From the NCBI GenBank assembly GCA_017852075.1, contig JAFMLQ010000014.1, positions 1 to 48,326 on the forward strand: 48,326 bases of DNA, written 5' to 3'. This document shows positions 1 through 48,326 of this stretch, in pieces. Made by a program: the position numbers and the translations under genes. Under the pieces are notes generated by a model, which was not told where the DNA came from, did not search any database, and saw nothing but the letters and a program-made list of their open reading frames with translations. This DNA is from Flavobacteriaceae bacterium (GTDB lineage: Bacteria; Bacteroidota; Bacteroidia; Flavobacteriales; Flavobacteriaceae). The first letter of the stretch is position 1, and each line of letters starts with the position of its first letter.

Positions 1-37
1 TACTGCCACTGGTGGGAGAGTATGTCGCCGCCTTCTT
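1..37 (+). rRNA. rrf: 5S rRNA, 3' end only
   Basis: The first 37 bases read like the 3' end of a bacterial 5S rRNA, with the conserved GGTGGGAGAGTA stretch (loop E and helix IV region) and a closing CGCCGCC run. A strong terminator follows at once, as expected at the end of an rRNA operon. The rest of the gene and the 16S and 23S genes would lie before the window. The exact 3' end is an estimate. Confidence 0.75.
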
Positions 38-39
38 CG

Positions 40-75
40 AGACCCTTTAAGTTTTGCTTAAAGGGTCTTTTTTTT
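40..75 (+). terminator. Intrinsic terminator of the rRNA operon
   Basis: A perfect 12-bp stem (40-51 pairs with 57-68) closes on a five-base loop, TTTTG. An unbroken run of eight T covers 68-75. It ends transcription coming from the 5S rRNA. Confidence 0.92.
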
Positions 76-77
76 GG

Positions 78-145
78 ATAACGGTTTGGTGTATGGGACG
101 TTCCCCGAAGGGTATGGCTAATATACAGTGTTAGTCTTTCGTTAT
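78..145. repeat. Imperfect dyad element between the rRNA operon and the esterase gene
   Basis: The outer ends form a perfect inverted repeat, ATAACG (78-83) with CGTTAT (140-145). Inside lies TGTAT (90-94) with ATACA (123-127), and in the centre a short CCC-CGAA-GGG hairpin (103-112). The right half also holds a weak hairpin, CTAA...TTAG, at 118-134. The right arm covers the stop codon of the esterase gene. From memory, elements with a TGTATGG left half and an ATACAGTGTTAG right half occur scattered beside accessory genes in Bacteroidota genomes. I cannot verify this here, and there is only one copy in the window. Confidence 0.45.
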
Positions 146-1398
146 TTTTTATTTAGAGTTTCAATTCTTTCTTTATAATACTGGTCACCACTTATTTCAT
201 AAGCCTTGTTTAAGTATTTTAAGGCATTCTTTTTGTCGTTTTGAGATTCATAATACTCAGCCATCGAATCATAAGCATTTGCATTTGTTGGATTATATTT
301 AATATTCATTTCAAAAAACATGAACGCCTTCTTAGGCTGACCCATTTGCAAATTCATGTAGCCATAGCCATTTAACATTTCGTCGATCATTGGTGCAGTA
401 GGCACACCAAAATGTTCAGTATATATTTGTTCTTGCTCTTTCAACAGCGCAATCAATTCTTCTAAAGGGGTTTCTGGATTATTATATTTTTGTGGAGATT
501 TAAACTGATACCATTCAAAAAGAAATATCAGTCCATCTCTTATTGATGGTAACGGAACTGTACCGTGTAAGTCTTCATTATAGACCTTCCATAAAAAATT
601 TAATCCATTCTGTTTTTGAGATTTAGTATAATTTGAAAACTCAATGATTGAACGCGCAAACAAAGTAAATTCTGAAGAGTCATCCATTATATTCTGCATG
701 GTTATTTCTTCATTCCACATATGTAGTTGCTCTGCTGCTAAAGACACATAAAGAGATTTGCCTTCATAACTTTCTGTACTCAGCTTTTCCTTTGCCTCCT
801 TCAATAATTTTTGGTCGTCCCAATCCAAACTTGGATCTATGGCTATATAGTTTTGAAAGAGATGTTTGTGATTGATCAAAATATTTATTGTAAACAATCC
901 AGCATAAGAATGCCCAATTAAGGTACGATAGCCTGAGGTTGGATACTTACTATCAATATAGGGGATGAGTTCCTTCTCCATAAATTTGGTAAAGGTTTCT
1001 GCACCTCCAGTTTCATTGTCCATTGCAATACCGCGTCTCATTTTTATCTGCGAAGTGGTTAAATCTCTTGTTCGGTTACTGCGATTAGAAATTCCAACAA
1101 GTATCATATGTGGGAGGTAATGCCCCCAATAATTATCATAAACGGCCTCCAATGAGCTTTCTAGTGAAAAACCATCCATTAGATATATCACGGCATATTT
1201 TTCATCATTATCTGGCTGAAAATTATCTGGTAATCTCACCCAAAAGTCACGGTTTTCATTTAAAGTTTTAGAAAATATAGAATCTACTATACGATTTTGA
1301 AATTGCTCTGTTTGGGATACAGTTGTTTGTGCAATTGCTTGTTGTTTTACCATTAAAATCGATCCGATAAGAACTAATAAGTAGATATAGTATTTCAT
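142..1398 (-). CDS. Secreted alpha/beta-hydrolase esterase with C-terminal TPR
   Basis: The 418-residue protein begins with a Sec signal peptide (about 1-24, ending AIAQ). It then has a putative-esterase (EstD, enterochelin-esterase-like) alpha/beta-hydrolase domain, with the nucleophile elbow GHSYAG at 162-167 (Ser164), VIYLMDG at 70-76 and a later LHGTVPL that probably carries the catalytic His. The C-terminal 70 residues form TPR-like helices (NPTNANAYDSMAEYYES, NALKYLNKAYEISG). The family hydrolyses carboxylic esters; the substrate is unknown, and the likely location is the periplasm. The gene stands alone between the rRNA operon and a gene-poor gap, its stop codon sits in the dyad element at 78-145, and it looks more AT-rich than the genes that follow. 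All this fits an acquired gene but does not prove it. Confidence 0.85.
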   Translation of the reverse strand: MKYYIYLLVLIGSILMVKQQAIAQTTVSQTEQFQNRIVDSIFSKTLNENRDFWVRLPDNFQPDNDEKYAVIYLMDGFSLESSLEAVYDNYWGHYLPHMILVGISNRSNRTRDLTTSQIKMRRGIAMDNETGGAETFTKFMEKELIPYIDSKYPTSGYRTLIGHSYAGLFTINILINHKHLFQNYIAIDPSLDWDDQKLLKEAKEKLSTESYEGKSLYVSLAAEQLHMWNEEITMQNIMDDSSEFTLFARSIIEFSNYTKSQKQNGLNFLWKVYNEDLHGTVPLPSIRDGLIFLFEWYQFKSPQKYNNPETPLEELIALLKEQEQIYTEHFGVPTAPMIDEMLNGYGYMNLQMGQPKKAFMFFEMNIKYNPTNANAYDSMAEYYESQNDKKNALKYLNKAYEISGDQYYKERIETLNKK

Positions 1399-1779
1399 TA
1401 TTTTCTTTTGAATCTAAATATAATTAAATTCATAAGTTAAACTAAGAACCTTTATGGGTTATTAGTTTTTCATAATAATGGTTAACAAATCAAATAAAAA
1501 ATCGGAGTAATTTAGGTAGGTTTAAGTTAGGGAGGCTTAGGTTATTTTTTTTGTTTTGTTGGGCAATAAAAAGATTTGTGCGCAAAAAGGGTTTACAACT
1601 TAAAGCGGTAACATTCTCTACCTCCGGAGGGAAATTTAAAAAAGTGTAAAGTACATCCATTGGTTTTTGTTTTTCTTACCGCTAAATTGCAACAAAAGAG
1701 ACGAATTGCCATTTACCAAGTACCTTGAGGTGTTACTAATTACTTTAACGGCTTTTTTAATGTAATAATCGGTTATTTA
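1399..1779. other. Gene-poor gap of 381 bases
   Basis: No convincing gene is seen. The stretch beside the esterase holds the AT-rich upstream region of that gene, with TATATTTA at 1412-1419 on the minus strand as a near match to the -7 element. The middle contains nested inverted repeats (see 1604-1683). On the minus strand one frame stays open for about 46 codons between roughly 1634 and 1771, but it has no ATG and no recognisable family, so I do not call it. Confidence 0.6.
1604..1683. repeat. Nested inverted repeats in the intergenic gap
   Basis: AGCGGTAA (1604-1611) and TTACCGCT (1676-1683) are perfect inverted copies 64 bases apart. Between them lie the perfect 10-base palindrome CCTCCGGAGG (1621-1630) and the short dyad TGTA-AAG-TACA (1645-1655). 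There is no T-run, so it is not an ordinary terminator. It could be the footprint of a lost mobile element or a structured RNA, or chance. Confidence 0.4.
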
Positions 1780-2463
1780 CTATAAAGCAAAAGAAAGGCC
1801 AAAGGCCAGGAGGATGGTCAGTAGCTTTCTCAGATTGAAGGCGTGTCCTTGATTGCTTTCAAATAAAATGGTGGTTGCAATATGCAGCAACATTCCTATT
1901 ACCACAGATGTGATTTGTAATTGCCAAACTTGCAATGCAGGTATAGTATCATTAATCAGATTTCCTAAAGGACTCATAATAGCAAAGAGTACAAGTGTAC
2001 TTACCTTGGTAATACTGGAAACTCGAGTTTCCCATACTAAGAAAAATACGACCATTCCAATGGGAATTTTATGGATAAAAATACCCCACAATAACTCGTT
2101 TTGGTTAGACAGTGGTAGCCCTTCAATAAACGCATGGACACCCAAACTCAATAAAAGCAGCCAAGGAAGCCCCTTATTTTCTTTAATATGCGCATGGCCG
2201 TGTTCCGCTCCTTGGGACAAATATTCCAAAAGAATTTGAAGCAATAAGCCTGTGATGATCCAAGGTCCTGCATGGAAATTTGGGTCTGCAAAAACTTCAG
2301 GTAAAAGATGAAAAATAGTAATTCCTAACAGAAATGCTCCACTAAAGGCCAAAACCAACTTAAAAGCTAAGGGTTTTTTGGGCCGTAAAATAAAAACAAT
2401 ACTCATCCCTAACACCGCACCAAAAAAAGGAAGTAGATAGTTAAATACTGGGTTTGTGCTCAT
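1780..2463 (-). CDS. ZIP-family metal transporter
   Basis: An inner-membrane protein of 227 residues, with about eight hydrophobic segments and a His-rich loop (EHGHAHIKE). It carries the two ZIP signature helices: the LGVHAFIEGLPL segment, with the conserved H...EG metal-site residues, and the GIFIHKIPIGMVVF segment. ZIP proteins import divalent cations, typically zinc; the actual metal cannot be told. I choose the ATG at 2463. An earlier TTG at 2493 is in frame, but it lies inside the -7 promoter element at 2491-2498 and would not be transcribed. The gene is divergent from the methyltransferase at 2526. Confidence 0.88.
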   Translation of the reverse strand: MSTNPVFNYLLPFFGAVLGMSIVFILRPKKPLAFKLVLAFSGAFLLGITIFHLLPEVFADPNFHAGPWIITGLLLQILLEYLSQGAEHGHAHIKENKGLPWLLLLSLGVHAFIEGLPLSNQNELLWGIFIHKIPIGMVVFFLVWETRVSSITKVSTLVLFAIMSPLGNLINDTIPALQVWQLQITSVVIGMLLHIATTILFESNQGHAFNLRKLLTILLAFGLSFAL

Positions 2464-2482
2464 GTATAGTCTTAGAAAGATG

Positions 2483-2509
2483 TTGATAGTCAAAATTAAA
2501 GTATTTTTG
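2483..2509 (+). promoter_or_regulatory. Candidate promoter of the THUMP methyltransferase
   Basis: TATTTTTG at 2502-2509 is a perfect TAnnTTTG element. TTG at 2483-2485 lies 16 bases before it and could serve as the -33 element. The ATG follows 16 bases after the -7 element. Confidence 0.6.
2491..2498 (-). promoter_or_regulatory. Candidate -7 promoter element of the ZIP gene
   Basis: The minus strand reads TAATTTTG, a perfect TAnnTTTG, ending 27 bases before the ATG at 2463. No clear TTG -33 element is seen. It lies only three bases from the plus-strand element at 2502-2509. Confidence 0.55.
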
Positions 2510-2525
2510 AGGGCGAAAACGAGCT

Positions 2526-3689
2526 ATGGAAGAAAATTTTAAAATGCTGGCGAAAACCTTTTACGGTTTTGAAGAACTTTTAGAAAAAGAATTACGCCAA
2601 TTGGGGGCTAAAAACATTCAAAAAGGAAATCGTGTGGTCTCTTTTGAAGGCGATCTTGGGTTTCTCTATAAAGCCAACCTTTCATTGCGAACCGCTTTAA
2701 AAATCTTAAAACCCATCCATACTGCACGTGTACAAAACGAACAGGAATTATATCAACTCTTTTATGATTTTCCTTGGGAAGACTATATGGAAGTAGATTC
2801 CAAATTTGTCATTGACAGTGTAGTGCACGGGACTCTCTTTACCCATTCTCAATACGCTTCTCAAAAAGCTAAAGATGGCTTGGTGGATCAGTTCAGAGAG
2901 CGTCACGATGATAGACCTAGTGTGGATCTAAATCGACCCGACCTGAGGATCAACTTACACATACAAAATGATCAATGTACGCTTTCTTTAGACAGTTCAG
3001 GGGCTTCTTTACACCACAGAGGATATAGAACGGTCACCAATATTGCACCTCTGAATGAGGTTCTTGCCGCGGGTTTGATTCAACTTTCGGGCTGGCAAGC
3101 CAATACCGACTTTTTGGACCCCATGTGTGGAAGTGGCACTTTTTTAATCGAAGCAGCTATGTTTGCCTGTAATATTCCAGCTAATATTAATCGTACAGGC
3201 TTTGCCTTTGAAAAGTGGAAGGATTACGATGCATCACTTTTTGAATTGATTCGTGAAAGCCAATTGAAAAAAGTAATCAACCCTTCTGTGCAAATTAAAG
3301 GTTCCGACAAAGCGCCTTCTGCTGTAGAAAAAGCAATCCAGAATGTCGAAAATGCCAATTTGAGCGATTTTATTCAAATTGAAAAAAAGGATTTCTTCCA
3401 ATTAGAAAAAGAAAATAAAGGGCCCCTGCACCTTTTGACCAATCCTCCCTATGGAAAGCGTTTGGAAGGAGACATGAATGTTTTGTATCAAGGAATTGGG
3501 GATGGTTTTAAGCAGAGTTTTCCGAATACCCATGCTTGGCTCATCAGTTCAAATATGGAAGCCATTAAATGCATCGGACTGCGACCCAGCAGGAAAATCA
3601 AAGTTTTTAATGGAAAATTAGAATCTCGGTTGTTGTACTTTCCCATTTACGAGGGAACAAAAAGAGTACACAAAATTGAAAAGGATTGA
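2526..3689 (+). CDS. THUMP-domain class I RNA methyltransferase (RlmL N-terminal-half family)
   Basis: A 387-residue cytoplasmic enzyme. An N-terminal THUMP/ferredoxin-like RNA-binding region (about 45-160) is followed by a Rossmann methyltransferase domain with DPMCGSGTFLIEAA (SAM-binding motif I, about 198-211) and TNPPYGKRL (NPPY catalytic motif of N2-guanine or N6-adenine methylases, about 307-315). The family, often annotated as N6-adenine-specific DNA methylase, modifies guanine N2 in rRNA or tRNA. E. coli RlmL carries a second methyltransferase domain (RlmK) that is absent here, so the target (G2445 of 23S rRNA by homology) is an inference. It is divergently transcribed from the ZIP gene and meets DUF6048 tail to tail one base after its stop. 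Confidence 0.88.
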   Translation: MEENFKMLAKTFYGFEELLEKELRQLGAKNIQKGNRVVSFEGDLGFLYKANLSLRTALKILKPIHTARVQNEQELYQLFYDFPWEDYMEVDSKFVIDSVVHGTLFTHSQYASQKAKDGLVDQFRERHDDRPSVDLNRPDLRINLHIQNDQCTLSLDSSGASLHHRGYRTVTNIAPLNEVLAAGLIQLSGWQANTDFLDPMCGSGTFLIEAAMFACNIPANINRTGFAFEKWKDYDASLFELIRESQLKKVINPSVQIKGSDKAPSAVEKAIQNVENANLSDFIQIEKKDFFQLEKENKGPLHLLTNPPYGKRLEGDMNVLYQGIGDGFKQSFPNTHAWLISSNMEAIKCIGLRPSRKIKVFNGKLESRLLYFPIYEGTKRVHKIEKD

Positions 3690-3690
3690 T

Positions 3691-4431
3691 TTACTTTTTT
3701 CGAGAACGTAAAGGCAAGCTGTAGGTCAATGTATAGTTGAACCCTGCGCCAAAGATGTTATCTTCTGTTTTTTTGTTAAAACCAGGGATGTAAATGTTGT
3801 CAAAGTTCTCTGGTAACTTGTCATTCAATAAACGATTTAATCGCAGACTAAGTCCCATATAAATATTTCTCAACAATTGGACCTTAAAACCTACAACTAC
3901 CTCAAACCATTGAGCATTTAAATCGGGACGGAGTCCTGTGGCATATCCATTGCTGATGGGTAAATCAGAACTGGGCCAAAATCGTGTACGATCCAAAATG
4001 GTGTAATTGTTCAAAAATTGACTGTGACTACTAGAAGCAAAGCGGAGTCCGATGGTGACATGGTTGTCCATTCCTTCCCAGTTTTCATACATATTGTAAT
4101 CAAAACCTAATTTTAGATAATCTCCTGTGGTTGTAAAATTTACTTGTTCCACCTGTCGAGTACTTTCTACACTGCCTAGTTCAATGGCCAAAAATAATTT
4201 CTCGCCCACCCTAAGATCTGCCACGGCTTCAAATCCATTAAAATCATCTGAAACCTGAGAGCGAACAATCCGATATAAATCAGCACCGAAACGAAGACTC
4301 AAAGGTGTTTTTTCTTTTACTCCTATACTGTCTGTAACAGATATAGCAAGCCTTTCTTCCTGCTGACCAAGTCCCCATTGTAAGCCTCCTAAAAGACTAA
4401 TGAAGAACACCCAAATGCGCACGTATTTCAT
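3691..4431 (-). CDS. DUF6048 family protein, probable outer-membrane beta-barrel
   Basis: A 246-residue protein with a Sec signal peptide (about 1-22, ending GLGQ). The rest shows alternating hydrophobic strands with aromatic girdles (LKLGFDYNMYENWEG, WFEVVVGFKVQLLRNIYMGLSLRLN, GAGFNYTLTYSLPL), typical of a small outer-membrane barrel. I recognise the family as DUF6048, which in Flavobacteriia follows DUF6452 and rlmD exactly as here. Function unknown. Its start lies 35 bases inside the upstream DUF6452 gene, so translation is probably coupled. Confidence 0.82.
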   Translation of the reverse strand: MKYVRIWVFFISLLGGLQWGLGQQEERLAISVTDSIGVKEKTPLSLRFGADLYRIVRSQVSDDFNGFEAVADLRVGEKLFLAIELGSVESTRQVEQVNFTTTGDYLKLGFDYNMYENWEGMDNHVTIGLRFASSSHSQFLNNYTILDRTRFWPSSDLPISNGYATGLRPDLNAQWFEVVVGFKVQLLRNIYMGLSLRLNRLLNDKLPENFDNIYIPGFNKKTEDNIFGAGFNYTLTYSLPLRSRKK

Positions 4432-4894
4432 TTTCTTTGATGGTATCTTTTAAAATGGTGAATCCTTGAATCCAATTGTCTCCAGGATTTAAAATTATTG
4501 CAGGTGTGGCTTCCAAAATATAATTTGAACGATAGCCACAGGCAGCATTGATAAAGTTGTCAAAACGTTGGTAATAGATTTGTAACGTATCAATATTTTC
4601 ATCTTCTGCCCCCTCGTTGAGTATGAATTCAAACTGAACAAAGTTCTCTTGTGTTTTCAGCGGGAGTGCAAAAGAATCTGAAGGCTGAAGAGCGAGTATC
4701 TTTTCAGTACCTAAAGCTCGAATTGAAAACCCAGAAGGAGAAAGCTTTCGCGTCGTATCGTCTTTGTCTAACATCAAAAGAATTAAATCGGGACTTTCTA
4801 CAACATCTTCAATACATATGTCGTCTCTTTCACAGCTAAAAAGGAAAAAGAGTGCTCCTAAGCAAAGAAAATTTTTAAAATACGACTTATTCAT
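4397..4894 (-). CDS. DUF6452 family lipoprotein
   Basis: A 165-residue protein with a lipoprotein signal peptide, the lipobox ending FLFSC at Cys21, so it is probably anchored to a membrane facing the periplasm. The mature part begins with a Cys (ERDDIC) and is acidic and beta-rich. It matches the DUF6452 family, always found with DUF6048 in Flavobacteriia; a joint role with the DUF6048 barrel is an inference from the 35-base overlap and conserved order. It overlaps the end of rlmD by 8 bases (ATGAATAA). Confidence 0.82.
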   Translation of the reverse strand: MNKSYFKNFLCLGALFFLFSCERDDICIEDVVESPDLILLMLDKDDTTRKLSPSGFSIRALGTEKILALQPSDSFALPLKTQENFVQFEFILNEGAEDENIDTLQIYYQRFDNFINAACGYRSNYILEATPAIILNPGDNWIQGFTILKDTIKENEIRAHLGVLH

Positions 4895-6305
4895 CTGTGG
4901 TTTTGAGTTCTAAAAGTACAACATTTTCAACATGATGGGTTTGTGGAAACATATCTACCGCTTGACTTTTTAGTACTTCGTAATGAGATTTCATCAAATT
5001 CAGATCGCGGGCTTGAGTAGCACTATTGCAACTGATATACACTATTCTTTTGGGTGCCAATTTGATCAGTTGTTGAACTACGTCAGCATGCATCCCGTCT
5101 CGAGGTGGATCTGTGATCACCACATCTGCTTTTCCATGACGAGATATAAACGAATCGTTAAAAACGGCTTTCATATCGCCAACCTCAAAATGTGCATTTT
5201 GGATTTGATTCACTAAAGCGTTTTCTTGAGCAGCATCAATGGCTTCTGGGACAGATTCTATACCAATTATCTTGGCGCAAGAAGCAGCCAAGCTCAAGGC
5301 AATGGTTCCTGTACCAGTGTATAAGTCGTACACGACCTCATTGGGTTTTAATGCTGCAAAATCCTTGGCAATCTTATAGAGTACCTTGGCTTGCTGAGGA
5401 TTGGTTTGATAAAATGATTTGGCGGTGATTTTAAATTGAAGCTGATCTAAATTTTCGGTAATGTAGTCTTGCCCATGATAACAGTGAATATCCTGATCGT
5501 AAATACTATCATTTGGTTTCGTGTTGATACAGTAGAGTAGGGAAGTGAGTTGGGGAAATTTTGAAACGATAAAATCGAGAATTGCTTCGCGATTTTTTTT
5601 ATGCTCCTTGTAAAATTGGAGAAGTACCATGACTTCACCCTCCTGAGTGTTTCGAATCATCAGAGTTCTTAAAAATCCACTTTGATTACGAGGGTCAAAA
5701 AATTCCAGTTGGTTTTCAAGGGCATAGGTTCGAAGGGCATTTCGAATCTCATTGGAAGGATCTGCTTGAAGGTGACAATGGTGGACATCCACTATTTTGT
5801 CCCACATACCCGGTTTGTGAAATCCCAGTCCGTTCCGTTCAATAGTAGCTTCTTGTTGAATCTCATCCATGGTAAGCCAGCGGTTATTGGAAAACGAAAA
5901 TTCCATTTTGTTTCGGTAATAGTAAGGATTTGTTACGCCCGCAATTGGAAGTATTTCTTGTACCTCTACCTTCCCAATATGCTTGAGATTGTGCACGACT
6001 CCTTTCTCTTTAAAATCGATTTGTCCTTGATAGCTCAAATGCTGCCATTTGCACCCTCCACAAACTCCAAAATGGTCACAAACAGGTTCCGTTCGTTGCT
6101 TTGATTTTTGAATCCATCGAGTGGGTTCTGCTTCAAAATATCCTCTTCTTTTCTTGTATATACGAACGTCAACTATATCGCCAGGAACTACCTTTTTGAT
6201 AAAACAAACTGCACCTTCTGCAGTTTTGGCAACACCCATTCCTTTTGCATTGATATCAATGACTTTCAAATCATTTTCAAAGCGTTCTACACGTTTTCTT
6301 CCCAT
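4887..6305 (-). CDS. rlmD: 23S rRNA (uracil-5-)-methyltransferase RlmD
   Basis: A 472-residue TrmA/RumA-type enzyme that makes m5U in 23S rRNA (U1939 in E. coli numbering) using SAM. An N-terminal TRAM RNA-binding domain (about 7-62) is followed by iron-sulfur cluster cysteines Cys76, Cys82 and Cys85 (VCDHFGVCGGCKW), with a fourth likely in HHCHL. The Rossmann domain has DLYTGTGTIALSLA and DPPRDGMH, and the catalytic Cys is in YISCNSAT. It heads the rlmD-DUF6452-DUF6048 operon. A perfect -7 element lies only four bases upstream of the ATG, which suggests a leaderless or nearly leaderless mRNA. Confidence 0.93.
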   Translation of the reverse strand: MGRKRVERFENDLKVIDINAKGMGVAKTAEGAVCFIKKVVPGDIVDVRIYKKRRGYFEAEPTRWIQKSKQRTEPVCDHFGVCGGCKWQHLSYQGQIDFKEKGVVHNLKHIGKVEVQEILPIAGVTNPYYYRNKMEFSFSNNRWLTMDEIQQEATIERNGLGFHKPGMWDKIVDVHHCHLQADPSNEIRNALRTYALENQLEFFDPRNQSGFLRTLMIRNTQEGEVMVLLQFYKEHKKNREAILDFIVSKFPQLTSLLYCINTKPNDSIYDQDIHCYHGQDYITENLDQLQFKITAKSFYQTNPQQAKVLYKIAKDFAALKPNEVVYDLYTGTGTIALSLAASCAKIIGIESVPEAIDAAQENALVNQIQNAHFEVGDMKAVFNDSFISRHGKADVVITDPPRDGMHADVVQQLIKLAPKRIVYISCNSATQARDLNLMKSHYEVLKSQAVDMFPQTHHVENVVLLELKTTDE

Positions 6306-6309
6306 GCTG

Positions 6310-6317
6310 CAAATGTA
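6310..6317 (-). promoter_or_regulatory. Candidate -7 promoter element of rlmD
   Basis: The minus strand reads TACATTTG, a perfect TAnnTTTG, only four bases before the rlmD ATG at 6305. No TTG is seen at -33. If used, transcription would begin at or next to the start codon. Confidence 0.5.
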
Positions 6318-6362
6318 GTCGGCTTGGGAAAATAAATCGTATTTTTATCTAGGTTTTTGGGG

Positions 6363-6421
6363 CTAATATTTAGTATTTTTACCCTAATTTTTTTACCCAC
6401 GCTTAACTAAAATACTTTTAG
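6363..6421. promoter_or_regulatory. Dyads and a direct repeat upstream of rocD, possible operators
   Basis: Two palindromes share the form CTAA...TTAG: CTAA-TAT-TTAG at 6363-6373 and CTAAAA-TAC-TTTTAG at 6407-6421, the second ending five bases before the rocD ATG. Between them TTTTTACCC occurs twice (6376-6384 and 6390-6398). They may bind a regulator of ornithine or arginine use, but AT-rich dyads of this size also arise by chance. Confidence 0.3.
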
Positions 6422-6426
6422 CAAAC

Positions 6427-7704
6427 ATGGAATCCACAATTGAAACCTTCGATTTTATTGAATTAGAACGTCATCACGGTGCCCATGATTATCACCCTAT
6501 TCCAGTAGTATTAGAGCGAGGGGAGGGGGTCTTCCTTTGGGATGTTGAAGGAAAAAAATATTATGATTTCCTTTCTGCGTACTCCGCTGTAAATCAAGGG
6601 CATTGTCACCCCAGAATAGTGAAAGCACTACAGGACCAAGCCCAAATACTTACATTGACTTCTAGAGCATTTCATAATAACAAGCTGGGAGCTTACATGA
6701 AATATGTCACAGAATATTTTGGTTTTGAACGTCTTTTACCCTCAAATACAGGTGCTGAAGCCGTAGAAGCTGCCATTAAAATCGCACGAAAATGGGGCTA
6801 CACTAAAAAAAATATTCCTGAAAATAAAGCGGAAATCATAGTGTGTAAGCAAAACTTTCACGGGAGGACTTCTACCATTATTTCGTTTTCTAGCGATCAT
6901 GATTCAAGACAACATTTTGGTCCACATGCTACAGGATTTATTTCCATTCCCTACAATGATATTACCGCTTTGGAATCAGTTTTACAAAATCATTCCAATG
7001 TAGCAGGTTTTCTTGTGGAGCCTATTCAAGGTGAGGCAGGAGTCTTTACACCCGATCCTGATTTTATAAAAAAAGCAAGAGCATTGTGCTCGAAGTACAA
7101 TGTGCTGTTGATGGCAGACGAAATTCAAACGGGTATTGGTAGAACAGGAGCTTTGCTGGCCGTTTGTGGAAATTGTGACTGTACAGGACATTGTGAAAGA
7201 CAAGAAGATACATATAGCCGCCCAGATATTTTGATTTTGGGAAAAGCCATTAGTGGTGGCGCTTTTCCTGTTTCTGCTGTGCTCTGTGATGCACATATTA
7301 TGGACGTTATTCAGCCGGGGCAGCATGGAAGTACTTTTGGTGGAAATCCTATGGCATGTACCGTGGCAATGGAGGCGTTACAGGTGATACGCGATGAAAA
7401 ATTAACCCAAAATGCCCGACGGCTCGGAAATCGATTCAGAACAGCCATGCAAAACTATATTGACAACAGTTCTATAGTGTTGAGCGTGCGAGGAAGAGGT
7501 TTGTTAAATGCAATTGTGATTAACGATTCGGAGGAAAGCAAAACAGCGTGGAACATTTGTCTGAAACTAAAAGAAAACGGACTACTAGCCAAACCTACAC
7601 ACGGCAACATCATTCGATTTGCACCACCATTGGTAATGACAGAAGCACAACTCGATGATTGTATAGCAATCATCACGACAACACTTTCTGAATTTGAGTC
7701 TTAA
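6427..7704 (+). CDS. rocD: Ornithine--oxo-acid aminotransferase
   Basis: A 425-residue class III PLP aminotransferase that converts ornithine and 2-oxoglutarate to glutamate-5-semialdehyde and glutamate, linking arginine breakdown to proline and glutamate. Visible motifs are SNTGAEAVEAAIKIAR, NFHGRTSTII, LMADEIQTGIGRTG and the PLP lysine Lys273 in ILGKAISGGAFPVSAVL; length and order fit ornithine aminotransferases. Odd point: a short Cys-rich insertion at 247-256 (CGNCDCTGHC) just before the PLP-lysine segment, where most homologues have a short loop. The cysteine desulfurase gene follows 12 bases later, so the two may be co-transcribed. Confidence 0.93.
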   Translation: MESTIETFDFIELERHHGAHDYHPIPVVLERGEGVFLWDVEGKKYYDFLSAYSAVNQGHCHPRIVKALQDQAQILTLTSRAFHNNKLGAYMKYVTEYFGFERLLPSNTGAEAVEAAIKIARKWGYTKKNIPENKAEIIVCKQNFHGRTSTIISFSSDHDSRQHFGPHATGFISIPYNDITALESVLQNHSNVAGFLVEPIQGEAGVFTPDPDFIKKARALCSKYNVLLMADEIQTGIGRTGALLAVCGNCDCTGHCERQEDTYSRPDILILGKAISGGAFPVSAVLCDAHIMDVIQPGQHGSTFGGNPMACTVAMEALQVIRDEKLTQNARRLGNRFRTAMQNYIDNSSIVLSVRGRGLLNAIVINDSEESKTAWNICLKLKENGLLAKPTHGNIIRFAPPLVMTEAQLDDCIAIITTTLSEFES

Positions 7705-7716
7705 ATAGAGTAGTCT

Positions 7717-8859
7717 ATGAATGTGTATTTTGACAATGCGGCCACCACTCCAATGCGAAAAGAAGTGATCCAGTCAATTTCTACAGTAATGGAAGCTTGT
7801 TTTGGCAATCCCTCTTCTACTCATGCTTTTGGTAGAAGCGCTAAAACCCATATTGAAACCGCTAGAAAGGGAATTGCTCGTTTATTGAATGCAGCTCCTC
7901 AAGAAATTATTTTCACATCAGGAGGAACCGAATCGGACAATATGATACTGAACTGTGCTGTCAAAGACCTTGGAGTGACCACACTTATCTCTTCTCCCAT
8001 TGAACATCATGCGGTGCTTCACGCTTTGGAGGCGCTAAAGAAAATGCACCAAGTCAAAATAGCTTATGTCAATATTGATGACTCAGGATCTGTAGATTTA
8101 AATCACCTTGAAACCTTGTTGCAGGAGGATGATTCTAAAAAATTGGTAAGTCTGATGCATGTCAATAATGAAATTGGAAATATTTTAAGTCTGCAACAAG
8201 TAGGATCACTTTGTCATGCACACGGCGCCTTTTTTCATACCGATGCGGTCCAAGGGGTAGGACATTATACTTTCGATATGGGTCAACTTCCAATTGATTT
8301 TCTCTCCTCCGCTGCACATAAATATCACGGCCCAAAAGGAATAGGTTTTTCTTTTGTTAGAAAAAATACAGGACTGGAGCCTTTTATTCATGGAGGAGCT
8401 CAAGAACGCGGTTTGCGAGCAGGAACAGAATCTGTTCATAATATCGTGGGGATGTACAAGGCACTGGAGTTGGCTTATGGAAACTTAGAGGAGGAACGCT
8501 TTCAGGTTTTGGAGTTAAAAAAATATTTCAAGTCTTCTTTGCTGGAGGTTTTCCCAAGTGCTCATTTCAATGGTCTTTCAGGAGATGACCAATCGAGTAC
8601 CTACACCCTTGTCAATGTGGCCTTGCCCATCGCTAAAGAGAAAGTAAGTTTGCTCGATTTTCATCTGGATTTAAAAGGGGTAGCTTGTTCTAAAGGCAGT
8701 GCATGCCAATCGGGGAGTAGCTCTGGTTCTCATGTGTTGAATGCCATCCAATCGGAAACACTTCAAAACTGGCCCTCTTTACGTTTTTCCTTTTCTGTGT
8801 TCAATACCCGAGAAGAAGTGGATTATGTCATCGCTACATTAAAAGAGTTTGTCGCTTGA
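7717..8859 (+). CDS. Cysteine desulfurase, IscS/NifS family
   Basis: A 380-residue class V PLP aminotransferase-fold enzyme that moves sulfur from cysteine to an enzyme persulfide for Fe-S clusters or tRNA thiolation. It has FDNAATTPM at the N-terminus, TSGGTESDN, the PLP lysine Lys202 in SAAHKYHGPKG, and the persulfide Cys330 in SKGSACQSGS on a short IscS-like loop. No iscU, sufE or other Fe-S assembly gene is next to it, so the sulfur acceptor cannot be deduced; it may be a second copy beside a SUF system elsewhere. It lies 12 bases after rocD. Confidence 0.9.
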   Translation: MNVYFDNAATTPMRKEVIQSISTVMEACFGNPSSTHAFGRSAKTHIETARKGIARLLNAAPQEIIFTSGGTESDNMILNCAVKDLGVTTLISSPIEHHAVLHALEALKKMHQVKIAYVNIDDSGSVDLNHLETLLQEDDSKKLVSLMHVNNEIGNILSLQQVGSLCHAHGAFFHTDAVQGVGHYTFDMGQLPIDFLSSAAHKYHGPKGIGFSFVRKNTGLEPFIHGGAQERGLRAGTESVHNIVGMYKALELAYGNLEEERFQVLELKKYFKSSLLEVFPSAHFNGLSGDDQSSTYTLVNVALPIAKEKVSLLDFHLDLKGVACSKGSACQSGSSSGSHVLNAIQSETLQNWPSLRFSFSVFNTREEVDYVIATLKEFVA

Positions 8860-8882
8860 AAAGTGAGGTTTCTTAAATCAAA

Positions 8883-10547
8883 TTAGTTGGACTTCTTATA
8901 AAACTCCTGTTTAAAAAGGGTTTTATTACCCACCTGATCCTCCGCCTCAATGGTCAATTGATGCGATGTTGCCTCAAAATTCAGGTCGTTCAAGTCGTAA
9001 ACGAGACTGTTGTTTTTAGGTTCGTGTTCTAGACGAATCCATCGGCCATTGATTTCTCCCCGGATTGTTTTTATTCCTGAATAATCGTCAGAGATTTTAA
9101 ATCTTAAAAAACTGTAATTGCTCAACCATTGCTTGTCTTTAAAATTTACAGCTTTTATGGTTGGCGCTACACTGTCTCTGCTGATCACAAAGCTACCGAG
9201 TGTTTTCGATTTCCCCTGCCAAAATCCCCCTTTGTGATAAGATGAAAAAAAACGAGTCTTCCCTTTTTTGTTTACAAATCCTAAAAAGGATTGGGCAATT
9301 GTCAGACTATCTCCCTTTGGGATTTTATATTTTACCTCGTAGGCTTTTTGTAAAGGATAGTCATCTTTTCCAACATACAGTGTGTCTCCTAGGTTTTCTA
9401 CTTTTACATCTACCGTATCAAAGAAACTCTCCTTTGGAAAATAAACCGATTTATTTTCAAAGTCAAACAAATAATCTTTTGAGAAATCTAAGGGATTCTC
9501 CATAGTAATCTTCTGAATACCCTTTTCAGAAGAACCCGTAAGGTAGGCTTCGATATAACTTGTGTTTTGATGGTAATCTTTTATTTCAACAAGAAGTTGA
9601 TAGGATTTTCCAGGCTCTATTTTTAATCTACCCGAGCGAGTAGAATCTTGTAAAAAAGACAGTTTTTGTTTCGGATGGGCTACAAGTCGCTGAATTCTTC
9701 TGTTGTTTTCGGATAGCTCTCGATAATCAATCAGCACATTGATGTATTTCGAGTCATTAAAGGACATTCGATCCATTTGGTAGGAAAAGTATTCGATTCC
9801 ATTCAATCGAACTGAAGCGCTATAGACCCCATTTTTATTATAAGATTGATTTTGACGATCGAACAAACGCACCCCAACATTGACCTCTCCAGAGGTGCTT
9901 ATTCCCGCAGTGGTATAAACACTATCATTTTTTTTTACCAAAGGATATTCCTTTCTTGAACTGAAAGGATCGGTTCCCGAATAGAGATAAAGATTTTGAA
10001 TTTGGGGGCGTTGGGTGTCTTCTATACCCAAGGGATACTCCATGGCATTGATCGGGAGTTGCCCTTTCGTTTCACGCATTTCAAAATGTAAATGGGGACC
10101 ATAGGATTCTCCTGTATTTCCAGAATAGGCAATAATCTCTCCAGCTTTGACAGCCAACTCATTGGCTTTGGGAAAAAGTTGAATGGTATAGGATTCTTTT
10201 TGGTATTGTTTTTCTTTGACATAAGTTTCAATTTTTGGCGCAAATTTCTTTAAATGGGCATACACCGAAGTTGTTCCATCGGGGTGCTCTATATACAAGG
10301 CTTTTCCATAACCACTTACACTGACACGTACCCTACTGACCCATCCTGATTGGACACTTTTTACACTCAGTCCCTGACGCCCTTGGGTCCGTATATCTAG
10401 TCCTGCGTGAAAATGATTGTTGCGAAACTCTCCAAAGGTTCCTGAAAGTTGTATTGGAATATTTAAAGGAGCAACCCAGTCAGATTGGGATTGACTGTGT
10501 GAGAGGAAACGAAAGGTGAGTAAGAGGAAAAAAAAAATTGATTTCAA
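8883..10547 (-). CDS. M23 family metallopeptidase, exported
   Basis: A 554-residue protein with a signal peptide (about 1-19) and a lysostaphin/LytM-type M23 domain at about 40-165. Zinc ligands are visible: His47 and Asp51 in HFHAGLD, and His154 in PHLHFE, with His98 (YAHL) and His152 as catalytic helpers. It probably cuts peptidoglycan cross-links or other envelope proteins. The remaining 380 residues are beta-rich and resemble no domain I can name. The first possible start is TTG at 10547, since an in-frame TGA stands 12 bases upstream, and the signal peptide begins right there, so I take TTG as the start. Single gene, convergent with the desulfurase. Confidence 0.88.
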   Translation of the reverse strand: MKSIFFFLLLTFRFLSHSQSQSDWVAPLNIPIQLSGTFGEFRNNHFHAGLDIRTQGRQGLSVKSVQSGWVSRVRVSVSGYGKALYIEHPDGTTSVYAHLKKFAPKIETYVKEKQYQKESYTIQLFPKANELAVKAGEIIAYSGNTGESYGPHLHFEMRETKGQLPINAMEYPLGIEDTQRPQIQNLYLYSGTDPFSSRKEYPLVKKNDSVYTTAGISTSGEVNVGVRLFDRQNQSYNKNGVYSASVRLNGIEYFSYQMDRMSFNDSKYINVLIDYRELSENNRRIQRLVAHPKQKLSFLQDSTRSGRLKIEPGKSYQLLVEIKDYHQNTSYIEAYLTGSSEKGIQKITMENPLDFSKDYLFDFENKSVYFPKESFFDTVDVKVENLGDTLYVGKDDYPLQKAYEVKYKIPKGDSLTIAQSFLGFVNKKGKTRFFSSYHKGGFWQGKSKTLGSFVISRDSVAPTIKAVNFKDKQWLSNYSFLRFKISDDYSGIKTIRGEINGRWIRLEHEPKNNSLVYDLNDLNFEATSHQLTIEAEDQVGNKTLFKQEFYKKSN

Positions 10548-10664
10548 GCCTGATGATTTTCAATGCAATATAAAAAACCAATTTCTTTTAGATAAATTTT
10601 TTGAGAGGTTGTTAAAGTTTTTAAAACTATATTACAAGGAATGCTTTAAATAAGAAAGAATCAA

Positions 10665-10672
10665 TAAATTTG
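10665..10672 (+). promoter_or_regulatory. Candidate -7 promoter element of the zapA operon
   Basis: TAAATTTG is a perfect TAnnTTTG. It lies 31 bases before the ATG of the coiled-coil gene at 10704. No TTG is present at a good -33 distance. Confidence 0.5.
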
Positions 10673-10703
10673 TTTAAAGAGTGAATAATTCCAATTTTAA
10701 AGA

Positions 10704-11000
10704 ATGGATCAAAAGCCTTTAGCGATTGCTACCTTAGAGGAAAAAATCATTGGCTTGTTGAACAGGTTGAAAGAAAACCATCTCAACTTAACCCAATTGA
10801 AAGTATCTAATGATACCCTCATACAGCAAAACAAATCACTGGAGGAAAAGATTTTACATTTGAAGGAAGAGAATAAATCCTTAAAAATTGCAAATAATTT
10901 ACTCGGCAGTAGTGAAGGTAAAACACAAACAAAAACGAAGATAAATAGTTTGATCAAGGAAGTTGATTATTGTTTACAGCAGCTATCAGAAATGAATTAG
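10704..11000 (+). CDS. Small coiled-coil protein next to ZapA
   Basis: A 98-residue cytoplasmic protein, charged and almost entirely heptad-patterned from about residue 10 to 70 (LEEKIIGLLNRL, LEEKILHLKEENKSLKIAN), with no cysteine-rich or enzymatic motif. It ends four bases before zapA. Its size and the long coiled coil recall ZapB, the partner of ZapA in Enterobacteria, but there is no sequence evidence of homology; a division role is inferred from position only. Confidence 0.75.
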   Translation: MDQKPLAIATLEEKIIGLLNRLKENHLNLTQLKVSNDTLIQQNKSLEEKILHLKEENKSLKIANNLLGSSEGKTQTKTKINSLIKEVDYCLQQLSEMN

Positions 11001-11004
11001 ACCT

Positions 11005-11298
11005 ATGAGTAATCTTTTAAAAATAAAGCTAACCATTGGAAATAGGGTGTATCCCTTGTCTGTGGCCCCAGAACAAGAGGCATCTCTCCGTGCCTCTGCC
11101 AAAAAAATTGAGGCAACCGTTCAACAACTTGAAAAAAACTATGCTGTTCGTGACAAGCAAGATGTGCTTGCAATGTGTTCCCTTCAATATGCAGCGCAAC
11201 TAGAACAATCAAAAAATCAACCCAGTCTTTCTCATTCTGATGATGAGAAAATCAAAGAACTGATAGATATGATTGATGTTCATTTGGACGCTTATTAA
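11005..11298 (+). CDS. zapA: Cell division protein ZapA
   Basis: A 97-residue ZapA-family protein. The N-terminal part (KIKLTIGNRVYPLSVAPEQEASLRASAKKIE) matches the FtsZ-binding domain, followed by a C-terminal helical dimerisation segment. ZapA cross-links FtsZ protofilaments in the Z ring. It lies between a coiled-coil partner gene and a 6S-like RNA. The zapA to 6S RNA order also occurs in E. coli (zapA-ssrS), which supports both calls. Confidence 0.88.
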   Translation: MSNLLKIKLTIGNRVYPLSVAPEQEASLRASAKKIEATVQQLEKNYAVRDKQDVLAMCSLQYAAQLEQSKNQPSLSHSDDEKIKELIDMIDVHLDAY

Positions 11299-11320
11299 GT
11301 TCTGAAGACAATAGTACAAC

Positions 11321-11488
11321 ACTGCCTGTATTAGTATTTTTTTGATAAACTCAACGAGCTTTTAATTCAGAGAGGTGAGTTTCAGTTGTAAAAGCAAGCT
11401 GCCTTGTAGCAGATCCTTGACCAATTGTGTAGCCTCAAACTTGATTTTTAGGAGTTTATACAAAAAGCCCGCTAATACAGGTTTTTTT
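11321..11488 (+). ncRNA. ssrS: 6S-like RNA (6S-Flavo type), between zapA and rny
   Basis: The region folds into one long rod. The closing stem CCTGTATTAG (11325-11334) pairs perfectly with CTAATACAGG (11472-11481) and runs straight into seven T (11482-11488), which act as terminator. Further in, ATAAACTC (11345-11352) pairs with GAGTTTAT (11452-11459). Weaker helices continue toward the middle (TGAGTTT with AAACTTG, CAGTTG with CAATTG), and a small CTGC...GCAG hairpin caps it. A long imperfect rod of about 160 nt with an internal bulge mimicking open promoter DNA is the hallmark of 6S RNA, which binds RNA polymerase. The position beside zapA matches E. coli. The 5' end is estimated. Confidence 0.75.
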
Positions 11489-11506
11489 AACAAATGATTA
11501 GAAAAA

Positions 11507-13069
11507 ATGGAATCCTACATATCTTATATACCCACGGTTATCGCACTCTTTGTGGGCTTGTTTTTGGGGGTGCTCTTAAAAAAGGGAAAACATAAAAATT
11601 TACTAGAAGCTGCAACCAAAGAAGCTGATGAACTCCTGAGAAATGCAAAGTTAGAAGCAGAATCCACCAAAAAAGACAAAATGCTTCAAGCTAAGGAACA
11701 CTTTATTGAATTGAAGTCTAAACACGATAGTGAGATCCACCAGCGTGAAAAAAGAATAAGTGAGATAGAAGCTAAAGTACGTCAATTGCAATCCGTAGCC
11801 CATAAGGAAGTAATAAAGAATACAGACTTACAGCACAAATTAAAGGAGCAAACTTCTCTACTGGAAATAAAACAATCGAAAGTTGAAGCAAAAGAGTTGG
11901 AGTTGGACGAGAAAATTAAAATTCAAATAGCAAAATTGGAAGCACTATCCAACCTCTCTGCAGAAGAAGCCAAAGAGGAAATGATGGAAAGTTTGAAGGA
12001 AAAAGTTAAATCGGATGCAATGATCTTTATCCAGCACAGTGTCGAAGAAGCTAAACTCACTGCACAGCAGGAAGCGAAAAAAATAATCATCAATACCATA
12101 CAGCGGATAGGTACCGAAGAAGCTGTAGACAATTGTGTGTCAATTTTCAATTTGGATTCTGATGATGTAAAAGGTAGAATTATTGGAAGGGAAGGACGTA
12201 ACATTCGTGTGCTAGAAGCAGAAACAGGAGTAGAAATTATTGTAGACGACACCCCTGAAGCTATTATTTTGTCCTGTTTTGATCCAGTACGTAGGGAAAT
12301 AGCAAGACTTTCATTACACCGTTTGGTTAGCGATGGAAGAATTCACCCGGCTCGTATCGAGGAAGTAGTCCATAAGACAAGAAAACAGATTGAAAATGAG
12401 ATTGTTGAAGTGGGAAAACAAACAGTTATTGATCTAGGAATTCACGGGCTGCATCCAGAATTAGTTCGAGTTGTAGGGCGAATGAAGTACCGCTCTTCTT
12501 ATGGTCAAAACCTATTGCAACACTCTCGGGAAGTCGCCAAACTTTGTGGGGTTATGGCATCAGAATTAGGTCTTAATTCTAAAATGGCCAAACGCGCAGG
12601 TTTATTACATGACATTGGGAAAGTTCCTGAAGAAGAAGCTGAAACCCCACATGCTTTGTTGGGAATGGAGTGGGCAGAAAAACACGGAGAAAAGCCCGAA
12701 GTATGTAATGCCATTGGCGCTCACCATGACGAAATTGAAATGACCTCTTTGCTTGCTCCCATTGTACAAGTGTGTGATGCAATTTCAGGTGCTCGTCCTG
12801 GAGCGAGAAGACAAGTTTTGGACAGTTATGTACAACGACTAAAGGATCTTGAAAAAATCGCCCTAGATTTTAATGGGGTAAACAAAGCGTATGCCATTCA
12901 AGCAGGCCGTGAATTAAGGGTTTTTGTAGAAAGTGAAAAAGTCTCTGACAATCACGCTTCCCGGTTATCTTTTGAAATTTCTCAAAAAATTCAGACAGAC
13001 ATGACCTATCCAGGTCAAGTAAAGGTTACTGTAATTCGAGAAACACGAGCGGTAAATGTGGCAAAATAA
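11507..13069 (+). CDS. rny: Ribonuclease Y
   Basis: A 520-residue membrane-anchored endoribonuclease that starts bulk mRNA decay. It has one N-terminal transmembrane helix (about 6-25), a long charged coiled coil (30-190), a KH RNA-binding domain with [12 protein letters not shown] at about 226-237, and an HD domain with AGLLHDIGK and AIGAHHDE, whose His and Asp residues bind metal. Length matches the family. It follows the 6S-like RNA; no separate promoter is obvious, so read-through from the zapA side or an undetected promoter in the 6S region must drive it. Confidence 0.95.
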
Positions 13070-13071
13070 GG

Positions 13072-13821
13072 TTACAAATTCATCAAGAACCCATAAACCA
13101 AACCTGCCAATGCACCTCCTGTAAAAGGACCTAAAATTGGAATCCAGCTATAGCTCCAGTCTGCATCCTTATTTTTTCTTGGTAAAAACCGATAGACCAG
13201 TCGGGGCCCAAAGTCCCGCGCGGGATTGATGGCGTAGCCTGTGGTTCCTCCCAGTGTCATCCCAATAAGCCATACGAGGATTCCTACTGGAAGTGCATCT
13301 AAAGCTCCCAATCCAAAGTTTTGAACTTCAGAACCGCTAATTTCAATATTGGGACCGACTATAAATAATGCTCCAAATACTAACATAAAAGTCCCGATAG
13401 CTTCACTAAAAAAATTGTTTTTTAAGTTGCGAATTGCCGGTCCGGTACAAAATGTACTTCGGACTGTAGCCTCATCCTCAGTCAAACGATAATGATCAAT
13501 ATAGGTAAGGTAGGCCAACCAACTTCCGAACATAGCACCTAGGAGTTGAGCGCCAAAATAGCCAGGTACCAGTGACCAAGAAAATTTTCCTGCTACAGCC
13601 AATCCTAACGTGACCGCAGGGTTGAGGTGCGCCCCGCTGGATTGTGAAGTAATATATACACTCACAAAGACAGCAAATCCCCAAGCTGCTGTAATGAGTA
13701 CCCAAGGAGTTTGGGCCTCTGCAATGGTTTTTTTTAGGTTGACATTTGCGACCACTCCTACTCCAAATAAAAGTAAGGTTGTCGTTCCGATAAACTCAGC
13801 TAGATAGGGGTGTAAAATCAT
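13072..13821 (-). CDS. glpF: Glycerol uptake facilitator (MIP/aquaglyceroporin)
   Basis: A 249-residue inner-membrane channel with six helices and two NPA half-helices: GAHLNPAVTLG (Asn67-Ala69) and GYAINPARDFGPR near residue 200. The Asp after the second NPAR is characteristic of glycerol facilitators as opposed to water-only aquaporins. Its ATG overlaps the stop of glpD in an ATGA junction, which places it last in the glpK-glpD-glpF unit. It passes glycerol inward for phosphorylation by GlpK. Confidence 0.93.
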   Translation of the reverse strand: MILHPYLAEFIGTTTLLLFGVGVVANVNLKKTIAEAQTPWVLITAAWGFAVFVSVYITSQSSGAHLNPAVTLGLAVAGKFSWSLVPGYFGAQLLGAMFGSWLAYLTYIDHYRLTEDEATVRSTFCTGPAIRNLKNNFFSEAIGTFMLVFGALFIVGPNIEISGSEVQNFGLGALDALPVGILVWLIGMTLGGTTGYAINPARDFGPRLVYRFLPRKNKDADWSYSWIPILGPFTGGALAGLVYGFLMNL

Positions 13822-15365
13822 AATTGGTAATTTTTAATTATGGAATTTAATGATTTTAGTTCACTATCTATCCAAGCTTGGTCTTGATTTAGAATTTGAG
13901 CCATAATTTCGGCTACTTCAGGAGCAATTTTTGCAGTTTCATTAGCATCTAAAAACAAACCACGAGTTCTACGTGCTAAAACATCTTCTAAGCGCAGAGC
14001 CATTTCTTCTTTTACGGCCCAGTGAATTTGATTTTTTGTGATGTGTATTTTTTCTGAAAGAGATTGGTTTCCATTGGGATCTAAATCTCTGATCTTTGAA
14101 GCCTCGCTTCCATAAAAATGTAGGGAATCGTTCCAGTCTGAATTTGCTTCAAAACCAAAAATCGGAAGGTTTTTTGTGGTGCAATTGCGTTCTGAAAAAC
14201 CGCCCACCATTTGAACGGTATTGATTGTGTCTTCAGCAATCTTGCGATAGGTTGTCCATTTTCCTCCTAATACACTTACTAAGCCACTGGTGCTAACGGT
14301 TATTTTATGGTGGCGAGAAACTTCCTTGGTACTTTCTTTATTTTCTTCTGATGCTGCAAGGGGACGAAGCCCTGCAAATACACTTTTTACATCAGATCTC
14401 TTTGGCTTTTTCGTCATGTAGGTTCCGGCATTGTCTAAAATAAATTGAATTTCCTCATCTAGTGCTTTAGGTTCTTCAAGTGTTTCTTCCATAGGCGTAT
14501 CTGTAGTGCCCACCACTACATAATTATTCCAAGGTACGGCAAAAAGCACCCTCCCATCTGTAGTATGGGGAACCATAATGGCATGTGGACCATTAAGAAA
14601 CTTTTTTTCTAAAACAATATGAACTCCTTGCGAGGGACGAATCATCGGTTTTGAATTGGGTTGGTCTAGGGAGATGAGCTGATCAGAAAAAACACCTGTG
14701 GCATTGACCACCACTTTTGCTTTTATTTGGGTTTTGTTTCCGTTCAATTGATCTTGAATTTCTAAACCATCGATCAATTCCTTTTTTTTATGAAATCCAA
14801 CCACATTCATGTAGTTAACCAATGTGGCTCCTTCTTGCGCTGCAGTAAGAGCAAGACTAATGGCCATACGTGCATCATCAAATTGTCCATCGTGATAAAT
14901 CACTCCTCCACGCAAACCGTTCTTGTTGACGTTTGGGATGAGGGAAAGCGTTTCTTCTTTGTTTAAAAGGGTAGAAGGGCCTAATCCTAATTTGCCAGCC
15001 ATCATGTCATAGACTTTCAAGCCTAGTCCATAAAAAGGACTACTCCACCAGTCATAGGATGGAATAACAAAACTTAAATCACGAACTAGATGTGGCGCAT
15101 TTTTCCGAAGAATTCCACGTTCCCGTAAAGCTTCAATCACCAAAGAAATATCTCCATTTTGTAAGTATCGCACTCCCCCGTGAACCAGTTTTGTGCTTCT
15201 TGAGGAAGTTCCTTTAGCGAAGTCATTTTTTTCAAAAAGTACCGTTTTAAAACCTCGATTTGCAGCATCTACCGCAATTCCTAGTCCAGAAGCCCCTCCT
15301 CCAATAATGGCAACATCCCACTGCTGAGTCTGATGGATTTGTTTAAGATTTGCGGCTCTATTCAT
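13818..15365 (-). CDS. glpD: Glycerol-3-phosphate dehydrogenase/oxidase, FAD-dependent
   Basis: A 515-residue flavoprotein that oxidises glycerol-3-phosphate to dihydroxyacetone phosphate at the inner membrane and passes electrons to quinone. FAD-binding motif VAIIGGGASGLGIAVDAANRG near the N-terminus, then GTSSRSTKLVHGGVRYL, and the family C-terminal domain with ARRTRGLFLD. I start at the ATG at 15365; a TTG at 15368 directly before it is also possible. The start overlaps the end of glpK by 8 bases. Confidence 0.94.
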   Translation of the reverse strand: MNRAANLKQIHQTQQWDVAIIGGGASGLGIAVDAANRGFKTVLFEKNDFAKGTSSRSTKLVHGGVRYLQNGDISLVIEALRERGILRKNAPHLVRDLSFVIPSYDWWSSPFYGLGLKVYDMMAGKLGLGPSTLLNKEETLSLIPNVNKNGLRGGVIYHDGQFDDARMAISLALTAAQEGATLVNYMNVVGFHKKKELIDGLEIQDQLNGNKTQIKAKVVVNATGVFSDQLISLDQPNSKPMIRPSQGVHIVLEKKFLNGPHAIMVPHTTDGRVLFAVPWNNYVVVGTTDTPMEETLEEPKALDEEIQFILDNAGTYMTKKPKRSDVKSVFAGLRPLAASEENKESTKEVSRHHKITVSTSGLVSVLGGKWTTYRKIAEDTINTVQMVGGFSERNCTTKNLPIFGFEANSDWNDSLHFYGSEASKIRDLDPNGNQSLSEKIHITKNQIHWAVKEEMALRLEDVLARRTRGLFLDANETAKIAPEVAEIMAQILNQDQAWIDSELKSLNSIIKNYQL

Positions 15366-16851
15366 CAACCTTTGAATTACTTACTTTGGAAATGCGTTCT
15401 TTCCAATGGGTAATTATTTTTTGGGTTTCTTCGGTTTCTAAGGGAGTAAATTTCGCATCAATTTTCCATAGGTCTGAAAGACTTTCTAGAGAGGGCCAAT
15501 ACCCACTTGCAAGTCCTGCAAAAAAAGCAGCTCCAAGTGCAGTTGTTTCAGTAGTTTTGGGACGAATAACTTCCACATTCAATAGGTTAGATTGAATTTG
15601 CATCAAAAGATTGTTGGTACTTCCGCCGCCATCCACCTTCAAACTTTGGAAGGTAATGTCAGCATCTTTTTGCATAGCAGTTATAATTTCTTTGGTACGC
15701 ATGGCAATCGCTTCTAAAGTGGCTCTGGCAATATGTCCTTTTTGTGTACCACGGGTGATTCCAATAAGGGTTCCAGTAGCATGCGCATCCCAATAGGGTG
15801 CTCCCAAACCTGCAAGGGCAGGAATAAAAGTGACACCACCATTATTTTCAACACTCTCTGCCAAGGCTTCAATTTCTGGAGCAGATGAAATAATACCCAT
15901 TTGATCGCGCAGCCATTGGACGGCAGCTCCCGCCACAAAAACACTTCCTTCTAGGGCGTAATGGACTTTTCCATTAAGTTGATAACCAATAGTGGTTAAC
16001 ATTTTATTTTTTGACTGTACTGGAGTAGCTCCTGTATTCATGATACAAAAACAACCTGTTCCATAGGTGTTTTTCACATCACCTGGCTCGATACACATCT
16101 GTCCAAACAAGGCGGCTTGTTGGTCACCAGCAATTCCACTTATAGGGATGCTACTTCCTAAAAGAGCTTCATCAGTAGTGCCTACCTTTTCAGAACAAGA
16201 AACCACTTTAGGCAGTAGGGCTCTAGGTACATCTAAGGTGTCGAGCAATTCCTGATCCCATTCTAGAGTATGAATGTTAAAAAGTAAGGTGCGACTCGCA
16301 TTGGTCACATCGGTTACGTGAACTGCTCCCTTGGTAAGATTCCAAATTAGCCAGCTATCAACCGTTCCAAATGCAAGAGCTCCATTTTCCGCTTGTTTTC
16401 TCAGTTTGGGATCTTGATCTAAGATCCATTTGATTTTGGTTCCAGAAAAGTACGCATCTAGCAGAAGTCCTGTTTTTTCATAAAACAGAGACGCTTTCCC
16501 TTCTTTCTCCAAGGATTCACAAATTGAAGCGGTCCTACGATCTTGCCATACAATGGCTTTGTGTACAGGAACACCCGTATTCCGATCCCAAATGATTGTA
16601 GTCTCTCTTTGGTTTGTAATCCCCATAGCATGAATCTGGGCTGGACTGATCGAGTGGTTTTGAAGTACTTCTCGAATTGCTAAAAGTTGTGTTTCCCAAA
16701 TTTCCAGAGCATCGTGTTCTACCCAACTTTCTTTGGGGAAATGTTGAGTAAATTCATGTTGAGATACTCCCACAGCAGTTCCATTTCTATCAAATATTAT
16801 TGCTCTAGAGCTGGTGGTTCCCGCATCGATAGATAAAATATAATCGTTCAT
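15358..16851 (-). CDS. glpK: Glycerol kinase
   Basis: A 497-residue FGGY-family kinase that makes sn-glycerol-3-phosphate from glycerol and ATP. It carries the phosphate-1 motif DAGTTSSRAIIFD at the N-terminus, GITNQRETTIIWD, the catalytic Asp segment GIAGDQQAALFGQ and the C-terminal DGGGSTNNLLMQ. Length is normal. It is first of the glp trio but only 31 bases downstream of the Tat small-subunit gene, so the glp genes may belong to a longer six-gene transcript from 20279. Confidence 0.95.
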   Translation of the reverse strand: MNDYILSIDAGTTSSRAIIFDRNGTAVGVSQHEFTQHFPKESWVEHDALEIWETQLLAIREVLQNHSISPAQIHAMGITNQRETTIIWDRNTGVPVHKAIVWQDRRTASICESLEKEGKASLFYEKTGLLLDAYFSGTKIKWILDQDPKLRKQAENGALAFGTVDSWLIWNLTKGAVHVTDVTNASRTLLFNIHTLEWDQELLDTLDVPRALLPKVVSCSEKVGTTDEALLGSSIPISGIAGDQQAALFGQMCIEPGDVKNTYGTGCFCIMNTGATPVQSKNKMLTTIGYQLNGKVHYALEGSVFVAGAAVQWLRDQMGIISSAPEIEALAESVENNGGVTFIPALAGLGAPYWDAHATGTLIGITRGTQKGHIARATLEAIAMRTKEIITAMQKDADITFQSLKVDGGGSTNNLLMQIQSNLLNVEVIRPKTTETTALGAAFFAGLASGYWPSLESLSDLWKIDAKFTPLETEETQKIITHWKERISKVSNSKVDE

Positions 16852-16882
16852 AAAAAGGAGCTTTTAACTATAGAATAGATAA

Positions 16883-17572
16883 TTAAGTGATTAGATTACC
16901 CTCATCATCCCATTCTGCCAAATCATTTCGTTTAGACTGATCAATAAATTTGGCTTCCCAATCTTTGTCATAGGACAACCCATGTGCTTCTAAAACATCA
17001 CCTGGAACTCCATCCCAAATATTAGGTTGATTTCCTTTGTAGCCTAAGTCTTTGATTCCCACTTCAGAGGAGAAGTATCCAGATATGACTAAGTTTCTCA
17101 TGGTAGCAAAAAAGGCTTCTTCTTTTGTCTTTTCTCCTGACGCAAATGCCACTTCATCGAGAATTGATTTTTGTTCCCTTTCAGTACAGTTTACAAAAGG
17201 GTTATTAAATTTTTCAACTGCTGTAGTATCCATCCACTGAAGCCCTTCCCTCAAAACTTCCTGATAGGAGGGCGCATCTTTCACGATAAATTCTATAAAT
17301 TCAGGCACCTTAGCTTGATCAATAGTACCTTCTTCTGTGGGTGGAACAATTAAATTTGCCATAACCCGAATAGTGTTCATTTCTTCTTTGGAAAAAAAGA
17401 CTTGATTTAACAGCTCTAGATCGCGTTGTAATTCTTCTGGAGTTCGACCGTATTTGTATTTCCAAACGTTTTCATAAATCGCTTCCTTTTCTTTTGGAAG
17501 ACAGCCTTCTAATACTAAGCCACTGGCTAAAGAGCCGATTACGATTGTTTTTATACTGTCTCTTCTATTCAT
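16883..17572 (-). CDS. Gluconate 2-dehydrogenase subunit 3 family protein, Tat lipoprotein
   Basis: A 229-residue small subunit. The N-terminus MNRRDSIKTIVIGSLASG is a twin-arginine signal, followed by a lipobox-like VLEGC at about 20-24, so export by Tat and lipidation are likely. The rest matches the gluconate 2-dehydrogenase subunit 3 family, which partners GMC flavoproteins and carries them out of the cell. The GMC gene lies two bases upstream and encodes no signal peptide, which fits that piggy-back model. Exact substrate unknown. Confidence 0.85.
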   Translation of the reverse strand: MNRRDSIKTIVIGSLASGLVLEGCLPKEKEAIYENVWKYKYGRTPEELQRDLELLNQVFFSKEEMNTIRVMANLIVPPTEEGTIDQAKVPEFIEFIVKDAPSYQEVLREGLQWMDTTAVEKFNNPFVNCTEREQKSILDEVAFASGEKTKEEAFFATMRNLVISGYFSSEVGIKDLGYKGNQPNIWDGVPGDVLEAHGLSYDKDWEAKFIDQSKRNDLAEWDDEGNLIT

Positions 17573-17574
17573 AA

Positions 17575-19290
17575 CTAAATATTTTGTTTTTTTAATTCTT
17601 CAACTATGTATTCTGAAGTTCTCCAGGAAAGTGCTAATATGGTCCAAGTAGGATTCTTATCCGCTTGAGATACGAAAGGACCTCCATCTACCACAAACAC
17701 ATTTTTGGCATCGTGGAGTTGCTCAAATTCGTTTACCACAGAAGTTTTGGGATCGCTACCCATTCGAGTTGTTCCAACTTCATGGATGATTTCTCCCGGA
17801 TTTTTCAGACCATAATTAGGGCCTTCGTTGTCCCAAAGCATATGTCCGCCTATATTGTGAACGATTTGTTCAAAGGTTTCATTCATATGTTTTGCTTGTT
17901 TTCGTTCATAGTCAGACCATTTGTAATTAAATCGGAGTACTGGAATACCGTATTTATCTTTAGTATCTGGATCGATTTCACAATAATTATCGATGTCAGG
18001 AACTGATTCTCCGCGCCCTGCAAAATAAATTGTTGAACCGTAGTATTTTTTGACTTCTTCACGTACACGGTCTCCATAGCCTCCTACCTCTACGCCAAAG
18101 AATTTGTTAAGACTGTTGAAATCAAATCCAAACCCATACATAGGAGCACCCAAACCACCAGCAATTTCGATGTGATAACCTCTAGGAAAGTCTAATTTTT
18201 TGTTGTCTAACCACCACGGAGAATACAGGTGCATGTTTCCCATGCCATCTTCGTTGTAGGTTTTACGATTCATCAAGTCGGGAATAAATGCCATTCGGTC
18301 TGCTCCTGTAGAGTCATGAAGATATTTACCGACCATGTTGGAGCTGTTGCCCAGCCCATTTTCATGATAAGTACTTTTTGAATTGAGTAAAATTCGAGCA
18401 CTTTCACAAGCAGAGGCAGCCAATACGACCACTTTGGCATTGATACGGTACTCTTTATTGTCTTCTTTATTGATGTAGATTATACCATTGGGTTTGCCGT
18501 TTTTGTCTACAGAAACTTCTCTAACCATACTGTTGACATAAAGATCCAATCTTCCCTGGGCATTTCTTTGGGCCGGAAACACCAAACAAGAACTGGCTGA
18601 GAAATCCGCATAAACACCACAAGAGCGGCCACAATTTCCACAATAGTAGCAAACGCCTCTTTCATTATTGATTCGCTTGGTTACTATAGAGAGTCTTGAA
18701 GGAATTACTTTTACGCCTGCTTTTTCGGCTCCTTTTTTATAATATAACTCATGCAATCTTGGCTTTGCTGGAGGTAGAAAAAAACCGTCGGGTTCATTGT
18801 GAATGTTTTCCTTGGAACCAGAGACCCCAATGTACTTATCTACTTTGTCATAATAGGGTTTTAAATCGTCATAACTGATAGGCCAGTTGTCTCCAAGTCC
18901 ATCAATACTTTTTCTTTTAAAATCGTTTGGACCAAACCGAAGTGAAATTCTTCCCCAGTGATTGGTTCTTCCTCCTAACATGCGACTTCTCCACCAGCTG
19001 AATTGGGTGTCGTTTTTCATTTTATAAGGTTCACCATCCAAAGACCAATCGCCATAGGAGGCATGGAAATCACCAAAAGCCCTGGTGGAACCTCGACCTC
19101 TTCTTGGAGATTCGTAAGGCCATTTTAAGTGAAGCTGTTGGTCTGCATTTGCAGGATCAAAAAAAGGACCTGCTTCCATTAAAGCTACCTTAAGCCCATT
19201 GTCAGTTAGAATTTTTGTAGCCATTCCTCCTCCTGCTCCGGATCCTACGACGACTACATCGTATGTTTTGTCATTTTTAATTATCTCCAT
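17575..19290 (-). CDS. GMC family FAD oxidoreductase with ferredoxin-like Cys motif
   Basis: A 571-residue glucose-methanol-choline oxidoreductase. Features: FAD-binding VVVVGSGAGGGMATKIL (13-29), LGGRTNHWGRISLRF (105-119) and the C-terminal HEVGTTRMG and VVDGG...NPTWTILALSWR segments. Such enzymes oxidise sugar or polyol hydroxyls; the substrate here is unknown. A cluster of cysteines C-x2-C-x2-C-x3-C at 214, 217, 220 and 224 (VCYYCGNCGRSCG), plus Cys235, has the spacing of a [4Fe-4S] ferredoxin site, which suggests an electron exit path. There is no signal peptide; it probably leaves the cell with its Tat-borne partner encoded two bases downstream. Confidence 0.88.
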   Translation of the reverse strand: MEIIKNDKTYDVVVVGSGAGGGMATKILTDNGLKVALMEAGPFFDPANADQQLHLKWPYESPRRGRGSTRAFGDFHASYGDWSLDGEPYKMKNDTQFSWWRSRMLGGRTNHWGRISLRFGPNDFKRKSIDGLGDNWPISYDDLKPYYDKVDKYIGVSGSKENIHNEPDGFFLPPAKPRLHELYYKKGAEKAGVKVIPSRLSIVTKRINNERGVCYYCGNCGRSCGVYADFSASSCLVFPAQRNAQGRLDLYVNSMVREVSVDKNGKPNGIIYINKEDNKEYRINAKVVVLAASACESARILLNSKSTYHENGLGNSSNMVGKYLHDSTGADRMAFIPDLMNRKTYNEDGMGNMHLYSPWWLDNKKLDFPRGYHIEIAGGLGAPMYGFGFDFNSLNKFFGVEVGGYGDRVREEVKKYYGSTIYFAGRGESVPDIDNYCEIDPDTKDKYGIPVLRFNYKWSDYERKQAKHMNETFEQIVHNIGGHMLWDNEGPNYGLKNPGEIIHEVGTTRMGSDPKTSVVNEFEQLHDAKNVFVVDGGPFVSQADKNPTWTILALSWRTSEYIVEELKKQNI

Positions 19291-19301
19291 TTAGATTTGA
19301 T

Positions 19302-20279
19302 TTAAAAAACAGAATTAGATTTAATATTTTGATTAGTTTGATCTTTATACATTGAATATGAAAAACCAGAATGTACACTAAAAGCCCCAACTTGTCCTTT
19401 TTTATTGGTGGCCACATAGGCGACTTGAAAATCAGGTTTTCCTTGTTGTTTTTTTACAATGCGCTGAACCGCTTCTTCACAAGCTTGCTGCGGAGTTCGT
19501 CCTTGGCGCATTAATTCCACAATTAGGAAACTCCCTACCGTTTTGATGACCTCTTCGCCAAGTCCTGTAGCTACGGCGCCTCCTACTTCATTGTCGATAT
19601 ACAAACCTGAACCAATAATAGGGGAATCTCCCACACGACCTTGCATTTTATATGCTAGCCCACTGGTGGTGCACACTCCAGAAAGATTGCCTTCTGTATC
19701 ACAACAGAGCATTCCAATGGTATCGTGATTTTCTACGTTGATTTCAGGTTGATAATTTCCTTTTTCCAACCATTTTTTCCAATCTTTTCTGCTGGATTCG
19801 GTCAATAATTCTTCTGGAGTATAGCCTCGTTCCAAAGCGAATTTTCGTGCTCCAGCTCCTGCTAAAATAACATGAGGGGTATGTTCCATCACGTCTTTGG
19901 CTAATGCGGCTACATGAGTAATATTTTCTACGGCAAGAACTGCTCCACAGTCTCCGTGATGATTCATCACGCAAGCATCCAATGTGACGTTTCCATCTCG
20001 ATCTGGTGCTCCCCCTTTTCCTACGGTGGTATTTTGGATATTGGCTTCCTCAAACGCAACTCCTGCTACTGCAGCATCTAATGCATTGACTCCATTTTCG
20101 AGTGCCTTTCCTGCGATAGAATTAGCTTCAGCAACATTCCAAGTACTGATTACGTAGGGCGAATTTTTTCGTGCTGCAGCTGAGCCTTGTGCTTTAGAAG
20201 AACACCCCATAACATGGGGGGCAACCAAAATACTAGTCATCCCTAAAGAACTTTGATTCAAAAAGTTTCTTCGTTTCAT
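19302..20279 (-). CDS. N(4)-(beta-N-acetylglucosaminyl)-L-asparaginase, exported
   Basis: A 325-residue N-terminal-nucleophile hydrolase of the glycosylasparaginase family, which splits GlcNAc-Asn left from N-glycoproteins. The self-processing site is HDTIGM, with Thr187 becoming the new N-terminus; VGDSPIIGSGLYID and AVATGLGEE line the active site. The signal begins MKRRNFLNQS, a Tat motif, with VMGC as lipobox at Cys26, so it is probably a Tat lipoprotein. It is the first gene of the minus-strand block, 11 bases before the GMC gene, and divergent from cutC. No other glycan-degrading gene is in the window. Confidence 0.9.
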   Translation of the reverse strand: MKRRNFLNQSSLGMTSILVAPHVMGCSSKAQGSAAARKNSPYVISTWNVAEANSIAGKALENGVNALDAAVAGVAFEEANIQNTTVGKGGAPDRDGNVTLDACVMNHHGDCGAVLAVENITHVAALAKDVMEHTPHVILAGAGARKFALERGYTPEELLTESSRKDWKKWLEKGNYQPEINVENHDTIGMLCCDTEGNLSGVCTTSGLAYKMQGRVGDSPIIGSGLYIDNEVGGAVATGLGEEVIKTVGSFLIVELMRQGRTPQQACEEAVQRIVKKQQGKPDFQVAYVATNKKGQVGAFSVHSGFSYSMYKDQTNQNIKSNSVF

Positions 20280-20449
20280 ATGTTACAATTAATTTTTAAA
20301 GCTCAAGCTTTGATGCATCTCCTTTTCAAAATTCATTTCATGTGAGAAATATCGAAAAGATTTTTTACTCAGCCTTTGAAGTTAGAATTAGATTTCCAAA
20401 AAGCTCTAAAATAGAAACAATTTTGTTGTTATAAAAGGAAGAAAGTTAA

Positions 20450-20476
20450 TTGTTGCTTTATTTATGGTTACTTTTG
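20450..20476 (+). promoter_or_regulatory. Candidate cutC promoter
   Basis: TACTTTTG at 20469-20476 is a perfect TAnnTTTG element, with TTG at 20450-20452 located 16 bases upstream. The cutC ATG follows 28 bases later. Confidence 0.6.
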
Positions 20477-20504
20477 GGCTTATTTAATTACAAAATTTCA
20501 ATTT

Positions 20505-21230
20505 ATGCAGGTTGAGGTCTGTGCTTCTTCCATTTCATCAATAAAAAATGCTGCAGCTGCAGGAGCAGATCGAATTGAATTGTGTGCTGCACTCGAAGTA
20601 GGGGGATTGACTCCTTCCTTTGGCTTAATTAAAGAAGCCATTGCTCTTGAATTACTTCCCATACACTGTTTAATTCGGCCAAGACAAGGACATTTCTTTT
20701 ACACAAAAGATGAAATTTCTATCATAGAACAAAATATTATATCTGCAGTTGCATTGGGCTGTCATGGAATTGTAGTAGGAATACATACTCAAGATTTTAA
20801 TTTGGATCTGCCTTTGCTAAAAAAATGGAGGTTGCTTGCTGAAAACCGGTATTTAACTTTTCATCGCGCTTTTGATGTTTTGATAGAACCTGCAAAGGCT
20901 TTAGAGCAACTCATCGACATGGGTTTTGATTGTGTACTGACATCAGGGCAGCATGAGAAAGCGGAGGATGGATTGGAAAACTTAAAGCGTTGGAATGCAA
21001 ATTTTGGATCTCAAATTAGTATTATGCCAGGAAGTGGGGTAGGAGTCTCCAATGTGGAATTGTTCAAGAAAGCGGGCTTCAGTTCTCTGCATTTGTCTGG
21101 AAGTAAAGAATTACCCTCATTATTCCTCCCAGATGGAGTAAATCATGACCTTTCTTTTTTACACCAACCGTTACGTGAAAGCAATCAAGAGGTGTTGCAG
21201 CAGGTGGTGCAAGCATTCAAGTCTAGTTAA
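20505..21230 (+). CDS. cutC: CutC family protein
   Basis: A 241-residue cytoplasmic TIM-barrel protein of the CutC family (EVCASSISSIKNAAAAGADRIELCAALEVGGLTPS, then LTSGQ and IMPGSGV). It was named for copper homeostasis in E. coli, but the biochemical role is unsettled. In Bacteroidota it is often found with N-glycan catabolism genes, and here it stands divergent from glycosylasparaginase, so a role in sugar or glycan metabolism may be more likely than copper handling; this is inference. The 3' end overlaps the convergent TauE/SafE gene by 8 bases. Confidence 0.9.
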   Translation: MQVEVCASSISSIKNAAAAGADRIELCAALEVGGLTPSFGLIKEAIALELLPIHCLIRPRQGHFFYTKDEISIIEQNIISAVALGCHGIVVGIHTQDFNLDLPLLKKWRLLAENRYLTFHRAFDVLIEPAKALEQLIDMGFDCVLTSGQHEKAEDGLENLKRWNANFGSQISIMPGSGVGVSNVELFKKAGFSSLHLSGSKELPSLFLPDGVNHDLSFLHQPLRESNQEVLQQVVQAFKSS

Positions 21231-21963
21231 ACAATATCGCAACCCCCCCTAGCGCTGTAAAGAGTAAGATGAGTTTTCGATATCCTTCGTCATTGATATT
21301 TTTGACTAAATAGACACCTACAAATAGGCCTAAAATGACAAAAGGAACCAACTCCAGACTTTTAAGGATAGAAGATTGGTTTATTGTTTCCCAGGACCAA
21401 ATATGAAAGGGTAACTTAAAGGTGTTGATAATAAAAAACAACCAAGCTGCCGTTCCGATAAAGGTATTTTTAGGTAACCGCATAGCCAGAAAATAGATGT
21501 TGGAAAAAGCACCAGCTAAATTCCCTACCATGGTGGTAAAACCAGCAAGAATACCCATAGAACTTCCAAAACTCCAATGAGTGGGAACTGTTTTATTTTT
21601 TTTGTTTTCCCAGTAATACATTTGGACAACACTAAATAAAATGATTCCTGCCATACCGAATTTAAATAAGTCGTCAGAAATATACGAACCTCCTACTACA
21701 CCTGCCAGCACACCCAAAACCATCCACGGCATTAGCTTTATGATATAGGACCATTGTACATGGCGTTTGTAATAAACTACAGCAAAGATATCCCCCACCA
21801 ATAAAAGCGGCATCAGAATTCCGGTAGAGGTTTTTGCACTATAGACTAAAGCAAATCCCGTTACAATCAGAGCAGCTATGCCTTTTATTCCTGATTTTGA
21901 CACGCCTAATAGAAAGGCACAAAAGGCAGCGATAGAAAATTTAAAAAAATCTAATTCAAACAA
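21223..21963 (-). CDS. TauE/SafE family anion exporter
   Basis: A 246-residue inner-membrane protein with about eight transmembrane helices and the family repeat signature (FLLGVSKSGIKGIAALIV near the N-terminus; MVGNLAGAFSNIYFLAMRLPK in the second half). The family exports sulfite, sulfoacetate or related anions; the substrate here is not known. An in-frame TGA stands 15 bases upstream of the TTG at 21963 and no ATG follows before the first helix, so TTG is the likely start. It is divergent from the DMT transporter. Confidence 0.85.
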   Translation of the reverse strand: MFELDFFKFSIAAFCAFLLGVSKSGIKGIAALIVTGFALVYSAKTSTGILMPLLLVGDIFAVVYYKRHVQWSYIIKLMPWMVLGVLAGVVGGSYISDDLFKFGMAGIILFSVVQMYYWENKKNKTVPTHWSFGSSMGILAGFTTMVGNLAGAFSNIYFLAMRLPKNTFIGTAAWLFFIINTFKLPFHIWSWETINQSSILKSLELVPFVILGLFVGVYLVKNINDEGYRKLILLFTALGGVAILFN

Positions 21964-22061
21964 AAAGAGGTGATTTCATAAAATCGAAGATACTACATCT
22001 TCTTTTAATAAAAAGCTTCGTTCAAAACGTTTCACTTTATCATCTTTGTAAAAAATAAGAT

Positions 22062-22931
22062 TTGAAATCCTCTTTTAGTAAGGCAATCCAGTTTATGATA
22101 TTAAGTACCCTTTCCTTTGCATTTATGAATGCTTTGGTCAAATATCTCATTGATTATTCTACTTTTCAACTGGTGTTTTTTCGATCACTAGGTTCTTTGG
22201 GAATCACTTTTGCGGTATTGAAATATCAAAAAATCCCTGTTTGGGGAAATCAAAAGAAACTTTTACTGTACCGGGGTTTGGTAGGAGTCATCTCCATGAT
22301 ATTATTCTTTTGGGGTGTTCATTACATCAGTATTGGAAGCGCTGTAACGTTACGTTATGTGTCACCTATTTTCGCTGGTTTATTAGCGGTTATTTTTTTG
22401 AGAGAAGTCATCAAGCCTCTACAGTGGCTCTTTTTTTTGATGGCATTTGCGGGTGTATTTTTGATTAAAAGTTACGATCCTTCTGGATCGAATTTCGGTG
22501 TATTTCTAGTTTTATTAGCGGCTTTCTTTTCCGCAATTGTTTATATTTTAATTTCCAAAATAGGGAAAGGTGACCATCCTGTCGTAGTGGTACATTATTT
22601 TATGTTGATTGCAACTTTGGTAGGAGCGGTAGGAACTGTTTTTTCATGGAAAGCTCCTAATGGACAAGACTTGATGCTTTTATTAAGTCTTGGTTTTTTT
22701 GGTTTTTTTGGACAGTTGTTTATGACCAAAGCATTTCAAAATGCAGAGGCACATATGGTGGCACCATTTAAATACGTTGAGGTTTTATTTACTTTGGCTT
22801 TTGGTGTTTTTGTACTTCAGGAAACATATGATTTTTATCACCTTCTGGGGACTTTTTTAGTCATTTTTGGTTTGATTCTTAATGTGGTGTACAAAACCAA
22901 GTATAAAAAAAACCGCCCGAAGGCGGCATAA
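22062..22931 (+). CDS. DMT superfamily transporter (EamA)
   Basis: A 289-residue protein with ten predicted transmembrane helices in two EamA repeats (LVFFRSLGSLGITFAV, GSAVTLRYVSPIFAGLLAVIF; MVAPFKYVEVLFTLAFGVFVL, LLGTFLVIFGLIL). It is a drug/metabolite-type permease with unknown substrate. The start appears to be TTG at 22062. The last codons (NRPKAA) are written by the stem of a terminator that serves the opposite-strand gene, so the C-terminal tail is constrained by the hairpin. Confidence 0.87.
   Translation: MKSSFSKAIQFMILSTLSFAFMNALVKYLIDYSTFQLVFFRSLGSLGITFAVLKYQKIPVWGNQKKLLLYRGLVGVISMILFFWGVHYISIGSAVTLRYVSPIFAGLLAVIFLREVIKPLQWLFFLMAFAGVFLIKSYDPSGSNFGVFLVLLAAFFSAIVYILISKIGKGDHPVVVVHYFMLIATLVGAVGTVFSWKAPNGQDLMLLLSLGFFGFFGQLFMTKAFQNAEAHMVAPFKYVEVLFTLAFGVFVLQETYDFYHLLGTFLVIFGLILNVVYKTKYKKNRPKAA
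22905..22926 (-). terminator. UUCG-tetraloop terminator of the DUF2911 gene
   Basis: On the minus strand CCGCC-TTCG-GGCGG (22926 to 22913) is followed by eight T (22912-22905). It sits 9 bases after the DUF2911 stop and entirely inside the 3' end of the convergent DMT transporter gene. Confidence 0.88.
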
Positions 22932-22934
22932 GTT

Positions 22935-23771
22935 TTATTGCGACCATTCTTCTATAGCCCTTGTGTTCAGCCGTACATAGTCTTGATTTCCTGCCTTTTC
23001 CGCCAGTTCTAATGATGATTTGGCTGCTTCGATCGCTGCTTCTTTTTCATCGAGATCTGCGAGAATCAACGATTGTTGTCGGTACATCCAATACTTTCCT
23101 GGGTCCATTTCAATAGCTTTGGCAATCCACTTTTTAGCAGTTTGTAGGGCTCTTCCACTTTCGCGGTAGTAGACTGCTGCCTGATAAAGATCACCTGCTT
23201 TTGGGCTGCCGTTCATTGTTTTTTTAATACTTGCCATTGTTTTTTCGTCAGTAGGAACCTTTAAAGGGATCGTAACTTCAGTTTTTTCCCAACTTAGTCG
23301 AATATTAGCTCCAGCATTTGTTAAGTCATCTATACTTATGGTAAACGATTCTACAAATTTTTCTAAACTTTGAGTAGGAGCCTCAATTACTGCGGCAACG
23401 GATTTCGATTGCCATTCTGAGGGGATTCCCAAATTTTCGATTTCCGTGTAAAAAAAGAGTTCCCAAAGATTTTCTCCTGGACGTGAAAATAGGGCATAGG
23501 TGCCAGCAGCTAAAGCTTGTCCTCCTACGATCACAGGATCGCTAAACGTTATAGTCGTATTCTTGTTAGCACCGGTTCGCCAAATACTTCCAAAGGGTAC
23601 CAAATCCCCCATAATAGTTCTCCCACGCATTGCGGGACGTGAATATTCTATTTTGACTTCGGTCAAACCCACCACTTGTTCCAGTTTGGATAGGGGACTT
23701 GGTTGGGGAGTTTGGATTTGTGCCATAGCAATGCCTCCACACATAAGGATAAGTAGCTTTAAATGTTTCAT
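22935..23771 (-). CDS. DUF2911 domain protein with TPR-like C-terminus
   Basis: A 278-residue exported protein: signal peptide about 1-17 (ending GIAMAQ), then a DUF2911 beta-domain at about 25-175 with the family marks IEYSRPAMRGRTIMGDLVPFGSIWRTGANKNT (long conserved block, 40-71) and AGTYALFS. The C-terminal third (about 180-275) forms helical TPR-like repeats (YQAAVYYRESGRALQTAKKW, AIEAAKSSLELAEKAG). Function unknown; common in Bacteroidota. It is transcribed alone with its own strong terminator. Confidence 0.87.
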   Translation of the reverse strand: MKHLKLLILMCGGIAMAQIQTPQPSPLSKLEQVVGLTEVKIEYSRPAMRGRTIMGDLVPFGSIWRTGANKNTTITFSDPVIVGGQALAAGTYALFSRPGENLWELFFYTEIENLGIPSEWQSKSVAAVIEAPTQSLEKFVESFTISIDDLTNAGANIRLSWEKTEVTIPLKVPTDEKTMASIKKTMNGSPKAGDLYQAAVYYRESGRALQTAKKWIAKAIEMDPGKYWMYRQQSLILADLDEKEAAIEAAKSSLELAEKAGNQDYVRLNTRAIEEWSQ

Positions 23772-23896
23772 AATTTAGATTTAAGGTGTTATTTAAAAAG
23801 AATTTTTACTAAGGTACTGTTTATTGTAATTACACACCAATAAGCAATTGTTGAAAACAAGAACTATATTTTGTTTAATTATCATTAAAAATACTT

Positions 23897-23914
23897 AAAC
23901 ATTTAGTATGTTTG
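23897..23914 (+). promoter_or_regulatory. Promoter with overlapping inverted repeat, photolyase operon
   Basis: TATGTTTG at 23907-23914 is a perfect TAnnTTTG element 17 bases before the first gene. Overlapping it is a perfect inverted repeat, AAACAT-TTAGT-ATGTTT (23897-23913), and a second, shorter dyad ATACT...AGTAT spans 23891-23909. No TTG is present at -33. A dyad on the -7 element fits an operator where a repressor blocks polymerase. No regulator gene is in the window. Confidence 0.55.
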
Positions 23915-23931
23915 TGAAAATTTGACAGGCT

Positions 23932-24399
23932 ATGAAAATCTATCGTTTGGAAACGATTCAGAACTTACCCATTACCCAAACTGAGGCCTGGGACTTCCTG
24001 TCTAACCCAAAGAACTTGAAACGTATTACCCCAGATTATATGGGGTTTAAAATTGTGAGTGGAGCTTCAGAACGTATGTTTGCGGGTCAAATAATCCAAT
24101 ATGTTGTAACACCTGTATTGGGTATTCCAACCACCTGGGTTACAGAGATAACGCATGTAGAAGAGGGAAATTATTTTGTAGATGAACAGCGATTTGGACC
24201 CTATGCCCTTTGGCATCACAAGCATTTTATCAAGCCGATTAAAAATGGGGTTGAAATGACTGATATAATTGATTACAAAATCCCTTTCGGAGTTTTTGGA
24301 AGAATGGCACATCCGATTGTTGTTGCTCCAAAATTGAAAGAAATTTTTGAATACCGTGAAAAAGCATTAATTGAACTTTTTGGAACCTATCCTTCATGA
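23932..24399 (+). CDS. SRPBCC (START-like) protein of the photolyase operon
   Basis: A 155-residue soluble protein of the polyketide-cyclase/START-like SRPBCC fold: the start YRLETIQNLPITQTEAWDFLSNP is typical of the first strand and helix, followed by ITPDYMGFKIVSG, a series of strands and a long C-terminal helix (KLKEIFEYREKALIEL). These domains bind hydrophobic ligands in a deep pocket; the ligand is unknown. First gene of the operon, overlapping the SDR gene by 4 bases (ATGA). The SRPBCC-SDR pair next to photolyases recurs in other Gram-negative bacteria by my recollection, but no shared function has been settled. Confidence 0.85.
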   Translation: MKIYRLETIQNLPITQTEAWDFLSNPKNLKRITPDYMGFKIVSGASERMFAGQIIQYVVTPVLGIPTTWVTEITHVEEGNYFVDEQRFGPYALWHHKHFIKPIKNGVEMTDIIDYKIPFGVFGRMAHPIVVAPKLKEIFEYREKALIELFGTYPS

Positions 24400-25097
24400 T
24401 TAAAGAAAAAAACATATTAATTATAGGAGGTACTTCTGGTATTGGCCTAGCTCTTGTGGAGCTAATATCCGCTACAAACAATGTCTTTGTCGCGAGTCGA
24501 TCTAATGATTCAATTGCGAATTTGGATGTACAACACATACCTTTTGACGCTACCACAGATATTTTGGATGTCTCTTTACTCCCCGAACACTTGGACGGAT
24601 TTGTGTATTGTCCAGGGAGCATCAATCTTAGACCTTTTAGAGGATTGTCTGCGGAAGCTTTTGAGAAAGATTTTCAAATTAACGTATTGGGTGCTGTGAA
24701 TTCATTAAAGGCGGTTTTGGGACTGCTCGGAGCAAGTGAGAATCCTTCTGTAGTATTTTTTAGTACAGTAGCTGTCCAAACCGGAATGCCTTTTCACAGT
24801 TCTGTAGCGGCTTCTAAAGGAGCCATAGAGGGGCTTGTACGTTCTCTTGCTGCAGAGTTTGCCCCTAAAATTCGAGTCAATGCCATAGCACCTTCTTTAG
24901 TAAATACTCCTATGGCCTCTAAGTTTTTAAACAATGAGACCAAAATGGAAAAGGCGAATGAACGTCATCCACTAGGGCGTATAGGAAGTGCCAAAGAAAT
25001 TGCACAATCCACAGCTTTTCTCTTAGGAGAAGAAAGTAGTTGGATGACCGGACGAGTGTTGCAGCTCGACGGTGGAATAGGGAATTTAAAAACCTAA
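24396..25097 (+). CDS. SDR-fold protein lacking the catalytic Tyr
   Basis: A 233-residue short-chain dehydrogenase/reductase. The dinucleotide-binding GGTSGIG is at 11-17 and the active-site Ser is Ser123 (FFST). The expected Y-x3-K is V137-A-A-S-K141: Lys is kept but Tyr is replaced by Val (codon GTA). The C-terminal segment (FLLGEESSWMTGRVLQLDGG) is normal. So it may bind NAD(P) without standard redox catalysis, or use another residue. It lies between the SRPBCC gene (ATGA overlap) and the photolyase gene (five-base gap). Confidence 0.87.
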   Translation: MIKEKNILIIGGTSGIGLALVELISATNNVFVASRSNDSIANLDVQHIPFDATTDILDVSLLPEHLDGFVYCPGSINLRPFRGLSAEAFEKDFQINVLGAVNSLKAVLGLLGASENPSVVFFSTVAVQTGMPFHSSVAASKGAIEGLVRSLAAEFAPKIRVNAIAPSLVNTPMASKFLNNETKMEKANERHPLGRIGSAKEIAQSTAFLLGEESSWMTGRVLQLDGGIGNLKT

Positions 25098-25102
25098 CCG
25101 AT

Positions 25103-26404
25103 TTGGAGAAATACACCTTGTTTTGGTTTCGAAGAGACTTACGGATTGAGGACAATCACGGGTTATTCCAGGCCTTACAAGGAGAAAATAAGGTAATGCC
25201 CATTTTTATATTCGATCCTGACATCTTGGATCAATTGCCAAAACAAGATGCACGTGTTGAATTTATTTTATTAGCCTTGGGTGCCATTGATGTTGCTATG
25301 AAGAGGAACCGATGTAATGTTGGAATATATCATGGTACCCCCAGGGCTATTTTTCAAGAACTTATTGAAAAAGGAACTATAGAAAAGGTAGTTTGTAATG
25401 AAGACTATGAACCCTATGCCCTTGAGAGAGATGCTGAAATAAAAAAGTTGCTCGCTGAAAAAGGAGTGGGTTTTGAATCCTATAAAGATCAAGTCATTTT
25501 CGCAAAAGACGAAGTGACCAAAGACGATGGAACACCCTACAAGGTTTATACCCCTTACTCTAGAAAATGGCTTTCCCATTTTGAAGAAAAACCATTGGTC
25601 CATTTCCCTTCTGAGGACTTCCTTCACCATTGCGTTCAAAAAATACAACCCTCCTGTAATCTTGAAGATTTAGGCTTTTCAAAAAGTCCTGTGGCGCAGC
25701 CCGAAGTGCTTTTTAATGAAAAAGTCATAGACCACTATGAAGCGACACGAAATTTTCCTGCACTAAATCAAACCTCGAGATTAGGGACTGCCCTTCGGTT
25801 TGGAACTGTCAGCGTTAGAAAAGTAGTAAAAAAAGCCGCTTCGAGGATAAACAATACCTTTTTAAAAGAATTGATATGGAGAGAGTTTTTTATGCAAATT
25901 TTGTGGCATTTTCCAAAGACTCCAACTCAAAGTTTTAAACCTCAATACGAACGAATCGAGTGGCGGAACAATGAAAAAGAATTTGCTCAGTGGTGTGCGG
26001 GTGAAACGGGCTATCCTTTAGTAGATGCTGGAATGCGCGAACTCAATCAGACTGGCTTTATGCACAATCGCGTCCGTATGTTGGTAGGAAGTTTTTTGTG
26101 CAAGCATCTACTTATTGATTGGCGGTGGGGAGAAGCCTATTTCGCTGAAAAACTATTGGATTATGAAATGTCCAGTAATGTTGGAAACTGGCAATGGGTA
26201 GCAGGTTGCGGTGTTGATGCTGCACCTTATTTCAGGATTTTTAATCCAACAGAGCAAATTAAAAAATTTGATAAAGAACTCCTTTACATCAAAAAATGGG
26301 TGCCTCATTTTCAAGAACTCGAATATCCCCAGCCGATAGTAGATCATAAAATGGCTCGAGAACGTTGTTTGAATACGTATAAATTGGCTTTGAACCAACG
26401 ATGA
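25103..26404 (+). CDS. phr: Class I deoxyribodipyrimidine photolyase
   Basis: A 433-residue enzyme that uses blue light and FADH- to split cyclobutane pyrimidine dimers. N-terminal antenna-binding domain ([21 protein letters not shown]), then the helical FAD domain with KELIWREFF (Glu256 contacts the dimer), [12 protein letters not shown] (Asn359 near flavin N5; Trp363 and Trp365) and [12 protein letters not shown] place the start at TTG 25103, five bases after the SDR stop: it gives [11 protein letters not shown], the normal family N-terminus. The only upstream ATG, at 25040, would lie 58 bases inside the SDR gene and add 21 residues not seen in the family. ATGA junction to DUF2256. Confidence 0.92.
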
Positions 26405-26547
26405 AAGGTGTTTTAAAGCAGCATCTACCTGAAAAAGTATGTGTCCAATGCGGTAGACCTTTTCAATGGAGAAAAAAATGGGAGCGCGATTGGGAACAGG
26501 TTAAATTTTGTAGTAAAAAATGCAAGAAAGAAAAAGTAAGGCTCTAA
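26401..26547 (+). CDS. DUF2256 small Cys4 protein
   Basis: A 48-residue protein, recognisable as DUF2256: [20 protein letters not shown] followed by [12 protein letters not shown]. The four cysteines (14, 17, 37, 41; C-x2-C and C-x3-C) form a likely zinc-ribbon, and the rest is strongly basic (many Lys and Arg), so nucleic-acid or protein binding is plausible. It starts in an ATGA overlap with the photolyase stop and overlaps the start of the DASH cryptochrome by 28 bases in another frame. DUF2256 is a known companion of photolyase genes, but its function is not established. Confidence 0.88.
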
Positions 26548-27833
26548 TTTGGTTACGCAATGATTTGCGACTTTCAGATCATTTCGCATTTCATCATGCA
26601 GCGCAGCATACTGAAGGGGCTGTAGCCTACTATACTTTTGATCCCAAGCACTACATTGAGACTTCTTGGGGATTCAAAAAAACTGGAAGTTTTCGAGCAC
26701 AGTTTGTAATTGAAACTCTCCATCAACTAAAACATGACTTGGCTCAAAAAAACATTAGTCTAATTGTAGATACTCAAGCCCCCGAAATTGGTATTTCTCA
26801 ATGGACTCAAAAGTTAAGTATTACAGATGTGTACTATCAAGATGAGTGGACGAGAGAAGAAAAAATTTCTTCAGAATCTGTGCGTAAAGAACTCACATCA
26901 GCGATTACCATACACACTTTTTACGATCAATTTTTATTTCATCCTGAAGACATTCCTATGGAAATTGAGAACCTTCCGGAGGTATTCACCACTTTTAGAA
27001 AGATCTGTGAAAAAATGGGTAGGGTACGTCCTTGCTTTTCAGAGATTTCGGCCTTTCCTAAAGGAAACCTCATTCCTCAAGAGTTCAAAATCCCTACAGT
27101 TAGTGATTTAGGACTTTCTCAAGTAGAACGACATCCTCATTCTGCTTTTCCTTTCAAAGGCGGTTCTCGTTCTGGAAAACAACGCATGGATCATTATTTT
27201 TGGGAAACGGAAAAACTTTCTTTCTACAAGCAAACACGAAATGGGTTGTTGGGCATAGATTATAGCTCTAAACTCTCTGCTTGGTTGTCCAACGGATCCT
27301 TGTCAGCAAGACAAATCTACTGGGAAGTAATGGCGTATGAGAATGAAGTAAAAAAAAATCAATCCACCTATTGGATGATTTTTGAGTTGATTTGGAGGGA
27401 TTACTTCAAATATATTTCATTAAAACATGGTGATAGAATTTTCCATTTGGGAGGGATTTTAAAAAAAACATATCATTGGAATAACCACCCCAGTAAATTA
27501 GCATCCTGGATCAACGGAACCACTCAGGAACCTTTTGTAAATGCAAATATGATTGAGCTTTTGAAAACAGGATGGATGAGCAATCGAGGAAGACAAAATG
27601 TAGCCTCATTTTTTGCAAAAAACCTTTTGATGGATTGGCGGATGGGTGCCCACTATTTTGAGTCTCAACTTATAGATTATGACGTACACAGTAACTATGG
27701 AAATTGGATGTACGTAGCGGGTGTAGGAAATGATCCTCGCAATCGAAAATTTAACGTTCGAATGCAGGCAGAGCGTTATGATGAAGGAGGAAAATTTCAA
27801 CGGTTGTGGAATCAGCAAACTCTTTTTGAATGA
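26520..27833 (+). CDS. DASH-family cryptochrome/photolyase
   Basis: A 437-residue cryptochrome-DASH. The N-terminal domain starts [17 protein letters not shown]. Family signatures follow: [37 protein letters not shown] (about 222-258), [25 protein letters not shown], and [23 protein letters not shown], the DASH version of the flavin N5 loop. DASH proteins repair dimers in single-stranded or looped DNA and may also act as light sensors. The start overlaps DUF2256 by 28 bases; the end overlaps the next gene in ATGA. Confidence 0.92.
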
Positions 27834-29362
27834 AAATACGGTTACTTCTTGGAGATCAACTTAACTCAACTCATCCTTGGTTTGATGTCGTTGACGATGA
27901 GGTACTTTATGTGCAAATGGAAATGCGACAAGAAACAGATTATGCCCCTCATCATATCCAAAAATTGATTGCTTTTTTTGGAGCCATGAGAAATTTTCAT
28001 CAAGAATTAGTTCAAAATGGACACCATGTACTTTACATGACACTCGATGCCCCAGACAATCGACAAGACTTGACACAAAATCTTCAGGAAGTTATAAGAA
28101 AACACCCTACCGTTTCTTTTTCTTATCAAAGTCCAGATGAGTACCGATTGGCGGAGCAATTAAAGAATTTTTGCAAGCAATTAACGATTCCTACAGAGGA
28201 GGTAGATACCCATCATTTTATGGCATCTCAAGAGGAGTTACATGATTATTTTACAGGAAAAAAACAGTACGTTCTCGAGTTTTTCTATCGTAAAATGCGC
28301 AAGAAGTTTGATTTGTTAATGGCGGGGGTACAACCCGAAGGAGGGCAATGGAATTTTGACAAACACAACCGTAAAAAATGGAAAGGGACTCCTGAAATAC
28401 CGAATGTTTATTCTCCTGGAAAAACTGGGTTAAAACACCTTCATCAGCTTTTTCAAGAGCAAGGAGTGAAAAGTATAGGGTATTTTGATCCTGAGACGTT
28501 TATCTATCCTTTAAGTCGTGCAGAGTGCTTAGAGCAGTTGGACTATTTTTGCAACCATCTATTGGTGCATTTTGGAGACTATCAGGATGCCATGCATACC
28601 GAAGAATTGAATCTTTTCCATTCACGACTTTCTTTTGGACTGAATACCAAAATGATCTCACCACTTGAGGTAGTGGGTACGGTCATTGAATACTATCGTG
28701 AACATACGGCGGATATTGACCTCTCTCAGGTAGAGGGTTTTGTTCGACAAATTGTAGGTTGGCGTGAGTACATGCGGGGAATATACTGGACACAAATGCC
28801 CCATTACAAAAAGAAAAATGCTTTAGAAAATAAAAATCCGCTCCCTGAATTTTACTGGACTTCAAATACCAAAATGAATTGTTTGCATCAGAGCATTAAA
28901 AACTCATTGGATCACGCCTATGCCCATCACATACAAAGATTAATGATTTTAGGGAATTTTGCTCTTTTGGCTCAGGTGGATCCACTTCGCGTAGATGATT
29001 GGTTTTTAGGAATATATGCCGATGCTGTGGAATGGGTTCAGCTTCCCAATACTCATGGAATGAGTCAGTGGGCAGATGGTGGAATTGTAGCCACAAAGCC
29101 CTATGTTTCTGCTGCCTCTTACATAAATAAAATGGGAAATTATTGTGAAAGCTGTAGCTATGATAAAAAGAAACGTATAGGAGAGAACGCCTGCCCTTTC
29201 AATAGTTTATATTGGAATTTTTTGGATGATAAAAAAGTGTTTTTTTCCAAGAATAATCGGATGGCAATGATGCTGCGTCTGTTAGAAAAAATCCCTGCTG
29301 CAGAATTGTCAGAAATCAAAGCACGTGCGCATCAGATTTTAAAAACACCAGATGCCTACTAA
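27830..29362 (+). CDS. Iron-sulfur bacterial cryptochrome/photolyase (PhrB-type, FeS-BCP)
   Basis: A 510-residue member of the FeS-BCP group, of which Agrobacterium PhrB is a (6-4) photolyase. The N-terminus [18 protein letters not shown] is the family hallmark. The four [4Fe-4S] cysteines are visible: Cys351 (MNCLHQ), Cys439 and Cys442 (NYCESC) and Cys455 (NACPF), one residue off the PhrB positions as I remember them. [18 protein letters not shown] and [17 protein letters not shown] line the flavin site. It probably repairs (6-4) photoproducts using FAD and a lumazine antenna. ATGA junction upstream; 11-base overlap with the next gene. Confidence 0.93.
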
Positions 29363-30833
29363 ACACCCACCTCTTTCTGTGGTATGGTTAAAGCGCGACC
29401 TTAGACTGGAAGATCACGAAGCTCTTTCTGCAGCTTTGGAAGGGCGTAAATCGGTCTTATTGCTATACGTTGCAGAGGAAACTTTGCTAGCAGAAGAGCA
29501 TTTTAGTTCCCGCCATTTGAATTTTATCAAAGAATCAATTGCCGATATGAACCGTCGTTTGGTTCAATTCAATACAGAAGTATTAGCTGTCCATGGTGAA
29601 GTTGTTGCTGTTTTAGAAATCCTTCATCAAGAATTTGAAATTGAAGCGGTATATTCTCATTATGAGACTGGAATTGGATTGACTTATCGAAGAGATTTAG
29701 AATTGCAAAAGTGGCTTAAGTCAGAAGGAATTATTTGGTTGGAGTATCGTCAACAGGGAGTTTTTCGAGGTCTTCAGAATCGAAAAAGCTGGACGGAAAT
29801 GTGGGAAGAATTTATGCAAAAACCCCAGAAGCCTTATCCTAAAAAAGAACAAAAATTTGTTGCGGTTCACACACTAAAAAAAATACAGTCCAAGTTCAAG
29901 TTGATGGATTTAAATACAATACCCAACTCAAAAGTTCAACCAGGAGGGGTCACCTATGCCAAACGTTATTTGAATTCCTTTTTTGAAGGACGTTATATGA
30001 ATTATCAAAAACATATTTCGAAACCTGATTTGGCTCGTAGGAGCTGCAGTAGGCTTTCTCCTTACATTGCCTATGGAAACCTTTCGATGAGGCAAGTGCT
30101 TCAGCGAACAGAAGAAGAAAAAGCAAAGGGTAAAAAAGGTTTTGGTATAAAGGCATTTGAATCTCGTTTGCGCTGGCAGTCACATTTTATTCAAAAATTT
30201 GAAATGGAATGTAGTATGGAATTCCAAAGTGTCAACCGGGGATATCACCGTTTGTTAAAACCTGTGAATCTGGCGTATGTTGAAGCATGGGAACAAGGAA
30301 AGACAGGAGTACCTATGGTCGATGCAGCCCTTCGCTGTTTAGTAGAAACAGGATACTTGAATTTTAGAATGCGAGCTCTGGTGGTTTCTTTTTTTGTGCA
30401 TCAATTGTGGCAGCCTTGGCAAGCATGCTCGGCATTTTTAGCGCGTCAATTCCTCGATTTTGAGCCAGGGATACATTTTCCTCAGTTGCAAATGCAAGCA
30501 GGAGAAACGGGAATTAATACATTACGTATTTACAATCCTGTTAAAAACGGTATAGAACATGATCCTTTTGGAAATTTTACCAAACAATGGATCCCAGAGT
30601 TAAGACACCTTCCCGATGAATTGATTCACACCCCTTGGGAAATTACTCCTTTTGAAGAAGAAATATATCAGTTTGAAAAAGGGAAAAGTTATCCCAATCC
30701 TATAGTGGATTTGGATAAAACAAGAAAGTTTGCCTCAGAAACCCTTTGGAAGATGCAAAAAGATCCTGAGGTATATCAGGAAAGTAAACGGATATTAAAA
30801 AGACATACATTGAACCACAGAAGAATGCACTAG
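29352..30833 (+). CDS. Divergent photolyase-fold FAD-binding protein
   Basis: A 493-residue protein with the photolyase N-terminal domain ([21 protein letters not shown]) and FAD domain ([39 protein letters not shown]). Aligned by eye with the class I enzyme encoded at 25103, key residues differ: the dimer-contacting Glu becomes Arg272 (SRLRWQSHF), the Asn at flavin N5 becomes His375, and the two Trp of the WQW motif become Leu379 and Met381. So normal CPD repair and the usual Trp electron chain look impossible. It may be a photosensor, repair another lesion, or serve as a partner of the other three. The stop is followed directly by the TIGR03643 ATG. Confidence 0.87.
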
Positions 30834-31121
30834 ATGAAGAAAAATAAGCCTAGTTTAACCGAAGTACAAATAGATCGAGTAATTGAAATGGCATGGGAAG
30901 ATCGTACTCCTTTTGATGCAATTTTAGTCCAATTTGGCCTCAGTGAACAAGAAGTGATACAGCTGATGCGAAGGGAAATGAAACCTTCGAGTTTTAAAAT
31001 GTGGCGGGCACGTGTTCAAGGCCGAAGTACCAAGCACAGCAAAAGTCGTTCCGAAGAGATCAAACGTTTCCGTTGTTCACGACAACGAACCATAACCAAC
31101 AATAAAGTATCTAAAAGATGA
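30834..31121 (+). CDS. TIGR03643 (DUF2805) family protein
   Basis: A 95-residue, strongly basic protein. The first 60 residues hold a helix-turn-helix-like pattern (VQIDRVIEMAWEDRTPFDAILVQFGLSEQEVIQLMRREM) followed by PSSFKMWRARVQGRSTKH, the TIGR03643 signature; the tail is Lys/Arg-rich. Known as a companion of photolyase genes, function unknown; DNA binding is a fair inference. It begins on the base after the stop of the previous gene and is the last clear member of the operon. Confidence 0.87.
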   Translation: MKKNKPSLTEVQIDRVIEMAWEDRTPFDAILVQFGLSEQEVIQLMRREMKPSSFKMWRARVQGRSTKHSKSRSEEIKRFRCSRQRTITNNKVSKR

Positions 31122-31151
31122 TTTTTTTTGTAACTTAAATCAAAAAAAGTC

Positions 31152-31550
31152 ATGTCCCAAAACAAAACTCAACCTACATCTTTACCCGTCAAGCTTTTTT
31201 TAGACGATATACCTGATGACCAAAAAAGAGCCGACAGTTGGAAACTTTACAATCTTATGGAACGTCTTACCAATACCAAAGGGTGTATGTGGGGAACCTC
31301 TATTGTTGGTTTTGGTGAATACCATTACAAATATAAAACGGGTCGAGAAGGCGATTGGTTCGTTTGCGGTTTTTCTCCTCGAAAAAACGCCTTGTCCATA
31401 TACTTAATGTGTGATCTCTCCCAACTTTCATTGGAGGGATTGGGGAAGCACAAAAAAGGAAAAGGGTGTTTGTACATTAAAAAGCTAGAGGATATCGATT
31501 TTCAGGTGTTGGAGCGTATCGTAAAGACTAGTATAGAAAGATTGAAATAG
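31152..31550 (+). CDS. DUF1801 domain protein
   Basis: A 132-residue soluble protein of the YdhG/DUF1801 family, with KRADSWKLYNLMERLT, MWGTSIVGFGEYHYKY and ending in the conserved KGCLYIKKLEDIDFQVLERIV. Function unknown; some members have been proposed as iron chaperone-like proteins. It lies 30 bases after TIGR03643 on the same strand and might be read with the photolyase operon, but no overlap links them and the gene also occurs on its own elsewhere. Confidence 0.85.
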   Translation: MSQNKTQPTSLPVKLFLDDIPDDQKRADSWKLYNLMERLTNTKGCMWGTSIVGFGEYHYKYKTGREGDWFVCGFSPRKNALSIYLMCDLSQLSLEGLGKHKKGKGCLYIKKLEDIDFQVLERIVKTSIERLK

Positions 31551-31555
31551 TCCTT

Positions 31556-32383
31556 TTAGTAACGTACTTCTACATTCATACCTACACTCGCTGAACCTAC
31601 TTTAGACCACGAGCCTTGGCTTACTTCTCTTGCGATCAGAGGGGATCCAAAAAAACCTCCTGAAAAAAACAACTTTCCAGGACCTAAGTCCTCGATCCAT
31701 TCAATGGAGACAAAAAAATCTTGATCGATTACAATTTCGTAAGGAGTCAAATCTTTACTAACGATACCTGAGCTGATGTCGGTCTCCACGATGATGTTTT
31801 CATTCAACAAGGTCTGCTCTGGAAGACCGTCTTTAAGGCTGTAAAAGTTTAATCGAAAGCGTATAGGACCGTAGTCGTTTTCAACCAGAGAGACATTAAA
31901 TTTTTTTAAAATCATCGGATTTTTTCTCCCTCGTACTATAAAGCCCATTTCATTTCCTAGTTTATTGGTAGTGAAAGCTGCATAAATAAGTTGTGAGGTA
32001 GTTTTATTTCCTAGAATTTTCGTTTGGTATTTATTCCTCTGGGTAGTTAAAACCACTTCTTCTAATGCAGTTGCCTTTTCTTCTAAAGAAATGGTGAGAA
32101 TTTGTAAATCTAAATAATCTTTAAGGATGAAATCTCGAGATTCAAATCCGATCATAGAAAAGCGTAAAGTCGCATCGTTGTATTGATTTGCGGGCACTTC
32201 CAGCTCAAAATAACCTGACTCATCTGAAACGGTGCCAATATTTTGATTTACTAAGCCAATATTGACATACGGCAGTGGTTCTTGGGTAGTAGCGTCCAAA
32301 ACTTGGCCCACTATATCTACTTGACCATAGCCAAAGTATTGAATAAGGCAAAATAAGAGTAGGTATAGGGGGGTGTATTTCAT
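31556..32383 (-). CDS. Carboxypeptidase-like regulatory domain protein, exported
   Basis: A 275-residue protein with a Sec signal peptide (about 1-20, ending YFGYGQ), then a carboxypeptidase D regulatory-like beta-sandwich at about 21-105 (VDIVGQVLDATTQEPLPYVNIGL, GTVSDESGYFELEVP), as seen at the N-terminus of TonB-dependent receptors. No receptor barrel follows; the remaining 165 residues are of unknown type. Probably periplasmic or outer-membrane-associated; role unknown. It lies 14 bases downstream of murA on the same strand and may share its transcript. Confidence 0.82.
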   Translation of the reverse strand: MKYTPLYLLLFCLIQYFGYGQVDIVGQVLDATTQEPLPYVNIGLVNQNIGTVSDESGYFELEVPANQYNDATLRFSMIGFESRDFILKDYLDLQILTISLEEKATALEEVVLTTQRNKYQTKILGNKTTSQLIYAAFTTNKLGNEMGFIVRGRKNPMILKKFNVSLVENDYGPIRFRLNFYSLKDGLPEQTLLNENIIVETDISSGIVSKDLTPYEIVIDQDFFVSIEWIEDLGPGKLFFSGGFFGSPLIAREVSQGSWSKVGSASVGMNVEVRY

Positions 32384-32397
32384 GGGACTTTTTTACT

Positions 32398-33711
32398 TCA
32401 TGTTTTTACACGTTCAATTTTCGCGCCAATTTGTTTTAAACGGGTATCGATGTTTTCATACCCTCTGTCGATCTGCTCGATATTATGGATGATACTTTTT
32501 CCTTTTGCGGAAAGTGCGGCAATGAGTAGTGATACTCCAGCACGGATATCAGGTGAAGTCAATGTAGCTGCTTTCAGTTGAGATTTAAAATCATGACCAA
32601 TAACAGTAGCGCGATGCGGATCACAAAGAATTATTTTTGCCCCCATATCGATTAATTTATCTACAAAAAACAAGCGACTTTCAAACATTTTTTGATGGAT
32701 TAGGACACTTCCACGCGCCTGGGTAGCTACGACCAAAATAATACTGAGTAAATCTGGCGTAAAGCCTGGCCAAGGTGCATCTGAAATGGTCAATATAGAG
32801 CCGTCAATATAACTTTGTATTTCGTAACCCTCGTGATGCGCAGGAACAAAAAGATCGTCTCCTCTCTTTTCTAGGGTAATTCCCAGTTTACGGAATACAC
32901 TAGGCAATTGACCCAAGTATTCCCAGCGTACATTTTTGATGGTAATTTCACTTTGGGTCATGGCGGCAAGTCCTACCCAGCTTCCAATTTCGATCATGTC
33001 TGGTAGAATGGTATGGTCTGTACCGGTAAGGGTTGTAACGCCTTCTATGGTAAGCAAATTGGAGCCAATTCCACTAATTTTTGCTCCCATACGGTTTAGC
33101 ATTCCACACAGCTGTTGAAGGTAGGGTTCACAAGCTGCGTTGTAAATTGTGGTTTTTCCTTCGGCTAAAACAGCAGCCATAACGATATTTGCGGTTCCAG
33201 TAACAGAAGCTTCGTCTAAAAGCATATCTGTTCCTTTTAGTTTTTTGGCTTCCACACTGTAGAAATAGTCTTCTTTATCATAGTTAAAGGAAGCGCCTAA
33301 TTTGATCAGACCCTCAAAGTGAGTATCGAGTCTTCTTCTTCCTATTTTATCTCCTCCAGGACGGGGAATACTTCCTTTTCCAAAACGTGCCAAAAGAGGA
33401 CCTACAAGCATGATTGAACCGCGAAGACCTTTTCCGTCAACTTTAAATTGATTTGAATTCAGATAGTTCAGTTGTACCTGATCTGCTTTAAACTGATAGC
33501 TCCCTTGTTTTATTTTTTTTACTCCTACACCAAAATTTTTGAGTAGTTGAATGAGTTTATTGACATCAACAATGTCAGGAATGTTATGTATAGTAACGGT
33601 TTCAGGAGTAAGTAAAACAGCACACAGAATTTGTAATGTTTCATTTTTTGCCCCTTGAGGTGTTATCGAGCCTTTGAGGGAATGTCCTCCTTCAATAACG
33701 AATGATTCCAT
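32398..33711 (-). CDS. murA: UDP-N-acetylglucosamine 1-carboxyvinyltransferase, Asp variant
   Basis: A 437-residue cytoplasmic enzyme that transfers enolpyruvate to UDP-GlcNAc in the first committed step of peptidoglycan synthesis. The N-terminal block (IEGGHSLKGSITPQGAKNE) with the catalytic Lys/Asn, and RFGKGSIPRPGGDKIGRRRLDTH, are clear. In the second block the usual Cys115 is Asp (Asp121 counting from this start), a natural change known in other bacteria to make MurA insensitive to fosfomycin. I start at ATG 33711; a TTG six bases upstream abuts the DUF4290 stop. It forms a unit with DUF4290 just upstream. Confidence 0.94.
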   Translation of the reverse strand: MESFVIEGGHSLKGSITPQGAKNETLQILCAVLLTPETVTIHNIPDIVDVNKLIQLLKNFGVGVKKIKQGSYQFKADQVQLNYLNSNQFKVDGKGLRGSIMLVGPLLARFGKGSIPRPGGDKIGRRRLDTHFEGLIKLGASFNYDKEDYFYSVEAKKLKGTDMLLDEASVTGTANIVMAAVLAEGKTTIYNAACEPYLQQLCGMLNRMGAKISGIGSNLLTIEGVTTLTGTDHTILPDMIEIGSWVGLAAMTQSEITIKNVRWEYLGQLPSVFRKLGITLEKRGDDLFVPAHHEGYEIQSYIDGSILTISDAPWPGFTPDLLSIILVVATQARGSVLIHQKMFESRLFFVDKLIDMGAKIILCDPHRATVIGHDFKSQLKAATLTSPDIRAGVSLLIAALSAKGKSIIHNIEQIDRGYENIDTRLKQIGAKIERVKT

Positions 33712-33717
33712 AGTCAA

Positions 33718-34356
33718 TTAATACCTTTTTCTGTTGCGTTTTCTTGGATGACTTTGATTACTGCTAGGGCCGCTTCCGTTTTTGCTTTTAATTTTAATCA
33801 GTTCTGCAGAGTCGCTTAAGGGTAATTGAGCAGCGGCGACTTTGAGTTTTCCACCAGAAAGTTCTTCCAAATGCGCTAAGATTAATACATCTTCCACAGT
33901 GTCTTTATTCCAACTAAGGAAGTTTTTCTTCATGTGGTTGGCAATGGTAAATACCAGTACATCCTTTAATTCACCTTCTTCCCAATCCACGGCCACATCG
34001 ATCATACGTTTGATGTTGTTCCCATAAAAACGATATTTGGGAAAGTTTTGAGGATAAGCGAGTTTTTCGGGTTTCATGTCAAGGAGCTCCTTCTGGGGTT
34101 TATCAAAAGGACTATCAACTTCAATATCAAAATTTGCCATGATAAAAAACTGATCCCAAAGTTTATGTTGAAAATCAGGAACATCACGCAAGTGGGGATT
34201 TAGATTTCCCATAACTCCAATGATGGCTTTGGCTTTTTTGTTTCGTTCATCGATGTTAGTTTCTTCTTTAACCAATTCGATCATTTTGTGAATATGTCTT
34301 CCATATTCAGGGATAATAAGCTGCTTGCGCGTAGTATTGTATTGCAAGGTTTCCAT
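33718..34356 (-). CDS. DUF4290 family protein
   Basis: A 212-residue soluble protein matching DUF4290 (YGRHIHKMIELV, RNKKAKAIIGVMGNLNPHLRDVPDFQHKLWDQ, PKYRFYGNNIK). The last 25 residues are basic and Ser-rich (NQSHPRKRNRKRY). Function unknown. The gene sits directly before murA, an order conserved in Flavobacteriia, so a link with cell-wall synthesis is suspected but not shown. The 86 bases upstream separate it from the DUF493 gene. Confidence 0.85.
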   Translation of the reverse strand: METLQYNTTRKQLIIPEYGRHIHKMIELVKEETNIDERNKKAKAIIGVMGNLNPHLRDVPDFQHKLWDQFFIMANFDIEVDSPFDKPQKELLDMKPEKLAYPQNFPKYRFYGNNIKRMIDVAVDWEEGELKDVLVFTIANHMKKNFLSWNKDTVEDVLILAHLEELSGGKLKVAAAQLPLSDSAELIKIKSKNGSGPSSNQSHPRKRNRKRY

Positions 34357-34442
34357 AAAGTGTTTTTGCTAGTAAAAAGGTGTCGTGTAAATATGTTGCA
34401 AGTTAGTAAATTCAATTTAACTCCCAAGCGATGTGTGTGCCA

Positions 34443-34733
34443 TTATAGCGCAATAATTCCTTCTAATTTACTACTTTTCTTGTAAATATCAATGACTTGG
34501 TCGGGGGACTGCATTTCAATCTTTATACTTAGGCTCGTAAAGGTGTTTTTTGAAGATTTCTTTTCAGAAAAAGTTCCTTTTTTTGCATCAAAAAAAGATT
34601 TTAAATTTTCTAGATGGGGTGATTCCGATTTTACGATAAACTTGAAAAGGTAAAGCCCAGGCCAATTTTGGGAAGCTTCCAGTTGCTCATAAAAACGTGA
34701 ATAAAAATCTTCTGAATGGGAGTTGGATTGCAT
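34443..34733 (-). CDS. DUF493 family protein
   Basis: A 96-residue small protein of the DUF493 (YbeD-like) family, with an alpha/beta ACT-like fold: FYSRFYEQLEASQNWPGLYLFKFIVKS and FTSLSIKIEMQSPDQVIDIYKKSSKLEGI. Members are thought to be small regulatory or ligand-binding domains; no function is fixed. It is divergent from the NTPase at 34782 with a 48-base shared upstream region. Confidence 0.82.
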   Translation of the reverse strand: MQSNSHSEDFYSRFYEQLEASQNWPGLYLFKFIVKSESPHLENLKSFFDAKKGTFSEKKSSKNTFTSLSIKIEMQSPDQVIDIYKKSSKLEGIIAL

Positions 34734-34747
34734 GAAGGCACTTACTT

Positions 34748-34775
34748 TTGTGTAAAGATATTGGTTTTATACTTG
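34748..34775 (+). promoter_or_regulatory. Candidate promoter of the NTPase-recQ-fmt operon
   Basis: TATACTTG at 34768-34775 matches TAnnTTTG at all but one position, and TTG at 34748-34750 lies exactly 17 bases before it. The ATG is six bases after the -7 element, again suggesting a very short or absent leader. Confidence 0.5.
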
Positions 34776-34781
34776 TTACAA

Positions 34782-35330
34782 ATGCAAAACAACAAAAGAA
34801 TAGTTATAAGCGGTAGCCCTGGGGGAGGTAAAACCAGTATCATTGAAGGTTTAAAAGAAAGAGGTTTCACTACTTTTGAAGAATATTCTCGAACAGTAAT
34901 TAAAGCAGGGCAAGAAGCAGGTACTACAAATCTTTTTTTAACTTCTCCTATAGAATTTAGCAAAGAGTTGCTCAAGGGGAGAACCCTGCAATTTGAAGCG
35001 TCAAATCAAATTTCGACTCAACATAAAGTAGTGTTTTATGACCGTGGGATTCACGATACCTACGCGTATCTTAAAGCCATAGGAAAGGCAACCCCCGCTT
35101 TTGAAAATCAGGTTTTTGAATACCAATATGATGCTGTCTTTTTGGTGACTCCTTGGCAGGACATCTATAGTAAAGACGCACAACGATTGGAGTCTTTTGA
35201 AGAAGCGAAAATGTATTACCCTTATATAAAAGAAGCCTATAGCAAACAGCATGAAATTATAGAAGTCCCCCATGGGCAAATTTCCGAACGCATTGCTTTT
35301 ATCGAATCCTACATTATTTCCCATGGATAA
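34782..35330 (+). CDS. AAA family ATPase/kinase-like P-loop protein
   Basis: A 182-residue P-loop NTPase. Walker A GSPGGGKT is at 11-18, preceded by a strand (RIVISG) and followed by GLKERGFTTFEEYSRTVIKAGQ. A Walker B-like VVFYDRGIHDTYAYLKAIG sits near the middle. It resembles AAA_28 / NadR-kinase-like ATPases; the substrate is unknown. The ATG at 34782 is chosen because an in-frame ATG at 34716 would lie inside the divergent DUF493 gene and ahead of the promoter. The end overlaps recQ by 8 bases. Confidence 0.83.
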   Translation: MQNNKRIVISGSPGGGKTSIIEGLKERGFTTFEEYSRTVIKAGQEAGTTNLFLTSPIEFSKELLKGRTLQFEASNQISTQHKVVFYDRGIHDTYAYLKAIGKATPAFENQVFEYQYDAVFLVTPWQDIYSKDAQRLESFEEAKMYYPYIKEAYSKQHEIIEVPHGQISERIAFIESYIISHG

Positions 35331-37218
35331 AGTACAGCTTCTTAAAAAATATTGGGGATACTCTCAATTTCGACCCTTTCAAGAAGAAATCATCACCACG
35401 GTTCTCAAAGGGGAAGATGCTATGGTGATCCTTCCCACAGGAGGAGGAAAATCTTTGTGTTATCAATTGCCTTCTTTGCTTTTAGAAGGTACAGTTTTGG
35501 TCATTTCTCCATTGATTTCACTAATGGAAGATCAAGTTAAACAACTTGAAAGGAGAGGTATCAAAGCGATGTATTTTGAATCTCATCCCAAAAGTCTTCC
35601 TTTACAGCAACAGATCGACAATTGCATTCACGGAAATTACAAATTGGTTTTCAGTGCTCCAGAACGTTTTTTAAACCCCAGTTTTATCGAACAACTTACC
35701 CAGGCAAAAATTGCCTTAATTGCAATAGATGAAGCACATTGTATTTCAGAATGGGGTCATGATTTTAGGCCTTCCTATCGGAAGTTGAATGTATTGCGAG
35801 CACACTTTCCGCAGGTTCCTCTAATGGCACTCACCGCATCTGCAACTCCTGCAGTTATAAACGATATGCAAACCCTACTTGGTTTGGAACATGCTCGATG
35901 CGTTAAGGACTCATTTGAACGTTCCAATATTGCTTATAAAATTTGGAATACAGAGGACAAATTTAATACCGTAGTACAACTATTAAATTACCATAAAGGA
36001 TCGAGTATAATTTATTGTAATACAAGAAAACAAACGGAATATTTAGCACAATTTCTAAAGCAGAGTGGGTATAGTGCGGACTTCTTTCACGGAGGACTTT
36101 TAGCAGAAGATAAAAAAGAAAAGTTGGCCGCATGGCAAGAAGGAATTGTCACTCATATGATTGCCACTACCGCTTTTGGAATGGGGATTGATAAAGCCGA
36201 TGTTCGAGTAGTTATCCACACACAAATTCCTGATAGCATTGAAAATTTTTATCAAGAAACCGGGCGTGCAGGTAGGGATCAAAAACTAGCCCATACATAT
36301 TTATTAGCTCACCCGGGCGATGTGAGAGCATTAAAAAGCCAATTTTTAGATCGTATTCCTTCAAAAAAAGAAATTCAAGACACCTATAAGGACTTATATA
36401 ATTTTTTACAAATTGCCTATGGGGAGGGTAAAGACCAAGTGTATTCTTTGGATCTCAAAAGATTTTGCAAACGGTATGAAAAAAGTGTATCAAAAACAGA
36501 ACACACCTTAAGATTGTTGGAACAAGTGGGACTTTTTCATCTTGCCAATTCTAGAGAAATGCAGTTGCAAGTCCGTGTGACTGTTTCCTCAAATGAAAGT
36601 ACAGCCTATATGTCTAGAGGTACAGATTCTGGTCAACTGTTGGAATATTTGATGCGTCAAAATCCCCACCTTAGAACAGAATCGTCCTTTTTGTCTCCAC
36701 AGCAATTGTGTAAGGCTTTACAGTGCTCTCAGGAGCGCCTTTTGAATGCGCTTGAGACTTTACAAAAACAGGGAGTTATTGTATTTTCAAAACATGAGTC
36801 TAATATTTATATCACTCCTCTGACTCCAAGAGAGGATGAATATACCTTGCGTCCTGCAGTGGAATGGTCCGAGAAAATCTACGCTATCAAAAAGAAAAAG
36901 ATTCAGGCCATAATTCAGTTTGTAGAAGATGAGGATCATTGCAAGCGCAATGCCATTCTAAAGTACTTTGGTGAAAAGAAAAATGACCTATGTGAGCAGT
37001 GTTCTGCCCATTCGTGTAAGCAATCGCTGGAGGTAGAAAAGGGTTTTGAAGATAAAATCAAGAGCCTTCTTAAATCAGCGCCGCATTCCCTACAGGAGAT
37101 CAAACAAAAGTTGTATTTTGAACCTCAAGCACTACATTCTTATTTGAGTCAATGGTTGGCACAAGAATATATCATAGAAACCGAATCGCATAAATACAGT
37201 TGGATCCATGAATCGTAA
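35323..37218 (+). CDS. recQ: ATP-dependent DNA helicase, RecQ family
   Basis: A 631-residue superfamily 2 helicase. Helicase motifs in order: FRPFQEEII (Q-motif region), PTGGGKSLCYQLP (Walker A), DEAHCISEWGHDFRPSY (motif II), LTASATP (III), and QETGRAGRDQ (VI). The zinc-binding region has CKRNAILKYFGE...DLCEQCSAHSC, followed by a winged helix. There is no clear HRDC domain, as in short RecQs. The start at ATG 35323 gives MDKVQLLKKYWGYSQFRPFQ, matching the family. It overlaps the NTPase by 8 bases and fmt by 11. Confidence 0.92.
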   Translation: MDKVQLLKKYWGYSQFRPFQEEIITTVLKGEDAMVILPTGGGKSLCYQLPSLLLEGTVLVISPLISLMEDQVKQLERRGIKAMYFESHPKSLPLQQQIDNCIHGNYKLVFSAPERFLNPSFIEQLTQAKIALIAIDEAHCISEWGHDFRPSYRKLNVLRAHFPQVPLMALTASATPAVINDMQTLLGLEHARCVKDSFERSNIAYKIWNTEDKFNTVVQLLNYHKGSSIIYCNTRKQTEYLAQFLKQSGYSADFFHGGLLAEDKKEKLAAWQEGIVTHMIATTAFGMGIDKADVRVVIHTQIPDSIENFYQETGRAGRDQKLAHTYLLAHPGDVRALKSQFLDRIPSKKEIQDTYKDLYNFLQIAYGEGKDQVYSLDLKRFCKRYEKSVSKTEHTLRLLEQVGLFHLANSREMQLQVRVTVSSNESTAYMSRGTDSGQLLEYLMRQNPHLRTESSFLSPQQLCKALQCSQERLLNALETLQKQGVIVFSKHESNIYITPLTPREDEYTLRPAVEWSEKIYAIKKKKIQAIIQFVEDEDHCKRNAILKYFGEKKNDLCEQCSAHSCKQSLEVEKGFEDKIKSLLKSAPHSLQEIKQKLYFEPQALHSYLSQWLAQEYIIETESHKYSWIHES

Positions 37219-38167
37219 AAACAAACTTCCTTCTCTGATTTTTTTCGGAACCCCAGAGTTTGCTCGATATTGTTTGGAAGCTCTTTTGGAAGCAGGATTT
37301 CCTGTAAAAGGGGTGGTTACAGCTCCAGACCGGAAAGCCGGCCGTGGGAAGCACGTTCGTAGTTCTGCGGTAAAATCTTTGGCGTTATCACGTGGATTGA
37401 CTCTTTTACAGCCCCCAAATCTGAAAGATCCTGAATTTATCAATGAATTAAAATCGTTGCAGGCAGACGTTCAGGTTGTGGTGGCTTTTCGGATGTTACC
37501 AAAAGGGGTTTGGGAACTTCCCAAGATGGGAACGATCAATTTACACGCCTCTCTTTTACCACACTACAGAGGTGCAGCCCCTATTAATTGGGTGCTGATG
37601 GATGGGTTACACAAAACAGGGGTGACGACCTTTTTAATCAATGAGCAAATTGATACAGGGGCAATCCTGATGCAAAGCGAAGTAGAAATTGCTCCCACGG
37701 ATGATGCGGGAACCTTACACGATAAATTAGTGAAAATCGGAGCCCCTTTGATCATTGAAACCCTGAAAGGTATTTCTACTGGCAATTTGATTTCAAAAGC
37801 ACAGCAGTGGGAAGGAACTGAAAAGCAGGCACCTAAATTAACTTCTGAAAACACCGAATTGGATTGGACGGCCCCTTTAGAGCGGATTGCAAATAAAGTC
37901 AGAGGATTGAGCCCCTATCCGGGTGCATGGTCGGTATTTACAAATAATGGAAAAGAGGAGCGAATTAAAATTTTTTATGCTGAAGTTCTTCACCTCGCCC
38001 ATGAGCATCCAGCAAAAAAAATTGTGATTCAAGAAGACCAACTTCTGATTGCTCATGCTGAAGGCTACCTAAATTGTATTGAAATTCAGCTTCCCAATAA
38101 GAAACGAATGCCTGCAAATGCCCTATTAAATGGGTATCATTTTGCCTCCGACTCGTATATTTTGTAA
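37208..38167 (+). CDS. fmt: Methionyl-tRNA formyltransferase
   Basis: A 319-residue enzyme that formylates initiator Met-tRNA using 10-formyl-THF. N-terminal LIFFGTPEFARYCLEAL, the catalytic block INLHASLLPHYRGAAPINWVLMDG with Asn-His...Asp, and DTGAILMQ are all present, and the C-terminal OB-like domain begins near residue 210 (LDWTAPLERIANKVRGLSPYPGAW). Length is standard. Its start overlaps recQ by 11 bases. No terminator is seen before the HU promoter region. Confidence 0.95.
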   Translation: MNRKNKLPSLIFFGTPEFARYCLEALLEAGFPVKGVVTAPDRKAGRGKHVRSSAVKSLALSRGLTLLQPPNLKDPEFINELKSLQADVQVVVAFRMLPKGVWELPKMGTINLHASLLPHYRGAAPINWVLMDGLHKTGVTTFLINEQIDTGAILMQSEVEIAPTDDAGTLHDKLVKIGAPLIIETLKGISTGNLISKAQQWEGTEKQAPKLTSENTELDWTAPLERIANKVRGLSPYPGAWSVFTNNGKEERIKIFYAEVLHLAHEHPAKKIVIQEDQLLIAHAEGYLNCIEIQLPNKKRMPANALLNGYHFASDSYIL

Positions 38168-38182
38168 GAAATCTCCTTGTCA

Positions 38183-38215
38183 TTATCAACAAAACCCCTT
38201 ATTTATTAACAAAAC
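38183..38215 (+). repeat. Tandem 13-base repeats upstream of the HU gene
   Basis: TTATCAACAAAAC (38183-38195) and TTATTAACAAAAC (38203-38215) differ at one base and are spaced 20 bases start to start, close to two helical turns. They lie 45-77 bases upstream of the -7 element of the HU gene, a good position for an activator or for HU itself. The TTATCAACA core also resembles a DnaA box with one mismatch. Confidence 0.45.
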
Positions 38216-38259
38216 AGCGTATTTCCCTAGGTTTTTTAAGGCTCGACGAAAAAACCATA

Positions 38260-38267
38260 TAAATTTG
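38260..38267 (+). promoter_or_regulatory. Candidate -7 promoter element of the HU gene
   Basis: TAAATTTG is a perfect TAnnTTTG, 25 bases before the ATG at 38293. No TTG is found at -33. Confidence 0.55.
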
Positions 38268-38292
38268 TTAAATAACCTTTAATATAATAATT

Positions 38293-38565
38293 ATGAACAA
38301 AACAGAATTAATTGACGCAATGGCGGCTGATGCTGGCATTTCGAAAGCAGCAGCAAAAAAGGCACTTGAATCTCTTCTAGGAAGTGTTTCTGGTACACTT
38401 AAAAAAGGAGGACGTGTTTCTCTAGTAGGATTTGGATCTTGGTCTGTTTCTAAAAGAGCAGCTCGTGATGGAAGAAACCCTCAAACAGGTGCTACAATCA
38501 AAATTGCAGCTAAAAATGTAGTGAAGTTCAAAGCAGGTGCTGAATTATCAAGTACAGTAAACTAA
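38293..38565 (+). CDS. HU family DNA-binding protein
   Basis: A 90-residue nucleoid protein with the full HU fold: MNKTELIDAMAADAGISKAAAKKALESLL, RVSLVGFGSWSVSKRAARDGRNPQTGATIKI (the DNA-gripping arms with the Pro at their tip) and KNVVKFKAGAELS. It bends and compacts DNA. The gene stands alone with its own promoter and terminator, consistent with a high-level transcript. Confidence 0.95.
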   Translation: MNKTELIDAMAADAGISKAAAKKALESLLGSVSGTLKKGGRVSLVGFGSWSVSKRAARDGRNPQTGATIKIAAKNVVKFKAGAELSSTVN

Positions 38566-38587
38566 GCTTCTGAAAAGCATTAATATA

Positions 38588-38612
38588 AAAGCTCCCTTGT
38601 GGAGCTTTTTTT
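38588..38612 (+). terminator. Intrinsic terminator of the HU gene
   Basis: AAAGCTCC (38588-38595) pairs with GGAGCTTT (38601-38608) around the loop CTTGT; the T-run continues to 38612. It ends 11 bases before the next ATG. Confidence 0.9.
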
Positions 38613-38623
38613 ATATTTATTAA

Positions 38624-39169
38624 ATGAATACAGGAACCCTACTTGTTGCTACTCCTTCTGTAATGGGAGATGTAAACTTTCATCGCGCAGTAGTACTACT
38701 TGTGAATCATAAAGATTCAGGAAGTATTGGTTTTATAATAAATAAAAAAATAGAATATACTTTGGACGAGGTAATGGACGGTGTTCAATCGAAACAACCT
38801 TTGTATTTTGGAGGTCCCGTAGAACCCGATAATTTGTTTTACATACATACGTTGGGAAACCAAATATCCAACAGTATTCCGATCACAGAATCACTATACT
38901 GGAATGGAGACTTTGAGCAAGTAATCCAATTGATGGATGCTGGGAAATTGAACCCAGACCACATTCGTTTTTTTCTTGGATATAGCGGTTGGAGTGAAGG
39001 GCAACTGGAGGCAGAGCTTGAAGATAAATCTTGGGAACCTTTTAGTGTTAAATCCCCATTAGAATTGATCAAAATGCCCACAGAACAAATGTGGCAAGAG
39101 TGTATGGCAACGCTTGGAGGCTCCTATTTACTTTGGTCTAATGCTCCTGACAATCCCAGTTTCAATTAA
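38624..39169 (+). CDS. YqgE/AlgH family protein
   Basis: A 181-residue protein of the YqgE/AlgH (DUF179) family: GTLLVATPSVMGDVNFHRAVVLLVNHKDSGSIGFIINK, LYFGGPVEPDNLFYIH, and the C-terminal WEPFSVKSPLELIKMPTEQMWQECMATLGG. AlgH was first linked to alginate control in Pseudomonas; the molecular role is not known. It starts 11 bases after the HU terminator and overlaps the convergent class IV aminotransferase-like gene by 4 bases. Confidence 0.9.
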   Translation: MNTGTLLVATPSVMGDVNFHRAVVLLVNHKDSGSIGFIINKKIEYTLDEVMDGVQSKQPLYFGGPVEPDNLFYIHTLGNQISNSIPITESLYWNGDFEQVIQLMDAGKLNPDHIRFFLGYSGWSEGQLEAELEDKSWEPFSVKSPLELIKMPTEQMWQECMATLGGSYLLWSNAPDNPSFN

Positions 39170-39978
39170 GCTAAGCTTGAGGTAAAATCACTAAATAAGC
39201 GTGTAATTTTTTCTTGAGAATAATTGGTCTTTCGATAATTTGAAATATTTTGGAAGCCTTGTTCTAAAGAAAGTACGAAAAGAGCTTCGGATTGTTGAAG
39301 AGCAAAAGGATTCAGATCTTCTTCAGCCAAGTGATAAGTAGATTGTTGGTTTTCTAACCAATGATGAAATGCGGTTCGAAGGGCAAAATCTTGACAACCC
39401 GACTCTAGCTTTGGAGTAATCAATTGATCTTTCTGAACTAAATAGAGCGTCCCTTTTAAGGCTTCCACAAGATGCTTCTGTTCGTTGAGTAGCACGACAT
39501 CTTCGAGTCCATTTTCTTCTGCATATCGTGCAGCCATAATCCTCAATCCTCTGTGAGTACTGGATAAGTTAGATAAATTCCCCGAAGTGATAAGTGCTTC
39601 TTTGTAGAGATCGATACTATAAGGTTGGATATCTAAACGCAAAGGGAGTGCTTCCTTTGAACTGATGATGAATTGAGTTTTTCCTTTGGTGGTGAAAAAT
39701 TGGAGTTGAAAAAGGGCATTTTCGGGTATTGGGTTTTTATGTGGGTGAAGCTTTAGAAGTTCGTCTTGGAGTGCTTCCATTGTGTAGTCCATCGGAATAT
39801 GAAAACGATATCTTCGTAAACTCGCAATGATTCGAAAGTAATGGGTTTCCCAAAAGAGGATTTGACCTTGTTGAAGGCGTACAGTTTCGAATATAGAAAA
39901 GGCATTAGTGCAGCTGTGTAGTAAGTCTTGATCCGCCAAGTTTAAATGGGGGATAAGGGCTCCGTTACAATTGTACAT
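39166..39978 (-). CDS. Class IV aminotransferase homologue without the PLP lysine
   Basis: A 270-residue protein of the branched-chain aminotransferase / aminodeoxychorismate lyase family (FSIFETVRL, LFWETHYFRIIASLRRYRFHIP, AARYAEENGLEDVVLLNEQKHLVEALKGTLYLV). In active members the PLP lysine lies in an L-K-(S/T)-T-N motif before the AxxEA helix. Here the same stretch reads LSSTHRG at 138-144, so the Lys is Ser139 (codon TCC) and the Asn is His142. The glycine-rich N-terminal motif is also altered. It is probably not a PLP enzyme; a retained fold with another role, or drift, is possible. Ten bases separate it from the START-like gene upstream. Confidence 0.82.
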   Translation of the reverse strand: MYNCNGALIPHLNLADQDLLHSCTNAFSIFETVRLQQGQILFWETHYFRIIASLRRYRFHIPMDYTMEALQDELLKLHPHKNPIPENALFQLQFFTTKGKTQFIISSKEALPLRLDIQPYSIDLYKEALITSGNLSNLSSTHRGLRIMAARYAEENGLEDVVLLNEQKHLVEALKGTLYLVQKDQLITPKLESGCQDFALRTAFHHWLENQQSTYHLAEEDLNPFALQQSEALFVLSLEQGFQNISNYRKTNYSQEKITRLFSDFTSSLA

Positions 39979-39987
39979 AAGGGTAGA

Positions 39988-40380
39988 TTAACTCGAGCCT
40001 AGAATTTGCTTCAAACTAGAAATGAGATTGTCCCAAAGCATTTTAGCTTCTTCCATTTCGTCTTCTTCTGCAAAATCGGTCACGATGAGGGAAACATCAT
40101 TGGTAATGTCGTCCACCTGGATTTTAAATTCAAAATAATATGGATTATTTTCTTCTTCATCTTCCTCCCATTGAAAACGAACACGTTCATTATTCTTTTT
40201 TTGGATTAGCTTGGCGTTTTCCTCAGAATCGTCCCATATGAAGGAGAAATTTTCTCCTCTTGAATTTACATTGTCCGCAAACCACTCTCCAAGTCCAGAA
40301 GGCGTTGATAAATACTGAAATAACAGCTGTTTTGAAGCGTGGAAATCGTATTCTATAGAAAAACTTTTTTTGTCACTCAT
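39988..40380 (-). CDS. START-like domain protein (SRPBCC/AHSA1-type)
   Basis: A 130-residue acidic protein with the START-like fold: FSIEYDFHASKQLLFQYLSTPSGLGEWFADNV at the start resembles Aha1 C-terminal-type SRPBCC proteins, and a long helix ends it (AKMLWDNLISSLKQILGSS). It has a run of Glu/Asp at about 71-78 (WEEDEEEN). Recognised as a conserved Bacteroidota family; ligand and role unknown. It lies 10 bases upstream of the aminotransferase-like gene, so the pair forms an operon. Confidence 0.85.
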   Translation of the reverse strand: MSDKKSFSIEYDFHASKQLLFQYLSTPSGLGEWFADNVNSRGENFSFIWDDSEENAKLIQKKNNERVRFQWEEDEEENNPYYFEFKIQVDDITNDVSLIVTDFAEEDEMEEAKMLWDNLISSLKQILGSS

Positions 40381-40497
40381 TTGTATAAATTAAACATCCC
40401 AATATATTGAAAAATCAATAAGAAGCGTATTTATTTTAAAATATTTTCAAAGGGGTTGCTACTGCTGAATTATGTTTTTATATTTGCCCACCGAAAA

Positions 40498-40571
40498 GGC
40501 GAGGTAGCTCAGCCGGTTAGAGCGTCGGATTCATAACCCGGAGGTCGGGAGTTCAAGTCTCCCTCTCGCTA
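40498..40571 (+). tRNA. tRNA-Met (anticodon CAT)
   Basis: A complete cloverleaf. The acceptor stem 40498-40504 pairs with 40564-40570 (with G1-U72 and G7-U66 wobbles). The D-arm is GCTC...GAGC, the anticodon loop TTCATAA, and the T-arm GGGAG-TTCAAGT-CTCCC. The discriminator is A, and CCA is not encoded. The D-arm and acceptor look like an elongator tRNA-Met; a CAU tRNA-Ile (lysidine) cannot be fully excluded. Position 31-39 is an A-C mismatch. Confidence 0.93.
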
Positions 40572-40581
40572 CAAAAGCAAG

Positions 40582-40615
40582 AAAACGGTTATACTTTAAA
40601 GGTGTAACCGTTTTT
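40582..40615 (+). terminator. Intrinsic terminator after tRNA-Met
   Basis: A 13-bp stem with one T-G wobble (40582-40594 with 40602-40614) closes a seven-base loop, with T at 40611-40615. It lies 10 bases after the tRNA. Confidence 0.88.
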
Positions 40616-40639
40616 AGTTTTTATCAGAATGCTTTTAGT

Positions 40640-40766
40640 CTAGGGCAATTTGAATAAATCTTCTACTTTACAATTTAGTGTTTTTGCCATTTTAAGTGCC
40701 AGTACAGTCAACGGAACATACACTCCGTTCTCAATGCATTGGCTTAATTGGAGATAAATGGATTTC
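40640..40766 (-). pseudogene. Remnant of an XRE-family HTH regulator
   Basis: The minus strand encodes an open stretch ending in TAG at 40640-40642. It reads QLSQCIENGVYVPLTVLALK followed by MAKTLNCKVEDLFKLP. This is the recognition helix and C-terminal part of a small XRE/Cro-type repressor (compare the family pattern I-E-x-G-x-Y-x-P-S-x-x-L-A-L-K-x-A-x-x-x-x-x-x-x-E-D-L-F). The N-terminal half of the HTH and any start codon are missing, and the reading frame merges with the end of the DUF1569 gene. It is therefore a truncated leftover, right behind a tRNA gene. Confidence 0.68.
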
Positions 40767-40772
40767 CAACTG

Positions 40773-41192
40773 TTAGACACCAAATTGCTTTAAATGATGA
40801 TTCAAGTGATACTCTGCCATTTGAATCCACTCTTTCGCACTCAATTTTCCAAAGTAAAAATGAGGGGGATAGTCATAGTCTTCCTCTAAAGAGTAAAAGG
40901 CTTGAAGGTGGAATTTTAGCAAAGCGATATCAGCAGAAAAATCTTTTGGTTTAGTACCGTTCCCTGCGGCTTGGTCGATTTCGGTAGGGGCGGGTACTGT
41001 TTTTTTGTTTTGAGCTAGTTTGATCACCTCTGCAGCACTGACTTTGGGCTTTTCACTTAGGGTCATTTTCCTAAGTACCAAACGGTAAAAGTCGGTACAA
41101 TGACACACCATTTGCTGAACCGTCATTTTTCCATATTTGGGTTTATGGTCTTCTGTGAGTTGATCAATTCGATTTAAAAAGTCATTTATCAT
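40773..41192 (-). CDS. DUF1569 domain protein
   Basis: A 139-residue soluble protein of the DUF1569 family, related to DinB-like four-helix bundles: INDFLNRIDQLTEDHKPKYGKMTVQQMVCHCTDFYRL and WIQMAEYHLNHHLKQFGV contain the His/Asp residues typical of DinB metal sites. Function unknown. I start at ATG 41192, which overlaps the symporter stop by 11 bases; a farther in-frame start at 41243 would lie deep in the symporter gene. Last gene of the minus-strand operon. Confidence 0.82.
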   Translation of the reverse strand: MINDFLNRIDQLTEDHKPKYGKMTVQQMVCHCTDFYRLVLRKMTLSEKPKVSAAEVIKLAQNKKTVPAPTEIDQAAGNGTKPKDFSADIALLKFHLQAFYSLEEDYDYPPHFYFGKLSAKEWIQMAEYHLNHHLKQFGV

Positions 41193-42825
41193 AGAATAAT
41201 TTTTGAAAAACCAATCCGAGTACAACTGTAAGAACAGCCCCAATAAGATTCAACCATAAAAAGCTCACCACATCTTGGGAAAAAAGAATAATAATAAGAG
41301 CTTCTGAAAGTACTGCAGCCCAAAAAATAGCCTTCCCTTTAATGTGTTGGATGAAAATAGCAACTAAAAATACACCTAGAATGGTTCCATAAAATACAGA
41401 ACCAATGATATTGACCAACTGGATCAAATTTTCGAAAAGGTTTCCTACACTAGCAAAAATTATAGCGATCAATCCCCAAGCCAGAGTAAAACCTTTTGAG
41501 GCTTTTACATAATGAGCATCAGATTTTTGTCCAACATTTCTTTGGTACAAATCTACCGTAGTAGTTGCGGCCAATGCATTGAGCTCAGAAGCCGTAGAAC
41601 TCATGGCTGCAGAAAAGATTACGGCAATCAATAAGCCTATGAGTCCAGAGGGTAGATACCCTAAAATAAATGAGATAAAGACGTAGTCCTTATCATTGGT
41701 TTCTTGTTCTGGTGCAGCTTTATTAATCAGCGCTTTTGCGCTTTTCCGCTGTGCCAATTCCTTTGAGCTGAGCAGCTGAATTTCATCGGATTGACTTCCG
41801 CGAAGTAAGGCTGCCCTAAGTTTTTGTTGCGTATCTAAATTTTCGAATTCTAGTGTTTTAAATGCCTCAGATTCCGAAGTGTTTTTTACCGCAGCTATAG
41901 CTTTCGGATTGAAATGTATTGGAGCAGGTTCAAACTGATAAAACACGAATACCATAACCCCTACCAAAAGAATAAAAAATTGCATGGGCACTTTGAGCAA
42001 ACCGTTCATTATAAGTCCCATTTGACTTTCTTTTAAGGATTTTCCAGAAAGATAGCGCTGGACTTGGGATTGATCTGTACCAAAATAAGAAAGCGCTAAA
42101 AACAAGCCTCCCGTTAATCCACTCCAAAACGTATATCGACTGTTCATGTCGATGCTAAAATCCAACACTTCCAATTTTCCTGCCTTTCCAGCAATCTGTA
42201 GTGCATCCGAAAAGGAGATTCCTTCTGGAAAACGACTGATAATAAAGCCAAAGGCAATAAACATTCCTAAAAAAATGACGAACATTTGTTGTTTTTGAGT
42301 GACGTTCACCGCCTTGGTTCCTCCGATGAGTGTGTAAGTAATTACCAAAGTTCCTACAAAAAGAACCATCAATTTTAGATCCCACCCCAAGACCACACTT
42401 AGAATAATAGCTGGTGCATAGATGGTAATTCCTGCCGCAAGACCCCGTTGCACTAAAAATAATATGGCTGTAAGTGTTCGTACCCTTAGGTCAAAACGAT
42501 TTTCTAAAAACTCATAGGCGGTATATACCTTTAAACGGTGGTAAACTGGAATAAAAAACAAGCATATGATCAGCATGGCAAAAGGCAATCCAAAATAGAA
42601 TTGTACAAAGCCCATCCCGTCATGGTAGGCTTGACCTGGAGTCGATAAAAAGGTAATGGCACTTGCTTGTGTAGCCATGACCGAAAGCCCTACAGTCCAC
42701 CAACGCGCTTCATTTCCCCCTTTGAGGTATTCCTGAATGTTTTTATGGCTGTTGTTCTTCCAAATACCGTATAAAACGATAAAGGCTAAGGTGCTAATTA
42801 AAATAATCCAATCCAGTAATTCCAT
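41182..42825 (-). CDS. Sodium:solute symporter (SSS/SLC5 family)
   Basis: A 547-residue inner-membrane protein with about 13-14 transmembrane helices. SSS marks are visible: GLSVMATQASAITFLSTPGQAYHDGMGF in the first helices, FLVQRGLAAGITIYAPAIIL, TLIGGTKAVNVTQKQQ, SYFGTDQSQVQRYLSGKS and SAAMSSTASELNALAATTTVDLY. A soluble insertion (about 300-370) is Ser/Ala/Glu-rich. It takes up a solute with Na+; the position after a PIG-L deacetylase suggests a sugar or sugar-acid. Its ATG shares one base with the stop of a 28-residue membrane peptide (TGATG). Confidence 0.9.
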   Translation of the reverse strand: MELLDWIILISTLAFIVLYGIWKNNSHKNIQEYLKGGNEARWWTVGLSVMATQASAITFLSTPGQAYHDGMGFVQFYFGLPFAMLIICLFFIPVYHRLKVYTAYEFLENRFDLRVRTLTAILFLVQRGLAAGITIYAPAIILSVVLGWDLKLMVLFVGTLVITYTLIGGTKAVNVTQKQQMFVIFLGMFIAFGFIISRFPEGISFSDALQIAGKAGKLEVLDFSIDMNSRYTFWSGLTGGLFLALSYFGTDQSQVQRYLSGKSLKESQMGLIMNGLLKVPMQFFILLVGVMVFVFYQFEPAPIHFNPKAIAAVKNTSESEAFKTLEFENLDTQQKLRAALLRGSQSDEIQLLSSKELAQRKSAKALINKAAPEQETNDKDYVFISFILGYLPSGLIGLLIAVIFSAAMSSTASELNALAATTTVDLYQRNVGQKSDAHYVKASKGFTLAWGLIAIIFASVGNLFENLIQLVNIIGSVFYGTILGVFLVAIFIQHIKGKAIFWAAVLSEALIIILFSQDVVSFLWLNLIGAVLTVVLGLVFQKLFYDK

Positions 42826-42911
42826 CAGCTAAAATTGATCATAAAAAGATAAAAACCAAGCCAGTACACCAGATTCATTCCAATTAATATAAAATAGGTG
42901 GTGTTTTTCAT
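42825..42911 (-). CDS. 28-residue single-pass membrane peptide
   Basis: A short gene hidden between the PIG-L and symporter genes. It starts in an ATGA overlap with the PIG-L stop (42908-42911) and its TGA stop shares one base with the symporter start (TGATG, 42823-42827). The peptide starts MKNTTYFILIGMNLVYWLGF and ends YLFMINFS, which makes one hydrophobic helix of about 21 residues. The two coupling junctions argue that ribosomes read it. It may be an accessory subunit of the symporter, as small partners exist for some SSS- and SNF-type transporters (for example YhdT with PanF, MetS with MetP), or simply a translational relay. No family recognised. Confidence 0.68.
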   Translation of the reverse strand: MKNTTYFILIGMNLVYWLGFYLFMINFS

Positions 42912-45364
42912 TGACCGTAAGAAATCAGATTCGCAAAAAGACGATATGCTCCCGGAACTCCTGCAGGAAGTTCTCTAAAGAAACTTAAGCCTGTAAAAAT
43001 GAATTTTCCTTGGCCGTAATCTGTCACAAGCAAACTTCCCATTTTTTGACTTTCTCCTTTGTCATTGATTGAAAATAGAGGTTCGAATTTCTCATCCCAA
43101 CGATTGGCAAAATACAAGCCACGTTCTTGAACCCAACCTTCAAAGTCTTCGGAGGTAATTTTATTTGGCTCATTCAGCAAGGGATGTTCCTTGTTTAAGA
43201 AACGAACTTCAGCATGTTCATCAGTGACGCGATCTCGGGAAAGTTGTAGTGGATAGGGTGCCATTATAGACGGATCAAATCCTCTACTGGTGTTGTATTG
43301 TACGATAACGGTTCCTCCTTGTTTGACATAATCCCAGAGAATTTGATTTTTAAAAGCAAGGTCTTTATGCACATTAAATGCACGAATTCCAACAACTAGA
43401 GTAGGAAAGGGGAGTAGGGCTTCCAGTCGTAGATCTCCAATATCAAATTCGGTTACTTCGACACCAATATTCCTTAAACTTTCTGCTACTTTATCGCCAG
43501 CTCCTTTGAGGTAAGCGATAGCTTTGACTTTAGATTGAAGATCAATTTTGGATGCTCTGGTTTTATTGGGACGTAATAAGTATTGTTTTGAAATGTGGGG
43601 GTAATCAATTTCTTCTAGCGCCATATCGTAGGTCATACCCTGTTCATATACTTTTGCGGAAAAGATACCTGTACTGCTTCCCTTTGGGGGAGATACCTCA
43701 AAAAAATATTCTTTCATTGCATTTTTTTGTTCAATATCAACTTCTTGTTTCTCAGGAAGTACAGTCCAATTTTCGGGTGTGTCTAGACCAACAGTTCCTT
43801 TGAAGTTTGCCACATGAGCCTGTACTTGAAGTCTGACTTTTTTGGGTGTAGTTTCTTTAAATAAAAGTACTTTTTCGCTCAGTTGGGTTGTGGCTCGAGG
43901 CAAGATTTGAAAGTTTTGAACTATTTCTCCTGCCACACGATCGGTGGTACGGTAGGTGAGGGGTACAGAAAGGGGTATTGGTGTATTATCGATCAATACA
44001 GTAAACTGAACCGAAACAGGATTAGGAGTTTCCGCCAAACCTTTTAGCGTTTCTTCTTCAACCCTATAATTTCCTAAATCACCCTCTTTCAAAAGCCAGT
44101 AGGGTGTAGTGTTTAGGTTGGGAATCTTAAAATTTAAATTGGTTTCCCAAACTTGATTTTGGAGAAGTGTTTGTTGAGGTTGTAGCTTTAAAGCGCCCGA
44201 AATATTTTGAAGCTGAATGGAAATGGGACTGGGGTTTAAGGCCTTTAAGCTTATGGGAAGTGAAGTATTGGCAACCCCAACTTCTTGAGTGGTGTTAAAT
44301 TGCAATCGCAATCCAATACAGCTTTGAATCAATTGTGTTACCTCCTCCAATTTGATTGTTTTCCAGTGTCCATTTTCTAATTTTGAAATTGCTAGATAGA
44401 TTTCAACCAATGCGGAAACACTTTGATAGGGCTTCTCAAGATCAAAATTAGTAATAAGCACATTAACTAGTTCTTTAATTTTTTCGCCTCCTTTTACGCG
44501 AGTCCAATGGGTGTCAATCCCCTCGAAAGGGTCTGAATTTGCGGGCATATTTCCATTGATTAATTCCAAATATTCCGTTTGGGTTCCCAAACTTGGGGAA
44601 CTTCCAAAGCCTTGTGATTTATGTTGGCTTCTACTTCGAGATGCAACTTCTTCATTCGTTCTTCCTAACAGCAGGTCTACAGGATTGCTTTCCAGTGGAA
44701 TCATATTGCTTTTATCTGCTTTTTCAAATTGAGCACGACCACCGTAAGCCCACCAAGAGGTATTGTAAAATTGACGTTTGGGTTGCCACAAACTTACCCG
44801 ATCCAATTGTTCTGGAAAGGCATTAGGGTCATTTGCTAAGTGAAATGCTTCTTCGCTGAGCATTGCTGAACTGGTATGATGCCCATGGGTACTTCCTGGC
44901 GTACGATGATCAAAACGATGAATGATGAGGTCGGGTTTAAAGGCGCGAATGCGATAAACGATTTGAGCTAGTATTTCCTGTTTATCCCATATGGATAGGG
45001 TTTCATCAGGATGTTTGGAATAGCCAAAATCGTTGGCAGTAGTAAAAAACTGTTGTCCTCCGTCTATTTTCCGAGCTTCCAGTAGTTCTTGGGTTCGGAT
45101 TAATCCTAATCCTTCTCTAAGTTCAGTTCCAATTAAATTTTGTCCCCCATCTCCCCGTGTCATGGAAAGATAAGCAGCACGTGTATTGTAATGGTTTGAA
45201 AACAAAGAGATCAAACGGGTATTCTCGTCATCGGGATGGGCAGCAACATAAAGCACAGAGGAAAGGGTGTTGAGCTTTTTCATTTGCTTGTAAATGCGTG
45301 CAGCATCTTGTCCAAAGAGCCCATTGAGCATCAATAATGCGGTTAAAATAAAAGCTTTCTTCAT
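42908..45364 (-). CDS. PIG-L family deacetylase with large C-terminal region, exported
   Basis: An 818-residue protein: signal peptide (about 1-19, ending GLFGQ), then a LmbE/PIG-L domain at about 30-270 with the metal motif AHPDDE (His43, Asp45, Asp46) and a later HGHH. The middle is beta-rich (VSVQFTVLIDNTPIPLSVPLTYRT, CARDB-like), and the last 200 residues resemble a class I glutamine-amidotransferase/ThuA-like fold (VVGIRAFNVH, VKQGGTVIVQYNTS). PIG-L enzymes remove N-acetyl groups from GlcNAc-type sugars. The substrate is unknown; action in the periplasm is likely. It follows the lipoprotein gene by five bases. Confidence 0.88.
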   Translation of the reverse strand: MKKAFILTALLMLNGLFGQDAARIYKQMKKLNTLSSVLYVAAHPDDENTRLISLFSNHYNTRAAYLSMTRGDGGQNLIGTELREGLGLIRTQELLEARKIDGGQQFFTTANDFGYSKHPDETLSIWDKQEILAQIVYRIRAFKPDLIIHRFDHRTPGSTHGHHTSSAMLSEEAFHLANDPNAFPEQLDRVSLWQPKRQFYNTSWWAYGGRAQFEKADKSNMIPLESNPVDLLLGRTNEEVASRSRSQHKSQGFGSSPSLGTQTEYLELINGNMPANSDPFEGIDTHWTRVKGGEKIKELVNVLITNFDLEKPYQSVSALVEIYLAISKLENGHWKTIKLEEVTQLIQSCIGLRLQFNTTQEVGVANTSLPISLKALNPSPISIQLQNISGALKLQPQQTLLQNQVWETNLNFKIPNLNTTPYWLLKEGDLGNYRVEEETLKGLAETPNPVSVQFTVLIDNTPIPLSVPLTYRTTDRVAGEIVQNFQILPRATTQLSEKVLLFKETTPKKVRLQVQAHVANFKGTVGLDTPENWTVLPEKQEVDIEQKNAMKEYFFEVSPPKGSSTGIFSAKVYEQGMTYDMALEEIDYPHISKQYLLRPNKTRASKIDLQSKVKAIAYLKGAGDKVAESLRNIGVEVTEFDIGDLRLEALLPFPTLVVGIRAFNVHKDLAFKNQILWDYVKQGGTVIVQYNTSRGFDPSIMAPYPLQLSRDRVTDEHAEVRFLNKEHPLLNEPNKITSEDFEGWVQERGLYFANRWDEKFEPLFSINDKGESQKMGSLLVTDYGQGKFIFTGLSFFRELPAGVPGAYRLFANLISYGQ

Positions 45365-45369
45365 CCTGT

Positions 45370-46245
45370 TTAATTTAATCCTAAAGAATCTCTAAACCTT
45401 TCATCTCCAAGTTTGTTTAGTTTCCAATAGGGAAGTTTTACCGTTTTGTTGATTTGGGCTCGTGTTGTCTGATCTGGATTTTTTAAATCTTGTTCCGTCC
45501 ATCCCATGATGGTATGAGGCGCTTCTTTTGTAAAACGGATTGAAAGTTTGCGTTGAAGTTTTGGATAGGTGAGGGAATAGGTTTTGAGGCTATCGTTTTC
45601 TTCCAAAACAGCTTCGGCTTGGTACAGCGCTAAAGGTTGGTGTTTGAGACGTATGAATTCAAAAGAAGGAAGAAGCTCCAAGTTTCCCTGTGGAAGGCGG
45701 TCGGGTTGGGTTCGGATCCACATCCATAGTTCTTCTTCAGTCAAGGCGTCTTGAAACTGGAGATTTTGATCGGCTTCTCCTTCAAAATAGGAGTGACTTT
45801 TTACTTTTAAATTATCTTTTCGGTTGAGCTGTAGATAAGATTGCCCACACCATTCCTGAATTGAGGTTGTGGTTTTTATCAAGGGACGGCTTTGCCCCAA
45901 GCGTGAAAACACACTTGTCATAATAGAATAAGGATAAATTCCTGTCAAAAAGTTTTTGGTACGGTTAAGCTTTAGAACAGTGTGTGTGGATTCTGATCTT
46001 TGGTTTGCTTTGACTTGGACCTCTGGTAGAAAATCTTCAGTGACATAAATCAAAACAGCCGACCCTTCTCGGGGTGCACCGTAGCGAGATTGATCTAAAA
46101 CGTAACTGTTGATTTCTGCAGTACCATCAAACCAATAGGTTTTAAAGACAGAGCTTAAGGGCAGGGATGAGGATGCTTCTGGATTGGGTTTTGGGTTTGT
46201 ACAGCCCAAGGAAATTGCAAGAAGAATGAGGATACTTTTTTTCAT
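45370..46245 (-). CDS. Lipoprotein of unknown function
   Basis: A 291-residue protein with a lipoprotein signal peptide (MKKSILILLAISLGC, Cys15), so it is membrane-anchored outside the cytoplasm. The body is beta-rich with many Gln/Glu/Lys, and one notable segment is PHTIMGWTEQD. Similar Flavobacteriales proteins are sometimes labelled 'septum formation inhibitor Maf', but it has none of the Maf motifs; the label probably leaked from the neighbouring real maf gene. First gene of the operon with PIG-L, the 28-residue peptide, the symporter and DUF1569; a role in handling the same substrate is inferred. Confidence 0.78.
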   Translation of the reverse strand: MKKSILILLAISLGCTNPKPNPEASSSLPLSSVFKTYWFDGTAEINSYVLDQSRYGAPREGSAVLIYVTEDFLPEVQVKANQRSESTHTVLKLNRTKNFLTGIYPYSIMTSVFSRLGQSRPLIKTTTSIQEWCGQSYLQLNRKDNLKVKSHSYFEGEADQNLQFQDALTEEELWMWIRTQPDRLPQGNLELLPSFEFIRLKHQPLALYQAEAVLEENDSLKTYSLTYPKLQRKLSIRFTKEAPHTIMGWTEQDLKNPDQTTRAQINKTVKLPYWKLNKLGDERFRDSLGLN

Positions 46246-46378
46246 CTGTTTATTTTATTGATTTTATAGGTCGGAAGGAGTTCATATAAAAAATGAAATT
46301 ATCTCAGTGTCTAAGGAATGTTGAAATTTCTTAACGTGTATTTGATAGGTTCAAGATATTGGGATTTTGGAAAATCGA

Positions 46379-46963
46379 CTAATTTTTAAGGGTAATTTCT
46401 GTTATTTTTTTCAATACTTGAGGAACAGGTAGTCCAATGATGTTGGAATAACTGCCCTCAATTCGGGTCACATGGCGCACTCCAAAGGAATCTTGAATCC
46501 CATAGGCTCCTGCCTTGTCCATAGGGGATTGAGTTTGAATATAATGCTCAATATCTGATTCTGACAGTACATCAAAGGTTACTTTAGAAACTTCACAGAG
46601 GGTTTCAAAGCTTTCTTTTTGTAAAAAACCTACCGCAGTGATCACCTCATGGGTGCTATTTGAAAGTGCTCTGAGCATGGTTTTGGCTTCATCAGCGTTT
46701 TCGGGTTTGCCTAAAGATTGGTTTTGATGCCACACTACCGTATCAGCAATAATAATCAATTGTTTTGCTTGTATTTTCTTTAGAAAAGGCTCTGCTTTCT
46801 GCTGGACAATGTGTTGGGCAATTTCGATGCCGTTAAGTTCTTTAGGGAAGTCCTCTGCAACGGGAATTACTTCCACACGAAAACGAAGTCCCATTTCTTT
46901 AAAATAAGCCTGTCTTCTCGGCGATCCAGAGGCGAGGATCAGTTCCAAACCGTTTGTATTCAT
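46379..46963 (-). CDS. maf: Maf family nucleotide pyrophosphatase
   Basis: A 194-residue Maf/Ham1-fold house-cleaning NTP pyrophosphatase: ELILASGSPRRQAYFKEMGL at the N-terminus, then IADTVVW, KPENADEAKTML and DKAGAYGIQDSFGVRHV. It hydrolyses non-canonical nucleotides (dTTP/UTP or modified forms) to monophosphates and is also linked to division arrest. The start at ATG 46963 gives the normal N-terminus; a longer frame begins inside kdsC. Four bases separate it from the kdsC stop. Confidence 0.93.
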   Translation of the reverse strand: MNTNGLELILASGSPRRQAYFKEMGLRFRVEVIPVAEDFPKELNGIEIAQHIVQQKAEPFLKKIQAKQLIIIADTVVWHQNQSLGKPENADEAKTMLRALSNSTHEVITAVGFLQKESFETLCEVSKVTFDVLSESDIEHYIQTQSPMDKAGAYGIQDSFGVRHVTRIEGSYSNIIGLPVPQVLKKITEITLKN

Positions 46964-46967
46964 TCCT

Positions 46968-47498
46968 TCAATCTTTTCCAGTACCAGACTCCAAGGTCCA
47001 TTTTCCTTGTACGCGTAGGACCTGTTCAATAATTTCACGAACACAGCCTTCCCCTCCTTTTTTATGGGATACATAGTCCACGTTTGCTTTGACATCAGAA
47101 ACTGCGTCTGCGGGACAACAGCTTAGACCAACCTTCTCCATTACGGGAAGGTCTGGAACGTCATCTCCTACATAGAGTATTTCTTCTGGGTTGAGGTCGT
47201 AATTGTCCATCAAATCTTGATAAGCATCCAGTTTATGATGGGCACCGAGATAAATATCGTAAATCCCCAATGCCTTAAACCGATCGCGAATACCTTCGTT
47301 GGTTCCTCCAGAGATGATCACAATTTTATAGCCTTGACGCAAGGCACATTGGAGTGCATAACCGTCTTTGGTGTCCACCGCTCGATAGAGTTCCCCTCCT
47401 GTGGTTACCAAAACTTTTCCATCTGTAAGGACGCCGTCCACGTCCAGAATAAAGGTTTTTATTCGAGGTAAAATGGCTTTGTAGTTGGTGTTTTTCAT
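46968..47498 (-). CDS. kdsC: 3-deoxy-D-manno-octulosonate 8-phosphate phosphatase (HAD family)
   Basis: A 176-residue C0-type HAD phosphatase, which releases KDO from KDO-8-phosphate for LPS core synthesis. Motif I is FILDVDGVLTDG (Asp19, Asp21), motif II IISGGTN, and motif III/IV GDDVPDLPVMEKVGLSCCPADAV; there is no cap domain, as expected for KdsC. The start at ATG 47498 shares one base with the DUF2520 stop (TGATG), in preference to a GTG at 47501. It could alternatively act on a related sugar phosphate, but length and motifs are typical. Confidence 0.9.
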   Translation of the reverse strand: MKNTNYKAILPRIKTFILDVDGVLTDGKVLVTTGGELYRAVDTKDGYALQCALRQGYKIVIISGGTNEGIRDRFKALGIYDIYLGAHHKLDAYQDLMDNYDLNPEEILYVGDDVPDLPVMEKVGLSCCPADAVSDVKANVDYVSHKKGGEGCVREIIEQVLRVQGKWTLESGTGKD

Positions 47499-48235
47499 CA
47501 CTTATTTTGAATGGCTGAAGTTAGTACTTTATAAATTTCTTGAAGCCGGTGCTCTTGAATTAATTCGAGGTGTTTTTCTATTGTTTTGTGATCATTTCGC
47601 ACTGCTGGACCTGTTTGGGAAGCTTTAGGACTCAGATCCTGAAGTTTATCTACAGTTTCTTTAATGAGGGGTTTTAGGAGTTCAAAAGGCAAATTATTTT
47701 GAGCACAAATTGCAGCCGCTTCTACAAAGAGGTGATTTGTAAAATTATTGACCAATACCGCTGCCAGGTGCAGTTGTTCACGTTGTTGGGAATTCATATG
47801 AAAAGAGGTGGCTCCCAGTTTTTTGACAAGTTTTTCTAAGAGGGGAAGATCACTCGCTTTTTTACATTCCAACCCTATAGGGAGCTTAGAAAAATTGATT
47901 TTCCTCCCTTCGCTAAACGTTTGTAGGGGATACAAAACCCCAGCACGATTTTGGTTAAGGGCTTCTATCGCAACCCCTCCCGCAGTATGTACCACAAATG
48001 CCTCCATGGGCAGCGCTCCAGCAACGCTTGGTATGGCTTGATCTGAAACAGCTATAAGGAAGAGGTCAGTGGGGTATAGTTCTTTGATCTCGTTTGATAA
48101 GGGAATCCCCTCCGAAGTTTTGGTTTTCTCAGCAGAACGTACAACCCATTGCACCAGTTTTAATTCTGTTTGAGCTGTAAAGGCACTGTAAAGTTGCTTG
48201 CCCAATTTCCCTCCCCCTATGAGTGTAATCTTCAT
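47498..48235 (-). CDS. Rossmann-like and DUF2520 domain protein
   Basis: A 245-residue protein with an N-terminal NAD(P)-binding fold (MKITLIGGGKLGKQLYSAF; GGGKLG at 7-12) and a C-terminal helical DUF2520 domain (LVNNFTNHLFVEAAAICAQNNLPFELLKPLI), similar to a 6-phosphogluconate/ketopantoate-type reductase. Substrate unknown. I start at ATG 48235. A TTG at 48244 is in frame but lies inside the -7 promoter element, so it cannot be the start. It heads the DUF2520-kdsC-maf operon. Confidence 0.88.
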   Translation of the reverse strand: MKITLIGGGKLGKQLYSAFTAQTELKLVQWVVRSAEKTKTSEGIPLSNEIKELYPTDLFLIAVSDQAIPSVAGALPMEAFVVHTAGGVAIEALNQNRAGVLYPLQTFSEGRKINFSKLPIGLECKKASDLPLLEKLVKKLGATSFHMNSQQREQLHLAAVLVNNFTNHLFVEAAAICAQNNLPFELLKPLIKETVDKLQDLSPKASQTGPAVRNDHKTIEKHLELIQEHRLQEIYKVLTSAIQNK

Positions 48236-48241
48236 ATTCCC

Positions 48242-48249
48242 CAAAAATA
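48242..48249 (-). promoter_or_regulatory. Candidate -7 promoter element of the DUF2520-kdsC-maf operon
   Basis: The minus strand reads TATTTTTG, a perfect TAnnTTTG, ending six bases before the ATG at 48235. Transcription would start at or within a few bases of the start codon. The remaining bases to the window end hold nothing I can call. Confidence 0.5.
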
Positions 48250-48326
48250 CAAAAACTACTGAGGTTGGGATTTTAAATAAGAAGATGGTTTTTTTTACAG
48301 TACAAAACCTCTTTTAAATTTTCGAT

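Follow-up and report, generated by a model that had tools for sequence, protein, structure and literature searches.

The eight tightly packed genes at positions 23932–31121 of the window, the 48,326-nucleotide stretch of Flavobacteriaceae DNA analysed here, probably form one light-inducible operon within a family-wide regulon, repressed in the dark by a MerR-type regulator related to CarH and LitR, rather than encoding the parts of a protein complex. We base this reading on computed observations of gene content, a predicted operator and its fixed geometry, the link between operator and regulator, covariation of the operator half-site with the recognition helix, and the loss of catalytic residues in CPF7, the label used here for the divergent photolyase-like seventh protein.

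Gene content and layout

All eight genes lie on the plus strand, with junctions of -4, +5, -4, -28, -4, -11 and 0 bases in gene order (Table 1). Open reading frames and family searches thus bear out the earlier note, which had described eight same-strand genes joined by overlaps or gaps ranging from -28 to +5 bases. Its proposal of a single transcription unit is plausible from the sequence, given one predicted operator-promoter in front and very tight junctions. A sigma-70 scan (15 promoter-like sites against 20 expected) was discarded as evidence, as was a terminator scan, in which 12 terminator-like sites against 6.4 expected (s.d. 2.3) represent a mild excess and none lies at the end of an operon gene.

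Table 1 Features of the photolyase cluster in the window
Feature	Position	Strand	Product or pattern	Evidence
Predicted light-regulon operator	23872..23901	+	inverted repeat TGTTTAA-N16-TTAAACA	sole match in window
-7 promoter box	23907..23914	+	TATGTTTG, TAnnTTTG type	5 bases past operator
Gene 1, SRPBCC-like protein	23932..24399	+	155 aa	Polyketide_cyc 17.2 bits, under 23.4 cut-off
Gene 2, SDR oxidoreductase	24396..25097	+	233 aa	adh_short_C2 E=1.7e-38
Gene 3, class I-type CPD photolyase (PhrI)	25103..26404	+	433 aa, TTG start	FAD_binding_7 E=1.7e-75
Gene 4, DUF2256	26401..26547	+	48 aa, small four-cysteine, zinc-ribbon-like	PF10013 E=3.3e-19
Gene 5, DASH cryptochrome	26520..27833	+	437 aa	TIGR02765 (crypto_DASH) 487 bits, cut-off 317
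Gene 6, FeS-BCP / bacterial (6-4) photolyase-type DPRP	27830..29362	+	510 aa	DPRP E=2.3e-69
Gene 7, CPF7, divergent photolyase-like	29352..30833	+	493 aa, rebuilt active site	FAD_binding_7 E=7.2e-59
Gene 8, DUF2805/TIGR03643	30834..31121	+	95 aa, small basic HTH-like	123 bits, cut-off 66.6
Possible ninth gene, DUF1801	31152..31550	+		PF08818 E=5.9e-12

The SRPBCC-like assignment, for the conserved first gene downstream of the operator, is the sole weak family call among the eight. Gene 3 carries the class I signature residues E, W, N, M, N, W and W, which are intact in all 26 sampled PhrI sequences. Gene 6 combines a DPRP domain with the four Fe-S cysteines of the FeS-BCP group (Cys351, 439, 442 and 455, present in 32/32 aligned high-scoring homologues), and its best PDB match is 7ykn (E=1e-152, aligned over residues 3-494). 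In 19 related loci among the CPF7 loci listed, the DPRP slot is held by a paralogue with none of these cysteines.

In all 12 same-genus loci with operon-sized flanks (a subset of 31 genus matches), the cluster occupies the same position, flanked by DUF2911 and MurA genes, and the gene order is therefore not due to chance; CPF7 is absent from two of the 12. The DUF1801 gene starts 30 bases past gene 8 on the same strand and occurs in 15 of the 80 CPF7 loci listed, a count that, like all gene counts in this sample of at least 80 loci, is conditional because the loci were chosen by CPF7.

A predicted inverted-repeat operator and its candidate CarH-like regulator

The single operator match in the window compares with 0.01 expected when spacings of 12-17 are allowed. 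The box behind it follows TAnnTTTG, which we take to be the -7 consensus, and the five-base distance is the commonest among oriented copies having a box (53/93). A site with N16 and at most one mismatch heads the operon in 35 of the 36 listed CPF7 loci whose SRPBCC gene adjoins DUF2911; L063, an intact operon locus, is without any site at up to one mismatch. Among genomes of the genus, 33/37 match the operator at spacing 12-17, against 8/37 for the reversed control. The spacing is fixed: across the 80 CPF7 loci listed (1.34 Mb), to which the comparison of spacings was confined, 85 sites with at most one mismatch have N16, against at most 7 at any other spacing from 10 to 22. Matches with N17 close to the PhrI stop codon reflect the coding sequence there and were set aside. 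Neither operator nor promoter box figured in the earlier note, and we found no record of the operator in the openly accessible literature searched, which is weak evidence of novelty.

A search of 100 genomes representing 100 Flavobacteriaceae genera found 288 exact copies of the site in 80 of them, while the operator pattern read backwards gave 14 matches in 13 genomes. Sites also lie upstream of crtI beside carH, of TetR-ABC1K operons and of orf143-DUF2805 operons. When the first site per genome was read in 30 of the 80 site-bearing genomes, 16 of the 30 lay by carH-crtI or photolyase-cluster genes (eight between carH and crtI, eight more by TetR, DUF2867, orf143 or SRPBCC genes), four by fasciclin-like genes, three by a gene for a small MFGLFK protein and seven elsewhere, two of these near htpG. 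The neighbour names CarH-like, TetR, Rieske, DUF2867, ABC1, flavin reductase, FolE, phytoene synthase and amine-oxidase-type CrtI were checked against Pfam; TonB receptor, GPX, TspO, crtZ, fasciclin and htpG are presumed identities assigned by eye.

The candidate regulator in the window's genome, P0001, has its gene next to that for phytoene synthase on a different contig. It contains a MerR domain (PF13411, 1.5e-12) and a B12-binding_2 domain (PF02607, 4e-11), matches the CarH structure 5c8d (E=2e-10) and carries the Wx9EH motif as WQTGAISPSHEH, a motif present in 54 of 56 matches, a count to which overlapping loci contribute certain genes more than once. The NCBIfam family TransRegCarH is still its best family in the library, at 63 bits against a cut-off of 400. 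Of the full B12 motif, ExHx2Gx41SxV/Tx22-27GG, EIHELG is present and the terminal GG is absent, as it is in all but 2 of the 46 distinct homologues having ExHx2G. We therefore call the protein CarH-like rather than CarH, and because the B12 motif is incomplete its cofactor may be other than AdoCbl.

Regulator and exact site occur together across the 100 genomes: both were found in 80, the regulator only in 7, the site only in none and neither in 13 (Fisher p=1e-11; this and the following tables were put together by hand from genome scans), so that all 13 genomes lacking a MerR/CarH-like match also lack the exact site. Counting stronger CarH-like matches only, the corresponding numbers are 77/2/3/18 (p=8e-15). 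Judged from its sequence, G062 is a natural control for this link, having no CarH-like match and, although SRPBCC-SDR-Phr-DPRP-DUF2805 occupies the same locus, no N16 site in the operon stretch even at two mismatches. G077 has no exact site, and its operon has a one-mismatch site. In the window's own genome, only a one-mismatch site overlaps the carH start (none at up to one mismatch in the three relatives compared) and the TetR site has two mismatches; two-mismatch matches are uninformative there, since the control outnumbers the pattern (57 vs 36).

The operator half-site covaries with the recognition helix of the regulator. Six divergent regulators have TLRKWE in place of TLRIWE, and the exact site is missing in five of these six genomes, G084 having one exact TTAAACA site; the helix classes were assigned after the siteless genomes were known, with the residue in question read in only some of the 80 genomes. 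Three of the six (G072, G088 and G094) instead have TGTCTAA or TGTCAAA-N16-TTAGACA near carH, with a TTAGACA-type site also before TetR in G094, while the carH stretches read in G084, G096 and G142 contain no TGTNTAA-N16-TTANACA within one mismatch. Two divergent regulators with Ile at the helix position (G065, G081) go with retained TTAAACA sites. The exact TTAGACA palindrome occurs in 4 of 100 genomes, of which G064 and G078 do not belong to the divergent group.

This covariation with the CarH-like helix argues against an alternative in which the site is bound by the TetR_C_23 regulator encoded at the head of the ABC1K operon instead of by the CarH-like protein. We consider that improbable, even though the site lies in the promoter of the TetR_C_23 gene in several genomes, as expected of an autoregulator, and TetR presence is associated with the site (65/5/15/15, p=4e-6). 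The association is weaker than for the CarH-like protein, 15 of the 80 site-bearing genomes have no TetR match and 5 of the 20 siteless ones have one, and the eight sites between carH and crtI also speak for the CarH-like protein, which we propose as the factor that would bind the operator.

Separable modules and a photolyase-like protein without a CPD active site

The earlier note had also suggested that the eight products work as a physical or functional complex; a physical repair assembly of all eight we rate as improbable as binding by TetR. Tight gene overlaps would favour it, as would nesting: DUF2256 is found only in DUF2805-bearing genomes (47/47), CPF7 is likewise nested within DUF2805 genomes (21/21), and DUF2256 is followed by DASH in 50 of the 54 listed CPF7 loci holding DUF2256. 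The nesting agrees with the view that the satellites are not randomly placed, but across Flavobacteriaceae the operon genes form separable modules in varying order, which argues against an eight-protein complex. In 18/47 genomes, DUF2256 and DUF2805 lie over 12 kb from each other or on separate contigs, the Fe-S-less paralogue can stand in the DPRP slot, and a Flavobacterium group (such as L086, L091-L094 and L096-L101) shows SRPBCC-SDR-Phr-CPF7, with the remaining four genes missing from the fetched stretch. Contacts within pairs, for example DUF2256-DASH or CPF7-DUF2805, may occur. A "ligand-binding sensor arm" of SRPBCC and SDR found no support, and membership of the same light regulon accounts better for both.

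A constant association of DUF2805 with photolyases was rejected, as the gene lies away from a window-type operon in six of eight order-level loci; among those six, a short photolyase-like neighbour does occur at L048, and folE-like genes at L045. The predicted structure of DUF2805 has a helical core at residues 10-62 (pLDDT ~90). A profile search found no PDB relative, and a fold search returned no match at E<=0.001, many of its weak matches being HTH proteins and sigma region 4. DUF2256 and DUF2805 are most likely small accessory proteins that bind nucleic acid. Our literature search found no papers linking photolyase to DUF2256, none on TIGR03643 and none joining LitR, CarH, Bacteroidetes and photolyase; a single listing for flavobacterial photolyase with MerR, carotenoid and cryptochrome is, judging by its title, a review of plant UV.

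CPF7 keeps the photolyase fold (TM ~0.8 to photolyases) and retains Trp275, Arg339, Trp356 and Asp369; its nearest structures are class I photolyases and plant cryptochromes (6x24, 6kii). At CPD and electron-transfer positions it carries the substitutions E->R, N->F, M->A/S, N->H, W->L/I/V/M and W->M, all six positions being replaced in 39/39 sampled sequences, at four of them always by the same residue. The first five are the Glu, Asn, Met, Asn and Trp that we take to be positions 274, 341, 345, 378 and 382 of E. coli photolyase, and the proximal tryptophan is missing from the same 39. CPF7 is thus a predicted photolyase-fold flavoprotein that lacks the CPD active site and probably has a non-repair role, and on its residues it should not count among the lesion-repair enzymes. 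All three classic photolyase types in the operon keep their signature residues. More tentatively, and at rather less than even odds, CPF7 may represent a new functional class in which a fixed His takes the place of the Asn facing flavin N5 and the CPD pocket and proximal tryptophan are rebuilt; rather than repairing DNA, it would bind DNA in a light- or lesion-dependent manner as a partner of the HTH-like DUF2805, under a flavobacterial CarH-like photoreceptor with a new operator type. Least probable of all is that CPF7 is an ordinary diverged photolyase, the satellites passengers and the operon DNA damage-responsive or constitutive, a reading favoured by the retained fold and four residues and opposed by the uniform replacements and by a promoter site tied to the CarH-like gene.

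Proposed mechanism and comparison with known systems

In the mechanism we propose, the CarH/LitR-related regulator would occupy TGTTTAA-N16-TTAAACA in the dark, covering the promoter just upstream of the -7 box and blocking transcription. Light would inactivate it, and the operon, presumably as a single transcript, would be made alongside carotenoid genes and other regulon members. Three products would then repair UV lesions directly, namely CPDs in double-stranded and in single-stranded DNA, and (6-4) photoproducts, roles that we assume from the known families, while the companion proteins would have accessory roles. If true, this would identify the site and the regulator by which light controls genes in a large group of bacteria of sunlit marine and fresh waters, and DUF2256, DUF2805, CPF7, SRPBCC and orf143 would become members of one defined light regulon, testable gene by gene. 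The operon offers a testable route to sunlight sensing and to the roles of companion proteins in these bacteria, and the covariation of half-site and helix is a candidate specificity code. The regulator would also be a candidate explanation for light-induced carotenoids lacking a known regulator in this group, as in Chryseobacterium lacus, whose crt genes are described in the available part of PMC7064467 as light-induced via an unidentified regulator.

Among known proteins, gene 6 resembles the FeS-BCP (6-4) photolyase 7ykn in its aligned Fe-S cysteine region, unlike the slot paralogue of the 19 related loci. CPF7 shares the two-domain fold and FAD-domain framework of class I photolyases and plant cryptochromes (6x24, 6kii) but differs from them at the CPD and electron-transfer positions. 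As described in the available parts of PMC8156234 and PMC9304148, the CarH/LitR regulons of Thermus, Bacillus and Myxococcus resemble the one predicted here in the MerR and B12-binding_2 domains with Wx9EH and ExHx2G, in adjacent carotenoid genes, in an operator overlapping the promoter and in a TnnACA core in the half-sites, a core that known CarH repeats carry (PMC9304148). Characterised CarH operators, however, are tandem 11-bp direct repeats (PMC8156234, PMC9304148), whereas the site associated with P0001 is an inverted repeat with N16 and a 23-base pitch; here the terminal GG is also mostly lost, and the predicted regulon extends to a large photolyase operon. The class II LitR regulon of Pseudomonas, in the accessible portion of PMC9758184, is similar in the light induction of the photolyase gene phrB, folE and cryB, in an SDR gene within the phrB operon and in two separated half-sites, but differs in its site, TGTACA-N12-TGTACA, its LOV partner and its other satellite genes.

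Operon content and gene modules

The eight-gene, same-strand photolyase/cryptochrome cluster described in the earlier note was confirmed, with family scans backing its labels (SRPBCC only weakly) and junctions of -4, +5, -4, -28, -4, -11 and 0 bases in order. The host assembly is a draft of 1.9 Mb, 89 percent complete. Among the matches listed for CPF7, the divergent photolyase-like seventh product, the nearest with a name come from uncultured Flavobacteriaceae, and some of these bear the label Candidatus Arcticimaribacter. A DUF1801 gene follows on the same strand 30 bases past the operon end and is a possible ninth member. DUF2911 and MurA genes flank the operon in 12/12 same-genus loci fetched; CPF7 is absent from two of the 12, and a distant DPRP fills the FeS-BCP slot in two.

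Locations of the features (L, fetched locus; C, contig)
Feature	Location	Remark
Predicted operator	window 23872-23901	upstream of SRPBCC
Eight-gene operon	window 23932-31121	
Class I photolyase start codon	window 25103	TTG
CPF7 gene	window 29352-30833	+ strand
DUF1801 gene	window 31152-31550	
Gene of unknown kind	L036:4648-6006	452 aa; between DUF2256 and DASH, one genus member
Shorter DUF2805	L049:10861-11109; L050:2862-3104	no usual C-terminal RFKCSRQ...NKISKR tail; away from photolyases
Divergently placed DUF2805	L045:9605-11047	
Operator at TonB-receptor-like/Rieske-type pair	L223, L137-L140, L143, L144, L149, L150, L152, L155, L157, L160, L131	L223: own genome C1:2105, 1 mismatch; L131: receptor side cut off
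Divergent DPRP, aligned	L053, L056-L058, L064, L066, L081, L083, L084, L103, L104, L106, L112, L113, L118, L119, L126, L128, L130	19 total

Across 80 loci picked by CPF7 match from the matches listed, the genes form two modules, DUF2256-DASH-DPRP-CPF7-DUF2805 and SRPBCC-(SDR)-Phr, leaving the previously proposed complex of all eight products mostly unsupported and unneeded. Presence in these loci, conditional on CPF7 and given as lower bounds since loci ending at contig ends are included, was at least 67 for PhrI (class I photolyase), 66 for SDR, 64 for SRPBCC, 61 for DUF2805, 56 for DASH and 54 each for FeSBCP/DPRP and DUF2256. Both modules sit within one longer cluster in the listed Winogradskyella and Mesoflavibacter loci (L113, L122), together with TetR, ABC1 kinase, flavin reductase, DUF2867 epimerase, a 143-144-residue protein and folE, and with genes that we take by eye to be GPX-like and TspO-like. 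In a Flavobacterium locus (L102), SRPBCC-Phr adjoins crtZ-crtB-crtI (crtZ named by eye) and a CarH-like gene.

The satellites are not randomly placed. Among genomes of 100 Flavobacteriaceae genera, DUF2805 occurs in 59 and DUF2256 in 47; DUF2805 accompanies DUF2256 in 47/47 (p=1e-17) and CPF7 (>400 bits, 21/100 genera) in 21/21 (p=3e-6), both values ignoring kinship of the genomes. The respective distances are at most 12 kb in 29/47 and at most 2.5 kb in 16/21 genomes, and this co-occurrence suggests functional dependence beyond proximity. The DUF2805 model has a confident, weakly HTH-like helical core and a low-confidence basic tail. At L045, DUF2805 is divergent from what we take by eye to be folE-like and 6-carboxytetrahydropterin-synthase-like genes, which may point to a connection with the pterin antenna.

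Photolyase-fold proteins

CPF7 is the strongest open novelty of the operon. Sampled PhrI (26/26) and DASH (24/24) proteins retain four signature residues: Glu, Asn, the Asn that faces N5, and the proximal Trp. These are respectively Arg, Phe, His and Leu/Ile/Val/Met in 39/39 sampled CPF7 proteins, in all of which Ala/Ser also replaces Met and Met replaces the second Trp. These 39 retain Trp275, Arg339, Trp356 and Asp369, and the predicted structure is confident (pLDDT 89.5) and photolyase-like (TM about 0.8). The four cysteines of FeS-BCP are present here and in 32/32 high-scoring homologues. A low-scoring DPRP takes this slot at 21 loci, L037 and L042 among them; the 19 others, which were aligned, have 0/4 Fe-S cysteines, with C351 changed to P in 19/19 and His366/367 both conserved.

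A predicted operator and its proposed CarH-like regulator

Ahead of SRPBCC we observed a conserved inverted repeat, TGTTTAA-N16-TTAAACA, followed by TAnnTTTG, which matches once in the window (0.01 expected). A match at spacing 12-17 occurs in 33/37 genus genomes, against 8/37 for the reversed control. With at most one mismatch, the N16 form is found in 35/36 CPF7 loci where SRPBCC adjoins DUF2911, L063 being the sole exception, and spacing 16 accounts for 85 sites in the 80 CPF7 loci, any other spacing of 10-22 for at most 7. TAnnTTT[GA] lies within 20 bases of 93/254 exact N16 copies (37 percent; shuffles 8 percent), counted in both orientations with overlapping loci kept unless identical, and begins 5 bases past the repeat in 53 of the 93. 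The predicted operator ends 5 bases ahead of the -7 box, a placement that fits repression by promoter blocking.

Further sites in the genus precede a TetR-ABC1K operon (two genomes) and, in many members, lie between a TonB-receptor-like gene (named by eye) and one for a small RRxFLK Rieske-type protein, suggesting a possible light-controlled uptake or redox function. At L239, L240, L241 and L262 the operator adjoins secreted proteins of fasciclin-domain appearance, read by eye.

Next to phytoene synthase, the own genome encodes a protein that combines MerR and B12-binding_2 domains. It has the Wx9EH and ExHx2G motifs, and 44/46 distinct ExHx2G-bearing homologues lack the GG that ends the B12 motif; it is therefore termed CarH-like. 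It may sense light through AdoCbl. Three CarH-like regulators (L268 in G077, L269 in G117, L270 in G143) have Wx9EH without the ExHx2G cobalamin histidine motif.

In the 100 genera the exact operator gave 288 sites in 80 genomes (control, 14 in 13). A CarH-like match is present in 87, and 13/13 genomes lacking one are also siteless; a TetR candidate fits site presence more poorly. G062 keeps five operon genes at the same locus, yet has neither regulator match nor site. The sole CarH-like match is divergent (<155 bits) in eight genomes, six with a K-type recognition helix, TLRKWE[ST]RY, and the exact operator is absent from five of these six; G084 has one exact TTAAACA site. In G072, G088 and G094 (K-type), TGTCTAA or TGTCAAA-N16-TTAGACA adjoins carH, and G094 has a TTAGACA-type site also at the place of the TetR operator of other genomes; the carH stretches read in G084, G096 and G142 (K-type) had no TTAGACA-type site. 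G065 and G081, with Ile at the helix position, keep TTAAACA sites. The exact TTAGACA palindrome occurs in only four of all 100 genomes (G064, G078, G088, G094), so two of these lie outside the divergent group. Setting K and A (G137) helices apart, a post hoc split in which, among the 80, the residue was read only in loci L267-L296 (Ile in 30/30) plus G065 and G081 (also Ile), leaves sites in 79/80 vs 1/20 genomes (p=3e-18).

Judging from sequence, the best interpretation of the eight genes is a light-induced repair operon belonging to a flavobacterial CarH-like regulon, whose operator layout is best read as new. Known CarH operators, as described in PMC8156234 and PMC9304148, consist of direct repeats in tandem that have a TnnACA core; the core is common to both, whereas the flavobacterial site is an inverted repeat.
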